NCBI RefSeq assembly: GCF_902168435.1
Contig: NZ_LR656165.1
Span: 186,001 to 250,000 of the forward strand
Origin: Bacillus marasmi
Lineage (GTDB): Bacteria > Bacillota > Bacilli > Bacillales > Cytobacillaceae
Length of the DNA stretch: 64,000 nt
Direction of reading: 5' to 3'
Positions within the stretch are counted from its first letter, which is position 1. The number at the start of each line of letters is the position of its first letter. Below are positions 1-64,000 of this stretch, in pieces. The notes beneath the pieces are model-generated. The model did not search any database. It was not told the origin of the DNA and saw only the letters and a program-made list of their open reading frames with translations. Made by a program: the position numbers and the translations under genes.

Positions 1-1036
1 CTTTAATATATAGGAATGAATTATTAAGAGAAGTATTTTTCTTAAAGTCAGCATTTCCTACATATATCTTGGAATTCCCCTTAATATCCACAACCTTATT
101 GAAATCGGCAAAACCTGTAATATAGAGGTTTGAATAGTTTTCAATCGTCAACCCGTCAGAATTTGAAAACTTAATATCGCCGCCAACAAATAGATTACTT
201 TTTGTAATTTTTACTGATTTTTTAAAATCCACATCGTTTTCCACATAAACAGTCGACTCCGAGATTGGATTATTCATATTTCCATTAACGTCTAACGATT
301 TAACTTTGACTGTCGATTTATTAAACTTCAAATCGTTGAAATTGTTTGGAGTTACAATATCACGTAAATCAAGGCAGGATTTACCGCTATAATCAAAGTT
401 GTTCGAAAACGTACAGCCAATCGTAATCGTATCTGGAAAAGTAATTTTTAATGAAGGAGGAAGTTGAACGATATTTTCAGGTTGCCCAGTACCTTGTTCA
501 ACACTTTGCACCATTGTAACAAAATTGGAGAAGTTAATTGTTACACTGGCAGTTATTTCTGAAGGTTTGCCATTGTTGTCACCAATGCTCTTAGCACTGA
601 CAACTAGCTCCTGGCCTGATACGTTTTTTGTAAAAGTGATTGATTCAAGTTTAAATGAGGCATTTTCGTTATTTTTTATAGGAACAGTCAGTGGCTTAAT
701 TTCATCATCCAATTTATCTATTAATATATCAATTGCGCGTTCTGTATAATGTCCTTCTGGGTTTTCGATATTGCCGTTGGTTGCATGCTCTGCTTCTACT
801 ATTGTAGTTACTTGATTTATAAGGTTATTCGAGGCATTTTTTACAGCATGCTCAAAATACCTCGCTCCCATCTCAGCCAACTCAACTGATTGAGATTTGC
901 TTTCTACAACAACGTTTTGCTTAGCACCTGTGAACGCGTTTGACACTAACGCTAAAGAAAGTACGCCAAAAACAATGATTGTCAATAAAACAGTTATCAG
1001 CGCATAACCTTGATTATTTTTTAAAATATCTTTCAT
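1..1036 (-). CDS. PilX/GspK-like minor pilin with repetitive C-terminal region (3' end outside window)
   Basis: An open frame from ATG at 1036 runs off the window at base 1 after 345 codons. The N-terminus (MKDILKNNQG then YALITVLL) is a class III prepilin signal: a short basic leader, Gly at -1 and a hydrophobic helix of about 20 residues. Position +5 is Thr rather than Glu, as is usual for the PilX/GspK minor pilins that sit at the pilus tip. From about residue 240 the protein becomes a string of short similar strands (SNLFVGGDIKF, SNLYITGFADF, SKIYVGNADF) about 20 residues apart, which looks like a right-handed beta-helix. It lies 3 nt after the PilW-like gene and is surely co-transcribed. 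A role as adhesive or capping tip subunit of a type IV-like pilus is inference; the family call is fairly sure. Confidence 0.75.
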   Translation of the reverse strand, partial: MKDILKNNQGYALITVLLTIIVFGVLSLALVSNAFTGAKQNVVVESKSQSVELAEMGARYFEHAVKNASNNLINQVTTIVEAEHATNGNIENPEGHYTERAIDILIDKLDDEIKPLTVPIKNNENASFKLESITFTKNVSGQELVVSAKSIGDNNGKPSEITASVTINFSNFVTMVQSVEQGTGQPENIVQLPPSLKITFPDTITIGCTFSNNFDYSGKSCLDLRDIVTPNNFNDLKFNKSTVKVKSLDVNGNMNNPISESTVYVENDVDFKKSVKITKSNLFVGGDIKFSNSDGLTIENYSNLYITGFADFNKVVDIKGNSKIYVGNADFKKNTSLNNSFLYIK

Positions 1037-1039
1037 TCT

Positions 1040-1468
1040 TTAATCACCACTCTTTAATCTAGATAGGACTGTCTCTATGGTTACTTTATTTTGTTCATCA
1101 TTTTTATCTGCGGCAATTAAGGTAAAATTTAGATTTTCAATATCTGGATTGACGTTTTTATTACCGCTAAAGTTGGATTTTAAACAAATTTGCGGATTCT
1201 TTAAGACAAGTGTATCAGAACTATTCGCTAGCTTAATTTCGCAGTTCGATACAGTAATTTGATATGAATTTGCTGAACCTCTATGGAAATTCATCATCGA
1301 AGTTATCGCAACATTGGCTTCCTGCTGGATCTGACTTTTTTTAATAGTTTTGCTCGAAAATTGATAGCCTTGAAAGAAAACATTCCATATCCCCATACCA
1401 ATAATTGAAAGGATAGTGACAGTAGCTAATACCTCGAGAAGAGTAATTCCTTTTTCATTGTGATACAT
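1040..1468 (-). CDS. PilW/GspJ-like prepilin
   Basis: A 142-residue pseudopilin. The leader MYHNEKG is followed by ITLLEVLATVTIL, so the prepilin peptidase site (Gly -1, Glu +5) and the hydrophobic assembly helix are clear. The rest is a short soluble domain with two Cys (in NCEIKL and ICLKSN) that could form a disulphide. The ribosome site GGGGGA lies in the last codons of the upstream prepilin gene and the next gene starts 3 nt after the stop, so the three pilin genes look translationally coupled. Likely a minor pilin of a type IV pilus or competence-like pseudopilus. The exact subfamily (PilW, GspJ or ComGF-like) is inferred from gene order. Confidence 0.75.
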   Translation of the reverse strand: MYHNEKGITLLEVLATVTILSIIGMGIWNVFFQGYQFSSKTIKKSQIQQEANVAITSMMNFHRGSANSYQITVSNCEIKLANSSDTLVLKNPQICLKSNFSGNKNVNPDIENLNFTLIAADKNDEQNKVTIETVLSRLKSGD

Positions 1469-1471
1469 ATC

Positions 1472-1927
1472 TTATTCCCCCAAGACCAGATAACCAAAGC
1501 TTTCGCCAACCAAGACATTTTTATTATTTTTTAACTGCACATGGATTTGATGTACCTTTGTTGGACCTGATTTTGCAATGCTAGCATCGAGGTCTGAATC
1601 CTTAGCAATTTTTACAACGACTTTTTCGTCATCGCGTGTTGCTTCTGATATATAGTATGTATCCTTTTCCTCCAAATACGCTGGCTTCGAATACATTATT
1701 GGATTGCTGAGATAGTTGATTACTTCGGTGTCCTCTTGCCATTCAACAAGTATCTGCTTCGCTGTATTGATTCCCTGTAATTTGGTTTCATTTTGTTGAT
1801 TTAAAAAACCCATTTGCGGGAAAATATTCATTATTGAGATAAGAATGAGGATTAATATTGAAATGGAAATAAGGACTTCAAGGAGTGAAATTCCGTCTTG
1901 ATTCAATACCCCTATCAATTTTTTCAT
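1472..1927 (-). CDS. PilV/GspI-like prepilin
   Basis: A prepilin of 151 residues. The leader MKKLIGVLNQDG precedes ISLLEVLISISIL, giving Gly -1 and Glu +5 for prepilin peptidase, then a hydrophobic helix. The frame is open to GTG at 1936, but GAGG at 1936-1939 sits 8 nt before ATG 1927, so I take 1927 as the start. It is the first gene of a three-gene minor-pilin set; the short signature and order (PilV-, PilW-, PilX-like) match minor-pilin operons of type IV pili. In B. subtilis the corresponding neighbour of folC is comC, the prepilin peptidase gene. Here structural pilins lie about 740 bp downstream of folC, so the rest of a pilus locus may lie to the left. Confidence 0.75.
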   Translation of the reverse strand: MKKLIGVLNQDGISLLEVLISISILILILISIMNIFPQMGFLNQQNETKLQGINTAKQILVEWQEDTEVINYLSNPIMYSKPAYLEEKDTYYISEATRDDEKVVVKIAKDSDLDASIAKSGPTKVHQIHVQLKNNKNVLVGESFGYLVLGE

Positions 1928-1936
1928 CAGCATCAC

Positions 1937-2328
1937 CTCACTATCTTTATTATTATTTCTTTTTAATTATTTTTTTAATATAACACTAATATATCGCTTT
2001 TTTAAGCACAATCCTGTGTAATTTCCCACATATTCAAGTCAAACGCTTAAAAATGAATTTAAATAAAAATCATACTTTGGGACTTTTTCACTAGTTTTAG
2101 AATTAATCATACAATCTCTCATCATTTCATGTCTACCAAAAAGGCTTTATTTTTATCAGAAAAATTTGAAAATTCGTATATGGTATTTAGGTGGAAATCA
2201 AATGATGAGAAAAATCCGGTTATCGGTTATTTATAATAGTGTGTTGTGGGGTCGCTTTTCGTGGGGATTGGGATTTGGAATCAGCGTGGGGGGGTTGAGT
2301 CTTTTGCAGTAGGGTCTATTTGGCTTTA
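1937..2328. other. AT-rich gap upstream of the prepilin genes
   Basis: No convincing gene. It should hold the promoter of the minor-pilin genes, but I see no clear -35/-10 pair. A plus-strand ORF of 36 codons (ATG 2202, stop 2310-2312) has AGGTGG 8 nt upstream and a hydrophobic, Gly-rich C-terminus; it ends in G-rich DNA next to the repeat array. I regard it as possible but unproven. Confidence 0.4.
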
Positions 2329-2592
2329 AGTGCCCTCTTTTGGAGGATTCTCTATAAATAGGGCACTTAACTAGGCTATTAGTGTCCTCTTTTGACGTGA
2401 GTTCTGAAAATGAGGGCACTTATCGATATTATTAGTGCCCTCTTTTGACGTGAGCTCTGAAAATGAGGGCACTTATCGATATTATTAGTGTCCTCTTTTG
2501 ACGTGAGTTCTGAAAATGAGGGCACTTATCGATATTATTAGTGTCCTCTTTTGACGAGATCTCTGAAAAGAGGATACTTATCAATTTTTCCA
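2329..2592. repeat. Hairpin tandem array, 52-53 bp unit, 5 copies
   Basis: Five units start with AGTG at 2329, 2381, 2434, 2487 and 2540. Each is an inverted repeat: AGTGCCCTCTTTT, a 13-nt centre (GACGTGAGTTCTG), then AAAATGAGGGCACT, with spacer TATCGATATTATT. The outer copies are degenerate, the three inner ones nearly identical. The array lies between the prepilin genes and the hairpin that follows folC. A diverged array of the same type is at 50382-50540. Apparent minus-strand ORFs inside it are products of the repeat. Confidence 0.9.
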
Positions 2593-2597
2593 CATTT

Positions 2598-2645
2598 AAA
2601 GGGTTTATCTGTATCGCACAAACAAATGGCACAGATAAACCCTTT
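2598..2645 (-). terminator. Hairpin after folC
   Basis: A perfect 15-bp inverted repeat (AAAGGGTTTATCTGT at 2598-2612 with its complement at 2631-2645) lies 24 nt after the folC stop. The T-tract on the minus strand is poor, so it may protect the 3' end rather than be a strong terminator. Confidence 0.5.
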
Positions 2646-2668
2646 ATAGATTGTCTGGTCATCAGTAT

Positions 2669-3982
2669 TTATTTTAGCAGCTGTAACAAGACTGGCTTAA
2701 CCTCTGATAAGAAGTAAAGTGACCCGGTAATGACGAGGATGCTGTCTGGGTTTTCGCTTTGTTCATTAAGGAGGCGTTCGAGACCTGCGCGCCAATCAGG
2801 TTCTGTATGCTTGTTTGCCGATGTGCTGAGGGCTGCGAGGTCCTCCGCTTTCGACGCTCTTGGATAGTCGAATTGAGTAAATGTAATGCTGTCCGCAACT
2901 TCATCTAGCTTGGCAATCATGTTGTCGAGCTTTTTGTCGGCGAGAGCAGTGAAAAGAATGTTTATTTTTTTGGCATGATATCGTTTGGTTAATTCACTCG
3001 CCAATGCGTCGATGCCTTCTTGATTGTGAGCACCGTCAATGATGATGGTCGGCTCGTCGGAGATTAACTCAAATCGACCTGGCCAGTAGGCACGCTCGAG
3101 ACCAGCGCCGATTTGATTTTCGTCGATTAAGAACGCATAAAGCTGGGACAGGATTTGCGATGCCATGACTGCGAGAGCCGCATTGTCGAGCTGGTGCTGA
3201 CCAAGCATCGAGATTTTGAAATTATTTAAGTCCCTATACAACGCGGAGCTAAAGTTGAATTGTGCTCCATTTGGTAAAGTTTCAGGCTGAGATATGTTGA
3301 ACTCTTTGCCAAGCTGGTAAAGCGGTGCTTTCGCAGCTTTGGCTTTCGTTTCGATGACGCGAATGGCCTCCGGTTGTTTTACGGCCGTTACGATTGAAGT
3401 GCCGTTTTTGATGATACCCGCTTTTTCTGTGGCAATTTGCTCGTATGTATCACCGAGAATATTAGTATGATCGAGCCCGATGCTAGTGATAATCGAGAGC
3501 AACGGATGGATGACGTTCGTGGAATCGAATCGACCTCCAAGACCAACTTCAAATAACGCAACATCAACCGGGTTGACTTTTGAAAAATAATAAAGGGCCA
3601 TCGCTGTAATTACTTCAAATTCAGTCGGACCACCGAGATCAGTGCTTTCAAGCTCTTCGGCAAGTGGTTTGATTGCATTAGCAAGTTGGAGCATCTCTTC
3701 GTCGGAAATCGGTTTGCCGTTGACGCTGATGCGCTCATTGAATTGTTCAAAATAAGGCGAGGTAAACGAACCGACATAATAGCCTGCTTCTTCGAGGATG
3801 CAGCGCAAGAATGTTAATGTCGAGCCTTTTCCGTTCGTTCCACCGATATGAATCGCCTTGATGTTCCGCTCAGGATGGTCAAGGCGCTCCATCATCCACT
3901 CCATTCTCTTCAAGCCTGGTTTAATGCCGAGCCGGAGACGAGCATGTATCCAGGTTAGTGCTTCATCATAAGTTTGAAACAT
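2669..3982 (-). CDS. folC: Folylpolyglutamate synthase / dihydrofolate synthase
   Basis: Cytoplasmic ligase of the Mur ligase family that adds glutamate to dihydropteroate and to tetrahydrofolates, retaining folate in the cell. At 437 residues it is normal for the family. The P-loop GGTNGKGSTLTF is at residues 47-58, the Mur-type central motif GLGGRFDSTNV at about 150, and the C-terminal domain carries IIIDGAHNQEG. Start ATG 3982 follows GGAGGTG by about 10 nt. It lies downstream of valS as in B. subtilis, but a 21-bp tandem array separates the two. The gene normally found next, comC, is not seen in this window. Confidence 0.95.
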   Translation of the reverse strand: MFQTYDEALTWIHARLRLGIKPGLKRMEWMMERLDHPERNIKAIHIGGTNGKGSTLTFLRCILEEAGYYVGSFTSPYFEQFNERISVNGKPISDEEMLQLANAIKPLAEELESTDLGGPTEFEVITAMALYYFSKVNPVDVALFEVGLGGRFDSTNVIHPLLSIITSIGLDHTNILGDTYEQIATEKAGIIKNGTSIVTAVKQPEAIRVIETKAKAAKAPLYQLGKEFNISQPETLPNGAQFNFSSALYRDLNNFKISMLGQHQLDNAALAVMASQILSQLYAFLIDENQIGAGLERAYWPGRFELISDEPTIIIDGAHNQEGIDALASELTKRYHAKKINILFTALADKKLDNMIAKLDEVADSITFTQFDYPRASKAEDLAALSTSANKHTEPDWRAGLERLLNEQSENPDSILVITGSLYFLSEVKPVLLQLLK

Positions 3983-4019
3983 AGTGTTTGTTCACCTCCA
4001 TTGTCTTTTTGCTTGTGGT

Positions 4020-4145
4020 CTATTAGCCGATTTTGCTGGTCTATTAGCTGATTTCGGCTTTCTATTAGCCGATTTGTGCATCCTATTAGCCGAATTTGGT
4101 GTTCTATTAGCCAAATTCAACACTCTATTAGCGCTTGCCACAAGT
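4020..4145. repeat. Tandem array, 21-bp unit, 6 copies
   Basis: CTATTAG recurs exactly every 21 bp at 4020, 4041, 4062, 4083, 4104 and 4125; the consensus is CTATTAGCCGATTTNNNNNNT. Because 21 is a multiple of three it stays open in one plus-strand frame (a repeated LLADFG-like peptide), but no suitable ribosome site supports translation. It fills the gap between valS and folC. Confidence 0.9.
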
Positions 4146-4177
4146 TTGCTACAATTAACATTAAAAACCGCACCCCA

Positions 4178-4231
4178 TTTAACGCTTTAAAGCAGTGGGG
4201 GACAGGCCCCCACTGCACTAGTGCGTTAAAG
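4178..4231. terminator. GGGGGACAG palindrome at the end of valS
   Basis: A long imperfect palindrome: TTTAACGC outer arm, inner arm GCAGTGGGGG, loop ACAGG, CCCCCACTGC, outer arm GCGTTAAA. It overlaps the valS stop codon (4226-4228). The same core with a perfect stem is at 8054-8096, also abutting a stop codon. It probably ends or stabilises the valS transcript; there is no long T-tract. Confidence 0.6.
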
Positions 4232-6871
4232 TGTTTTGAGTTCTTGTAGTCGCACTTCTACTGCTGCGCGTTTTTCGATGTAGTCTGCTTCTTTGGCACG
4301 TTCTTCTTCGATTACTTTTGCTGGAGCTTTGGCAACAAAGCCTTCGTTGCTTAGCTTCTTCTGAACACGCTCAACTTCTTTGTTAAGCTTATCTAGCTCT
4401 TTACCTAAGCGAGCAATTTCTTCATCAAGATTGATTAAGCCTGCTAATGGTAAGAAGATTTCAGCACCTGTTACAACTGCTGTCATTGCTTTTTCCGGAG
4501 TTTCGATATCTACTCCAATTACAAGTTCTTCAGGGTTACAGAAACGCTCGATGTAGCCGCGGTTACTTTCTAGAACTGCTGCCACACCAGCATCTTTCGC
4601 CTTTAACACCATTTTGATTTTTTTGCTAAGTGGTGTGTTTACTTCCGCACGGCTGTTACGAACAGAACGGATAATTTCTACCAATAGCTTCATTTCGTTA
4701 GCAGCTTGATCATCAACTAATGCCGGGTCAACTACTGGCCAGCTAGCTGTAGTGATGGACTCACCAGCGTGAGGTAAGTTCTGCCAGATTTCTTCGGTAA
4801 TGAATGGCATGAATGGATGCAATAAACGCATAGTTTGATCCAATACATACGCTAAAATCGAGCGAGTTGTTTTCTTCGCTGCTTCATCTTCACCGTATAA
4901 TGGCAACTTCGCCATTTCGATGTACCAGTCACAGAAATCATCCCAAATGAAGTTATACAAGTAACGACCAACTTCACCGAATTCGTAACGGTCAGATAGA
5001 CGTGTTACATTTTCGATTGTTTCGTTTAAGCGAGTTAAAATCCACTTGTCAGCAACTGATTTTTCACCGCTAAGGTCGATTTCCTCAAAAGTCATTCCGT
5101 TCATATTCATTAAGGCGAAGCGAGATGCGTTCCAAATTTTATTAGCAAAGTTCCAAGTTGCTTCAACTTTTTCTGTGCTATAACGTAAGTCTTGACCTGG
5201 TGAGCTTCCTGTTGATAGGAAATAGCGCAAGGAGTCAGCACCGTAATTGTCGATAACTTCCATTGGGTCTACACCGTTACCAAGCGATTTGCTCATCTTG
5301 CGGCCTTGTGCGTCACGAACCAAGCCGTGGATTAGAACATCCTCAAACGGACGTCCACCAGTGAACTCAATTCCTTGGAAAATCATTCGAGATACCCAGA
5401 AGAAAATGATGTCATAACCTGTTACAAGTGCTGCAGTTGGGTAATAACGTTTGAAATCAGCAGCTTCCTCATTTGGCCAACCTAATGTTGAAAATGGCCA
5501 TAGCGCTGATGAGAACCAAGTATCTAATACATCATTATCTTGAACCCAGTTTTCAATGTCCGCAGGTGGCTCGTTCTCTACGTAAATTTCTCCGGTTTCC
5601 TTATGGTACCAAGCCGGAATGCGGTGACCCCACCAAAGCTGACGAGAAATACACCAGTCGCGAATGTTTTCCATCCAACGTAGGTACGTTTTCTCAAAGC
5701 GTTCTGGTACGAAATTTACCTTTTCTTCTTTTTCCTGTAAGGCGATAGCAGCGTCCGCTAATGGCTGCATTTTTACAAACCATTGCGTTGAAAGGTAAGG
5801 CTCAACAACTGCGCCACTGCGCTCAGAGTGTCCTACTGAGTGTAAGTGCTCTTCAATTTTGAACAGTACGCCTTGTTCTTGCAGATCCTTCACGATTTGC
5901 TTGCGGCATTCGAAGCGGTCCATACCTTGATATTTGCCGGCGCGAGCATTCATTGTTCCGTCTTCGTTCATCACTAATACGCGCTCAAGATTGTGACGGT
6001 TTCCTACCTCAAAATCGTTCGGGTCGTGAGCTGGGGTAATTTTAACTGCCCCTGAACCGAATTCCATATCAACATAATCGTCACCAACAATTGGAATTTC
6101 GCGGCCAACGATTGGTAGAATTACGGTCTTGCCAATCATGTCCTTATAGCGTGGGTCCTCTGGATGAACCGCTACCGCTGTATCGCCAAGCATTGTTTCC
6201 GGTCGAGTTGTGGCGATCTCAATATGCCCAGAACCGTCAGCAAATGGATATTTCATATGATAAAACGCACCTTGTACGTCTTTGTAAATTACTTCGATAT
6301 CTGATAATGCTGTTTTCGTGGATGGATCCCAGTTAATAATGTACTCGCCACGATAGATTAAGCCTTTTTTGTAAAGCGATACGAATACCTCTTTAACAGC
6401 ATCAGATAGACCTTCATCAAGCGTGAAGCGTTCGCGCGAATAATCCAAGCCAAGTCCTAGCTTCGACCATTGCTCACGAATGTGACCAGCGTACTCTTCT
6501 TTCCATCTCCATGTTTCCTCAACGAATTTTTCGCGACCTAGATCATAACGGCTTTTGCCTTCACCGCGAAGCTTTTCTTCAACCTTTGCTTGCGTTGCAA
6601 TTCCGGCATGGTCCATCCCTGGTAACCATAATACATCATAGCCCTGCATCCGTTTCATTCTTGTTAAGATGTCTTGAAGCGTTGTATCCCAAGCGTGGCC
6701 TAGGTGTAGCTTCCCAGTTACGTTTGGCGGTGGAATTACGATTGTGTATGGCTGTTTGTCAGCCTCACCCTTTGCTTCGAAAAATTTACCTTGTAACCAC
6801 CAATCATAGCGACCTTGTTCAATCGACTGCGGATCATATTTAGTCGGCATTGAAAGTTCTTTCGTCTCCAT
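4226..6871 (-). CDS. valS: Valyl-tRNA synthetase
   Basis: Class I aminoacyl-tRNA synthetase charging tRNA-Val, 881 residues from ATG 6871 (B. subtilis ValS is about 880). The frame is open further upstream, but GGAGGT at 6878-6883 and homology ([14 protein letters not shown]) fix the start. Seen in order: HIGH motif as HLGH at residues 56-59 in [14 protein letters not shown], an editing domain inserted in the Rossmann fold, KMSKS in [11 protein letters not shown] near residue 525, an anticodon-binding helical domain, and a C-terminal coiled coil (about 810-881) rich in Glu/Lys. Expression should be controlled by the valine T-box leader upstream. A repeat-filled stretch of about 390 bp separates that leader from the start codon. 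Confidence 0.97.
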
Positions 6872-7015
6872 TTTGTTACCTCCATTTTTTAAAAATAAAT
6901 ACTTACATCCATACTCATTAGTTGTTTCGTGAAAAATAAAGTCTATTTTCGCAAAGAATATTGCTTTTTCGCTAACAGGGGATGCCCCTTCGGACAGGTT
7001 GGTTAAATTAAGGAT

Positions 7016-7240
7016 TGGATATCCGCTAATGATTGTCTGGTGATACGAGCGGACACAGCGTACCTTATTTGCCCCCAAAAACTATCATTTCAAGGTTTTA
7101 CGGACATCAGATCCCTTATTTGGCCCAAATCTTGTGGCTCTGATATAAATTTGGGGAAATAGCGGCTTCTGTGTCCGCTTCCACCTCGAAAGCCCTGTAT
7201 TTGTCACAAATAAAGGCCTGGATGTCCGCTAAAAATTGTT
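7016..7240. repeat. Degenerate repeats with GCGGACA / TGTCCGC arms
   Basis: The stretch between the valS T-box terminator and the valS start holds several copies of GCGGACA or its complement (7016-7021, 7049-7055, 7101-7106, about 7171 and about 7229). Two neighbouring GGACA copies are 51 bp apart (7051, 7102), close to the unit size of the clean arrays in the window. It looks like a decayed hairpin array lying within the valS untranslated leader. Confidence 0.5.
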
Positions 7241-7261
7241 TCCAACCTTCTTCAAAACAAA

Positions 7262-7550
7262 AAACCCCATTCGTCAAAAAAAGGACGAATGGAGTTAGCT
7301 TCGCGGTACCACCTTTATTCCAGCTAGCACGGCAATTGCACTAGTTGGCACTTAAACCTTTAACGGATGTCCCGTCTCCAACTACTTGTATATCGTTCAC
7401 TGGAGATGCTCAAGGGCGACCTTCCAATGGTCTGTTTAGGATGCTTTCAGCAATTGCCTCCCTCTCTAGAAAACAGATGAACATTGTACTCTTCCCTATC
7501 AACGCAATTATGTAAAATTGTATATTCCGCCTTATGCGGATTCAAATTTG
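7262..7550 (-). promoter_or_regulatory. T-box leader of valS (Val specifier GTC)
   Basis: On the minus strand the conserved T-box AAAGGTGGTACCGCG (about 7301-7315) precedes an antiterminator/terminator region whose terminator stem is CCATTCGTCC / GACGAATGG followed by a T-run near 7262. Upstream are the AGAGAGGGAGG stem region and a specifier loop GGAAGGTCGCCCTTGAG in which GTC (minus strand of 7418-7420) is a Val codon. Known T-boxes bind uncharged tRNA and read through when the cognate amino acid is scarce, so this leader fits valS. Confidence 0.93.
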
Positions 7551-7557
7551 TCCATAG

Positions 7558-7590
7558 ATTATACTACCTAAAAATATGGACAATCGTCAA
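7558..7590 (-). promoter_or_regulatory. Probable SigA promoter of the valS leader
   Basis: Minus strand: TTGACG (7585-7590) and, after an 18-nt spacer, TAGTAT overlapping TATAAT (7558-7563), immediately upstream of the T-box stem I. Confidence 0.65.
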
Positions 7591-7681
7591 TCATCTTTAC
7601 CGATTTTTTTCTAGTATATACATTTTCGGAGAATTGTTTCGATTGCAAATAGCACTTTTTTAAAAATTTGGGCATAAGATA

Positions 7682-7800
7682 TTAGAAAAGCGGAAGCGCC
7701 TTGCTCAGGGGCGACAGGTACAAGACGATCCCTGCAGGAAATCCTGATTTCCGGAAGGGATTGGCTTGTGACCCCGAGCCACTAGGCGCTGGAGCTCGCC
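7682..7800 (+). repeat. Dispersed repeat family A, copy 1
   Basis: A unit of about 115 bp beginning AAAGCGGAAGCGCCTTGCTC, with inner GGGGCGACAGG and outer arms GAAGCGCC / GGCGCTGGAG, so it can fold on itself. Further copies are at 24636-24870 (longer, decayed) and 60872-60995 (inverted). No ORF. Confidence 0.85.
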
Positions 7801-7861
7801 ACTGCTCTTGTTAAAATTTAATTTATACACTCATTGTACAGAAATTGAAGGGGGAAGAAAG

Positions 7862-8053
7862 TTGAAGCGCAGATATAGTCCTTATACCCTTCCGCCATGG
7901 CTTCGTACGATTCGTAATGTATGTGGGCAATTTATCATTCCATTTTGTGTATTTCAGGGAATCCGGACAATTTTCCTACCAACAACCTTTGACGTCCTGT
8001 TCCTCACCGTACTCATCCTACTCGCAATGGCATTCCAATTCGAATTACTATAA
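7862..8053 (+). CDS. Small membrane protein of unknown function (63 residues)
   Basis: A plus-strand gene in a minus-strand region. TTG 7862 follows GAAGGGGGAAGAAAG with good spacing. The longer frame from ATG 7808 lacks a ribosome site. The product begins with a basic, Pro-containing stretch (KRRYSPYTLPPWLR) and continues with two likely membrane segments (about residues 20-38 and 43-60). The stop codon abuts a perfect GGGGGACAG hairpin. It lies between the valS leader and ysxE. I do not recognise a named family; the composition and ribosome site argue for a real gene. Function unknown. Confidence 0.6.
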   Translation: MKRRYSPYTLPPWLRTIRNVCGQFIIPFCVFQGIRTIFLPTTFDVLFLTVLILLAMAFQFELL

Positions 8054-8096
8054 CGCATTAACGCAGTGGGGGACAGTCCCCCACTGCGTTAATGCG
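8054..8096 (+). terminator. Perfect 20-bp GGGGGA-CAG-TCCCCC hairpin
   Basis: Arms 8054-8073 and 8077-8096 are exact complements with a 3-nt loop (CAG). It starts on the base after the stop codon of the 63-residue protein gene and is followed by AAAAA. A related copy lies at the end of valS (4178-4231). Confidence 0.75.
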
Positions 8097-8135
8097 AAAA
8101 AGGAGCCCAGGTTGACGGTTGTCAATTCTGGGCTC
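8097..8135 (-). terminator. Terminator of ysxE
   Basis: Stem GAGCCCAG (8103-8110) / CTGGGCTC (8128-8135); on the minus strand it is followed by TTTTT. The stem overlaps the ysxE stop codon (8122-8124). Confidence 0.8.
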
Positions 8136-9192
8136 CTCCTTGTTGGGCTTGGGCCTGCGCTTGGGCGGCCTGTTCCTTTTGCTGTCGGTCGATTTCAACA
8201 AGCGTTCTTACCACATATTCGATGTTTCGCAGCTGCCAATAGTTGCGTTGCAGCTGTAGCGTATATTTTCGCTCCTTTTTGCGCGTCTGTTGCTTGTGAT
8301 ATTTTTGCACCACGCGAAGTAACGCAGTCGGATGGGTAAAATAGCTCATCATCAATTGCTTTTCCTCATCCTTCAACGGAAAGTACTGATAATAGGTTTG
8401 GATCCATTTTATGCAATCATCCCTGTTTTTCGGGAACCCTTTTAGCGTTCGGAATAAATAGGGCAATATGTCCTGGTAAGGCGAGCCGATCTTGGCATTC
8501 TCAAAATTCATAAAATAGCCATAGCCTTTATCGTCATACAAGAAATGATCTGTTGATAATTTCCCGTGAATCACAACAGTTCGAATTTTCTCCTCATCCT
8601 TCGTTTTTTCATACCAACCCTCCAGCTGCTGCTTTGAAAATCGCAATGTCTGGTGAATATCATTGTAATAGGTGCAAAATTGCAGTTCAAACGGTGACAT
8701 GTAGATTTTTTTTTCGCAGCGCTCAAGGAAACCGACTAAAAACTCCTCATCTTTTTCAATCGCTAACAACGTATTTTCATAGTGCTCCTTACGGTCTTCC
8801 TTTCGAATCGGCATTTCCCGAGCGGACAAGGTATGAAGGCGCGCCAATTCACGAAATAATTTATTATTTCTATCATCATGCTCTTCTTTTGTTTCATTCG
8901 GCAGCCATGGCATCAAGTAGTACAACTCATTTTGATGGAGCACCGCATAGCGTCCATCAAGGGTCGGATATACGGGTACAACACGATTGTAGCCCTTTTG
9001 ATAAAGGAACTGAATGTGTCGTAGAAAATCAGTGCCAAGCGCCGGTGGTACTGTTTTTAAGGCAAACACTCCTTTGTCCGAAGTAATCCGCTTAATTTTA
9101 CCCAAATCCTCTACAAAATAAGGCTTAACCCCATAGCTTGCTAGAATTGCAGTAGCTTCATCAAGACTCATGTTTGAACTCATCTGTTTCAC
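8122..9192 (-). CDS. ysxE: Spore coat protein, CotS/YsxE family (kinase-like fold)
   Basis: A 356-residue protein of the CotS-like group, related in fold to aminoglycoside phosphotransferases. Visible kinase-fold traces are the segment FALKTV (about 42-47), VVIHGKLSTDHFLYD (about 210-224; the usual HGD catalytic motif appears as HGK) and FMNFENAKIGSPYQDI (about 232-247; the usual DFE/D metal motif appears as NFENA). The degenerate motifs suggest a structural coat role rather than catalysis. The C-terminus is a low-complexity Gln/Ala tail (QAQAQAQQGGAQN). Start GTG 9192 has a weak ribosome site; ATG 9183 is possible. It follows spoVID, as in B. subtilis, and is expected to be expressed in the mother cell. 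Confidence 0.9.
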   Translation of the reverse strand: MKQMSSNMSLDEATAILASYGVKPYFVEDLGKIKRITSDKGVFALKTVPPALGTDFLRHIQFLYQKGYNRVVPVYPTLDGRYAVLHQNELYYLMPWLPNETKEEHDDRNNKLFRELARLHTLSAREMPIRKEDRKEHYENTLLAIEKDEEFLVGFLERCEKKIYMSPFELQFCTYYNDIHQTLRFSKQQLEGWYEKTKDEEKIRTVVIHGKLSTDHFLYDDKGYGYFMNFENAKIGSPYQDILPYLFRTLKGFPKNRDDCIKWIQTYYQYFPLKDEEKQLMMSYFTHPTALLRVVQKYHKQQTRKKERKYTLQLQRNYWQLRNIEYVVRTLVEIDRQQKEQAAQAQAQAQQGGAQN

Positions 9193-9235
9193 TCACTTTC
9201 AATCATAAAGCGCTGTGCCCTGGTCGCGTTTATTT

Positions 9236-9277
9236 AGAAAAAAACAGGAGAGCAGGTCGGTCAATTCCTACCTGCTC
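9236..9277 (-). terminator. Terminator of spoVID
   Basis: Stem GAGCAGGT (9249-9256) / ACCTGCTC (9270-9277) followed on the minus strand by TGTTTTTTTC. Confidence 0.8.
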
Positions 9278-9289
9278 AAAACTGAGGTT

Positions 9290-10588
9290 CTATTTACTCG
9301 TTGCTGTTTCTGGGATATAGAGTACCTGCCCTTCATAAACACCCTGGTTTGCTTCTAAATGGTTGACCCGCATGATTTGTTGCACGGAGATGTCATAGCG
9401 GTCGGATAAGCTATCAAGAGTATCGCCTTGCTGGACGATGCACACCTTAAGCTTTGCCTGCAATTCATTCTCCGTTTTTCGAGCTAGGAACTCAGCAATT
9501 GACATGCTTTTCTTTTTGGTTAATTTTTGCATAATGCTTTGTTTCTCTGGTGATGAAGAGGATGAAGATTCGTGCTCTGGGCTTTCAACCACAGCAAATT
9601 GAGGCGATTCCACCATCGCTCCTCCTGGACTTTCGAAATTCTGCTCATCCTGTGGAGGTTGCTCAGACCGTTTTGCAGAAAATGAATATTCCGGAAACTT
9701 CGGCAATTCTGGCGGGGGCGGTGCTGATGGTTGAGACGAAGCAGAAGGCTTCACCCAAGCAAATGGATTATCCTCATGCTCTTCTTCTTCGGCTGCTTCA
9801 GGCTGTAGTTTAGCTTCCGCCGTAAACGGTCGTGAATAATCATATTGACTTCGCTCTTCTTCCTCGTCTTCAAGATCAAAATCATCCTCATCAACATCAC
9901 TAGGATAGGAGAGTACAAAATTCGGTGAGTATGACTGATTTTCAGTCTCAGAAGTTAACTCCTCCTGTTGAGACCGATACAGCGGCTCAAGTTCTTCCTC
10001 TTCTTCAGTAACTTGATCTGATTCCAGCCGCTGATATTGTGGAATTTCAACTTCTTCCTCAATCTTGCTTTCCTCTTGCTGCTCTTCAACCTCGATGCCA
10101 CTACGAACAACTTCGTAATCCTGCACTTGTTCGTCCTCTTCAATTGGGACATTTTGCTGTTCGCCATACAATCCGGAGATCGTTAGCTCCGCAACAAGCC
10201 GCAGGCAGCTTCGTTCAGGCACAGCATAGTCAAACGAATCAATGGACACGTCAATGTCGTAGACACTTTGAATGCGATTATTCGGGATGGTGATATCGAC
10301 CGGGAATCTGTGCAGGAACTCACAGAAACCTTCTTCTCTTTCCTCTACGGACTGAACGAACTTTGGTGTGGATATCAACTCATCCTGTTCAACGCTCTCT
10401 TCATCTACTCTCTTATATTCGCCGGTTAGTTCCAGCGAGCCGCGAATGGCAACATATTGATCGTTTTCAATGATGGTTATGTTTGGATCCAAGGAGATCG
10501 ATAATAATTCTGCGACTTCCTGTCCTTTTTGAAACCACACAGATTCTTCTAAGGAAAATCGTAAAAACGATTGATTTTCTTGAGACAA
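9290..10588 (-). CDS. spoVID: Stage VI sporulation protein D (coat encasement)
   Basis: Mother-cell protein that drives wrapping of coat layers around the forespore. The conserved N-terminal domain is seen in LRFSLEESVWFQKGQEVAEL and SLELTGEYKRV. The middle (about 165-385) is very acidic and low in complexity, and residues about 385-430 form a LysM domain (VQQGDTLDSLSDRYDISVQQI). Length is 432 residues if translation starts at TTG 10588, which has GGAGGAG 5 nt upstream; the earlier in-frame ATG at 10606 would place that ribosome site inside the coding region. Regulation by the mother-cell sigma factor SigE is known for B. subtilis; I did not find a clear SigE promoter here. The upstream DNA is a 20-bp tandem array. 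Confidence 0.93.
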   Translation of the reverse strand: MSQENQSFLRFSLEESVWFQKGQEVAELLSISLDPNITIIENDQYVAIRGSLELTGEYKRVDEESVEQDELISTPKFVQSVEEREEGFCEFLHRFPVDITIPNNRIQSVYDIDVSIDSFDYAVPERSCLRLVAELTISGLYGEQQNVPIEEDEQVQDYEVVRSGIEVEEQQEESKIEEEVEIPQYQRLESDQVTEEEEELEPLYRSQQEELTSETENQSYSPNFVLSYPSDVDEDDFDLEDEEEERSQYDYSRPFTAEAKLQPEAAEEEEHEDNPFAWVKPSASSQPSAPPPPELPKFPEYSFSAKRSEQPPQDEQNFESPGGAMVESPQFAVVESPEHESSSSSSPEKQSIMQKLTKKKSMSIAEFLARKTENELQAKLKVCIVQQGDTLDSLSDRYDISVQQIMRVNHLEANQGVYEGQVLYIPETATSK

Positions 10589-10705
10589 AGCGACTCCTCC
10601 CTTCATATCCCTCTACATTAATCACCATGTCATTATCACTGTATGAATCGGTGGTTTTTTTTATGATAAAAACAAAGCATAGGGAGAGGTGGAAAGTTGG
10701 TTTCG

Positions 10706-11035
10706 GGGATTGAATTTTGTTTTTTGGCGATTAACATTTGTTTTCGGCGATGAAATCTTAATTTTGACGATGAAATCACGATTTTGGCGATTATTTCTTA
10801 ATTCCGGCGATTAAATCACGATTTTGGCGATTATTTATTAATTTCGGCGATTAAATCTCGATTTTGGCGATTATTTCTTAATTCCGGCGATGAAATCTCG
10901 ATTTTGGCGATTATTTCTTAATTCCGGCGATTAAATCTCGATTTTGACGATTATTTCTTAATTTTGGCGATGAAATCTCGATTTTGGCGATTATTTTTCA
11001 ATTCCGGCGATGAAACCTTAATTTCGGCGATGAAA
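10706..11035. repeat. Tandem array, 20-bp unit, 16-17 copies
   Basis: GGCGA (or GACGA) recurs exactly every 20 bp at 10726, 10746, 10766 and so on to 11026, with a weaker first copy at 10706. Consensus is GGCGATNAAATCTCGATTTT; units alternate between an ATTTCTTAATTCC and an AAATCTCGATTTT form, giving a 40-bp super-period over part of the array. It lies between spoVID and the hemL terminator, upstream of the spoVID start. Confidence 0.92.
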
Positions 11036-11087
11036 ACAAAAAACAGCCCGCAATACCGATCATTACACGACCGGTGTGCGGGCTGTT
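11036..11087 (-). terminator. Terminator of the hem operon
   Basis: Stem AACAGCCCGCA (11042-11052) / TGCGGGCTGTT (11077-11087), followed on the minus strand by a T-rich tract. It is just after hemL. Confidence 0.85.
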
Positions 11088-11101
11088 TATCCATCATTAT
11101 T

Positions 11102-12391
11102 TTAACCGCGTAGCTTTGAGAATGCGACCTCAGCTGCTGCGATTGTTTTTTGAATGTCTTCATCAGTATGCGCAGTCGATAGGAAAATACCTTCGAATTG
11201 TGAAGGTGGTAGGAATACTCCTTCATTTGCCATTTCGCGGAAATAGTTCGCGAAAAATTCCAAATCAGACGTTTTGGCTGTTTCGTAGTTAATTACATTT
11301 TCATTTGTAAAGAAGAAGCCGATCATTGAGCCAGCACGGTTGCAAGTAAGCGGAACATCATACTTAGCTGCAGCTGCTTTAAAGCCTGCTTCAAGCATAT
11401 CTGCCTTACGAATGAACTCTTCATAATTAGCTGGAGTCAGCTGGCTTAATGTTTCAAGTCCTGCTGTCATCGCAAGTGGGTTACCTGACAATGTACCAGC
11501 TTGATAAATCGGACCTGCAGGAGCGATTTGCTCCATGATTTCCGCTTTACCGCCGTATGCACCAACTGGAAGTCCGCCACCGATTACTTTTCCTAAGCAA
11601 GTAAGGTCAGGCGTGATACCGAAATAGCCTTGTGCACAGTTATATCCAACACGGAAGCCTGTCATCACTTCATCAAAAATTAATAAAGCGCCGTATTGTG
11701 TTGTGATTTCACGCAAGCCTTCTAAGAAGCCAGGTTGCGGAGGTACAACACCCATGTTTCCAGCTACAGGTTCAACGATGATACAAGCAATATCCTCGCC
11801 GAATTGTTCGAACGCGTAACGGACGCTCTCTAAATCGTTGTAAGCTACCGTAATTGTGTTTTTCGCCACGCCCTCAGGAACACCTGGGCTGTCTGGCAAA
11901 CCTAGCGTAGCGACGCCTGAGCCTGCTTTAATCAATAAGGAATCTCCATGACCATGGTAGCAGCCTTCAAATTTTAAGATTTTATTACGGCCAGTGTAAC
12001 CGCGTGCTAAACGCAAGGCACTCATTGTTGCTTCTGTACCTGATGAAACCATACGAATTACTTCGATGGATGGAACGCGATCACGAACAAGCTTGGCCAC
12101 TTCATTTTCAATTAACGAAGGAGCACCGAAGCTTGTTCCAAGCTCAGCCACTTTTTTAATTGCTTCAACTACACGATCATTTGTGTGACCTAAGATTAGT
12201 GGTCCCCATGAAAGGACATAGTCAATATATTCATTGCCATCAATATCATAAATTTTTGAGCCTTTGCCGCTTGCCATGAAAATCGGGTCCATGTTTACCG
12301 ATTTAAAGGCACGTACTGGTGAGTTAACACCGCCAGGCATTAATGTTTTAGCTTCTTGAAATGCTGCGATAGATTTTTCGTAAGAGCGCAT
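11102..12391 (-). CDS. hemL: Glutamate-1-semialdehyde 2,1-aminomutase
   Basis: PLP enzyme converting glutamate-1-semialdehyde to 5-aminolevulinate, the second step of the C5 haem pathway. At 429 residues it is of usual size. The PLP lysine is K268 in [20 protein letters not shown], with the aspartate of the cofactor pocket in [10 protein letters not shown] at 238-247. ATG 12391 follows AAGGAG. It is the last gene of hemAXCDBL, 62 nt after hemB, and is followed by a strong terminator. Confidence 0.97.
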
Positions 12392-12453
12392 GATAATCTC
12401 CTTATGTCTTTATCGTAGAAATTCTATTTTTATTTTTCTCTTAAAAATAAATA

Positions 12454-13437
12454 TTATGATTGTTCCTTCAACCACTTAGCTGCATCTTTAGCAAAATAAG
12501 TAATGATAAGGTCGCCACCAGCACGTTTCATGCCAGTTAACATTTCCAACACGGTATTCTTTTCGTCAACCCAGCCGTTTTGCGCAGCAGCTTTGACCAT
12601 GGAATATTCTCCGCTGACATTATAAATGACAACTGGAAGATTAAAGTTGTTTTTCACATCACGTACGATATCTAAATATGGTAGACCTGGCTTGACGATT
12701 AAGAAGTCAGCACCCTCTAACACATCTGACTCAGCTTCACGAAGCGCTTCGATGCGATTGGCTGGGTCCATTTGATATGCCTTACGGTCTCCAAACTGCG
12801 GTGTGCTCTCAGCAGCTTCACGGAAAGGTCCGTAAAATGCAGAAGCGTATTTTACCGCATAGGACATGATTGGAATATTTTCAAAGCCTGCTTCATCAAG
12901 ACCAGCACGAATAGCTGCCACAAATCCATCCATCATGTTAGAAGGAGCGATAATATCGGCACCAGCCTTAGCTTGACTTACAGCTGTTTGAACAAGTAAT
13001 TCTAATGATGGGTCATTTAATACCACACCATTTTCAATTAAGCCACAGTGACCATGGCTTGTGTACTCACAAAGACAAGTGTCAGCAACAACCAACACAT
13101 CTGGATAATTTTCCTTAATAAAACGAGTACCTTCTTGAACAATCCCGTGGTCATGGAATGCACCTGTACCACATTCATCTTTTTCTGTAGGAATCCCAAA
13201 TAGTAGAACCGCTTTAATACCGAGCGCTACGACTTCATCCATTTCAGCACGAAGATTATCGAGTGAAAGCTGATAAATTCCAGGCATAGACGAAATTTCA
13301 TTGCGAATATTGCTTCCTTCAATCACGAAAATGGGGTAAATAAAATCATCTACACTTAAATGATTTTCGCGAACAAGCGCCCGCATATTTGCACTTGTAC
13401 GTAAACGGCGATGGCGTGTAAATTGTAATTCTGTCAT
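12454..13437 (-). CDS. hemB: Porphobilinogen synthase (5-aminolevulinate dehydratase)
   Basis: Condenses two 5-aminolevulinate molecules into porphobilinogen. 327 residues. The Schiff-base lysines are K196 ([15 protein letters not shown]) and K249 ([12 protein letters not shown]). A Cys cluster [14 protein letters not shown] (C121, C123, C131) indicates the zinc-dependent type. ATG 13437 has GGAGGT upstream; the gene starts 18 nt after hemD. Confidence 0.97.
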
Positions 13438-13455
13438 CTTTCACAAACCTCCAGT

Positions 13456-14241
13456 TTATGTAGTTTTCGGTTGATTTAACAGGTTAATAACGGCCAATAA
13501 CATATCCTTTACGGTGTAATCCTTAGGACACACATCCACCTTAAGTCCATAATGAATCGCATTATTGACAGAAACAGGCCCGATACAGGCTATCAAACAG
13601 TTTTTTATTTTATCCTGTAATTGGTACTCCTCAATGATTTCCATGAAATGGTCAATCGTTGACGGACTTGTAAAAGTTAACACTTCAAGCTCTTCTTTTC
13701 TTAAGTACTCAGCAAGCAAACTTTTGCTTTCCTCAGGTGCAAACGTTTCGTAAATAATCGTCTCTGTTACCTCTGCGCCTGCTTCACTTAAAGATTGGGC
13801 AATATAGTCACGAGCCAAATTACCTTTAGGGATGAGCACCTTCATGCCTGGTTTTACGAGTGGCAAAAATTCTGCTACAAATCCTTCGGCGACGTATTCG
13901 CGAGGGGTAAATTCAACCTTATAACCGCGCGCTTCGATAACTTCCTTCGTTCTAGCACCGATTACGGCTATCTTTGGTAGCTGCTCTTGGCTTTTTTTAC
14001 CGAAAATACTGAAAAAGGTGTTAACGGCAACATTGCTTGTTAAAATAATCCAATCATATGTATGTAAATCGTTAATGATTTGACTTAATTCATCTGATAA
14101 CGGCACAGGTCGAAATGAAATGAGTGGGATTTCAATTGGAACTCCACCATACTGTCTTACCAAATCGGAAAAGGGCTTAGCCTGCCCTTTTCCTCTTGGT
14201 ACTAGTATTTTTTTACCTTTTAATGGTGATGATTCCATCAT
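13456..14241 (-). CDS. hemD: Uroporphyrinogen-III synthase
   Basis: Closes and inverts ring D of hydroxymethylbilane to give uroporphyrinogen III. 261 residues, weakly conserved as is normal; recognisable are [15 protein letters not shown] at the N-terminus, [15 protein letters not shown], and [15 protein letters not shown] in the second lobe. The start overlaps the hemC stop by 4 nt (ATGA), so translation is coupled. Confidence 0.93.
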
Positions 14242-15173
14242 TCTTGATCAAGCTCAGCTTTCACTTGATCGATTAAGTCCTTCCCGCCTTTTTCAATCAA
14301 GCGTTCCGCAACAATAACCCCGATATCCTCAGAGTTTTGACCAACAGCTTGCTCTTTAATGATTGTTTTTCCATCTGGAGAAGCCACTAATCCGGTTAGC
14401 ACCACTTCATCCTGGTCATTGATATAGGCGTAACCTGCGATTGGCACTTGGCAGCCACCCTCCATTTTTTGAAGGAAAGCACGTTCAGCGCGCACAGCAC
14501 GGTCTGTATTTTTACAAGTAAATTTATCAAATAAAGCTAATAATTCCGCGTCGTCAGCACGGCACTCAATTGATAGTGAACCTTGTCCAACTGCAGGAAC
14601 GCAAAGGTCTGCGTCAATGTAGTCACTGATAACTTCCTCAGCCCAGCCAAGACGCTTAAGGCCCGCTGCAGCCAAAACGATGGCATCGTATTCGCCATTT
14701 TTAAGCTTTTCTACACGTGTATCAATATTTCCACGAATCCATTTGATTTCAAGATCAGGGCGTTTTGCTAACAGCTGTGCGCTACGACGTAAGCTGCTTG
14801 TTCCAATAACCGCACCTTGCTTTAACTCTTCAAACGGTACATTGTCTTTAGAAATAAGCACATCACGGTGATCCTCGCGATGTGGAATACAACCAATGAT
14901 TAAGCCTTCAGGTAGGACTGCTGGCATATCTTTCATACTATGGACTGCCATATCGATTTCTTTATCAAGCATCGCTTGCTCGATTTCTTTTACAAAAAGG
15001 CCCTTCCCACCTACTTTAGATAGAGTAACATCTAAAATTCGGTCTCCTTTTGTGACGATTTCCTTTACCTCAAAATCGAAAGAAGGATCTAATTGCTTAA
15101 GTTGCTTGATCACCCAGTTCGTTTGTGTTAACGCTAGTTTGCTACGTCTTGAACCTACAATAATTTTTCTCAT
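14238..15173 (-). CDS. hemC: Hydroxymethylbilane synthase (porphobilinogen deaminase)
   Basis: Polymerises four porphobilinogens on a dipyrromethane cofactor. 311 residues. The cofactor-binding Cys is C241 in [15 protein letters not shown]; Arg/Lys of the active site are seen in [12 protein letters not shown] and [15 protein letters not shown] 15173 follows AAGGAGG. It lies 15 nt after hemX. Confidence 0.97.
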
Positions 15174-15188
15174 GACAGCCTCCTTGAA

Positions 15189-16022
15189 TTATGCATACCA
15201 AATATGAAATGATGATAATTTTCCAAATAAGAAGAAATTTAGAATAACAATTAAAAATGATGCTATATTCCATACTGCAAGCGTCCGACCATAAACATTT
15301 TTCCGAACGCGCAAATAAATATAAATGCTATACGTGCAAAGCATGACGAAGGAACTGATGACCTTCGGATCATACAGAATGACATTAGGTAACTTAATCA
15401 ATGCCCATTGAAGTCCAAGTACTAAACTTATAAATAGTATCGGAACTCCAATAACATTTAATACATAAGATAGCTTTTCTAGCTTTGACAAATCAGCTAT
15501 CCGCGTCAGCCTCGTACCCCACTTTTTTCTTTTCAATAAATCATATTGAATTAAGTATAATAGGGAAAACACAAAAGATAAGGTGAATGCCCCATAGGAG
15601 AGGATGGCCATTGTTATATGAATTAATAAAAGCTCGCTAACGAGCTGCTTTGCCATGACGACTGAATTATACTGAACCGGCGCAAAAGTATGAATGGCCA
15701 TAATGATAAAGCCGAGGATATTGGTAAAAAAAACGATAAAGTCCATCCGAAGCAATCGATTAATTCCAAGCGAAAGGGTAACCAAAATCCAGGAATAAAA
15801 ATAAAGGCCCTCAAACACGGTAAGTACCGGGAACCTTCCCGTTTTTACCATGTAAAGAATGAAAAACGTCGTTTGAAGCCCCCATACAAATGCAAGTAAC
15901 CAGAAGGCTACACGGTTAGCCTTCCGGTTATTATCAAGAAAATCAATAAAATATAAGAGCACACTTAAGGCATACACAATAACCGTTAATTCGTGCAGCC
16001 GAGTCATATATAAATCAAACAT
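15189..16022 (-). CDS. hemX: HemX/CcsA-like membrane protein
   Basis: A 277-residue integral membrane protein with about eight predicted hydrophobic segments, resembling the cytochrome c assembly (CcsA/ResC) fold. B. subtilis HemX affects the amount of HemA protein. The position directly after hemA (14 nt) matches the conserved hemAXCDBL operon. GAGG lies 8 nt before ATG 16022. The biochemical role is not settled. Confidence 0.93.
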   Translation of the reverse strand: MFDLYMTRLHELTVIVYALSVLLYFIDFLDNNRKANRVAFWLLAFVWGLQTTFFILYMVKTGRFPVLTVFEGLYFYSWILVTLSLGINRLLRMDFIVFFTNILGFIIMAIHTFAPVQYNSVVMAKQLVSELLLIHITMAILSYGAFTLSFVFSLLYLIQYDLLKRKKWGTRLTRIADLSKLEKLSYVLNVIGVPILFISLVLGLQWALIKLPNVILYDPKVISSFVMLCTYSIYIYLRVRKNVYGRTLAVWNIASFLIVILNFFLFGKLSSFHIWYA

Positions 16023-16036
16023 GGACAGAACCTCAC

Positions 16037-17383
16037 TTATACTTGGAAGGAAGCCTGTGGAACACGAACCTTTTCTTGTTTAGTTTCGGCTGCTTTCAAC
16101 ACGCGTTGCTTCTCCACTAACTCCTCGATATTGAAAATTTTAACAAATAAATCGAGTTGTTGCGAAGCATTTGACTCTCCAGCCAGCTCTTTTGCCTGTA
16201 GGATTGGGTCCTTCAGCATTTGATTAATAATACTTTTCGTATGCTTATTAATGACTTTTATATCACGCTCAGATAGATGAGACAGCTTTCTTTCCATGCT
16301 GTTCATTGTTTCAGATTGAATTAATAACGCTTTTTCACGTAGTGCAGAAATGACTGGTACGACACCAAGTAGATTTAACCACTGCTTGAAATCAACAACT
16401 TCCTTTTCAATCATGAGCATAATTTTTTCGGCAGCTTTTTTACGCTCTTGAAGATTGGCTTCAACAATACCTTCCAAATCATCAATATCGTATAAAAATA
16501 CGCCTTCAAGTTCGGCAATTTGTGGGTCAAGGTCACGCGGTACCGCGATATCGACCATAAATAACGGATTGCCTTTACGCAATTTCGTGATGTTTTGCAT
16601 CATGTCTTTTGTGATAACAAATTGTGATGCACCTGTTGAACTAATCATAATATCAGCTTCAACGAGCGCGCATTGCAACTCCTGAAGCGTTTTCGCTTCC
16701 CCATCAAAACGGGTTGCTAAATCCAATGCTTTTTCGAATGTACGGTTTATCACTGTTACTTGGCTTGCGCCATTCGCATGAAGATTTTGAATCGCAAGCT
16801 CACCCATTTTCCCAGCACCAAGAATTAACACGTGCTTTTCATTGAGCGAACCAAAAATCTTCTTTGCTAGCTCTACTGCAGCATAGCTGACTGAAACAGC
16901 ATTTGCACCGATATCAGTTTCTGAATGACCACGTTTTGCCACGGTAACCGCTTGCTTAAATAATTGATTGAATACGGTTCCACAGGTTTCTTCTTGTTGA
17001 GCCAACAAGAAACTTGAACGAACCTGTCCAAGGATTTGCGTTTCACCTAATACCATTGAATTAAGACCGCACGCCACCTTAAACAAGTGTTCTACTGCAC
17101 CATCTTGCTCATAAATAAACAGGAATGGAGAGAATTCGTCCTGGTCTAAATTGAACCATTCGGACAAGAATTCCTTAATATAATAACGGCCTGTGTGAAG
17201 CTGGTCCACGACCGCATATATTTCCGTACGGTTACAAGTAGAAATAATAATATTCTCTAAGATGCTTTTTTTCGATCTTAAAGTTCGCATTGCTTCGCCG
17301 ATGTTTGCCTCATTGAACGTTAAACGCTCACGAATCTCTACAGGGGCAGTTCTGTAATTAAGACCGACTACAATAATATGCAT
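16037..17383 (-). CDS. hemA: Glutamyl-tRNA reductase
   Basis: First committed step of haem synthesis: NADPH reduction of glutamyl-tRNA to glutamate-1-semialdehyde. 448 residues. The catalytic Cys is C50 in [11 protein letters not shown], the NADPH domain carries [12 protein letters not shown] (about residue 185), and the C-terminal dimerisation helix follows. First gene of the operon; a -10 like sequence lies 45 nt upstream of ATG 17383. Confidence 0.97.
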
Positions 17384-17427
17384 TTTCTTATTGACCCCCC
17401 TAATAAAATTGCATATTTGCCTAACTC

Positions 17428-17433
17428 ATTATA
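17428..17433 (-). promoter_or_regulatory. Probable -10 of the hem operon promoter
   Basis: TATAAT in TGTTATAATGAG on the minus strand, 45 nt upstream of the hemA start. No good -35 is present at 17 nt, as with activated or repressed promoters. The rest of 17434-17756 is AT-rich without a gene I can support. Confidence 0.45.
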
Positions 17434-17756
17434 ACATGTGGGTAATTTTCATCTGTTTTGGAAATGTGAACATAAAGCGAAAACCTAGTGACAAAAAATA
17501 CTTCAACATCCCCCAATAGATCTAGAATTTATTTTAGTCACCTCTTCACACTCCGTAATATTAGAAAATCCCCTAATCTATTATGAAAAAAATATATGTT
17601 TTACTATTTTAAATATTGACCATTGATGTCTAAGCAAGGTAACTTAATATAGATGACCTTTTCTTATCTTTGCTAAAAATCGACATATTCTTTTCTTGAA
17701 GAGTAACAAATTATTCGATATTTTTCAAGGGAACCTTTTGGGAAGTGGGGGAAAAA

Positions 17757-18248
17757 GTGAAAAAACAAAGGTATTTTCTGGGGATTTTACTGATTGGCTT
17801 TGGGGGATATTTCCTAGTGCAAAATACAGAAGTAGAACTTCTTAAACAGTTCGTTGGTTGGCCAACACTAATGATGATTGTCGGTATCGCGATGCTATGG
17901 CAAGGTTATGCTGGAGGAGATTACGCCTTAATTTTTCCAGGTGTCATATTATTTGGCTTTGGTCTTCATTTTCATGTTGTAACGCATTTGCACATTTGGC
18001 CTGATCATATAGGGGTATTTATCCTAATTGTCGCACTAGCTTTCATTTTAAGTTTCCAAATGACTGGACAAGGTCTTGCACAAGGGCTGCTGTTCTTGGC
18101 TATAGCAGTCGCATTACTGTTCCAGGATCGTCTGAATGACTGGATTGGCACGATTGAATCGAACGGGTCTTTACTTTTACAATATTGGCCAATTCTATTA
18201 GTTGCAGTTGGGTTCGTTTTTTTCATGAAACAAAACGAAAAAAAATAA
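17757..18248 (+). CDS. YsxD-like integral membrane protein
   Basis: About 163 residues with five or six hydrophobic helices and a short basic C-terminus (MKQNEKK). Repeated Gly-rich helix patterns (FLGILLIGFGGYFLV, MMIVGIAMLW, IFPGVILFGFGLHF, WPILLVAVGFVFF) resemble the LiaF/PspC-type four-helix membrane module. GTG 17757 has GGGGGA 5-6 nt upstream; GTG 17745 is an alternative. B. subtilis has a membrane gene of similar size, ysxD, at this place between hemA and engB, so I suggest that family by position; the function is unknown. It converges on engB at a shared terminator. Confidence 0.75.
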   Translation: MKKQRYFLGILLIGFGGYFLVQNTEVELLKQFVGWPTLMMIVGIAMLWQGYAGGDYALIFPGVILFGFGLHFHVVTHLHIWPDHIGVFILIVALAFILSFQMTGQGLAQGLLFLAIAVALLFQDRLNDWIGTIESNGSLLLQYWPILLVAVGFVFFMKQNEKK

Positions 18249-18287
18249 AAAGGGCTGGATTCATAGTGGATCCACGCCCTTTTTTCG
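18246..18287. terminator. Bidirectional terminator between the ysxD-like gene and engB
   Basis: Stem AAAAGGGC...GGAT / GATCC...GCCCTTTT, with A-run on the left and T-run on the right, between two convergent stop codons. Confidence 0.85.
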
Positions 18288-18303
18288 GTTAAAAATAGGT
18301 ATT

Positions 18304-18888
18304 TTAACTCATATAGCTTTGTAAAATTCCCCAGGCTTTGTCTTTCCCTTCACCTGTTTCCGATGAAAACATTACAAAATGATCTTCTTCATGGAGCTCT
18401 AACGTTTCCTTCGTTATTTTCACATGTTTCTGCCATTTTGATTTAGGAATTTTATCAGCCTTTGTTGCGATAATAATACACGGAATGTTGTAATGCTTTA
18501 AAAAATGATACATTGTTTGGTCATCGACAGTTGGTGGATGACGCAAATCAACAAGCAGCACTACCGCTTTTAAAGGCTCACGAGAAGTGATATACGTTTC
18601 AATCATTTTCCCCCAAGCTTCGCGTTCTTTCTTTGATACCTTAGCATATCCATAACCTGGTACATCCACAAAATAGAATGATTCATTAATTAAGAAAAAA
18701 TTCAAAGTTTGTGTTTTTCCAGGCTTAGATGATGTTCTCGCTAACGCTTTGCGGTTTAGCATTTTATTTATAAATGAGGATTTCCCTACATTTGAGCGCC
18801 CTGCTAACGCAAATTCCGGTAAATCCCCCTCCGGATACTGGGCTGGCCTGACCGCACTTATTACTATATCGGCACTAGTTACTTTCAT
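18304..18888 (-). CDS. engB: Ribosome biogenesis GTPase EngB (YsxC)
   Basis: Essential GTPase for late 50S subunit assembly. 194 residues from ATG 18888, which has GGAGAAGGAA just upstream; the frame extends to TTG 18900 but homologues begin MKVT. G-motifs: G1 GRSNVGKSS (30-38), G3 DVPGYG, G4 ATKADK, G5 FSSETGEG. The start overlaps the last 14 nt of lonA, the same arrangement as lonA-ysxC in B. subtilis. Confidence 0.96.
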
Positions 18889-21211
18889 TTCCTTCTCCAA
18901 TCAATGCATGCTTCAAAACTTGATCAATGCTTGATACAAGCACAAATTCAAGCTCACCTCGAACGCTTTCCGGTATATCATCAATATCCTTTTCATTGTC
19001 TTTCGGTAGGATAATTTTTGTTAAACCAGCTCGATGAGCACTTAATGTTTTTTCTTTTAATCCGCCAATCGGTAAAACCCGACCTCTTAAAGTAATTTCA
19101 CCAGTCATACCAACTTCTTTACGAATTGGCTTACCAGTTAAAGCGGAAACGAGTGCTGTCGCAATCGTAATTCCCGCAGATGGACCGTCCTTCGGTACAG
19201 CTCCTTCTGGAACGTGAATATGAATGTCATACTTTTCATGGAAATCTGTTTCTATTCCAAGCTCTGTCGCTTTCGAACGGATGTAACTAAACGCAGCCTG
19301 AGCAGATTCCTTCATTACGTCACCCAGTTTACCGGTAAGAACGAGCTTGCCTTTACCAGGCGACAGCGAAACCTCAATTTGAAGCGTATCGCCACCAACA
19401 GTTGTATAGGCTAACCCTGTGGCTACACCAACTTGATCCTCAAGCTCCGCTTGTCCGTAGCGGAACACTGGCTTACCTAAGAATTCTTCAATTGTTTTAT
19501 CCGTCACAACGACTTTTTTCTTTTCTCCAGTCACAATAATTCTGGCTGTTTTTCGGCAAATCGTTGCTAATTGGCGTTCCAGACTTCTGACACCAGCTTC
19601 ACGTGTATAGAAACGAATGACCTTTAATATTGCTTCATCACGAAGCTGAAGCTGACTTTTTGATAAACCGTGATCCTTTACTTGCTTAGGAAGTAAATGA
19701 TCCTTGGCAATATGCAGCTTTTCGATTTCCGTATAGCCTGCAATCGTAATGATTTCCATCCGGTCGCGCAGTGGCCCAGGAATCGTAGCTAAGTTATTTG
19801 CTGTTGCGATAAACATAACCTTTGAGAGGTCATATGTTTCTTCAATATAATGATCACTGAAATTATGATTTTGCTCAGGATCCAATACCTCTAACATTGC
19901 TGCTGATGGATCACCACGGAAATCACTGGACATCTTATCAATCTCATCAAGAAGGAATACAGGGTTGATAGTTCCTGCTTTTTTCATTCCTTGAATGACA
20001 CGTCCTGGCATCGCCCCGACATAGGTACGGCGGTGCCCACGAATTTCGGATTCATCACGTACGCCACCTAAGGAGACTCGAACAAAATTCCGATTCATTG
20101 ATGTTGCGATTGACCGCGCTAAGCTCGTTTTCCCAACTCCAGGAGGTCCCGCTAAGCAAAGGATTGGCCCTTTTAAAGAATTGGTTAATTTTTGAACAGC
20201 TAAGTATTCTAGAACCCGCTCTTTTACCTTCTCCAACCCATAATGATCTTTATTAAGGATTTTTTCAGCCTTAAGAATGTCTAAATCATCCTCGGTTGCA
20301 GTTGTCCAAGGCAAGGAAATGAGCCACTCAATATAGTTGCGAATGACCGCACTTTCAGCAGAGCTCGTTGGAACCTTCTCATAACGATCCAGTTCTTTTA
20401 AAGCGGTTTCTTTGACAGCTTCAGTCATTCCCGCATTTTCAATTTTCTCAGTAAGTTCTGCAATTTCACCAGTTTTACCCTCTTTATCGCCTAACTCCTT
20501 TTGAATGGCCTTCATTTGCTCACGCAAATAATATTCCTTTTGGGTTCTTTCCATTGAACGTTTTACTCGTTGACCAATTTTTTTCTCGAGATTCAATACT
20601 TCTTTTTCATTATGAATAATATCAATGACACGACCTAATCTTTCTTTTACATTAATCGTCTCGAGAATTTCTTGCTTGTCTTTCAACTTTAATGGAAGGT
20701 GGGAAGCAATAATGTCCGCCATTCTTCCTGGTTCTTCGATATCAGAGACTGAAGAATAAGTTTCTGCTGATATCTTTTTCGATAATTTTATGTATTGTTC
20801 AAAATGTTCAAGCATTGTCCTCATTAAGGCTTGGTCTTCAACATCCTTCGTCGGAACATCCTCATATGTTTTTAAGTTGGCAACATAGTGAGTTTCCTCA
20901 TCGTGTAATTGAACGATTTCTGCCCGCTTTAGCCCCTCCACGAGAACACGAATCGTGCCGTTCGGAAGCTTGAGCATTTGTTTCACCCGTGTCAAAGTTC
21001 CAATTTGAAAAAGGTCTTCTTCCGTTGGCTCATCAATCGAAACGTCTTTTTGTGTTGTTAAAAAGATTAAATGGTCATCTACCATTGCTTTTTCAAGGGC
21101 TTGCACCGATTTTTCCCGACCAACATCTAAATGTAGGACCATCGATGGATAAACGAGTAACCCTCGAAGCGGCAGGAGGGGAACGATGAGCTCTTCAGTT
21201 TTGGTAGTCAT
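18875..21211 (-). CDS. lonA: ATP-dependent protease LonA
   Basis: Cytoplasmic AAA+ protease for misfolded and regulatory proteins. 778 residues from ATG 21211, which follows TGGAGGTG. Domains: N-terminal substrate-binding LON domain (about 1-200), coiled coil, AAA+ module with Walker [10 protein letters not shown] near residue 350 and Walker [10 protein letters not shown], and a C-terminal serine protease domain with catalytic Ser in PKDGPSAG and Lys in GGLKEKTL. It is downstream of lonB but separated from it by the large hairpin array and a terminator, so it must have its own promoter in 21212-21310. Confidence 0.97.
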
Positions 21212-21311
21212 ACAATAACACCTCCAAATGCAATACTTAAAACCCATACTTTTATCATAATTCAGTTGAAGTCTTTGTACAATCTTAACGTATTAAATAA
21301 AAGGAATCAAA

Positions 21312-21349
21312 GAAAAACTTCGGTTCGACATCATGTTGGCAAACCGAAG
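21312..21349 (-). terminator. Terminator after the hairpin array
   Basis: Stem CTTCGGTT (21318-21325) / AACCGAAG (21342-21349), followed on the minus strand by TTTTTCTTT. No other stem followed by a T-run lies between the lonB stop and this point, so the array is likely part of the lonB transcript. Confidence 0.75.
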
Positions 21350-21414
21350 CCAATTGGTTTTGATTGTTGAAATTTTTGTGGAATGAGTAGTTTATGATAT
21401 AAACTTTGATTCCG

Positions 21415-22850
21415 ATTTTTCTTGATGGCAAGATTTTTGGGCATCAATGTGGCTCTTTGATTCCCATTTTTTCTTGCTTTTAAGATTTTGGGCTCAATGG
21501 GGATTCTTTGATTCCCATTTTTTCTTGCGTTAAGATTTTTGGGCTTCAATGCGGCTCTTTGATTCCCATTTTTTCTTACTTCTATGATTTTGGGCATCAA
21601 TATAGCTTTTTGATTCCCATTTTTTCTTGCTTTTAAAATTTTGGGCTTCAATGTGGCTCTTTGATTCCCATTTTTTCTTGCTTCTAAGATTTTGGGCATC
21701 AATATAGCACTTTGATTCCCATTTTTTCTTGCGTTAAGATTTTTGGGCATCAATATAGCACTTTGATTCCCATTAAGCCACTTTTTCTTGCTCTACGGGC
21801 ACCAAAACTCCGCAATGGTTACCGCTATACCCTTTTTTCTTGCTTCGCGGGCACCATTCGCTCTCTAAGGTTACCGCTTAACCTCTTTTTCTTGCTTCGC
21901 GGGCACCATTCGCTCTCTAAGGTTACCGCTTAACCTCTTTTTCTTGCCTCACGGGCACCATACACACTCTATGGTTACCGCTTAACCTCTTTTTCTTGCC
22001 TCACGGGCACCATTCGCTCTCTATGGTTACCGCTTAACCTCTTTTTCTTGCTTCACAGGCACCATACACACTCTATGGTTACCGCTTAACCTCTTTTTCT
22101 TGCCTCACGGGCACCATACACACTCTATGGTTACCGCTTAACCTCTTTTTCTTGCCTCGCGGGCACCATTCGCTCTCTATGGTTACCGCTTAACCTCTTT
22201 TTCTTGCCTCACGGGCACCATTCGCTCTCTATGGTTACCGCTTAACCTCTTTTTCTTGCTGTGTGGGCACGATAGCTCGTCTATCGTTACCGCCCCAACT
22301 CTTCTCACCTTTTGACGGACACGATAGCTCGTCTATCGTTACCGCTCGAGCCATTTTTGCCTTGTGACGGGCACGATAACTCATCTATCGTTACCGCTCG
22401 AACCCGTTTCGCCTTGTGACGGGCACGATAGCTCGTCTATCGTTACCCCCCGAACTCTTTTCACCTTTTGATGGGCACGATAGCTCGTCTATCGTTACCG
22501 CTCGAACCCGTTTCGCCTTGTGACGGGTACGATAACTCATCTATCGTTACCGCTCGAACCATTTTTGCCTTGTGACGGGCACGATAACTCATCTATCGTT
22601 ACCACTCGATCCATTTTCGCCTTGTGACGGGCACGATAACTCGTCTATCGTTACCGCTCAAACCTTTTTCGGCACGTGACGGGCATGATAGCTCGTCTAT
22701 CGTTACCGCTCGAGCCATTTTCCCTTGTGACGGTCACGATAGCTCGTCTATCGTTACCGCCCGAACACTTTTCACCTTGTGTCGGGCACGATAGCTCGTC
22801 TATCGTTACCGCTTACTGCAATTCCACCTTGTGACGGGCACGATAACCTA
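21415..22850. repeat. Large hairpin tandem array, 51-52 bp unit, about 27 copies in three classes
   Basis: Marker TTCCC/TTACC recurs at 51 bp spacing from 21461 to 21767 (7 units, class A), then at 52 bp to 22235 (9 units, class B) and on to 22806 (11 units, class C; one step is 51). Each unit is GGGCA + arm + loop + complementary arm + TTNCC, followed by a linker of about 25 nt (TTTTTCTTGC in A and B, TTTCGCCTTGTGAC in C). Arms: A TCAA/TTGA, B CCAT/ATGG, C CGATAG/CTATCG. Classes are in register across their borders. A 51-bp period keeps class A open in a minus-strand frame of 140 codons with no ribosome site; I do not call it a gene. Confidence 0.95.
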
Positions 22851-22852
22851 AG

Positions 22853-24532
22853 CTACACGCTTTCCTTCTTAGATAAATCGATCGCGGCGGTAATAATTTG
22901 GTCGCGCGAATTTTCCTTGCCCAATTCCTTTACAAACGTGCGTTCAAAAACCTCATGCAAATGGGTCACGGGAATGATCTCGATTCCTTTTATTTCATGA
23001 AGCATGGATTGCATGTTTTCCTCTGGAATGATGACAGCTTTCGCGCCTGCCTTCATGGCTGCTTTTACCTTTGGAAAAACGCCACCAATCGGTTTAACGT
23101 TGCCATGAATGCTAATTTCCCCGGTCATTGCAATTGTATGGTCAACAGGAATTTTGTAAATCGCCGAATAGATGCCTGTAGCCATCGCTATACCGGCAGA
23201 AGGACCATCGACCGGAACTCCTCCAGGGAAGTTAACGTGAATATCATATTCATCTGCAGGAACACCAATTGAGCGGAGTACGGTTATTACATTCTCAATC
23301 GAACCCTTTGCCATACTTTTGCGGCGAATCGATTTACTTTGATTACCGATGCTTTCCTCTTCAACAATCCCGGTAATATTGATAGAGCCTTTGTCTTTGG
23401 CCGGCATGACGGTCACTTCAATTTCTAGTAATGAGCCTGAGTTTGGACCGTGAACAGCCAATCCATTGACTAAACCAATCGTTGGACTTTCGTTGATTTT
23501 TTTATTCATGCGAGGAGAGAGCTGACTGGAATGGATAATCCATTCGATATCATCATCCTTAATAAATTTACGCTCCTCCTGAATCGCAATTCCAGCAGCA
23601 ATTTGTATCATATTAACTGCTTCACGGCCATTACGAGCATATGTAGAAAGAATATCCAAGCCCTTGTCGCTAATAGTTAGATTTACTTTTTCAACAGCCT
23701 TTTTGGCGACCGTTGTAATTTCCTCGTGCGTAAGCTCCCTAAAGAAAACCTCCATACAGCGCGAACGAATTGCTGGTGGTATTTCATTTGGAGTTCTGGT
23801 CGTTGCACCAATTAAGCGAAAATCAGCGGGAAGGCCATTTTTGAAAATATCATGAATATGACTTGGGATTTGAGGGTTTTCTTCATGATAATAAGCACTT
23901 TCAAGGAATACTTTACGATCCTCCAACACCTTGAGGAGCTTGTTCATCTGAATGGGATGAAGCTCGCCAATTTCATCGATAAATAGCACACCACCGTGAG
24001 CATTTGTAACAGCACCTTGCTTTGGCTGCGGAATTCCAGCTTGTCCCATCGCACCTGCACCCTGATAAATCGGATCATGGACAGAACCAATCAATGGGTC
24101 GGCTATTCCCCTTTCATCAAAACGTGCTGTGGTAGCGTCCAACTCGATAAAAACAGCGGCTTTTGTGAATGGTGATTTTCCATTTTTCTTTGCTTCTTCA
24201 AGGACAAGTCTCGCAGCTGCTGTCTTACCGATTCCCGGAGGACCGTAAATAATCACGTGCTGCGGATTTGGACCGCAAAGAGCTGCCTTAAGTGACTTAA
24301 TCCCATCCTCCTGACCAACGATGTCCTCAAAGCTAGTAGGACGAACTTTCTCTGAAAGCGGCTCGGTTAATGAAATGGCCCTCATTTTACGAAGCTGCTC
24401 CATTTCTTTTCGTGACTCTCGGTCTATAGAAATCTTTTGGCTCCTTTGATTCTTTAATAGGTTCCAAAAATAAATACCGATTACGACGCCGAAAAATAGC
24501 TGTATGAATAAGGCGATCCCCGTCCAATTCAT
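22853..24532 (-). CDS. lonB: ATP-dependent protease LonB (Lon-like, sporulation-associated)
   Basis: Membrane-anchored AAA+ Lon-type protease; in B. subtilis it is made in the forespore under SigF. 559 residues from ATG 24532, with GGAGGG 6 nt upstream; upstream in-frame codons lie in repeat DNA. One transmembrane helix (about residues 5-23), Walker A GPPGIGKT at 97-104, Walker B VLFIDEIGEL, and a C-terminal protease domain with PVDGPSAG (Ser) and a Lys in VFPKVKAAMKAG. It lacks the N-terminal LON domain of LonA. The stop codon is directly followed by the 1.4-kb hairpin array. Confidence 0.95.
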   Translation of the reverse strand: MNWTGIALFIQLFFGVVIGIYFWNLLKNQRSQKISIDRESRKEMEQLRKMRAISLTEPLSEKVRPTSFEDIVGQEDGIKSLKAALCGPNPQHVIIYGPPGIGKTAAARLVLEEAKKNGKSPFTKAAVFIELDATTARFDERGIADPLIGSVHDPIYQGAGAMGQAGIPQPKQGAVTNAHGGVLFIDEIGELHPIQMNKLLKVLEDRKVFLESAYYHEENPQIPSHIHDIFKNGLPADFRLIGATTRTPNEIPPAIRSRCMEVFFRELTHEEITTVAKKAVEKVNLTISDKGLDILSTYARNGREAVNMIQIAAGIAIQEERKFIKDDDIEWIIHSSQLSPRMNKKINESPTIGLVNGLAVHGPNSGSLLEIEVTVMPAKDKGSINITGIVEEESIGNQSKSIRRKSMAKGSIENVITVLRSIGVPADEYDIHVNFPGGVPVDGPSAGIAMATGIYSAIYKIPVDHTIAMTGEISIHGNVKPIGGVFPKVKAAMKAGAKAVIIPEENMQSMLHEIKGIEIIPVTHLHEVFERTFVKELGKENSRDQIITAAIDLSKKESV

Positions 24533-24635
24533 CGCATTCCCTCCTGGAGTTAATAGTAGCTTATAATAATAGCTAGTATTTCCGAGCGTAGAGTGGAATA
24601 AACAAGAATTTTTTTGAAAAAATTGGATACCTAAT

Positions 24636-24870
24636 AAAGCGGAAGTGCCTTGCTCAGGGGCGACAGGCACAAAGCGAGCCCTGCAGGAGATTCTGATCAC
24701 CGTAAGCGATTGTAGGAAAAGTAAAAGTGGCTCGTTCAGGAACGACAGGCGTAAGACGAATCACGCAAGAGATGATAATCTCTGGAGGGATTTGGCTTAT
24801 AACATGAGCTCCTAGCCGCTTTCACTAGACAAGCTTGTAACCTCGAGCCCCTAGGCACTGGAACTAGATA
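24636..24870 (+). repeat. Dispersed repeat family A, copy 2 (decayed double unit)
   Basis: AAAGCGGAAGTGCCTTGCTC and GGGGCGACAGG match the copy at 7682-7800; a second decayed half (AAAGTGGCTCGTTCAGG, ACGACAGGCG) follows from about 24720, with another end copy at about 24840-24870. It fills the gap between clpX and lonB, upstream of the lonB start. Confidence 0.8.
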
Positions 24871-24896
24871 GTAATGTAATTAAAAGCTAATCAAAC

Positions 24897-24936
24897 ATAA
24901 AAAAACCAACCAATCCTCGAAAAGGATTGGTTGGTT
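24897..24936 (-). terminator. Terminator of clpX
   Basis: Stem AACCAACCAATCCT (24904-24917) / AGGATTGGTTGGTT (24923-24936), followed on the minus strand by TTTTTT. Confidence 0.9.
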
Positions 24937-24948
24937 GAATTCATATGA

Positions 24949-26214
24949 TTATGCAGAAGTTTTACGTTTTTCTTCGACGACAGTACCATCTTCTAGAACA
25001 AGCTTTGGAATGCTATTTTCTAAAACCGTGTCACTTGTGATAATACATTTTGTAATATCATCGCGTGACGGTAGATCAAACATTACATCAAGCATAATTC
25101 CTTCGATGATTGAACGCAGACCACGGGCACCCGTTTTACGTTCAATCGCTTTTTTGGCAATTTCCTTTAATGCATCTGGCTCAAATTCTAACTCAACATC
25201 ATCAAGCTCAAGCATTTTTTGGAATTGCTTAACAAGCGCATTTTTCGGTTTAGTTAGGATTTCGATTAAGGCATCCTCATCTAATTGCTCAAGACTAGCA
25301 ATGACCGGAAGACGTCCGATGAATTCTGGAATTAGACCGAAACGTAATAAATCCTCAGGAAGAACCTTAGATAGTAGCTCTTTTTGAGCAACTTCCTGTG
25401 TTTTTGGATCAGCACCGAAGCCAATTACCTTTTGTCCAAGACGGCGTTTAATAATTGGTTCGATTCCGTCAAATGCACCACCACAAATAAATAAAATATT
25501 CGTCGTATCAATTTGAATAAACTCTTGATGAGGGTGCTTTCTTCCGCCTTGTGGAGGAACACTTGCAACAGTTCCTTCTAAGATTTTTAGAAGGGCTTGC
25601 TGTACACCTTCACCTGATACATCGCGAGTAATTGATGGATTTTCCGACTTGCGGGCAATTTTATCAATTTCATCGATGTAGATGATACCCTTTTCAGCTT
25701 TCTCTACATCATAATCCGCTGCTTGGATTAATTTTAACAGGATGTTTTCAACGTCCTCACCAACATAGCCAGCTTCAGTTAATGATGTTGCATCGGCAAT
25801 TGCGAATGGAACGTTTAAAATACGCGCTAAAGTTTGTGCCAATAAAGTCTTACCGCTACCTGTAGGGCCAATCATACAAATATTACTTTTTGACAATTCA
25901 ACATCATCAATTTTGCTATTTGAGTTGATACGTTTGTAGTGGTTGTAAACAGCCACTGAAAGCGATTTCTTCGCTTGGTCTTGACCGATTACATATTCAT
26001 CTAAAATATCACGAATTTCTTTTGGCTTTGGAACATCTTTAAATTCTACTTCCTCTTCTGTTCCAAGCTCTTCTTCAACGATTTCTGTACATAATTCAAT
26101 GCACTCATCACATATATATACACCTGGTCCGGCAACTAGCTTGCGTACTTGATCTTGTGTCTTACCACAGAAAGAACACTTTAATTGCCCTTTTTCATCA
26201 TTAAACTTAAACAA
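24949..26214 (-). CDS. clpX: ATP-dependent unfoldase ClpX
   Basis: AAA+ subunit that unfolds substrates and feeds them to ClpP. 421 residues. N-terminal C4 zinc-binding domain (C13, C16, C35, C38 in CSFCGKT and CDECIELC), Walker A GPTGSGKT at 116-123, Walker B YIDEIDKI, sensor and pore-loop region YVGEDVE. Start is TTG 26214, 7 nt after AGGGGTG. It follows tig as in B. subtilis but is separated by a terminator and about 430 bp. Confidence 0.97.
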
Positions 26215-26575
26215 ATGACTTCACCCCTCGATAAAAACTTTTACGTATATAGTTTGGATCAAATCAATCGAACTTAGATTAGCCTATTTTTTAAATATTC
26301 CTACAGTTATGTATATTGGATTGTAACACACTTCGATACAGACAGGAAATGATAACACTTGAACTGCTAAAGTTTTCATTTCAGGGAGCTAATCCAAGTT
26401 CATAAAACGTAAATATGTATGATTTAAGCATTTCCATAAAACAGTCTTCTCAGTCGGTTAACAAAAAATCCATCAAAAAAATTTATGGAAAATCACCGTT
26501 TTTTATGCCGATTTTTCAAAAAATGAGAGAAAAGATTTTCCATACCTTTATTATAATATATGTATGTGTATTTGT
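26215..26575. other. AT-rich gap upstream of clpX
   Basis: Presumably carries the clpX promoter. A TATAAT on the minus strand at about 26551-26556 has no good -35. I see no gene or repeat here. Confidence 0.4.
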
Positions 26576-26579
26576 ATAA

Positions 26580-26608
26580 AACAAGGCACGATAAAATCGC
26601 GCCTTGTT
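26580..26608. terminator. Terminator of tig
   Basis: Stem AACAAGGC-CGAT / ATCG-GCCTTGTT with T-runs on both sides, 37 nt after the tig stop. Confidence 0.75.
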
Positions 26609-26644
26609 TTTTTATAATAAAAATCGTATTAAGTTTAGAGTCGA

Positions 26645-27946
26645 TTATTCTTGAACTGCAGCTGCTACAGTCTTGCTGTTTTCAACAAGAAATTCAACAG
26701 TTTTTCTTAAAGAAAGATCGCCTTTGATTCCTTCAGTTCCACCAAGAGCTTTTTGAATGTCTTCTACAGACATTTTGTACATTTCAGCCATTTTTTCAAG
26801 CTCAGCAGTTACATCTTCGTCAGTTGCAGTGATGTTTTCTGCTTTAGCGATTGCTTCTAAAGTTAAGTTTCCGCGAACGCGTTGCTCAGCTTCTGGCTTC
26901 ATTTGCTCACGAAGAGCTGCTTCATCTTGTCCAGAGAATTGGTAGTAAAGGTCAAGGTTCATACCTTGCATTTGTAAGCGTTGTTCGAACTCTTGAAGCA
27001 TGCGACCGATTTCAGTATCAACCATTACTGCTGGTACTTCCATTTCTGCATTAGCAGTTGCTTTTTCAACTACTGTATTTTGGATGTAGTGCTCTTCTTG
27101 ATGTTTTTTATCGTGAGTTAAATTATCTTTAATTTTTGCTTTTAATGCATCAAGTGTTTCAACTTCTTCATCAACATCTTTTGCAAATTCGTCATCTAGC
27201 TCAGGTACTGATTTGCCTTTGATTTCGTGAAGTTTTGTTTTGAATACAGCTGGTTTACCAGCAAGTTCAGCAGCATGGTACTCTTCAGGGAAAGTAACTT
27301 CTACATCTTTTTCTTCTCCAGTAGCTAAGCCAACTAATTGGTCTTCGAAACCAGGGATGAATGAACCTGATCCAAGCTCTAATGAATAGTTTTCAGCTGT
27401 GCCGCCTTCGAAAGCTTCACCGTCAACATAACCAGCGAAGTCGATTACAACAGTATCACCAAGTTCAGCAGTACCTTCTTCTTTAACAACTAATTCAGCG
27501 TGACGCTCTTGAAGCTTTTTGATTTCTGCGTCTACTTCTTCGTCAGTTACATTTGTATCAAATGCTTCGATTTCAAGGCCTTTGTATTCGCCAAGTTTAA
27601 CTTCTGGTTTAACTTGTACAGTTGCTTTGAAAATAAAGCTTTTGCCTTTTTCGATTTGTTCTACATCGATTTCAGGACGATCGATTGGCTCGATGCCAGT
27701 TTCATCAATTGCATTTGAGTATGCTTCTGGAAGAAGAAAATCAACCGCTTCTTGATATAATGATTCAACGCCGAAACGTTTTTCGAACATTTGGCGAGGC
27801 ATTTTTCCTTTACGGAAACCTGGTACATTAACTTGCTTAACTACTTTTTTGAATGCAGCTTCTAAACCTTCGTTTACTTTTTCTGCATCTACTTCAACTG
27901 TAAGAACCACTTGGTTCCCTTCTAATTTTTCAAACTTAGCAGACAT
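26645..27946 (-). CDS. tig: Trigger factor
   Basis: Ribosome-bound chaperone with peptidyl-prolyl isomerase activity acting on nascent chains. 433 residues from ATG 27946; the frame extends to a TTG at 27967 that lies within the GGAGGG ribosome site. The ribosome-binding signature [11 protein letters not shown] (about 43-53) is intact, the FKBP-type domain spans about 150-240 ([19 protein letters not shown]), and the C-terminal chaperone arms follow. Confidence 0.97.
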
Positions 27947-28118
27947 ACTGTTTTTTCCCTCCAACAATCTATTCTATTTTTCATATGGAACGAATGGATA
28001 TGAATCTTTCATGACTAGCAATCAAAACCCATAAGATAAGTATTTTGTGTATTTTTTCGCACAATACAACCACTATATTATACCATAGGTTGTTTTTGTT
28101 TCAACCTACAAGCCATAA

Positions 28119-29138
28119 TTATGGTGAAGAAATTTCATCAATCGTGCTAATTTCCTCCACTGCAGCTAAAACATCGTCCTGTTTGACCCCATATAAATCC
28201 ACAATTTCTGTAATGTCTTGATCTTGGCCGAAGTATGCCAAAGCCACAAAATGAAAGGCGGCAGCGCAAATGTCTGGTAGCTCGAACTCTGTCCGGAAAG
28301 GGTATATTAGGAAAAAATAACGTTCCATTAATTGCTTAATACTGTCCAGTAAAATGGGGTCTCTATTCTCCAATTTTTCCGTTGTGATTTCTAGGCATGC
28401 TAGTAAGTCAGGATGAAAATGAACTTCAAATATTTCTGTTGGAATCAACACTAATTCCTTAAAATACTTCTTTACTATAATTTCTTTATCATAGTCTTGT
28501 TCCTTTAATACAGTTAACAGGATTGTTTTAAAGAATGGGTCTCCATCATCAGAGCTAAGGAATTCACTAATTTCCGAAATATAAGCCCTTACATTACTGC
28601 TGGCAAGACGTCCAGCAAGATGAACCTGCTCACCTGGATCCTTAATTGAAAACAAATCAAAACTTAATTCTTTTATTTGGTGTGGTTGTTCTGGTGCATT
28701 TTTTTCCGAGCGGGTATCAGACATTTTTCGGCTAAAATGGAGCATTTTCATGAAGTGTTCCATTTTTTCGGGTGGCACTTCTCTTTCTTCTAATAGCGCT
28801 TCAATTGTCGTGACAACCTCAACATAGTTATTTTGTTGGACGAGAATCATTATGTACATATCAACGATTGTAAAATAATCTCCGATACCTAACTGAAGCA
28901 TATTTTTAGCACGATGATTGGCCTCTGCCAAATTTCCAATTTCGAAATTCGCCACAACAAGCCCGAGATGAATATCCTCATCGTCTGGATTCAGTTGACT
29001 TGCTTGGCTAAGCAACTTGATGGCTTCTGTAAAATTTTTACGTTGAAGCTGATCTAAGCCCTTTTCCAACAGACGTTTCTCTAAATCTGGAAAAAGAATG
29101 ATATTAGTTTCTTTTTTTGATCGATCCCTCTTTGTCAT
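28119..29138 (-). CDS. ysoA: TPR-repeat protein YsoA
   Basis: A 339-residue cytoplasmic protein with TPR motifs near the N-terminus (about residues 20-90: LEKGLDQLQRKNFTEAIKLL, LNPDDEDIHLGLVVANFEIG). The rest is alpha-helical and acidic. ATG 29138 follows AAGGGAG. It sits between leuD and tig exactly as ysoA does in B. subtilis; the leuD terminator separates it from the leu genes. The function is unknown. Confidence 0.88.
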   Translation of the reverse strand: MTKRDRSKKETNIILFPDLEKRLLEKGLDQLQRKNFTEAIKLLSQASQLNPDDEDIHLGLVVANFEIGNLAEANHRAKNMLQLGIGDYFTIVDMYIMILVQQNNYVEVVTTIEALLEEREVPPEKMEHFMKMLHFSRKMSDTRSEKNAPEQPHQIKELSFDLFSIKDPGEQVHLAGRLASSNVRAYISEISEFLSSDDGDPFFKTILLTVLKEQDYDKEIIVKKYFKELVLIPTEIFEVHFHPDLLACLEITTEKLENRDPILLDSIKQLMERYFFLIYPFRTEFELPDICAAAFHFVALAYFGQDQDITEIVDLYGVKQDDVLAAVEEISTIDEISSP

Positions 29139-29213
29139 GAAGGTTCTCCCTTTATCATGTTTGAGGTTAGTGTAGCATGTGATTTACAAAAACACAAAAG
29201 ACTAAAAGGCTGA

Positions 29214-29246
29214 AAAAAAGATTCACAGACTCGGCTGTGAATCTTT
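29214..29246 (-). terminator. Terminator of the ilv-leu operon
   Basis: Stem AAAGATTCACAG (29217-29228) / CTGTGAATCTTT (29235-29246), followed on the minus strand by seven T. It lies 13 nt after the leuD stop. Confidence 0.9.
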
Positions 29247-29259
29247 CCTTTTTTATTTA

Positions 29260-29841
29260 TTAATGGCTAGCCTCATATTTGGAAATTTCTTCATCAAGTT
29301 GAAGAGTAATTCCAATTTCATCCCATCCGTTTAGAAGCATATGCTTCCAATAAGGGTGAATTTCAAATGATGCTGCAAAGCCAGCTTCATCCTTGACTTG
29401 TTGTGCATCAAGATCAATGGTTAAATTGTAAGGCTGTTTTTTAGCTGCTTCTAATAAGTATTTGATTTCCTCTGGTGTTAGCTTAATTGGCAGCATGCCA
29501 TTTTTCAAGCAGTTTTGATGGAAGATATCTGCGAATGAAGTTGAAATAACAACTTGGAATCCGTAATCCAACAATGCCCATGGAGCATGCTCCCGAGAAG
29601 AACCGCACCCAAAGTTTTCATTCGTAATTAAAATGGAAGCTCCTTGGTTTTCAGGAAAGTTTAATTCAAATTCAGGGTTTGGCTCTCCATTCGATTTGAA
29701 ACGCCAATCGTAAAAGAGAAATTGTCCGAATCCTGTTTTCTCGATTCTTTTAAGGAATTGTTTTGGAATGATTTGGTCGGTATCTACGTTTACACGGTCT
29801 AGTGCAACGGCTTTACCTGTTAATAGTTTAAATCCGCTCAA
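29260..29841 (-). CDS. leuD: 3-isopropylmalate dehydratase, small subunit
   Basis: With LeuC it isomerises 2- to 3-isopropylmalate in leucine synthesis. 193 residues from TTG 29841, which has GAGGAGG 7 nt upstream; the longer frame from ATG 29871 would place that ribosome site inside the gene. Signature segments are VDTDQIIPKQFLKRI (near residue 20) and GENFGCGSSREHAPWAL-like NENFGCGSSREHAPWALLDYG. Last gene of the operon. Confidence 0.95.
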   Translation of the reverse strand: MSGFKLLTGKAVALDRVNVDTDQIIPKQFLKRIEKTGFGQFLFYDWRFKSNGEPNPEFELNFPENQGASILITNENFGCGSSREHAPWALLDYGFQVVISTSFADIFHQNCLKNGMLPIKLTPEEIKYLLEAAKKQPYNLTIDLDAQQVKDEAGFAASFEIHPYWKHMLLNGWDEIGITLQLDEEISKYEASH

Positions 29842-29901
29842 AATAGCGCCTCCTCTCAAATATATGTTCAAGTTCGTGTTAATTTTTCAAATAAAGAATA
29901 A

Positions 29902-31311
29902 TTATACTTCAGTAGCTTCAAGCTTGCGTACGTCTGCGAAATGGCCATTAATAGCTGCGTTGGCAGCCATTGCTGGGCTTACTAGATGTGTACGTGCGCC
30001 AGAACCTTGTCTTCCTTCGAAGTTACGGTTTGAAGTTGAAGCACAGTGCTCACCTGCAGGTACGATGTCAGCGTTCATACTTAAGCACATTGAGCAACCA
30101 GCATGTCTCCATTCAAAGCCAGCTTCAGTGAAGACCTTATCTAAGCCTTCTGCTTCTGCCATAGCTTTGACTTGCTGAGAGCCTGGAACAACTAGCGCTC
30201 TAACATTTGGATGTACTTTTCTGCCTTGAATAACGTGAGCAGCTGCACGTAAGTCTTCTATACGTGAATTTGTACAGGAACCGATAAATACGTGTTGAAT
30301 TTTGATGTCCTCAATAGATTGGCCTTCATTAAGACCCATATATTGAAGTGCACGTTCAACCGCTCTACGGTCGTTTTCATTTTTGCACTCTGATAATAAC
30401 GGAGTTTTGCCGTCAACAGGAGCTGTCATGGATGGATTAGTTCCCCAGCTTACCATTGGAGCAATATCAGCGCCGTCGATTTCAATAACAGTGTCGTACT
30501 CTGCATCTTCATCTGAAGCAAGCGCACGCCATTTTTCAACTAAGGCATCGAATTCCGCACCAGTTGGTACATATTTTCTACCTTTTAAATAATTGAAGGT
30601 TGTTTCATCAGGGCTAACAAGACCCGCTCTTGCGCCTCCTTCAATTGACATATTACAAACAGTCATACGTTCATCCATTGACATGTTGCGAATGGCTTCG
30701 CCACAATATTCAATGACATAGCCTGTCCCAAAATTAATGCCGTATTTAGCAATAATATAAAGGATAACGTCTTTTGAAGTAACGCCTGGAGCTAATTTTC
30801 CATTGACTTGAAGCTTCAAAGTCTTAGGTTTTGCTTGCCATAATGTTTGGGTTGCTAATACGTGTTCTACTTCACTCGTACCAATACCAAATGCTAACGC
30901 ACCGAATGCACCGTGTGTAGAGGTATGGCTATCACCACAAACAATGGTTTTTCCAGGTTGAGTTAATCCTAATTCAGGACCGATAACGTGAACAATCCCT
31001 TGATCAGGACTATTCAAGTCAGCCAATTGAATACCGAATTCTTCACAGTTACGTTCTAATGTCGTAATTTGGTTTAACGCCACCGTATCCTTGATTTCAA
31101 ATGGATTATCAGTTGGTACGTTATGATCCATTGTTGCGAACGTTTTGTCCGGTCGTCTAACTTTACGATTTTTTAATCTTAATCCAGAAAACGCCTGCGG
31201 AGAGGTTACTTCATGAACAAGATGTAAGTCAATATAAATAAGATCCGGTTTGCCCTCTTCTTGGTGAACGATATGGTTTTCCCAGATTTTTTGAATAATT
31301 GATTTCCCCAT
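29902..31311 (-). CDS. leuC: 3-isopropylmalate dehydratase, large subunit
   Basis: Aconitase-family subunit carrying the [4Fe-4S] cluster. 469 residues. Cluster cysteines are in FIGSCTNSR (about 345) and [10 protein letters not shown] (about 405-412). [19 protein letters not shown] is the family signature near 130. ATG 31311 follows AAGGAGG. 60 nt separate it from leuD; two stable hairpins lie between leuB and leuC. Confidence 0.97.
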
Positions 31312-31339
31312 CTGCTTTCCTCCTTACAACGAAAATGGC

Positions 31340-31431
31340 AAGCGTCTTGCTTTGCGACGCTTTTCTTTTTTATAAATTAGTAGCGCATTGGCAGGAGTGT
31401 CACATAGCCACTCCCGAGCCAACTGCGCTAA
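31340..31431 (-). other. Two hairpins in the leuB-leuC gap
   Basis: First, AAGCGTC (31340-31346) / GACGCTT (31356-31362). Second, a long stem TAGCGCA-TTGGC-GGAGTG / CACTCC-GCCAA-TGCGCTA across about 31381-31431. Neither has a T-run fit for full termination. They may be sites of processing or segmental stability within the operon mRNA. Confidence 0.6.
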
Positions 31432-31446
31432 ATCTTTTCTAAAAGC

Positions 31447-32559
31447 TTATGAATAGCAATTTTGGATTTTTAGAAGTGCGTCTGTATCCATAATTGTCGC
31501 TTTGATTTCGTCAATCATTTCAGTTGTTGATACACGTTTACAGCCTTCAAACGCGATATCACCTGTACGATAGCCAGAATCAAGCACTTGATTTACAGCT
31601 GCTTCTACTGCGTCAGCTTCCTCTGTTAAGCCGAAGGAAACACGAAGCATCATCGCTGCAGACATAATTGCTCCAATCGGGTTAGCAAGATTTTGACCAG
31701 CGATATCTGGTGCAGTTCCGTGAATTGGCTCATATAAATATGGTCCATTTTCAGAGATACTTGCTGATGGCTGCATACCTAGTGAACCTGTGATAACTGA
31801 TGCTTCATCACTTAAAATATCACCAAACATATTCTCAGTCACAACAACGTCGAATTGCTTTGGATTCCTAATGATTTGCATTGCTGCATTGTCAACAAGA
31901 ATATGCTCAAGCGTAACTTCTGGGAATTCCTTTGCGATTTCCTCAGCAACTTCACGCCATAATCTACTTGTTTCTAACACGTTTGCTTTATCAACTGAAG
32001 TTACTTTCTTTCTGCGTGTGCTTGCTAATTCAAACGCTGTGCGAATGACTCTTTCAATTTCACGACGAGAGTAGTAAAGAGTATCAAGCGCACCTGGCTC
32101 GCCATCGCGCATTGTGCGTTCTCTTGGTGTTCCGAAATAAATACCACCTGTTAATTCACGAACCATTAAAATATCAATGTCTTCAATGATTTCTTTGCGA
32201 AGTGGTGAAGCATCAGCTAAGCTGCCATAATATAGAGTCGGGCGAAGGTTACCATATAATTCTAATTCCTTACGAATTTTCAATAACCCTTGCTCTGGAC
32301 GAAGTTCAACCGCAATGTTATCCCATTTAGGTCCCCCAACAGCTCCAAGTAATACAGCATCGCTTTCTTTACAAAGCGCAATTGTTTCATCCGGTAATGG
32401 AGTACCGTCAGTATCTACTGCATTTCCGCCAATTCTCCCAAACGAAAAATGGAATTGATGATTAAAACGCTCGCCAACTGCTTGTAATACTGCAATTGCA
32501 CCGTTTGTTACCTCTTTCCCAATTCCGTCTCCAGGTAAAACCGCAATACGTTTTTCCAC
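31447..32559 (-). CDS. leuB: 3-isopropylmalate dehydrogenase
   Basis: NAD-dependent oxidative decarboxylation of 3-isopropylmalate. 370 residues from GTG 32559; ATG 32568 is in frame but directly touches the AAGGGGG site, whereas GTG is 9 nt from it and matches homologues that begin at KRIAVLPGDGIG. Substrate-binding arginines are in LRPEQGLLKIRKELELYGNLRP, the metal aspartates in NMFGDILSDEASVI, and the adenosine loop in PIHGTAPDIAGQNLANPIG. Confidence 0.96.
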   Translation of the reverse strand: MEKRIAVLPGDGIGKEVTNGAIAVLQAVGERFNHQFHFSFGRIGGNAVDTDGTPLPDETIALCKESDAVLLGAVGGPKWDNIAVELRPEQGLLKIRKELELYGNLRPTLYYGSLADASPLRKEIIEDIDILMVRELTGGIYFGTPRERTMRDGEPGALDTLYYSRREIERVIRTAFELASTRRKKVTSVDKANVLETSRLWREVAEEIAKEFPEVTLEHILVDNAAMQIIRNPKQFDVVVTENMFGDILSDEASVITGSLGMQPSASISENGPYLYEPIHGTAPDIAGQNLANPIGAIMSAAMMLRVSFGLTEEADAVEAAVNQVLDSGYRTGDIAFEGCKRVSTTEMIDEIKATIMDTDALLKIQNCYS

Positions 32560-32611
32560 GGTTTCCATCCCCCTTTTTATAAAAATAGTAAAATATTTCG
32601 CTTAAAAGGAT

Positions 32612-32646
32612 GTTTAGCTGCACAAAGTATGCTTTGGCAGCTAAAC
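32612..32646 (-). other. Hairpin in the leuA-leuB gap
   Basis: Perfect 10-bp arms GTTTAGCTGC (32612-32621) / GCAGCTAAAC (32637-32646). No T-run, so not a normal terminator; it is a second candidate mRNA-processing or stability structure in this operon. Confidence 0.55.
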
Positions 32647-32682
32647 AGTTCATTCAGATTCATACTCGCATTTGGCAAGTTT

Positions 32683-35248
<2,566 letters not shown>

Positions 35249-35270
35249 TTAATCTCATGAATTTTAGTTT

Positions 35271-35789
35271 TTAAAGAATAGAAATACTTCTTTGATTATT
35301 AGAGGCACGCTGTGTTCCACGCGGGAACGCAGTCGTACCGGTTCTAGCTAATTCTTTAATGCCATAAGGTCTAATTAATTCAATGAACGCTTCAATTTTG
35401 TCTGGTTCACCGGTTAATTGAATCACTAAGCTATCTTTACTTACATCAATAACAGATGCGCGGAATGGTTCAATCAAGGAATAAATTTCACTTCTTGTAC
35501 TTGGGCTTGAAACCACTTTAATTAGCGCAAGCTCTCTTGAAACGATAGACTGTTCAGAAATATCTGTAACCTTAATTACATCAACTTGCTTGTTTAATTG
35601 CTTCGTAATTTGCTCAATCACTCCATCGTTATCTACATTGACAACACAGGTAATTCTTGAGATATCCTCTTGCTCAGAATGACCAACAGTGATGCTTTCA
35701 ATATTGTAGTTACGCTTGGAGAACAAGTTTGTAATGCGGTTAAGTACGCCAGGTCGATTCAAAACGGTTAATGAAATTATTCTCTTCAT
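35271..35789 (-). CDS. ilvH: Acetolactate synthase, small (regulatory) subunit
   Basis: Confers valine feedback control and full activity on IlvB. 172 residues. An N-terminal ACT domain ([19 protein letters not shown], about 1-75) precedes the second regulatory domain. The start overlaps the ilvB stop by 4 nt (ATGA), typical of coupled subunits. Confidence 0.96.
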
Positions 35790-37504
35790 TCTTTAACACC
35801 TACCATTTCGTGAAGTCCTTTACCAGGTGCAATCATTGGATAAACCTTTTCCATTGGTGAAATACGGAAATCTAAAAGAACTGGTTCTGGGCTATCGATT
35901 ACTTCTGTTAAGATGCGTTCTGCTTCCTCTTCAGTCGTAATTGAATATCCTTTAATGCCATATGCTTCAGCCAATTTAACAAAGTTTGGCTGTGCTGGAA
36001 TTTGGCTGTAGGAATATCTTTCTTCGTAAAATAATTCCTGCCATTGTTTAACCATTCCAAGGGATTCGTTATTTAATACAACAATTTTGATTGGTAGCTT
36101 CAGTTCAGAAATAACCATTAATTCCTGTGAACACATTTGGAAGCCGCCGTCACCCGAAATAGATAATACGGTTGACTTAGGATCTGCTAATTGAGCTCCG
36201 ATACTAGCAGGAAGACCAAAGCCCATTGTTCCTAAACCACCTGAAGTTACCCAGCGATCAGCTTTATTGAATTTATAGTATTGAGCCGCCCACATTTGAT
36301 GCTGACCAACGTCAGTAACAACGATTGCATCACCTTTTGTTTTTTCATAAAGCATTTCGATGATACGTTGCGGTTTTAACTCTTTATCTCGATCAAAATA
36401 GAATGGATGTTTTTCTTTCCATGTATTTAAAGTGTCTACCCATTCCTGATGCTCTGGCTTTTGTCCGTTTTGAGCAATTAATTGCTTTAAGGCAGCTTTC
36501 GCATCGGCTACGATTGGAATTTCAGTTGGAACATTCTTTCCAATCTCAGCAGGGTCAATATCAATATGTGCAACGAGTGCATTTGGCGCAAATGTGCTAA
36601 GATTTCCGGTTAAGCGGTCATCAAATCTCGCCCCAATATTAAGCAATAAATCTGCTTCATATAGAGCCATATTAGCTGCATAACAGCCATGCATTCCAGC
36701 CATGCCGGTAAATAGTGGATGTTCAGCTGGGAAACCACCAAGTCCAAGTAAAGTATGCACTACAGGGATTTGTTGTTGTTCTACGTATTCCTTTAATAGC
36801 TCTGAAGCTTTTGAATGGAGGATTCCAGCACCCGCTAAAATAACAGGCTTTTTCGCTTGGCTAACAGCTTCAACTAATTTACGAATTTGCAAGTAGTTTG
36901 GCTGTAAGTTTGGCTGATATCCAGGAAGATTCACTTCTACTTCCTCTGGAATTTCTTCTACCACAATAGAAGCAACGTCTTTTGGTACATCAATGATTAC
37001 TGGACCAGGACGGCCACTTGAAGCGATATAGAAAGCTTCCTTAATAATTCTAGGAATATCTTCAATACTGCGAATTTGATAATTATATTTTGTAATCGGA
37101 GTTGTAATTCCGAGAATGTCTGCTTCTTGGAATGCATCTGTTCCGATGACACTTGTTGCTACCTGGCCTGTGAAAACCACGAGCGGCAAGGAATCTAAAA
37201 ATGCATCTGCTAATCCAGTAACAATATTCGTTGCTCCAGGACCAGAAGTTGCAATTACAACACCAGGTTTCCCTGTAATACGTGCGTAACCTTCAGCAGC
37301 GTGAATTCCACCTTGTTCATGTTTAGGCAAAATATGACGAATATTCGCATCATATATCTTGTCGTAAATTGGAAGAACTGCACCGCCAGGGTATCCGAAA
37401 ATGACTTCTACATTTTCCTTTTTCAACGCTTCTAGTAATAGATCAGCACCAGTTAAGGTTCTCTTGATCGCCTTCGATTCTGTAAAGGCTGCTCCTTGCA
37501 ACAT
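35786..37504 (-). CDS. ilvB: Acetolactate synthase, large (catalytic) subunit
   Basis: Thiamine diphosphate enzyme forming acetolactate or acetohydroxybutyrate. 572 residues from ATG 37504, which has GAGGAGGT 9 nt upstream; the frame extends to 37531 but that would include the ribosome site. The TPP glutamate is in [17 protein letters not shown], the Mg/TPP signature [22 protein letters not shown] near residue 440, and FAD-domain residues lie between. First gene of the operon, after the T-box leader. Confidence 0.97.
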
Positions 37505-37539
37505 CGTGAGTTGACCTCCTCTTTTTTTCAAATCCTTTT

Positions 37540-37840
37540 TTCAAATTAAAAAGCCCTTCCATCCCTCAATTCGCCTATTGGTGTTAGGCAAAGGGATGAA
37601 AAGGCTTTGCAACCTGTTCCACGGTACCACCCTTGTTCACGCTATTTACAGCGTGCGCTTATGAACGTAATCTGTTCCTTTTTAATAACGAGTGTGTGTG
37701 ACACCCGACCAGTCCTAATCGATTGCTCTTTCAGACCAATACTCTGAGGTGAGTTCATCTTATGCAGGATTACCGGTTTCCAGCTTGCCCGGCTCTCTGT
37801 AAATCCCTTTCCATAAAATTACTTATCCTCATCATCGTGT
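37540..37840 (-). promoter_or_regulatory. T-box leader of ilv-leu (Leu specifier CTC)
   Basis: Minus strand: T-box AAGGGTGGTACCGTGG near 37642-37657, then the terminator stem AAGCCTTTTCATCCCT with its complement ending near 37549 and a T-run. The specifier loop GATGAACTCACCTCAG holds CTC (37751-37753), a leucine codon, after the AGAGAGCCGGGC stem. The leader agrees with known ilv-leu T-boxes that sense uncharged tRNA-Leu. Confidence 0.94.
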
Positions 37841-37843
37841 TGA

Positions 37844-37872
37844 ATTATTTAATTAATAATTAGTTTACTCAA
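37844..37872 (-). promoter_or_regulatory. Probable promoter of the ilv-leu operon
   Basis: TTGAGT (37867-37872), 17-nt spacer, AATAAT (37844-37849) on the minus strand. An overlapping alternative is TTGAAC (37873-37878) with TAATTA. It lies just upstream of the T-box. Confidence 0.6.
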
Positions 37873-37889
37873 GTTCAACCAATTAATGA

Positions 37890-37904
37890 AAAATTCAGAA
37901 AACA
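37890..37904 (-). promoter_or_regulatory. Candidate CodY box upstream of ilv-leu
   Basis: The plus-strand 15-mer AAAATTCAGAAAACA matches the CodY consensus AATTTTCWGAAAATT at 11 of 15 positions and lies about 20 nt upstream of the -35. CodY control of ilv-leu is known in B. subtilis; here it is inference from position and match. Confidence 0.5.
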
Positions 37905-38314
37905 TTTTTCGAGATAATTCCGCAAATTTCGCGTTTAATTTTTTTAGGATTTGAAATATTTTGTTTATATATTTGAGCATAATGTTACCTTCATTTTCCC
38001 CCTTAGTCAACAACATTTTAAGTAATTTTTCGAACATTATAATATGTTCAGAATAATGAATCCGCTTACATTGTTGATATATTCACATTCTTTGAATTTA
38101 TAAAAAATTTTAGTTTTTTTTACAAAAAGCGGGAAATGAGAGGATGACATGTTATTGATCGTGTTGCTCTCTATATTAGAGTGCATTACTGGAAGTATTT
38201 TTATGTAGAAAAGTTTCTAAATGGAATAGAGTTAATAGGGGAATTTTCAACAGGATGAGTGCCAATTCTTGCGGTAAAGATTTAGAAACATAGTTAATTA
38301 GCATAACAAAAATA
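37905..38314. other. AT-rich gap between ilv-leu and tRNA-Arg
   Basis: No supported gene. Very short plus-strand ORFs (19 codons from 38149, 12 codons from 38248) have weak or badly spaced ribosome sites. Nothing repetitive. Confidence 0.5.
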
Positions 38315-38346
38315 AAAACGTCATATCAAAGGATATGACGTTTTTT
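38315..38346 (-). terminator. Terminator of tRNA-Arg
   Basis: Stem AACGTCATATC / GATATGACGTT with T-runs on both sides, directly downstream of the tRNA 3' end. Confidence 0.9.
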
Positions 38347-38348
38347 AG

Positions 38349-38422
<74 letters not shown>

Positions 38423-38499
38423 ATATGATGTTGTTCCACCGCTTCTGTAGCGAGGACATTTTTTATTATATGTTGTTGCAATATAAATGTCAACATAAA

Positions 38500-38534
38500 A
38501 ATAAAAAAATGGAGGAAAGAGTATTTCTTTCCTC
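38500..38534 (-). terminator. Terminator of ysnB
   Basis: Stem GAGGAAAGA (38512-38520) / TCTTTCCTC (38526-38534), followed on the minus strand by a run of seven T. Confidence 0.8.
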
Positions 38535-38549
38535 TCTATTATATAAAAC

Positions 38550-39074
38550 CTAAACTATCTTTGAAAGAGAGAAGCGCTGCTTTAGCTCAGGCAATTCCCC
38601 CATATCTAAATCATAAACCGATACTTCTATATCCTTTTCTCCCAGTTCGAGGATGCAATATGTTCGCTCCTTGCGTCCTCTTGGTAGCCGAATGCTGCCT
38701 GGATTGATAAACAGAATATCATCAATTTTCTCCACCCCAAGCATATGCGAATGCCCGAAGCAAACAATATTAGCACCGAGTTCCTGTGCCCGGTAATATA
38801 GATTCATTAAAGTGGATTTTACTGAAAATAAATGACCATGGGTCACGAAAATTTTCTGATTCGCAAAGTCAATAACAGTTTCTTCAGGATAGTCCGTGCC
38901 GTAATCACAATTTCCTCTAACAGTCACAAACCCGGTCATTTCAGGCTGGTCGGCATAAAGCTCTGAATCACCGCAATGTATCATTACCTCTACTTCTCTT
39001 TGATGCCGCTGCTTAATGAGATCCAATTCCTTCATTAACCGATGACTATCACTAATGATTAGTGCTTTCGTCAT
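38550..39074 (-). CDS. ysnB: YfcE/MJ0936-type metallophosphoesterase
   Basis: A 174-residue calcineurin-like phosphoesterase. Metal ligands are in ISDSHR (8-13), HCGDSEL (34-40), [17 protein letters not shown] and FGHSHMLG, all intact. The start overlaps the ysnA stop by 4 nt. In B. subtilis ysnB follows ysnA in the same way. The natural substrate is not known. Confidence 0.92.
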
Positions 39075-39682
39075 AGCTTTGATTCCTTTTCAAACAATGA
39101 ATCAAATTGCTCATCTAGCTGTTTTAGTGCTTTCCCGCGATGACTAATCGCATTTTTTTCCTCACTTGATAGTTCTGCCATTGCCCGGTTTTCATCCAAT
39201 GAAAAGAAGATTGGATCATAACCGAATCCATTTGTGCCTTGTCGTTCATGGAGAATTCTTCCTTCGACGGTTCCAGAGAATGTTTCCGTTTGTTGGCCAG
39301 GCACCGCAATGGCAAGAGCGCAATAAAAACGGGCAGTCCGCTTATCGTCTGGCACATCAGAAAGCTCTTCTAGTACCTTATTATTATTTGCTTCATCGTT
39401 TTTATCTTCACCAGCATAGCGTGCTGAGTAAACCCCTGGTCTTCCGTTTAATGCGTCTACAACGAGACCTGAGTCGTCAGATATGACGATTTTTCCAAGC
39501 TGTTTAGAAATCGTTTCAGCCTTTAGAATTGCATTTTCCTCAAAAGTAGTCCCGGTTTCCTCGACGTCCTCTAATTCCGGAAAATCAAGCAAGGTTAGTA
39601 CTTGATAACCCCTTTTAGCAAACATTTGTTGAAATTCTTTTGTTTTCCCTTTGTTTTTTGTAGCAATAATGATTTCCTTCAC
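39071..39682 (-). CDS. ysnA: XTP/dITP pyrophosphatase (RdgB/HAM1 family)
   Basis: Removes non-canonical purine nucleotides (XTP, dITP, ITP) from the nucleotide pool. 203 residues from GTG 39682: AAGGGGG is 6 nt upstream of it, while the in-frame ATG 39688 touches the ribosome site. Signature segments: [55 protein letters not shown] and [10 protein letters not shown]. It follows rph, but a family B dispersed repeat of about 137 bp lies between. Confidence 0.95.
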
Positions 39683-39699
39683 AGTCATCCCCCTTACCT

Positions 39700-39836
39700 G
39701 CTATGATTTCTGCTCCAGGCACTTCGCGCACCTTAGGGCGATGCATGGAGCCTCCTCGGCGCTAAAGCGCCTGCGGGGTCTCCCTATGCCCTTTACTCCC
39801 GCAGGAGTCTTCGTACCTTCCGCAGCAATCATTAAT
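39700..39836 (-). repeat. Dispersed repeat family B, copy 1
   Basis: Read on the minus strand it contains CGGAAGG(T/C)ACGAAGACTCC, GGGAGACCCC(G/A)CAGGCGC, GCGCCGAGGAGGCTC and GTGCCTGGAGCAGAAATCA. The same blocks in the same order lie at 55924-56052 on the plus strand. GC-rich against its surroundings; no ORF. It fills the rph-ysnA gap. Confidence 0.88.
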
Positions 39837-39837
39837 A

Positions 39838-40578
39838 TTAACCAATATTTTTGACAATCTCGTCGCCTAGTGCTTGTTTTTGAATTTCGAATAATTCTGT
39901 TAAGCCGGTTTGGGCTGCTTGAAGTAGCTGTTGAAGCTGATTATACGTGAATGTAGATTCTTCGCCTGTTCCCTGTAGCTCTACAAATTCCCCCTTCCCG
40001 GTCATGACGACATTCATATCAACAAAAGCTTGAGAATCCTCTATGTAATTTAAATCTAGTATGACACTCTCATCAGACAATACGCCAACACTAGTTGCAG
40101 CTAAATAATCTTTAATTGGATAACTAGTTAATCTATTTTCCTCTACAAGCTTACTAAGAGCTAATGCCATCGCTACAAATGCACCTGTTATTGAAGCGGT
40201 ACGGGTGCCTCCATCAGCTTGAATGACGTCACAATCAATCCAAATGGTTCTCTCACCTAGCGCTTCCAAATCCACAACTGCTCGAAGTGCACGTCCAATT
40301 AAACGTTGGATTTCCATCGTTCTGCCTGTTACCTTGCCTTTTGACGACTCACGGATATTCCGTTGTTCGGTAGCGCGCGGAAGCATAGAATATTCTGCTG
40401 TGATCCAGCCCTTTCCTTGGCCTCTCAAAAACGGAGGAACACGTTCCTCTATGGTTGCTGCACAGATTACCTTAGTATCGCCAACAGAAATCAATACAGA
40501 GCCCTCTGGATGCTTTAAATAATTAGTTTCGATTGTAACTGGTCTAAGTTGTGTATTTTCACGTCCATCAAAACGCAC
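39838..40578 (-). CDS. rph: Ribonuclease PH
   Basis: Phosphorolytic 3'-exonuclease trimming tRNA precursors. 246 residues. RNase PH signature [30 protein letters not shown] is reduced here to its recognisable parts [12 protein letters not shown] and [27 protein letters not shown] is the phosphate-binding part. Start GTG 40578 follows AAGGAGG. It is downstream of gerM as in B. subtilis. A small hairpin (40647-40665) lies in the gerM-rph gap. Confidence 0.96.
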
Positions 40579-40706
40579 GTTACGTCCTCCTTATGTCTCT
40601 TTTGCTAGCTTTCGTGATCATATAATTCCTATTGATATAAATAGGAGTTGGCAAAAGATGCCAACCCCTTCACTATGCCAATATATAGTATATCAAAAAT
40701 CGTTTT

Positions 40707-41780
40707 TTAATAACTACCTGTATTCACATTTTCAGGTCGAGTTACCGGTGCAGATAGCTTTTCTCCTTCTTCAGTCACTAATTCTGCTTTACCTTTTACT
40801 AAAATGGAGACACTTTCAATACCCTTTTGCTCAGTTAATGAAAGCACCAGCGAATTTAACAGATGGTTGGAAATAATTTTTTCCTTAAAGCTTCCGAAAA
40901 TGGCTTCATTAAAGTTTAAAGTGACTTTACCATTTTCGATTTTTGGCTTATCTAATAATTCAACTCCGGCAGCGAATTCTGATTGGAGATTTGTTGTATA
41001 GCTAGGCCCCTTCACTAATTCATTGACCGCCGCTTCAATATTATTCTTTTCCTTGCTATCTACACGACGTGTCACTGGAACATAATAGTAATCCCCATCT
41101 TCTCCACCAACAAAGTACACAGTAACAGATTTTGTATTAGTGATATCCACAACATCTTTTGCATCGATGTTAATTCCATTGGCACGACTTTGTTTCGTGC
41201 TAATTGGTGCTCCTGCAACCGGCATTTCTTTTAACTGCTTGCCATTCATTTGCAACTTAACAGAATCTACCGAGTCAAATTGAGTTAATGTCCAAGTGAC
41301 TGATTCAAGGATTTTCAACTCCTGTTCAGGCTTGTAGTTGGCAAATTCCTTTGAAAAATCGACAACAGCAACCTTGTCTTGGATATCTACAGATACCTGT
41401 GTATCAGCTGGAATGACAGCTTGGAAACCATTAGGGAGCATCTCAGAAACCGGTCCGTTTACAACGAGATGTTCCAGCGCTTGCTTGGCAATTCCTTCAG
41501 TTTGCTGAAGAGCCATTGTTTGTGGGACGACATAGCCGTCTTTATCAATTAAATAAAGCTCGGTCATAACCGTCTTTTCAGCAGCTTCCTTTTTATCTTT
41601 GCTCTGTTTTTTTGGTGAGGCTGTTTCCTCTGTGCTAGCTTTGCCGCTATCTTCATATGTGACCGTTTTCGGAGGATCAATTTGCTTTTTCTCCTCACCG
41701 CCCAACAAACCACATCCAGTTAATGTTGTTGCCAAAAGTATGACAGCAGAAAAGAATAATGTTCTTTTATTTAAAGACAT
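40707..41780 (-). CDS. gerM: Germination/sporulation lipoprotein GerM
   Basis: Cell-surface lipoprotein needed for normal sporulation and germination in B. subtilis. Signal peptide with lipobox LTGC (C23 from the second ATG), then a charged linker and two GerMN domains (about 85-190 and 235-340). ATG 41780 is 7 nt from GGGAGGT; ATG 41783 is only 4 nt away, so I prefer the second. 357 residues. Between racE and rph as expected. Confidence 0.94.
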   Translation of the reverse strand: MSLNKRTLFFSAVILLATTLTGCGLLGGEEKKQIDPPKTVTYEDSGKASTEETASPKKQSKDKKEAAEKTVMTELYLIDKDGYVVPQTMALQQTEGIAKQALEHLVVNGPVSEMLPNGFQAVIPADTQVSVDIQDKVAVVDFSKEFANYKPEQELKILESVTWTLTQFDSVDSVKLQMNGKQLKEMPVAGAPISTKQSRANGINIDAKDVVDITNTKSVTVYFVGGEDGDYYYVPVTRRVDSKEKNNIEAAVNELVKGPSYTTNLQSEFAAGVELLDKPKIENGKVTLNFNEAIFGSFKEKIISNHLLNSLVLSLTEQKGIESVSILVKGKAELVTEEGEKLSAPVTRPENVNTGSY

Positions 41781-41924
41781 CATAAATACCTCCCAAGACT
41801 GTTTGTACTACATGTATACGAGCCTATATTTATATTTAGACCGTCAAGGGACAAGAAATTTTTTAGTTTTCTAGATTCTACTACAACTACAAATACTTTG
41901 ACTCCAATTAACTTTCCTAAAACA

Positions 41925-41959
41925 AAAATAACGGTTTGAATCTTATGATTCAAACCGTT
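41925..41959 (-). terminator. Terminator of racE
   Basis: Stem AACGGTTTGAATC (41930-41942) / GATTCAAACCGTT (41947-41959), overlapping the racE stop, followed on the minus strand by TATTTTTGTTTT. Confidence 0.85.
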
Positions 41960-42755
41960 TGCCTAATCGTATTGTTTCAACTACATCAATTGGTCTTTCG
42001 AGCCATTGTGTGGCTATTTTTGCAAAAATCGTACTAGAGCCTGTTGTATAAAATTCATGCATCGGCTCATCTTCACTTGTATTCAAAATTCCTTTGTACG
42101 ACAAAATCGTACTTACCTCGCGTGCGGTTTCTTGGCCTGAGCTAATCACGCTCACGCTTTTACCCATCACATTTTTAATAACAGGTTCTAATAGCGGGTA
42201 ATGAGTGCATCCTAGTATCAGCGTATCTAAGCCACAATTTTTTAGCGGGTGAAGGGTTTCTGCCACGATTTTCTTCGCAACAGGTCCGGAATATTCGCCA
42301 CTTTCAACTAAAGGAACAAACTTTGGACAAGCAAGGCTTTTTACCTGAATCTGTTTATTTAACTCTTTTAAGGCCTTATTATAAGCTTTACTCTTTACCG
42401 TACCTTCAGTTCCTATTATTCCTACTTTATTATTACGTGTGTGTTTTAGTGCTGCCCTTGATCCCGGCGAGATGACACCAATTACAGGTATCGTCAGCTT
42501 ATCACTGATTTGGTCAAGGACTACTGCTGTTGCCGTATTACAAGCAATCACTAACATTTTAATATTTTTCCGCAACAAAAAATGGGTCATTTGCCAAGTA
42601 AATAATTGTACCTCTTCACTTGGACGTGGCCCATATGGACATCGCGCTGTATCACCTAAATAGATGATTTTTTCATTCGGGAGCTGACGCATCACTTCTT
42701 TTACAACTGTTAATCCGCCAACCCCTGAATCTATTATCCCAATCGGAGTGTTCAA
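41943..42755 (-). CDS. racE: Glutamate racemase
   Basis: Makes D-glutamate for peptidoglycan. 270 residues. The two catalytic cysteines are C72 in VIACNTATA and the Cys of LGCTHYPLL near residue 183. Start TTG 42755 follows GAGGCGATAGG and sits 11 nt after the MarR gene stop. Neighbours ysmB and gerM match B. subtilis. Confidence 0.96.
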
Positions 42756-42766
42756 AACCTATCGCC

Positions 42767-43216
42767 TCATTCTTCCAGCATACCTTGGTGAAATTTGGAT
42801 AATATCATTTTGAAGGTACTAATTTCATCATAAGAAAAATTATTCAATACTTTTTGTAGATAATTCCGTCGTTCTTCAAGAATTTCATTCATTACCTGCA
42901 TCCCGCTATCAAGTAATTGAATCCTTACAACCCGACGGTCATTCGCATCCTTCACCCTTAATACTAATTGATTTTTTTCAAGCCGATCAACAAGATCAGT
43001 AGTTGTGCTACACGCCAAATACATTTTACTCGAAAGCTCGCCTATTGTCATCTCGCCATCTTCAAACAACCATTGCATAGCAGCAAATTGTGGTGGAGTA
43101 ATAGAATAATGGTGAAGGATTTCTCTTCCCATTTGCTTAATGATATCACATATGTACCGACTTTCCTTTTCTATTTCTTTAATAACACTTTGCTTAACCT
43201 TATCATCAAATTCCAT
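42767..43216 (-). CDS. ysmB: MarR-family transcriptional regulator (YsmB)
   Basis: 149 residues, with the MarR winged helix: TIGELSSKMYLACSTTTDLVDRLEKNQLVLRVKDANDRRVVRIQL (about 55-100, shown here only as family pattern of recognition helix and DxRxxxI wing). ATG 43216 follows GAGAGGG. In B. subtilis ysmA lies between ysmB and gerE; it is absent here. Target genes are unknown. Confidence 0.9.
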   Translation of the reverse strand: MEFDDKVKQSVIKEIEKESRYICDIIKQMGREILHHYSITPPQFAAMQWLFEDGEMTIGELSSKMYLACSTTTDLVDRLEKNQLVLRVKDANDRRVVRIQLLDSGMQVMNEILEERRNYLQKVLNNFSYDEISTFKMILSKFHQGMLEE

Positions 43217-43357
43217 TTTATCCCTCTCCCTTAATAAATTTGACGATTCGATATTTTCACTTAATTCTCTAACTTTTATTATATAATATCAAGAAGTAAA
43301 AAATGGAAATAATTTGAAAAAACTTTCAACTTCAATTATTATCATATAAATATGTTA

Positions 43358-43385
43358 ACCGGCTCCCTGAAACAGGAAAGCCGGT
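43358..43385 (-). terminator. Hairpin after gerE
   Basis: Stem ACCGGCT (43358-43364) / AGCCGGT (43379-43385) with an inner CCTG/CAGG pairing, 5 nt after the gerE stop. T-tract is weak. Confidence 0.6.
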
Positions 43386-43390
43386 CTTCA

Positions 43391-43615
43391 TTAAAGCTCT
43401 AGCTCTCCCATACGAAGGAGCTCTACAACCGCTTGCGAACGCCCCTTTACGCCAAGCTTTTGCATGGCATTCGAAATATGATTCCGAACCGTCTTTTCGC
43501 TTATAAATAATTCACTAGCGATTTCTTTTGTGGTTTTATCTTGAACTAACAGCTCGAACACTTCTCTTTCTCGTTTGGTGAGTAATGGCTTGTGAGTATA
43601 TTCATTCTCCTTCAA
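43391..43615 (-). CDS. gerE: Late mother-cell sporulation regulator GerE
   Basis: 74-residue LuxR-type DNA-binding protein that shapes the last wave of coat gene expression. It is essentially only an HTH domain ([32 protein letters not shown]). From residue 9 on it matches what I recall of the B. subtilis protein. Start TTG 43615 has AAGGAGGG 9 nt upstream. A SigK-like promoter lies at 43680-43707, in accord with the known SigK dependence of gerE. Confidence 0.97.
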
Positions 43616-43679
43616 GTACTGTAACCCTCCTTGCCTTCGCCAGCTATGAACCGCGGGGTGGGTATATATTTAGTCACAA

Positions 43680-43707
43680 TATCATATGTGAAATAAAGAT
43701 ATGGAGT
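43680..43707 (-). promoter_or_regulatory. SigK-type promoter of gerE
   Basis: Minus strand: AC (43706-43707), 17 nt, CATATGATA (43680-43688). It fits the SigK consensus AC-N16/17-CATANNNTA exactly and lies 64 nt upstream of the gerE start codon. Confidence 0.8.
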
Positions 43708-43814
43708 GACTACATTTCTTGAAGTGAAAATGACTTTGTAATAAATAATAACAAAATGGGCTTAAGTATATAGTACTAATAGTATTAGTACCTTTGTATC
43801 ACCTGAGTATTTTC

Positions 43815-43850
43815 AGTAAAAAACCCTTTTCCATAGTAGGAAAAGGGTTT
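43815..43850 (-). terminator. Terminator of the sdh operon
   Basis: Stem AAACCCTTTTCC (43821-43832) / GGAAAAGGGTTT (43839-43850), followed on the minus strand by T-rich sequence. Confidence 0.9.
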
Positions 43851-43855
43851 CTTCA

Positions 43856-44617
43856 TTAGATTTGGTCGCTTCCGAAGAAATTACGGAAAGCTTGTACTGT
43901 TGTATCACGGTTTAATGATGCGATTGAAGTTGTTAAAGGAATACCTTTAGGACAAGCTTGAACACAGTTTTGTGAGTTACCACAATTTGTTAATCCGCCT
44001 TCATCCATAATTGCATTCAAACGCTCAGCGCGATGCATTGCACCAGTTGGATGCGCATTGAACAAACGAACTTGTGACAGCGGTTGTGGTCCAATAAATG
44101 CTGACTTGCTGTTTACGTTTGGACAAGCTTCCAAACAAACACCACATGTCATACATTTAGATAATTCATATGCCCATTGACGCTTTGGTTCAGGCATACG
44201 TGGTCCAGGTCCTAAATCATAAGTTCCATCGATAGGAATCCATGCTTTAACCTTTTTCAAGGAATCGAACATACGGCTACGGTCAACCTGTAGGTCGCGA
44301 ACAATTGGGAATGTACCCATTGGCGCTAATCGAACTGGTTGTTCTAATTGATCAATAAGAGCCGTACAAGATTGGCGTGGTTTTCCGTTGATTACCATTG
44401 AACAGGCACCACAAACCTCTTCCAAACAGTTCATATCCCAAGCAATTGGTGTTGTTTTTTCGCCTTTTGCGTTGACAGGGTTACGACGAATTTCCATCAA
44501 AGAGGAAATTACGTTCATATTTGGACGGTAAGGAATTTCAAATTCTTCCGTATAAGGGGAAGAATTAGGCCCATCTTGTCGAGTGATAATAAACCGAACT
44601 GTTTTTTGATCTGCCAT
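43856..44617 (-). CDS. sdhB: Succinate dehydrogenase iron-sulfur subunit
   Basis: Carries electrons from FAD to the cytochrome b subunit of complex II. 253 residues. [2Fe-2S] ligands in CLEEVCGACSM and a later Cys (RQSCTAL), the [4Fe-4S] motif CMTCGVCLEACP and the [3Fe-4S] motif CVQACPKG are intact. The ribosome site GGGGAG lies in the end of sdhA, 7 nt away. Confidence 0.97.
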   Translation of the reverse strand: MADQKTVRFIITRQDGPNSSPYTEEFEIPYRPNMNVISSLMEIRRNPVNAKGEKTTPIAWDMNCLEEVCGACSMVINGKPRQSCTALIDQLEQPVRLAPMGTFPIVRDLQVDRSRMFDSLKKVKAWIPIDGTYDLGPGPRMPEPKRQWAYELSKCMTCGVCLEACPNVNSKSAFIGPQPLSQVRLFNAHPTGAMHRAERLNAIMDEGGLTNCGNSQNCVQACPKGIPLTTSIASLNRDTTVQAFRNFFGSDQI

Positions 44618-44624
44618 AATTTAA

Positions 44625-46382
44625 TTACTCCCCTTTCTTTTTACTGTAGTCACGCTTACGTGGCTTGATTAATGAAACATCAATATCCTCATAGCTGATT
44701 TCTGGAGCAGAATTAGCATCAACGAACTTAGCAATAGTCGTTTTCATGAAGTTTTCATCGTCACGGTTAGGGAAGTCAGGCTTATAGTGCGCGCCACGGC
44801 TTTCGTTACGATTTAATGCTCCAAGCGTAATAACACGTGCTAGTTGAAGCATGTTTTCTAACTGGCGAGTGAACGCTGCACCTTGGTTGCTCCATTTAGC
44901 TGTATCATTGATATTGATATTTTTGTATCTTTCAAGTAACTCAACGATTTTATCATCAGTTTGTTTTAACTTGTCATTGTAACGAACAACTGTTACGTTG
45001 TCAGTCATCCATTCGCCAAGCTCTTTATGGATAACATAAGCATTTTCAGTTCCGTTCATTGACATAATGTTGTTCCATTTCTCTTCTTCAGTCTTAACAT
45101 GACGCTCAAATACTGTAGAAGGTACTGAATCAACACTCTTTTCTAATCCACCAATATATTTCAATGCATTAGGACCTGCGACCATACCACCATAAATAGC
45201 TGATAGTAATGAGTTAGCACCTAAACGGTTTGCACCGTGCTGAGAATAATCACATTCTCCGGCTGCGAATAAACCAGGGATATTAGTCATTTGATCGAAG
45301 TCAACCCATAATCCACCCATTGAATAGTGAACGGCAGGGAAAATCTTCATTGGTACTTTACGTGGATCTTCACCCATGAATTTTTCATAGATTTCAATGA
45401 TACCACCAAGCTTAACATCAAGCTCATGAGGATCTTTATGAGAAAGATCAAGATAAACCATGTTCTCGCCATTAATACCAAGTTTTTGATTTACGCACAC
45501 ATCGAAAATTTCACGAGTTGCGATATCACGAGGTACAAGGTTTCCGTATGCAGGATATTTTTCCTCTAGGAAATACCAAGGTTTACCATCCTTATATGTC
45601 CATACACGACCACCTTCACCACGAGCAGATTCGCTCATTAGGCGAAGCTTGTCATCACCAGGGATTGCAGTTGGGTGGATTTGGATAAACTCACCATTTG
45701 CATAATGAACACCTTGTTGGTATACAATTGCAGCTGCAGAACCTGTGTTGATTACAGAGTTTGTAGACTTACCAAAAATGATACCAGGGCCACCAGTTGC
45801 CAAGATTACTGCATCGGCACCGAATGATTTAATTTCCATAGTAGATAGATTTTGCGCAGTAACACCACGGCAAATTCCGTCATCATCGATAACTGCTCCT
45901 AGGAATTCCCAGCCTTCAAATTTTGTTACAAGTCCATCAACTTCGAACTTTCTTACTTGCTCATCTAGAGCATAAAGTAACTGTTGTCCAGTTGTTGCAC
46001 CAGCAAATGCTGTACGGTGATGCTGTGTTCCACCAAAACGACGGAAATCTAGTAAACCTTCTGGAGTACGGTTGAACATAACTCCCATACGGTCTAACAT
46101 GTTAATGATTCCAGGCGCTGCGTCACACATCGCCTTAACTGGCGGTTGGTTTGCAAGGAAGTCTCCACCATAAATGGTATCATCAAAGTGAATCCAAGGT
46201 GAATCCCCTTCCCCTTTTGTATTTACAGCTCCGTTAATACCACCTTGGGCACAAACAGAGTGAGATCGTTTTACAGGAACTAACGAGAATAATTCAACTG
46301 GTGTTCCATGTTCTGCTACTTTAATTGTAGCCATTAAGCCGGCTAAACCACCACCGACTACGATTACCTTTCCTTTACTCAT
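44625..46382 (-). CDS. sdhA: Succinate dehydrogenase flavoprotein subunit
   Basis: Catalytic subunit oxidising succinate to fumarate. 585 residues. N-terminal FAD motif VVGGGLAGLMATIK, substrate/FAD region SHSVCAQGGINGA, HPTAIPGDDKLRLMSESARGEGG at about 240, and active-site HYSMGGLWVD. ATG 46382 follows AGGGAG. Confidence 0.97.
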   Translation of the reverse strand: MSKGKVIVVGGGLAGLMATIKVAEHGTPVELFSLVPVKRSHSVCAQGGINGAVNTKGEGDSPWIHFDDTIYGGDFLANQPPVKAMCDAAPGIINMLDRMGVMFNRTPEGLLDFRRFGGTQHHRTAFAGATTGQQLLYALDEQVRKFEVDGLVTKFEGWEFLGAVIDDDGICRGVTAQNLSTMEIKSFGADAVILATGGPGIIFGKSTNSVINTGSAAAIVYQQGVHYANGEFIQIHPTAIPGDDKLRLMSESARGEGGRVWTYKDGKPWYFLEEKYPAYGNLVPRDIATREIFDVCVNQKLGINGENMVYLDLSHKDPHELDVKLGGIIEIYEKFMGEDPRKVPMKIFPAVHYSMGGLWVDFDQMTNIPGLFAAGECDYSQHGANRLGANSLLSAIYGGMVAGPNALKYIGGLEKSVDSVPSTVFERHVKTEEEKWNNIMSMNGTENAYVIHKELGEWMTDNVTVVRYNDKLKQTDDKIVELLERYKNININDTAKWSNQGAAFTRQLENMLQLARVITLGALNRNESRGAHYKPDFPNRDDENFMKTTIAKFVDANSAPEISYEDIDVSLIKPRKRDYSKKKGE

Positions 46383-46456
46383 CGTGGTTCACTCCCTTAA
46401 ATCCTAGTAAAGTTGTTTTCCATATTGGTCTACTAACAAATGAATCTAGTTAAACC

Positions 46457-47065
46457 TTAAACAAAAGCTAGTAATGCACGTACACCAACAATGGATAAGG
46501 CAACGAAAATTCCGAGCGTTACATATGTAGAGATGCGTTGTGAACGTGGTGAAACTGTAATGCCCCAGCTAACAAAGAATGCCCATAATCCGTTTGCAAA
46601 GTGGAAAATAGCAGAAACAACACCTACAATGTAGAATCCTAACATTAATGGATTTGATAAAATCTCAGCCATCATGTCAAAATTCACTTCTGCTCCCATT
46701 GCTGCAGCAATACGGGTTTCCCATACATGCCATGCTAGGAAAATAAGGGTGATGACCCCAGATACCCGTTGTAGTACGAACATCCAGTTTCTAAAGAAAC
46801 CAAAACGTCCTACGTTATTTTGTGCTGTAAAGGCAATATAAAGCCCGTAGATTGCATGAAATAATAATGGCAAGAAGATAACAAACGTTTCTAAAAACCA
46901 TCTAAATGGTAGCTGTTCCATGAAGTGTGCAGCATTATTAAATGAATCAACCCCTTTTGTTGCAAAATGGTTGATCACCAAGTGCTGCGTCAGGAAAAGA
47001 CCTACCGGAATTACCCCTAGTAATGAATGCAATCTGCGATAAAAAAATTCTCGATTCTCTGCCAT
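46457..47065 (-). CDS. sdhC: Succinate dehydrogenase cytochrome b558 subunit
   Basis: Membrane anchor of complex II with five hydrophobic helices and haem-ligand histidines (in FLTQHLVINHF, LFHAIYG, LAWHVWETR, IFHFANG). 202 residues, the single-anchor type B enzyme typical of Bacillus. First gene of sdhCAB, behind a good SigA promoter. Confidence 0.96.
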   Translation of the reverse strand: MAENREFFYRRLHSLLGVIPVGLFLTQHLVINHFATKGVDSFNNAAHFMEQLPFRWFLETFVIFLPLLFHAIYGLYIAFTAQNNVGRFGFFRNWMFVLQRVSGVITLIFLAWHVWETRIAAAMGAEVNFDMMAEILSNPLMLGFYIVGVVSAIFHFANGLWAFFVSWGITVSPRSQRISTYVTLGIFVALSIVGVRALLAFV

Positions 47066-47184
47066 GAGCTTACCCCCCCTAATGATATATAATGGCGTTA
47101 CGAGTTCTGTACCATTTTTAAAAAGCAGAATATTGTCGTTTTCAAAAATGATTCAGGAATTTCTAACAATTTTGTAACAAATCT

Positions 47185-47213
47185 ATTTTAACCCTGTCTT
47201 TACAAAGCGTCAA
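47185..47213 (-). promoter_or_regulatory. SigA promoter of sdhCAB
   Basis: TTGACG (47208-47213), 17-nt spacer, TAAAAT (47185-47190) on the minus strand. This leaves an untranslated leader of about 110 nt. Confidence 0.85.
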
Positions 47214-47413
47214 GAAAACGTATTCAATATTTTGTTGAAAAATAACTTTTTTTAGAATAATTTGTTTTTCAGAACATTCAGAAAATAGATGGAAAATGTC
47301 TTAATTTGCAATAACTTCACCGTTTTTAAAAGTTCCTTGGTTTTCTTCTTGTAGAATGACGTTAGGAAGATATTACATATATGAGCAACCCTAAATATTT
47401 GGTTTAAAATCTC

Positions 47414-47443
47414 ATGACTGCTTAGCCTAAAAATGTATATAAT
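47414..47443 (+). promoter_or_regulatory. Probable promoter of yslB
   Basis: ATGACT (47414-47419), 18-nt spacer, TATAAT (47438-47443). The -10 lies downstream of the first in-frame ATG (47433), which supports the later TTG start. Confidence 0.6.
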
Positions 47444-47468
47444 AGACCTAGAGAAAGAGGGGAGAATA

Positions 47469-47924
47469 TTGAGTGAACTTACAATTCAAGAAAAATTAAT
47501 CCAAAAGGAGACTCTTTCGGTTCCTGTTTTTGGATATAATTTAATTCGAGAGGATTTATTGACAGATTTGCTCGGCAAGGATACACCTGAGCATCTGTAC
47601 TGGGCCGGAAAAAGATTAGCAAGAAAATATCCTCTGCAGACGATAGACGAGATCGTTGCATTTTTTCATAAAGCTGGATGGGGAACGCTGTCGATTAAAT
47701 CAGAATCAAAGCATGAAATGCTATATGTGCTTGAAAGTGAAGTGATCACTGAAAGACTAAAAGCAAACCCAACAAGTACCTTCCATCTTGAATCAGGATT
47801 TTTAGCGCAGCAAACACAGCTCCAAAAAGGAGTGTTATCTGAAGCGTTTGAACACCCAGGTAAAAAAGGTGGAAAAGTCCAATTTACAGTGAAGTGGGAT
47901 TTGAAAGACAAGATTGAATCATAA
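47469..47924 (+). CDS. yslB: YslB family protein (DUF2507)
   Basis: 151-residue protein of unknown function conserved between sdhC and uvrC in Bacillaceae. TTG 47469 follows AGAGGGGAG; the longer frame from ATG 47433 overlaps the promoter. Recognisable are VPVFGYNLIREDLLTDLLG and YWAGKRLARKYP near the N-terminus; no membrane segments. It is transcribed away from sdhC and towards uvrC. Confidence 0.9.
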   Translation: MSELTIQEKLIQKETLSVPVFGYNLIREDLLTDLLGKDTPEHLYWAGKRLARKYPLQTIDEIVAFFHKAGWGTLSIKSESKHEMLYVLESEVITERLKANPTSTFHLESGFLAQQTQLQKGVLSEAFEHPGKKGGKVQFTVKWDLKDKIES

Positions 47925-47932
47925 GTAAGATT

Positions 47933-47960
47933 AGGCTGACTCAAGGAGTCAGCCTTTATT
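47933..47960. terminator. Shared terminator of yslB and uvrC
   Basis: Stem AGGCTGACTC (47933-47942) / GAGTCAGCCT (47946-47955), followed by TTTATTTG on the plus strand. It overlaps the uvrC stop at 47949. Confidence 0.8.
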
Positions 47961-49736
47961 TGTCTCTTCGTTCATTTTATTGAGCAGCTCTTTTGCTACT
48001 GGAGCTGGAATGCCAAGTGCGACAATTTCATCGATAGTTGCTTCCTTAATCTTTTTGACTGAACCAAAGGTTTTAAGGAGTAGTTTTTTCCGCTTCTCTC
48101 CGATTCCTGAAATATCATCGAGTAAAGATTGGAACGCATTCTTCCCACGAAGCTGCCGATGAAACGTAATCGCGAAGCGGTGGACTTCATCTTGAATTCG
48201 TTGTAATAAGTAAAATTCCTGGCTGTTTCGTTCAAGCGAGACAATTTGCAATGGCTGACCGTATAAAAGCTGTGAAGTTCGATGCTTGTCATCCTTTACC
48301 AATCCGCTAAGTGGTATATCCAAACCTAGCTCATTCTCGAGCACGTCACGCACTGCCTCAATATGCCCTTTTCCTCCATCGATGATGATTAAATCAGGTA
48401 GGGGCAGATTCTCCTTAAGCACCCGCGAATAACGGCGCCTCGTCACTTCACGCATCGACTCATAATCATCGGGTCCTATAACGGTTTTTATTTTATATTT
48501 ACGATATTCTCTTTTGTTAGGCTTGCCATCGATAAAGACTACCAGGGCCGAAACGGGGTCCGTTCCTTGTATATTCGAGTTATCAAATGCTTCAATTCGA
48601 TGTGGAGTATAAATTCCAAGGCTATCACCAAGATTTTCGATTGCCTTGATCGTTCTTTGCTCATCGCGCTCGATAAGAGAAAATTTCTCTTGTAGGGCAA
48701 TCGCCGCATTTTTTTCGGCGAGCTTCACAAGATCCTTTTTCTGTCCTCGACGCGGTACCAGCACTTTTACATTAAGCAATGCTTCAGCAATTGTCGTATC
48801 AATCGTTTCAGGGACAAGGATTTCCTTTGGCTTGAAATGATTTGCTTTTGTATAAAATTGACCAAGATAAGTGAGGATTTCCTCTTCAGGTTCATCGTAG
48901 ATTGGAAACATTGAAACATCGCGCTCAATTAGTTTCCCTTGACGGATGAAGAAAACTTGAACACACATCCAGCCCTTATCAACTTGATAACCAAAGACAT
49001 CACGGTCTGTAAAATCTGTCATCGTCATTTTTTGTTTTTCCATTATTGTTTCAATATGGATGATTTTATCGCGAAATTCCTTTGCCCGTTCATAATCGAG
49101 CTGCTCTGCTGCTTCTCCCATTTTTTCAGTTAATTCGTTTTTTATTTCCTTGTAACCGCCATTTAAAAATCGGGTGATTTCATCCGTTAGGGCTTTGTAC
49201 TCATCTTCATTTACGTCCTTTATACATGGGGCAAGACATTGTCCCATATGGTAATAAAGGCAAACCCGATCAGGTAAAGTCGAACATTTACGTAGCGGAT
49301 AAATCCTGTCCAACAGCTTCTTTGTTTCATTGGCAGCCTGCACATTCGGATAAGGTCCAAAATACTTCCCTTTGTCTTTTTTGACCTTTCTCGTCGTAAT
49401 TAAGCGTGGATGACGTTCCGCAGTTAGCTTAATAAACGGATAGCTCTTGTCATCCTTGAGCATGACATTATATTTTGGATCATATTTTTTGATTAAATTG
49501 ATTTCTAGCAGAAGTGCTTCAATATTAGATGAAGTCACGATATATTCGAAGTCCTCTATCTCATTGACGAGTCTGAGCGTTTTCCCATCATGCGAACCGG
49601 TAAAGTATGAACGGACACGGTTTTTGAGGATTTTAGCTTTTCCTACATAAATCACGGTTCCTTGTCTGTCCTTCATCAAGTAACATCCCGGTTGATCAGG
49701 CAGAAGGGTGAGCTTGTTTTTGATGTTTTCGTTCAT
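47949..49736 (-). CDS. uvrC: Excinuclease ABC subunit C
   Basis: Makes both incisions in nucleotide excision repair. 595 residues. N-terminal GIY-YIG nuclease domain ([19 protein letters not shown], about 15-95), Cys-rich stretch near 150-170, UVR domain (about 200-235), RNase H-like 5' nuclease domain with [17 protein letters not shown] and IIDGGKGH, and C-terminal helix-hairpin-helix (about 540-595). ATG 49736 follows GGGGTGA. Confidence 0.97.
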
Positions 49737-49839
49737 TTTTTCACCCCAAGATTTTTTTCAATGATATCATGTTACCTCATATTACCCTTTCGCAAAACCT
49801 TTTTTGTTTTTTCTCGTGGGAAAGTGTTTGGGTGAAATG

Positions 49840-49886
49840 GAAAAAGCTAACCCATAAGGCCTATCGAGACCAGTGAGTTAGCTTTT
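49840..49886 (-). terminator. Terminator of trxA
   Basis: Arms AAAAGCTAAC (49842-49851) / GTTAGCTTTT (49877-49886) with a large loop; T-run on the minus strand. Confidence 0.75.
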
Positions 49887-49910
49887 ATAAAGTGAAAATT
49901 GATGGTTATT

Positions 49911-50225
49911 TTAGATATGTTTTGCAAGAAGATCTGAAAGAGCTTCTTTTGGAGAGAATCCAACTACTTTATCAACAGGTTGGCCGTCTTTGAATACAAG
50001 TAGAGTTGGGATACTCATAATTCCAAATTGACCAGCAGTTTCTGGATTTTCATCAACATCAACTTTAACAATTTTTGCTTTTTCGCCTAATTCTTGGTCA
50101 AGCTCTTCTAGAACTGGAGCAATCATTTTACAAGGACCGCACCATGGTGCCCAAAAATCAACCAGCACAACGCCGGAACCAATTTCATTTTTGAAAGTTT
50201 CATCTGTAGCATGTGTAATTGCCAT
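49911..50225 (-). CDS. trxA: Thioredoxin
   Basis: 104-residue cytoplasmic disulphide reductase with the active site WCGPC at 28-32 and cis-Pro in IPTLLVF. ATG 50225 follows TTAGGAGG. A TATACT at 50271-50276 is a probable -10. Essential in B. subtilis. Confidence 0.98.
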
Positions 50226-50381
50226 TTTTATTGCCTCCTAAAGGTAAACTAAAATCTAAAATCTAAAGTCAGTATAGCATCGATTGATTTTTGTTGCGAA
50301 TGATATGTTTCGTACGTACTTTTCCCTATTTTTGCAGGAAAAATACCTCTATTGAAGTGGCTCGTCATGCTTGCAGGCCTG

Positions 50382-50540
50382 ATAAGTGTCCTGTTTTCTT
50401 TAATTACAGTAAAATAGGGTATTTACAATCCTTATAAGTGCCCTTTTTTTATTATCGTGACAAAGAATAGGGCTGTTATACAACTTATAAGTGACCTATT
50501 TTGCATTACTGAGCAAAAATTAAGTCACTTACACAGCTTA
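50382..50540. repeat. Diverged hairpin array, 52-53 bp unit, 3 copies
   Basis: ATAAGTG at 50382, 50434 and 50487. Units show AAGTGNCCTNTTTT, an inner stretch and AAAATAGGG-like complement, i.e. the same type as the array at 2329-2592. It lies between the etfA terminator and trxA. The remaining parts of the gap (50277-50381, 50541-50621) show no gene. Confidence 0.8.
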
Positions 50541-50621
50541 TACCCCCAAAAAAATAGGGCAATTGCCCTATCCAACGTGTTTCATGCTCCACCCCGTCCA
50601 TTCACTGCCACAACCAAAACA

Positions 50622-50651
50622 TAAAGACCAATCCGCTTAAGCGAATTGGTC
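50622..50651 (-). terminator. Terminator of etfA
   Basis: Stem GACCAATNCGCTT (50626-50638) / AAGCGNATTGGTC, followed on the minus strand by TTTATGTTTT. Confidence 0.8.
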
Positions 50652-50683
50652 CTTTAATTAGGTAAATTGACGGGTTTCTTCTA

Positions 50684-51661
50684 TTAAGAAAGAACCTTTA
50701 ATTTCTTGAACTCTTCAGTTAGAAGAGGTACAACTTCGAATAGGTCGCCAACGATACCATAGTCAGCTACTTTGAAGATGTTTGCTTCTGGGTCTTTGTT
50801 AATTGCAACGATTACTTTAGAGTTAGACATACCAGCTAAGTGTTGGATTGCTCCAGAAATACCGCAAGCGATATATAGGTCTGGAGTTACAACTTTACCA
50901 GTTTGACCGATTTGTAATGAGTAATCGCAATATTCAGCGTCACAAGCACCACGTGAAGCACCGATTGCTCCGCCTAGTACGTTAGCTAGTTCTTTTAGTG
51001 GGTTAAAGCCATCTTCGCTCTTCACACCACGACCACCAGCTATAACAACTTTTGCTTCAGAAAGATCTACGCCTTCGCTTGCTTTGCGAACAACCTCTTT
51101 AATGATGGCACGAAGATCTTTGATTTCAGCAGCTAAAGTAGCAACTTGTCCAGTTCTTGACTCATCTGCACCAAGTGGAGCGATGTTGTTTGGACGGATT
51201 GTCGCAAATAAAATACCTTCAGTTACAATTTTCTTTTCAAATGCTTTACCAGAGTAGATTGGGCGAGTGAATACGATGTTTCCGCCAGCTTCTTCAATGG
51301 AAGTTACATCTGAAATTAATCCTGAATTTAATTTACCAGCGATTCTTGGAGCTAAGTCTTTACCTTGTGCAGTGTGGCCAATAATAATTCCTTCTGGTGA
51401 TTCTGCATCAATTACCGCTAATAACGCTTGAGTAAAACCATCTGAAGTGTATTGAGCTAATTTTGCATCCTCAACTACAACAACACGATCTGCACCATTT
51501 TCGATTAACGCTTGACCTAAAGCGTTTACGGAATCCCCGATTAATACACCAACAACTTCTCCGCCTTCTGCAACTGTTTTTGCTGCAGCGATGGCTTCAA
51601 AGGAAACATTACGAAGTGAACCTTCACGTACTTCCCCAACAACCAATACTTTTCTTGACAT
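50684..51661 (-). CDS. etfA: Electron transfer flavoprotein, alpha subunit
   Basis: Binds FAD and, with EtfB, carries electrons from acyl-CoA dehydrogenases. 325 residues. The C-terminal FAD domain has VVIAGGRGVKSEDGF, GGAIGASRGACDAEY, QIGQTGKVVTPDLYIACGISGAIQH and NKDPEANIF. ATG 51661 follows GGGAGGT. Last gene of the fad-etf group. Confidence 0.97.
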   Translation of the reverse strand: MSRKVLVVGEVREGSLRNVSFEAIAAAKTVAEGGEVVGVLIGDSVNALGQALIENGADRVVVVEDAKLAQYTSDGFTQALLAVIDAESPEGIIIGHTAQGKDLAPRIAGKLNSGLISDVTSIEEAGGNIVFTRPIYSGKAFEKKIVTEGILFATIRPNNIAPLGADESRTGQVATLAAEIKDLRAIIKEVVRKASEGVDLSEAKVVIAGGRGVKSEDGFNPLKELANVLGGAIGASRGACDAEYCDYSLQIGQTGKVVTPDLYIACGISGAIQHLAGMSNSKVIVAINKDPEANIFKVADYGIVGDLFEVVPLLTEEFKKLKVLS

Positions 51662-51734
51662 TATTTAAACCTCCCGCTTGTGTTTTTCATCAAGTAACGA
51701 ATGAACGAACGAGCGCTCAATCAATCAATTTCAA

Positions 51735-52508
51735 TTAAACAACTTTAGCTTCTGTGTGTAGTAGTGATACAAGTTCTTTTACTTGTTCACCAATTTCACC
51801 GGAAAGTACTTTTCCAGCTTCTTTTTGAGCCGGTAAGTAGATTTCAATTGTTTTTGTTTTTGGTGCAACATCATCTTCATCAAGATCTAAATCATCAAGC
51901 TCAAGCTCTTCTAAAGGCTTTTTCTTTGCTTTCATGATTCCTGGTAAAGATGGGTAGCGTGGCTCGTTTAAGCCTTGTTGAGCAGTTACTAGTAATGGTA
52001 ATGAAGTTTCGATTACTTCAGAATCCCCTTCAACATCGCGAGTAACTGTAGCGTTTGTTCCATCGATTTCTAATTTTGTAATTGTTGTTACGTAAGGGAT
52101 GTTTAGTAATTCAGCAACACGTGGACCAACTTGACCTGAACCACCGTCGATTGCTACGTTACCAGCAAGAATTAATTCTGCATCTTTATCCTTTAAGTAT
52201 TCAGCAATGATCTTTGCAGTTGTGAATTGGTCAGAAGCTTCTAAATCATCTTCAGTGTTAATTAATACTGCTTTATCAGCACCCATTGCTAAAGCCGTAC
52301 GAAGTTGTTTTTCAGCTTCTTCATTACCTACAGAAATAACTGTTACTTCTCCACCTTGAGCATCACGGACTTGAATTGCTTCTTCAATCGCATATTCATC
52401 GTAAGGGTTGATGATGAATTCTGCGCCATCTTCATTAATTTTTCCACCAGAAATGGTGATTTTTTCTTCAGTATCGAAGGTTCTTTTCATCAATACATAA
52501 ATGTTCAT
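51735..52508 (-). CDS. etfB: Electron transfer flavoprotein, beta subunit
   Basis: Partner of EtfA; binds AMP. 257 residues. The signature VTRDVEGDSEVIETSLPLLVTAQQGLNEPRYPS is recognised by its core LPLLVTAQQGLNEPRYPS. ATG 52508 follows GGAGGG. The gap to etfA is 73 nt. Confidence 0.97.
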   Translation of the reverse strand: MNIYVLMKRTFDTEEKITISGGKINEDGAEFIINPYDEYAIEEAIQVRDAQGGEVTVISVGNEEAEKQLRTALAMGADKAVLINTEDDLEASDQFTTAKIIAEYLKDKDAELILAGNVAIDGGSGQVGPRVAELLNIPYVTTITKLEIDGTNATVTRDVEGDSEVIETSLPLLVTAQQGLNEPRYPSLPGIMKAKKKPLEELELDDLDLDEDDVAPKTKTIEIYLPAQKEAGKVLSGEIGEQVKELVSLLHTEAKVV

Positions 52509-52601
52509 TAAGTTTCCCTCCTGAAAATAATGTCGTTAATTGTCGGAACATTGTATTAGTTCCAAAGATTGCGAAAATTCTTATCAAAAATTTTTGCTGG
52601 A

Positions 52602-53375
52602 TTATTTACCAACGAAATTTGGTTCACGTTTATCAATAAATGCAGTAATACCTTCTTGACCGTCAGCAGATTCAAACACTTGGCCGAATAGTACAGCTTC
52701 ACGTTCTACACCAGCATGGAATTTCTCTGGCTTGTTATAGTTAAAAAGTTCTAAAATTGCTTTAATCGCAATTGGACTCTTCTTCGCAATTTGACCTGCA
52801 ATTTTATAAGCATTTTCCAGTAATTGTTCTTCTGGATAAGCGTGATTTGCAAGTCCCGCTTGAACAGCTTCAACACCAGTAATTGGTTTGCTAGTTAATA
52901 GCATTTCAGCAGCTAACGCTGTACCAACATAACGTGGAAGACGTTGACTTCCAGCAAAGCCTGGAATTAAGCCTAATGACAATTCTGGTAATCCTAATTT
53001 TGCAGTTTCAGTTACAAGACGGAAATGACAAGCCATCGCAAGCTCCAGTCCTCCACCAAGCGCTGCACCATGAATCGCCGCAATGATCGGTTTTTCGAAG
53101 TTTTCCATGCGCTCGAACAGATTTTGTCCAAGGCGAGCTAAATCGCTAAATTGTTCGCCATTTTCAATTGTTGTAAATTCTTTAATATCAGCACCAGCTG
53201 AGAAGAAACGTCCTTCACCATGAATAAGGATAACTCGAACATTTTCATCCTGCTCGATTTCATTTAACACAAGCGCTAATTCCTTTAATACTTGTGAAGA
53301 AAGAGCATTAGCTGGACCTTTTGCAATCGTGATTGTCGCAATCCGATTTTCTGTGGACCATTTTAAGTATTCCAC
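52602..53375 (-). CDS. fadB: Enoyl-CoA hydratase (crotonase family)
   Basis: Hydrates trans-2-enoyl-CoA in beta-oxidation. 257 residues from GTG 53375, with AAGGAGGGG 6 nt upstream; the longer frame reaches into fadR. Oxyanion-hole segments FSAGADIKEF (about 63-72) and HGAALGGGLELAMACHFR (about 108-125) are intact. It is the ysiB/fadB gene of the fadR-fadB-etfBA operon. Confidence 0.93.
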   Translation of the reverse strand: MEYLKWSTENRIATITIAKGPANALSSQVLKELALVLNEIEQDENVRVILIHGEGRFFSAGADIKEFTTIENGEQFSDLARLGQNLFERMENFEKPIIAAIHGAALGGGLELAMACHFRLVTETAKLGLPELSLGLIPGFAGSQRLPRYVGTALAAEMLLTSKPITGVEAVQAGLANHAYPEEQLLENAYKIAGQIAKKSPIAIKAILELFNYNKPEKFHAGVEREAVLFGQVFESADGQEGITAFIDKREPNFVGK

Positions 53376-53415
53376 GTATTTCCCCTCCTTGTAGGCTGCT
53401 TTACCATTTATCTTG

Positions 53416-54000
53416 CTAATCCCTGCCACAACCATGTAACAATAAATGCTGAACCTTTGGGGCTAGTGCAATAAGATTATATTTTTGCTCATTCATCACC
53501 CAAGTTGTAATCGTCTCATCAATTGTTCCGAAGATCATTTGACGAGCCAGTCGAATATCGAGCGATGGTGAAAATTCACCATTTTCGATACCTTCCTGCA
53601 AAATTTGATCAACAACTTTTAAATACCCCTTAAGAACATCACTAAGCTCCAGTCGTAGTTCAATATTTGCCTGTCTCAACTCAAGCTGTATCACCCGCGC
53701 TAAATGGTGGTCATTCGACAGCATTTCAAAATGGGATTCAACCAATACTAATAATTTCTCTGCTGCGGTACTTAATCCTGCAATTTTTGTCTGAAGATTT
53801 TCTACAAAATTCCCCATTTTTTCCTGAAAAAGAGAGATAAGGATATCTTCTTTATTTTTAAAATAAAGATAGATTGTACCGTCTGCAACACCCGCTTGTT
53901 TGGCAATTTTTGACACTTGCGCTTGATGGTAACCGTTTTCGGCAATCACTATAACCGCTGCATCAATAATTTGTCGATATTTCGGTTTATCTTTTTTCAC
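53416..54000 (-). CDS. fadR: TetR-family fatty-acid degradation repressor FadR
   Basis: Represses beta-oxidation genes until long-chain acyl-CoA binds. 194 residues from GTG 54000 (AGGGAGAG 6 nt upstream), equal to B. subtilis FadR (YsiA); the frame extends to ATG 54039. N-terminal TetR HTH: AAVIVIAENGYHQAQVSKIA and GVADGTIYLYFKNKEDIL. A FadR box lies on its own promoter, so it is likely autoregulated together with fadB and etfBA. Confidence 0.94.
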   Translation of the reverse strand: MKKDKPKYRQIIDAAVIVIAENGYHQAQVSKIAKQAGVADGTIYLYFKNKEDILISLFQEKMGNFVENLQTKIAGLSTAAEKLLVLVESHFEMLSNDHHLARVIQLELRQANIELRLELSDVLKGYLKVVDQILQEGIENGEFSPSLDIRLARQMIFGTIDETITTWVMNEQKYNLIALAPKVQHLLLHGCGRD

Positions 54001-54047
54001 GATAATCTCTCCCTTAAGAGATTTATGTATTGGGGTCATTTATAGAT

Positions 54048-54065
54048 TGAATGAATAACCATTCA
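54048..54065 (-). promoter_or_regulatory. FadR operator
   Basis: TGAATGAATAACCATTCA matches the known FadR (YsiA) box TGAATGANTANTCATTCA except at one base. It lies 9-26 nt downstream of the -10, over the likely start of transcription. Confidence 0.88.
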
Positions 54066-54073
54066 GTACTTTT

Positions 54074-54102
54074 ACTATAATATTCTGAAAATTATCTGTC
54101 AA
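54074..54102 (-). promoter_or_regulatory. SigA promoter of fadR-fadB-etfBA
   Basis: TTGACA (54097-54102), 17-nt spacer, TATAGT (54074-54079) on the minus strand: a near-consensus promoter inside what is a single operon with lcfA in B. subtilis. Confidence 0.9.
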
Positions 54103-54126
54103 CCAGAATCAGCCTTTTCACGAACC

Positions 54127-54156
54127 AAAAAAAAGCCGAAATTTCGGCTTTTTTTT
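54127..54156 (-). terminator. Terminator of lcfA
   Basis: Stem AAGCCGAAA / TTTCGGCTT (54133-54150) with runs of A and T on both sides, 14 nt after the lcfA stop. It separates lcfA from fadR. Confidence 0.9.
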
Positions 54157-54169
54157 ACAATTCTAGCGT

Positions 54170-55876
54170 CTAAGCATGCTTCTCGTCATCGCGGTTTTCG
54201 TTGATACGACAGCGTTCTTCCTCCACTAACGCTCTTCTTAAAATTTTACCAATCGCGCTTTTTGGAAGCTCCTGTCGAAATTCATATAACCGCGGGACCT
54301 TATAGGAGGCCAATTCTTTGCGAGTAAATTGATCAAGTTCCTCCTCCGTTACAACTGCTCCCTCCTTTAAGACGATATATGCCTTAACCGTTTCACCGCG
54401 ATATGGATCAGGTACTCCAGCAACAACCACCTCGGCTACAGCCTCATGCTGATACAATACCTCTTCAATATCACGGGGATAAATATTGAAACCACCCGCA
54501 ATAATAATATCTTTTTTGCGGTCAACTACATAAAAATATCCATTTTCATCCATATACCCTAAATCACCCGTTAATAACCAGCCGTCGCGAAACGTATCAG
54601 CTGTTTCTTCAGGTTTATTCCAATAGCCCTTCATCACTTGAGGGCCTTTAATAACGATTTCTCCAATTTCACCAATCGGTAGCTCTTCACCGTTTTCAAG
54701 TGAAACAATCTTCGCGCAAGTATCAGGAAATGGCACGCCAATGCTTCCTTTAACGCGGTTTCCCCACAGTAAGTTGGCATGAGTGACCGGGGATGTTTCC
54801 GATAGACCATACCCTTCCACCAGCTTGCCGCCTGTTACTTCTTCAAACTGCTCTTGTACTTCGATTGGCAATGGTGCGGAACCGCTTATACAGGCATCAA
54901 TCGAAGAAAGGTCATATTTTTGGATATCAGGATGGTTTAGTAGTCCGATATAAATAGTGGGTGCACCTGGAAATAGAGTGGGTTTTTGTGATTGGATGGT
55001 TTTAAGAGCGGTGAGAGGATCGAATTTGGGAAGTAATACAATTTTGTGAGCATCAATGATCGAAAGAAGCATGACCGTCGTCATCCCGTAAACATGGAAA
55101 AATGGAACAATGCCAAGTAACGTCTCCTGACCAGGTTTACATTTATAAAGCCAAGTCCGGCACATAATGGTGTTGGCTGCCAGATTTTGATGGGTGAGCA
55201 TGACACCTTTTGGCGTTCCGGTTGTCCCACCTGTATATTGCAGGACAGCTAAATCTTCGTCTATTTGAATGCTCGGAATAGATAAATGCTCAGTTTGTGC
55301 TTTAAGAATTTCGGTGAGTAAATGATGATTACCTTTATGTCTTACATTTACAACGAGACCGTATTGCTTTTTTTGAATGAAAGGATAGATAAGATTCTTC
55401 GGGAAGGGGAGAAAGTCCTTGATAGCGGTTACAATAATTTGCTGCAGCTCGGTCTTCTGCCTTATTTTTGCCACACGTGGAAACAGAATATCCAAACAAA
55501 TAATCGCCTTTGCCCCTGAATCCTTCATCTGATACTCTAGCTCCCGCTCTGTGTATAACGGATTCGTTTGCACCACTACTGCACCAGCTAGCAATATACC
55601 AAAGAAGCTTATTACTGCCTGAGGAGTGTTTGGTAGCATGATTGCAACGCGGTCACCTTTTTTGATTCCAAGATTTTGGAGATAGACTGCAAGCTTCAAA
55701 GCAGATTGATAAAGCTGTTGATAGGTTAGCTCCTTTCCCATAAAATGAAGCGCAGTTTTGTTCGGATAATCCGCAGCTGCACGCTGTAAATATTCATGTA
55801 TCGGAATGCCGTCATAATCAAGAGTTTCAGGAATTTCGTTCGGATAATGCCTCAACCAAGGCCTAGAATCTCTCAA
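54170..55876 (-). CDS. lcfA: Long-chain fatty-acid-CoA ligase
   Basis: Activates fatty acids for beta-oxidation through an acyl-adenylate. 568 residues (B. subtilis LcfA about 560). AMP-binding motif LQYTGGTTGTPKGVML (about 215-230), GYGLSETSPVTH, and C-terminal GDLGYMDENGYFYVVDRKKDIII. Start TTG 55876 has GGAGGG 7 nt upstream. No good promoter is visible in the short stretch before the family B repeat, and no FadR box. Confidence 0.95.
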   Translation of the reverse strand: MRDSRPWLRHYPNEIPETLDYDGIPIHEYLQRAAADYPNKTALHFMGKELTYQQLYQSALKLAVYLQNLGIKKGDRVAIMLPNTPQAVISFFGILLAGAVVVQTNPLYTERELEYQMKDSGAKAIICLDILFPRVAKIRQKTELQQIIVTAIKDFLPFPKNLIYPFIQKKQYGLVVNVRHKGNHHLLTEILKAQTEHLSIPSIQIDEDLAVLQYTGGTTGTPKGVMLTHQNLAANTIMCRTWLYKCKPGQETLLGIVPFFHVYGMTTVMLLSIIDAHKIVLLPKFDPLTALKTIQSQKPTLFPGAPTIYIGLLNHPDIQKYDLSSIDACISGSAPLPIEVQEQFEEVTGGKLVEGYGLSETSPVTHANLLWGNRVKGSIGVPFPDTCAKIVSLENGEELPIGEIGEIVIKGPQVMKGYWNKPEETADTFRDGWLLTGDLGYMDENGYFYVVDRKKDIIIAGGFNIYPRDIEEVLYQHEAVAEVVVAGVPDPYRGETVKAYIVLKEGAVVTEEELDQFTRKELASYKVPRLYEFRQELPKSAIGKILRRALVEEERCRINENRDDEKHA

Positions 55877-55923
55877 ACTCGGTCCCTCCTACTTGTTGTT
55901 TTAGATAAGGGCTGTTTTTGTCA

Positions 55924-56052
55924 GTAGATTGGAGCGGAAGGCACGAAGACTCCTGTGGGAATGCGGGGCTGGGAGACCCCACAGGCGCAAGGCGCCGAGG
56001 AGGCTCTCTGCACCGCCCACGAACCGCACGTGCCTGGAGCAGAAATCAACCC
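55924..56052 (+). repeat. Dispersed repeat family B, copy 2
   Basis: GGAGCGGAAGGCACGAAGAC, GGGAGACCCCACAGGCGC, GCGCCGAGGAGGCTC and GTGCCTGGAGCAGAAATCA, matching 39700-39836 in inverse orientation. It occupies the place where the lcfA promoter is expected. Confidence 0.88.
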
Positions 56053-56072
56053 ACATTCATAACTCAGCTTAG

Positions 56073-56106
56073 AAAAAAGGAGGCTGACCAATATGTCATC
56101 CTCCTT
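56073..56106 (-). terminator. Terminator after the yshE group
   Basis: Stem AAGGAGG-GAC / GTC-CCTCCTT (56077-56106), followed on the minus strand by TTTTTTC. Confidence 0.8.
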
Positions 56107-56113
56107 AAGATTC

Positions 56114-56197
56114 TTATGCAAAAAACAACAAATAAATGAGTCCGATAAGAATGAATCCGCCGCAAAGTACAAAAAGTATCTTCGCTAATCTCTCCAT
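56114..56197 (-). CDS. 27-residue single-pass membrane peptide
   Basis: ATG 56197 follows AAGGAGAGG with 5-6 nt spacing; the ribosome site begins right after the yshE stop codon, and the terminator lies 7 nt after the peptide stop. The product starts MERLAKILF and is one hydrophobic helix with a Cys-Gly-Gly (residues 12-14) in the middle. The arrangement (coupled ribosome site, short distance, terminator) is that of a real third-position gene. I do not recognise the peptide; a partner or regulator of YshE is a guess from position. Confidence 0.6.
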   Translation of the reverse strand: MERLAKILFVLCGGFILIGLIYLLFFA

Positions 56198-56212
56198 TAT
56201 TTTTTCCTCTCC

Positions 56213-56620
56213 TTACGAAATACCTGCACCTATTACAAAGGATAAACCAATTGAAATCATCATCGAAATGAAGCCGACGGCGCGGTTATCATTTTTTATT
56301 TCTTCATCTATTTTAAAAGATGGAGTTAAAAACTCAAAAATAAAGTAGCCTAAAAGGAGAAGCACGAAGCCAAAAATCCCCCAGCTAATCATCGTGATAA
56401 GTGAATCGTGTTGTAAAATGGAATGTCGAAAAATATTGGCGATACCAAATATCTTTCCTCCTGTAGCCATCGCTACTGAAATATTTCCTTTTTTTATTTC
56501 GTCCCAGTTTTTATACTTGGTGACGAGCTCAAACACCGCTAAAAACACAACAAGAAAAAGGATTACCACACTATAATAGGCCGCTGTTTCAACATATTGA
56601 TTTTCCCAAAATTGATTCAT
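56213..56620 (-). CDS. yshE: DUF350 membrane protein YshE
   Basis: 135-residue integral membrane protein with four hydrophobic helices (about 15-35, 50-70, 73-97, 112-135) and conserved NISVAMATGGKIFGIANIF, typical of the DUF350 family. ATG 56620 and GTG 56629 are both possible starts. It follows mutS2 as in B. subtilis. The function is unknown. Confidence 0.9.
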   Translation of the reverse strand: MNQFWENQYVETAAYYSVVILFLVVFLAVFELVTKYKNWDEIKKGNISVAMATGGKIFGIANIFRHSILQHDSLITMISWGIFGFVLLLLGYFIFEFLTPSFKIDEEIKNDNRAVGFISMMISIGLSFVIGAGIS

Positions 56621-56652
56621 ACCTAGCACGCATCCTTCATATCAGACCGACA

Positions 56653-59013
56653 TTATTTAAATTCAACAATCGTAACACCTGTGCCGCCTTCACCAGCATC
56701 TCCAAAGCGAATCTTTTTAACGGAGCGGTGATTTTTTAAATATTCCTGTACCCCTTGGCGCAGGGCACCGGTTCCTTTCCCGTGAATAATCGACACTCGA
56801 GGATATCCAGCAAGCAATGCATCATCAACGTATTTTTCCACACGCATTAATGCATTTTCAAAACGTTCCCCGCGCAAATCAAGCTCAAGGCTGACATGAT
56901 AATCTCTGCCTTTTACTGTGGCCAAGTGCCGTTTTTCCTCCTGCTTAGGTGTACTGATATATTCAAGGTCTGTTTCATCAACCTTCATTTTTAAAATCCC
57001 AATTTGAACTTCCCATTGTCCATCTGATTTTCTTGTAATCAATGTTCCTTTTTGACCGAAGCTGATAACCTTAACTTCATCACCTGGTGTTAACACATGC
57101 TTTTTGCTAGCCGTTTTCACTGGTGATTTTTTCTTAGGTAGTGTAGGCGTCGCTTCCTCAAGACGTTTCCGAGCTTCGATTAGCTCATGTTCCTTCACTT
57201 CTGCTTGCTTGTCAATCCGCAGCTTCCGCAAATCACGAATAATGTGTTCAGCTTCAGCCTTCGCTTTTGCAACTAACTCTGATGCTTCCTCAGCAGCTTT
57301 GGCAAACATTTGATCCTTGTGCTCGTAGAAAGAAATCATTTCCTTCTGAAGATCCTTATGTAGCTTTTCAGCATTCCGTAGTAAACCATGAGCTTTTTCT
57401 TCTTCATACTCTGCTTGTCGTCTCGATTCCTCTAATGAGGCAATCATATTCTCAATCTGATTTGTGTCTGCACTTATATGAGTTTTGGCATTGGCAATGA
57501 CTCTCTCATCCAAACCGAGTCGGCGCGAAATTTCAAAGGCATTGCTTCGTCCTGGGACACCAATCAGTAGCTTATAAGTTGGACTAAGTGTTTCTACATC
57601 AAATTCGACGCTTGCATTGCTTACTCCTTCCCGATTATAGCCGTAAGCCTTTAGCTCGGGATAGTGGGTTGTGGCAATGACCTTCGCACCACGCTTATAC
57701 ACTTCATCTAAAATCGAAATCGCTAGTGCTGCACCCTCCTGTGGGTCGGTTCCGGCTCCTAGCTCATCGAAAAGAACTAAGCTGTTCGATTCAACCCGTT
57801 TTAGGATGTCTACGATATTGACCATATGCGAGGAAAATGTACTTAAGCTTTGTTCAATCGATTGTTCATCACCAATATCAGCGTAAACCTCATCAAAGAC
57901 AGCCATTTCTGAGCCATCTAACGCAGGAATTTGCAGGCCTGCCTGTGCCATTAGCGTACATAGACCAACCGTTTTTAAGGTGACGGTTTTACCACCCGTA
58001 TTTGGACCGGTAATAACAATCGTTGAAAAATCGAAACCAATTTTAATATCATTTGCGACGACTTCATTGATTGGAATTAAGGGATGTCGTGCTTTGTTTA
58101 ATGAGATTCTTCCTTCGTGATTCATGAGCGGCTTTGATGCTTTTATTCTTTTGCCATAACGGGCTTTAGCAAACATAAAATCAAGCTGAGCTAGTATATC
58201 CACAATCGTTTCAAGGTCGGGTTGCTGTTCAGCCACCATTCCTGATAACACAATTAAAATGCGTTGGATTTCCTGTTCCTCTTTTAATCGAATAGCTTGT
58301 AATTCATTATTCAATTCAACCACAGTTTGCGGTTCTATAAACAAGGTTTGACCAGAGGCACTTTGGTCATGAATAATTCCGCCGTAATGACTGCGGTACT
58401 CATGTTTAACCGGGATGACAAACCGGTCATTTCGGATTGTAATCAAGGCATCGGAAAGCATTTTTGCCGCGTTTGAGGAGCGAATCATACTTTCGAGTTT
58501 TTCGCGAACCCGCGCTTCCTTCGAGCGAAGCTGATGTCTTAATGAGCGAAGCGTTTCACTCGCACTATCGAGCACCTCTCCGTTATCATCAATCGCTATT
58601 TTTATCGATTGCTCAAGCTCTGCTAAGACAACGATTTGCTCAGCGAATTCAACTAGGATTGGTATATGGAGTTCTTCCTCGGCAACATCGTCGATAAATC
58701 GTTTCATTTGACGGCTAGCATGAATCGTACTTGCCACTTGCATTAATTCGTAGGGACTTAAACTTCCGCCAATCGCTGCCCGTTTTATATGAGCGCGAAT
58801 ATCGAAAATCCCACCGAGCGGAATATTTCCTTTAATTCGTAATACGTTAGCCGCCTCGTCCGTTTCCTCTTGCAGTCTAACCACCTCGTCAAAATCGGAA
58901 GATGGGACGAGCTTTTCTGTCTTATCTCGCCCTAACGATGACGAAACATGCTCCAGTAATTGTTCTTTAATTTTATCAAATTCTAATACTCTCAGTACTC
59001 GTTTTTCGTGCAC
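56653..59013 (-). CDS. mutSB: Endonuclease MutS2 (MutSB)
   Basis: MutS-family ATPase; B. subtilis MutS2 acts on collided ribosomes and was earlier linked to control of recombination. 786 residues. Walker [11 protein letters not shown] near 334, Walker [17 protein letters not shown], a long coiled coil (about 510-620), KOW-like segment, and C-terminal Smr nuclease domain with [12 protein letters not shown] and [11 protein letters not shown]. No mismatch-recognition domain. Start GTG 59013 has AAGGAGGA 7 nt upstream. Confidence 0.96.
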
Positions 59014-59096
59014 GGAGTCATCCTCCTTTATTAAATCGGAGCGCCTATCTTATGCTGTTCATTTTGTAAATGGCAGTTTAGAACATCTTAGTATTT

Positions 59097-60815
59097 TTAA
59101 TCATTTCGCTTTAAAAAAGCCAGTAGCTCGTCGGTGCTTAATGCGTTTAAGACCGAAGTTCTCTTAATCCAGCCTTTCTTGGCGACCGCCGCTCCGATTT
59201 CCATATGATTTAACGTATCGATTTTATGTGCATCCGTATTAATGACTAACATAACTCCTGCTTCCTGCGCTTTTCGCAAATGCTCAGGTGCAAGGTCAAG
59301 CCGATGTGGATTCGCATTTAATTCCAATGCGGTATTCGTTTCCTTGGCTAGCTCGATAAGCATATCGATATCCACTGCATAGCCTTCGCGCCGCCCAATC
59401 AATCTACCAGTTGGGTGGGCGATAATATCAACATGAGCATTTTGCAAAGCAGTCCGTAAACGCTCCATGATTTTTTCCTTTGGTTGAGAAAATGAAGAAT
59501 GAATTGATGCTATGACTAAATCCATTTCCGCTAATAATTCATCATCATAATCAAGCGTACCATCTGGTAAAATATCCATTTCAATTCCTGCTAAAATCGT
59601 AAAGTTCTCATACTTTTCATTTAAGCGATTAATTTCCTCGCGCTGTTCTCTTATTCGCTCAGGTGTTAAACCATTCGCCACCTTTAAATACTGCGAATGA
59701 TCAGTAATCGCCATATACTGATAACCACGAGCGATACAGGCTTTTACCATTTCCTCAATCGAATATGCTCCATCACTCCAGGTTGAGTGCATATGTAGGT
59801 CACCCTTAATATGTTCGACCGATATTAACTCCAGATCATTTGTGAAATGATCCACTTCTGATCCATCCTCGCGAATTTCCGGAGGGAAATGAGGAAGACC
59901 AAAATGTGCGTAAAAATCAGCCTCACTTGTGAAGGTTGTGACTTCACCCGTTTCAATATTTTCCACGCCATACTCACTTATTTTTTCACCGCGCTCCTTT
60001 GCGAGCTGTCTCATTTTAATATTATGGTCCTTTGAACCGGTGAAATGATGAAGAGTTGAAGCGAACTGCTCAGGGGTCACAATCCGAAAATCAACAGAAA
60101 CATCGTAGCTAAACTCAAATGTCACTGACACCTTTGTAGAGCCCGCAGCTATTGTCTCTTTAATATTAGATAGTTTAAGGAGCTGCTCTTTAATCAATTC
60201 AGGCTGTTCTGTCGCAATAATAAAGTCCAAATCCTTAATCGTTTCTCTCATTCGGCGGAGACTGCCTGCCCTCGAATATTGGACGATTCCTTTAAATTCG
60301 TTCAGTGCCGCTTCAATAGACTCAGCGATTGGTAGCATGAAAGCAAGCGGCAGCCGTTCTGGTCGCTTACCAACCTCCATAATCGAAGCGAGAATTTTCT
60401 CTTCGGTTTTTTTACCAAAGCCAGCAAGTGCTTGGACCTTTCCCGCTCGACACGCATCCTCTAGATCAACCACATTTTCAATTCCGAGCTCTTTGTAAAG
60501 CTTGGCTATCTTTTTTCCGCCTAATCCAGGTAATTGCAATAGCGGAATTAGTCCTTTTGGAACTTCTTCTTTCAGTTGCTGTAGGACACTAGAAGTACCC
60601 TTATCTATGTATTCAGTAATCACGGCTGCTGTCCCTTTCCCTATGCCTGAAAGAGCAGTAAAGTCAGGGATTTCTGATAAGCTACGGTCATCTGCCTCAA
60701 GTGCAGCTGCAGCTTTCCTAAAAGCAGCAGTTTTAAAGGTGTTTTCGCCTTTAAGCTCCATATAAATCGCAATCGTTTCTAACAAACGGATAATGTCTTT
60801 TTTATTCACTTCCAA
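59097..60815 (-). CDS. polX: DNA polymerase/3'-5' exonuclease PolX
   Basis: Family X polymerase for gap repair. 572 residues from TTG 60815 (AGGTGA 5 nt upstream). N-terminal helix-hairpin-helix segments (LSGIGKGTAAVI, LPGLGGKKIAKLYKELG), nucleotidyltransferase part with GSLRRMRETIKDLDFI, and a C-terminal PHP exonuclease domain starting DLHMHSTWSDG with ITDHSQ, EMDILPDG, and INTDAHKID. All metal-ligand motifs are intact. Confidence 0.95.
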   Translation of the reverse strand: MEVNKKDIIRLLETIAIYMELKGENTFKTAAFRKAAAALEADDRSLSEIPDFTALSGIGKGTAAVITEYIDKGTSSVLQQLKEEVPKGLIPLLQLPGLGGKKIAKLYKELGIENVVDLEDACRAGKVQALAGFGKKTEEKILASIMEVGKRPERLPLAFMLPIAESIEAALNEFKGIVQYSRAGSLRRMRETIKDLDFIIATEQPELIKEQLLKLSNIKETIAAGSTKVSVTFEFSYDVSVDFRIVTPEQFASTLHHFTGSKDHNIKMRQLAKERGEKISEYGVENIETGEVTTFTSEADFYAHFGLPHFPPEIREDGSEVDHFTNDLELISVEHIKGDLHMHSTWSDGAYSIEEMVKACIARGYQYMAITDHSQYLKVANGLTPERIREQREEINRLNEKYENFTILAGIEMDILPDGTLDYDDELLAEMDLVIASIHSSFSQPKEKIMERLRTALQNAHVDIIAHPTGRLIGRREGYAVDIDMLIELAKETNTALELNANPHRLDLAPEHLRKAQEAGVMLVINTDAHKIDTLNHMEIGAAVAKKGWIKRTSVLNALSTDELLAFLKRND

Positions 60816-60871
60816 TAAGCTCACCTGCCTCAAGTGGTGTTAACAGTATAAAAAAACATTGAACTAGTACA

Positions 60872-60995
60872 GTGTCTAGCGTAAGCCTCTAGGGGCTCAG
60901 GTCACAAGCCAACCCCTTCCGGAAATCAGGATTTCCTACAAGGGCTGTCTTACACCTGTCACCCCTGAGCAAGCTGTTTACGCTTTTCTTATTAT
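60872..60995 (-). repeat. Dispersed repeat family A, copy 3
   Basis: Inverse of the copy at 7682-7800: the plus strand shows AGGGGCTCAGGTCACAAGCC, CCGGAAATCAGGATTTCC, CACCTGTC and CCCCTGAGCAAG. It lies between polX and cvpA. Confidence 0.85.
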
Positions 60996-61010
60996 GATTC
61001 CCTTTTACAA

Positions 61011-61038
61011 AGAAAAACTTCTCTTATGAAGAGAAGTT
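61011..61038 (-). terminator. Terminator of zapA-cvpA
   Basis: Stem AACTTCTCTT (61016-61025) / AAGAGAAGTT (61029-61038), followed on the minus strand by TTTTTCTTT. Together with the repeat it separates cvpA from polX. Confidence 0.85.
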
Positions 61039-61045
61039 ATCTGTT

Positions 61046-61576
61046 TTATTGAATCCAAAGCTCTTTTATGTCCTGGGACAAAACCGGTGTATGCTTCACG
61101 ATGTTTTCTGCTAATACTGAATTATGTAGGGCTGTTTGAATCGATTCAATTGGCACTAATGCCGCAAAATACAGGACAATAAAGGCTAGTAGATAGATTT
61201 CTAAGAAGCCTAACGCTCCACCTGCTATTGAATTAAATTGCTTTAGTATTGGTAGATGTGCGATAAAATCCAACATTGAACCGACTATTTGTAAGACAAT
61301 CTTTACTAGGAAGAAGATAATTAGAAAGGCTATACCACGGTAATAAGCATTTTCTAAGTTACCACTGCTAAAAATCATTTCAATTGGTGTGTCACTAGTA
61401 AAACTTGGGTATGGCACCCAAAGGACTAATTTTTCAGCAAAGTCACTCATATACAATTTTGCAATGATAAATGCAATAATAAAACTGGTTAAATGAAAGA
61501 ATTGTAATATAAATCCTCTTCTTAAGCCGATAAAAACTCCACTAATGAATAAAATAAACAAGATCAGATCAAGCAT
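61046..61576 (-). CDS. cvpA: CvpA family membrane protein (YshB)
   Basis: 176-residue protein with four membrane helices, homologous to colicin V production protein CvpA. ATG 61576 matches the B. subtilis YshB N-terminus (MLDL); the longer frame overlaps zapA. GLRRGFILQ and GALGFLEIYLL are typical. The function in Bacillus is unknown. It follows zapA by 13 nt. Confidence 0.9.
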   Translation of the reverse strand: MLDLILFILFISGVFIGLRRGFILQFFHLTSFIIAFIIAKLYMSDFAEKLVLWVPYPSFTSDTPIEMIFSSGNLENAYYRGIAFLIIFFLVKIVLQIVGSMLDFIAHLPILKQFNSIAGGALGFLEIYLLAFIVLYFAALVPIESIQTALHNSVLAENIVKHTPVLSQDIKELWIQ

Positions 61577-61589
61577 ATGTAATAGACCT

Positions 61590-61847
61590 TTACCTTTCGA
61601 TTTCTTTCTCCTGACGCTCATAATAATCTTTCAATTTTATCAAATCATTAACAGCATTCACGGCTGTTAAAACTGCTAGTTTGCTACTATCGAGCGATGG
61701 ATTGGATGCAGCGATTTCGCGCATTTTCTCATCGACCAACGAGGCAACGAAACGAATATGGCTAGTGTTTTCTGTACCTACGATCGTATATTGTTGGCCA
61801 TAAATTTCTACAGTTGTTCGATTTTTTTTAGGTTCTGACAATGCCAT
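61590..61847 (-). CDS. zapA: Cell division protein ZapA
   Basis: 85-residue FtsZ-associated protein that stabilises the Z ring. The globular head shows [14 protein letters not shown] and [17 protein letters not shown], and the C-terminus is a coiled coil. ATG 61847 follows AAGGTGG; the upstream open frame (to 61994) lies in the gap after pheT. Confidence 0.94.
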
Positions 61848-61976
61848 TGCCACCTTTTCCTTCAAATTCCTACTCTTTACTATAACATGAACTCCAATGG
61901 ACTGAAAAGTTGAAATGCATAGAAATATGTAGATAGTTGTTGATTTCTGCTCCCATACACTCAAATGATTAAAAAC

Positions 61977-62021
61977 CAAAAAGGCCCACCACAACGATTT
62001 CAGTCATTGCGATGAGCCTTT
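61977..62021 (-). terminator. Probable terminator of pheT
   Basis: Arms AAAGGC (61980-61985) / GCCTTT (62016-62021) with further partial pairing inside; on the minus strand TTTTTGG follows. 19 nt after the pheT stop. Confidence 0.55.
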
Positions 62022-62039
62022 GTCTATTTCTTTATTGTA

Positions 62040-64000
62040 TTAACCTCTTAAAACGGCACCTGCTTGGTCTTTAACAGCTGTTAATACCTTTTCATGTGCT
62101 TTTGTTACGTCTTCATCTGTTAAGGTACGCTCAGGATCAAAATATTTTAATGAGAAGGCAATCGATTTCTTACCTTGCTCCATTTTTTCACCTTCATATA
62201 AATCGAAGACATAGACTTCTTTTAACAGGTTTCCACCAGCAGCAACGATGATTTGTTGTAATTCACCCGCTGATTTATCCTGATCAACCACTAAAGCAAT
62301 ATCGCGTGTGATAGATGGGAAACGTGGAATGGACTCATAGCTAAGCGCAGGAGTTTCAGTTTCAAGAATCGCGCTTAATGATAATTCAAATACATATGTG
62401 TCCTTTAAGTCTAAATCCTTTTGAACAGTTGGATGAACTTGGCCGACAAAACCAATGTCTTGGCCGTTTAAAAGGATTGCCGCAGTACGCCCTGGGTGCA
62501 TATTTTCCAAAGTAGCTTGACGGTACTCGATTTTGTCCGTTAAGCCAAGCTTCGCGAACAGGCCTTCTAAAATTCCTTTAAGAACAAAGAAGTCAACCGG
62601 CTTCTTTTCACCTTGCCATAGATGTGAATGCCAAAGACCAGTTATCGCTCCGGCAACATGCTCTTTTTCAACCGGCAATACATCTTTACCATTTTCAAGG
62701 AAAACAGCTCCGACCTCATAAAGACTAATGCTATCATTTTGTCTTGCTGTATTATACTTTAACGCCTCCAAAAGCTGTGGCACAATGCTTAAACGAAGCA
62801 TGCTGCGTTCTTCACTCATTGGCATTGCGAGGCGAATTGGCTCGCGTTTATCTAGAGCAAACTGCGTTGCTTTATCAACACTAGTTAATGAATAAGTAAC
62901 GGCCTGATAAAGACCTGCTCCCTCTAAATAACGGCGAACCACACGGCGCTTTTGTTGGAAGTCAGTCAAGTAACCAGGGTTAGATGTACCAACAGGTAAA
63001 GTCATTGGCAGATGATCATAGCCATAAAGACGCGCTACTTCTTCAATTAAATCCTCTTCAATAGTAATATCGCCCCGTCTTGTTGGAACAGTTACAGTTA
63101 AGACATCATTATCAACTGCCACATCGAATTGTAGTCTATTAAAAATGTCTTGAACCTCTTCTAGAGTTAGTTGAGTGCCAATTACTGCGTTAATTTTCTC
63201 AAGAGAAATTGAAACAACTGCAGGATTTTGATCATACGTATCCACTTCCACTATTCCTTCAAGAACTTCACCGCCGGCATATTGCACCATTAATGCAGCT
63301 GCACGTTCCGCAGCTGCACGTACGCGATTCGGGTCAACGCCTTTTTCATAGCGGGTACTAGCTTCACTTCTTAAACCGTGATCTTTAGATGCTTTACGAA
63401 TGACACCACCTGTGAAGTAAGCAGATTCTAATAGTACTGTTGTTGTGTCAGCCTGTACTTCAGAGTTAGCACCACCCATTACACCTGCTAAAGCAACAGG
63501 TTCGGTTCCGTTTGTGATAACAAGATGGTCTTCAGATAAAGTACGTTTCGCATCGTCTAAAGTGATGATTTCTTCGTTAGCCTTCGCACGTCGAACCAAA
63601 ATTTCCTTCGAACCAAGACGGTCATAATCGAACGCATGTAATGGTTGACCGTATTCAAGCAAAATGTAGTTGGTAATGTCAACAACATTGTTATGTGGTC
63701 TAATACCAGCTGCCATTAGACGTGATTGCATCCATAATGGTGATTGACCAATTTTTACATTTTTAATCACTTTTGCAGTATAAATCGGGTTATCTTCATT
63801 CGCCTCAACACTTACTGTAATATAGTCAGATGCTTTTTCTGAAGAGGATTCGATTTCTGGCTGCGGAAGTTTTACTTGTTTGCCTAAAATAGCTGCTACC
63901 TCATACGCTACACCAATCATGCTTAAAGCATCAGCACGGTTCGGTGTTAAGCTTAACTCAAGAATTTCGTCATCGCGGTTAAGGAGGGCAAGCGCATCTT
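62040..64000 (-). CDS. pheT: Phenylalanyl-tRNA synthetase beta subunit (5' end outside window)
   Basis: The reading frame is open to the window end, so about 652 C-terminal residues of an expected 800 are present; the N-terminal tRNA-binding (EMAP-like) part is cut off. Visible are the B3/B4 editing domain (about the first half, with [23 protein letters not shown]-like pattern and [17 protein letters not shown]), the B5 domain, the catalytic-like core, and a C-terminal ferredoxin-fold anticodon-binding domain ending in [19 protein letters not shown]. The partner pheS should lie just outside. Confidence 0.97.

Follow-up and report, generated by a model that had tools for sequence, protein, structure and literature searches.

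The window analysed here is a 64,000-nucleotide stretch of the Bacillus marasmi genome, in which an array of tandem hairpin units separates two genes of the minus strand. Upstream of the array lies the reading frame at 22853..24700 (minus strand, stop codon 22855-22853), which we take to be lonB, following the name given in an earlier note on this DNA. Downstream is a gene at 18875..21247 (minus strand), with its start probably at the ATG near 21211, presumably lonA. The whole array was delimited by TRF, anchor motifs and the covariance model R1 at 21404..22847 (minus strand), and comprises 27 full units flanked by half units, the 3' half on the lonB side and the 5' half at the far end. The repeat array of the earlier note is thus confirmed, with its 51/52-bp pitch and its position between the lonB stop and a terminator. 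The 27 anchors, GG(T/G)AAC/T, follow one another in steps of 51 or 52 bp from 22810 to 21465; the pattern also matches at 22825 and 21413, neither of which belongs to a full unit. TRF reported the array as three segments, 21404-21774 (51 bp), 21773-22259 (52 bp) and 22265-22845 (52 bp), and R1, trained partly on these window units, recovered all 27.

Going from lonB towards lonA, the array begins 5 nt past the stop codon with the 3' half unit GTTATCGTGCCC (22811..22847), continues with 11 type-A units (GGTAACGATAG...CTATCGTGCCC; 22240..22810), nine type-B units (GGTAACCATAG...ATGGTGCCC; 21772..22239) and seven type-C units (GGGAATCAAAG...TTGATGCCC; 21414..21771), all on the minus strand and placed by the anchors, and closes with the 5' half unit GGAATCAAAG, which reaches about 21404. 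Each unit consists of a 27-nt hairpin with the layout GG-T-A-stem-loop-stem-G-C-CC and a spacer of 24-25 nt containing an A-run, the stems being ACGATAG/CTATCGT in type A, ACCATAG/ATGGT in type B and GGGAATCAA/TTGATGCCC in type C. Beyond the array, a terminator hairpin with a T-run stands at 21312..21349 (minus strand), identified by comparison with congeners and by folding (-16.8 kcal/mol, z -3.5). A simple terminator scan of the lonB strand between 21180 and 22960 listed none, and this hairpin was missed too because its loop exceeds the limit of the scan.

The array is non-coding: it sits between two genes, and 52 is not a multiple of three. Open reading frames inside it, such as 21331-21753, are read as chance. 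With their period of 51, the type-C units remain open as a 17-codon repeat in the window (21331-21753), at L142 (1947-2420) and at L162; at this last locus, from congener G001, type-C units at 1726-2340 extend the frame of a truncated transposase-like gene.

The hairpin was evaluated in 53 units (51 distinct), 27 from the window and 26 from six other loci. Stem cells were paired in 85.1% of cases against 77.4% in 500 shuffles, none of which scored as high, and slid partners paired at most 46.3% of them. Changes on both sides were found in 46 stem cells, against 19.7 in shuffles, and one stem pair is G-C in 25 units and C-G in 22; since related units were counted separately, these pairing and covariation counts overstate the number of events and are not independent of one another. 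An alternative pairing across the spacer, from loop to loop, reached 85.2% of cells, and pair counts therefore do not choose between it and the short hairpin. Where unit types change, the short hairpin stays coherent on reading by eye.

The A-G mismatch was kept in 145 of 154 units from 14 arrays of this genome and in 123 of 148 units from relatives. Beside it stands U-C in 105 of the 154 own units (G-C in 44) and in 134 of the 148 relatives' units. In a 52-bp array at L178, 9025-9451 (the same as L146), the stem GGTAACCAT/ATGGTTACC is perfect and the mismatch position is paired. Within arrays, deviations at Watson-Crick pairs were compensated in 62 of 97 cases in this genome and in 18 of 47 in relatives. 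Selection on the sense RNA, sought as an excess of G-U pairs, was not supported, because G-U is not favoured over A-C: with related units counted separately, A-C was the commoner, at 34 versus 11 among 1078 stem cells of own arrays and 28 versus 16 among 1036 of relatives' arrays. Such a balance is more readily explained by DNA-level pairing or by templated correction than by sense-RNA selection. Compared with 15 dinucleotide shuffles, the array RNA folds more strongly by 7.5 sd on the lonB strand and by 15.2 sd on the opposite strand.

Units of the same family were found with the DNA query and R1 at 14 other places in the genome, some of which hold only one or two units, and R1 gave at least 152 matches in this genome at E<=0.1 (150 of 1544 candidates scored). 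Counting the genome itself, 11 of 61 sampled genomes matched, none of them belonging to the 24 that represent other families of the order, and within the family 60 of 193 genomes matched at E<=1e-4, spread over 9 of 25 genera. Neighbouring units (lag 1) share an identity of 0.82 and units at lag 8 one of 0.58, and blocks of identical units are repeated (e.g., units 1-3 of L014 equal units 5-7), a pattern such as in-register duplication would leave. The locally expanding repeat that the earlier note had offered among its explanations is supported by this likeness of neighbouring units, by the repeated blocks and by the presence of the array behind lonB in two of the five genomes of the genus. 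R1-family arrays tend to start at the loop of the hairpin (mean column 15.9, Rayleigh p 0.002), a tendency that is weak for their ends (p 0.06), in a test on 36 of the 44 listed arrays, eight being left out. By eye, the edges of the listed R1-family arrays showed no clear rule of target duplication, and few stand-alone units occurred among 140 matches of the loop-to-loop model R2. At L010 (1-774), a 14.6-copy array of 53-bp period and other sequence lies about 700 bp from an R1-family array. At L150 and L152 (congener G002), a transposase-like, presumably IS256-like frame of 405 aa and a 329-aa form of it lie inside or beside two 52-bp arrays; arrays may thus serve as landing sites for insertion sequences.

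The family is one of many with this pitch. A TRF survey of 60 stretches of 20 kb of this genome (1.2 Mb) returned 83 arrays, 43 with a period of 50-53, one of 102, 20 of 19-21/40-42 and 19 others. The ~52-bp class, taken as the 43 together with the 102-bp array and with the lonB array counted as two, has 44 members that total 23,640 bp, or 2% of the surveyed stretches. Their consensus sequences differ widely; of 43 consensus units of the 52-bp families, 23 folded clearly better than shuffles (below z -1.64) and 20 did not. By eye, many of the class consensus units repeat one layout, in which outer pairs are followed by the mismatch and then the inner stem. In samples of 100 kb from each of seven genomes of the family, six contained at least one 50-53-bp array (14 in total; the sample of G002 had none) and six contained 19-21/40-42-bp arrays (17 in total). 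The sample from one genome of another family held no such arrays. Elsewhere in the window, an intergenic array at 2329-2582 (period 53) belongs to the ~52-bp pitch class, and two more, at 4019-4132 (period 21) and 10693-11031 (20/40 bp), belong to the 20/40 class; all three lie behind genes on the same strand.

The earlier note knew of no named element with this design; 52-nt tandem repeats of Bacillus had in fact already been published, and the lonB array belongs to these constant-length repeats (Subirana & Messeguer 2021). That work gives 4029 repeats in 176 Bacillus genomes, with 1886 falling at 51-53 nt and 781 at 20-21 nt, and describes the 52-nt repeats as constant in length, variable in sequence and of no known role (PMC8161180). 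Repeats of 52 nt were seen in RNA-seq of B. coagulans (PMC8625621). The features held in common are a pitch of 51-53 nt with more than four repeats in non-coding DNA (PMC8161180, PMC8625621), several families per genome alongside shorter repeats of 20-21 nt, the occurrence of short sequences together with their reverse within one repeat, and an array length that varies among relatives. The corresponding observations here are 27 units at 51/52 bp, several unrelated families alongside the shorter class (43 and 20 of 83 arrays), and a non-coding location, both for the lonB array and for the survey, with none of 44 arrays genic once open reading frames covered by an array to more than 30% had been removed. 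One feature differs: R1 occurs in 60 of 193 genomes and 9 of 25 genera, whereas the published families are called "species specific" with few exceptions in PMC8161180. We treat species specificity as a reported trend and not as a defining feature. The hairpin with a fixed mismatch and a covarying stem, the gene-end placement that is rare in divergent gaps, the orientation and the empty site do not appear in the text of PMC8161180 and PMC8625621 examined, and some of them may be contained in the J Bacteriol 2020 paper. In the main text examined of this 52-nt repeat literature, the words "hairpin", "terminator", "intergenic", "downstream" and "orientation" have no occurrences.

A CRISPR array was rejected because the spacers repeat along with the unit and are not unique. 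Rfam 15 gave three matches in the window at gathering score, none within the array; two of these are T-box leaders on the minus strand (7278-7511 and 37589-37844). BOX elements of Streptococcus are intergenic stem-loop repeats in which one module can repeat in tandem; by their description, their modular design and other host set them apart from the 52-bp arrays. The long non-coding satellites of Leptospira interrogans are similar in forming dispersed intergenic families of tandem repeats, and differ in repeat length, with 37, 46 and 69 nt (PMC6749651). REP/BIME sequences with RAYT (Y1) transposases resemble the units in being short, palindromic, extragenic, dispersed and able to repeat in tandem (PMC3733652), and differ in that strict 52-bp head-to-tail arrays are found here and the Y1 genes of this genome are not beside units. 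The RAYT/REP identity was rejected, as the two PF01797 loci of the genome have only weak R1 matches (E 0.12 and 0.19). The Y1-transposase gene at L164 is flanked by another palindrome, GGGGGACTGTCCCCC, and not by R1 units; none was seen at the other Y1 gene. A near relative of it in the window, GGGGGCCTGTCCCCC within CAGTGGGGG...CCCCCACTG at about 4180-4225, stands behind a 950-aa gene, and the two palindromes likely represent a REP family of this genome.

Class arrays occupy particular gaps. The 44 arrays fall into 28 tandem gaps, 12 convergent gaps, one divergent gap and three stretch edges, with none genic, on simple ORF calls; frames of which an array covers more than 30% were set aside in advance. 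The background of 497 gaps of >=100 bp, in which array-bearing gaps are included, has 324 tandem, 65 convergent and 108 divergent cases. Divergent gaps are therefore avoided (1 of 41 placed arrays versus 108 of 497 gaps, Fisher p 0.001). For 25 of the 28 arrays in tandem gaps, the remaining three having distances >1000 bp, the array lies a median of 79 bp from the upstream stop versus 199 bp from the next start (p 0.0002), and in 13 of these 25 a terminator-like signal precedes it. Samples of seven relatives, taken with two Mesobacillus loci, hold 17 arrays of the ~52-bp class, of which 2 are divergent and none is genic, and 2 of 17 arrays of the 20/40 class are divergent (one of the 17 not placed). 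The avoidance of divergent gaps is weaker in relatives than in the window's genome. Read by eye, R1-family arrays in tandem gaps run along the upstream gene in 20 of 23 cases (p 0.0005), split into 9 of 9 in this genome and 11 of 14 in relatives, a count that leaves out convergent, divergent and unclear entries and in which replication direction is a confounder.

At the lonB locus itself, five genomes of the genus could be compared. An array follows lonB in two, this genome with 27 units and G004, and in none of G001, G002 and G003; G001 and G002 are empty sites, and the G003 gap is likewise without an array. The lonB-lonA array of G004 has six units by the model (on L015) and about nine by eye, degenerate ones included. 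A terminator element, CTTCGGTTTGCC...CCGRAG TTTTT, occurs behind lonB in all five genomes. The terminator of lonB in G002, where no array is present, starts some 10 nt past the stop, and here a similar terminator stands beyond the array. This comparison bears out the earlier note's placement of the array between lonB and its terminator, and indicates that the retained terminator is the likely 3' end of lonB, such that the array is probably carried as a 3' UTR of ~1.5 kb, grown from roughly 50 nt. Since three of five congeners are without the array, lonB does not need it, and the array, present in two of five genus genomes, is not conserved as a regulatory 3' UTR of lonB. Together with the lack of a G-U excess, this goes against a task for the lonB message of the kind that the earlier note had offered as a possibility. 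In G002, an R1-family array is found one gene upstream, in the clpX-lonB gap.

In a wider set of 76 named lonB-lonA loci (831 kb), 71 had a measurable gap, and ~52-bp arrays occupied three of these, in Bacillus sp. DNRA2 (locus L015, probably the same genome as G004) and in two Mesobacillus maritimus records, whose arrays of ~52 bp have a unit sequence other than the window's. A test for degenerate arrays on the 52 gaps of >=230 bp found three clearly above shuffles, the same three as TRF. Of the four 51-53-bp arrays that the 831 kb contain, three sit in the lonB-lonA gap, a concentration that may be preference or chance.

The explanation we favour, and consider probable, is that a satellite of the 52-nt class, hairpin-forming and dispersed over the genome, has expanded locally at a tolerated site 3' of lonB, with no lonB-specific task. 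Its entry into the narrow stretch separating the lonB stop from its terminator would probably date from an ancestor shared with G004; later, recombination or slippage would have reshaped the array, duplicating units in register and deleting others. Stem sequences drift and yet stay complementary, either because the hairpin is selected or because mutations may be copied across it. Arrays would gather at the 3' ends of genes because insertion there spares coding frame and promoter; behind lonB, the array would ride along to the old terminator as a structured 3' UTR of ~1.5 kb, assuming that it is transcribed. Any role would presumably be that of the class, with hairpin and pitch kept for class-wide reasons. 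The 51-53-bp pitch common to many sequences, the conserved A-G mismatch, the orientation and the spread of arrays to new sites are not accounted for by a plain satellite. The M. maritimus arrays in the lonB-lonA gap also count against this explanation, as this gap could be a hot spot or the arrays could have a role in it.

An unlikely alternative is a DNA scaffold, in which a protein, perhaps of the nucleoid, would line up along the array on one face of the helix; the pitch would be kept for this protein, and the sequence could drift provided that the palindrome stays. Subirana & Messeguer propose a nucleoid protein for the 52-nt class. Under the scaffold reading, 52 bp is about five turns and 20-21/40-42 bp about two and four; periods of 50-53 and 19-21/40-42 make up 63 of the 83 survey arrays (64 with the 102-bp one), relatives' samples show the same pitches, and a stem tolerating both A-C and G-U is expected if no single RNA strand is selected. 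The candidate protein has no known identity, however, the stem varies more widely than a sequence-specific protein would allow, and gain and loss at lonB are rapid. A rather doubtful proposal takes 52-bp arrays as boundary elements at the ends of transcription units. In it, a fixed hairpin with outer G-C pairs, the conserved mismatch and a covarying inner stem, repeated at about five turns and oriented along the upstream gene, would be recognised by its shape and not its sequence, and a dedicated machine that measures length would add units running from loop to loop.

A functional RNA would act within the lonB mRNA by stabilising it or by binding a protein or another RNA, and the position before the retained terminator, the strong folding of the array RNA and the RNA-seq signal of 52-nt repeats in B. 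coagulans (PMC8625621) are in its favour. We regard it as improbable, given that the array is missing behind lonB in three of five congeners, G-U is rarer than A-C in own and relatives' stems, the lonB strand shows no larger folding excess than the opposite strand, and a terminator-like signal precedes 13 of 25 tandem-gap arrays, where little RNA is expected. Least probable of all appears a mobile mini-element of the REP/BIME or MITE kind, in which a loop-to-loop unit, TATCGTGCCC...GGTAACGATA, with imperfect inverted ends would be placed by a transposase and then multiplied in tandem. The clustering of array starts at the loop (p 0.002, weaker for ends at p 0.06) and the occurrence of related units at numerous loci and across 9 of 25 genera agree with such an element; against it, neither Y1-transposase locus has a convincing unit beside it, one being flanked by the other palindrome, stand-alone units are few, and no clear target duplication was seen by eye.

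Until now, the 52-nt repeats have been characterised by a constant length and a variable sequence, without known function. The covarying hairpin with its conserved mismatch, the placement at gene ends and the pair of empty and occupied lonB sites make the class testable. A covariance model can follow one 52-nt family across genera, and the strand test (G-U versus A-C) speaks against selection on the sense RNA. Furthermore, the lonB congeners provide a natural comparison with and without the array, in which the 3' UTR would be larger by about 1.4 kb.
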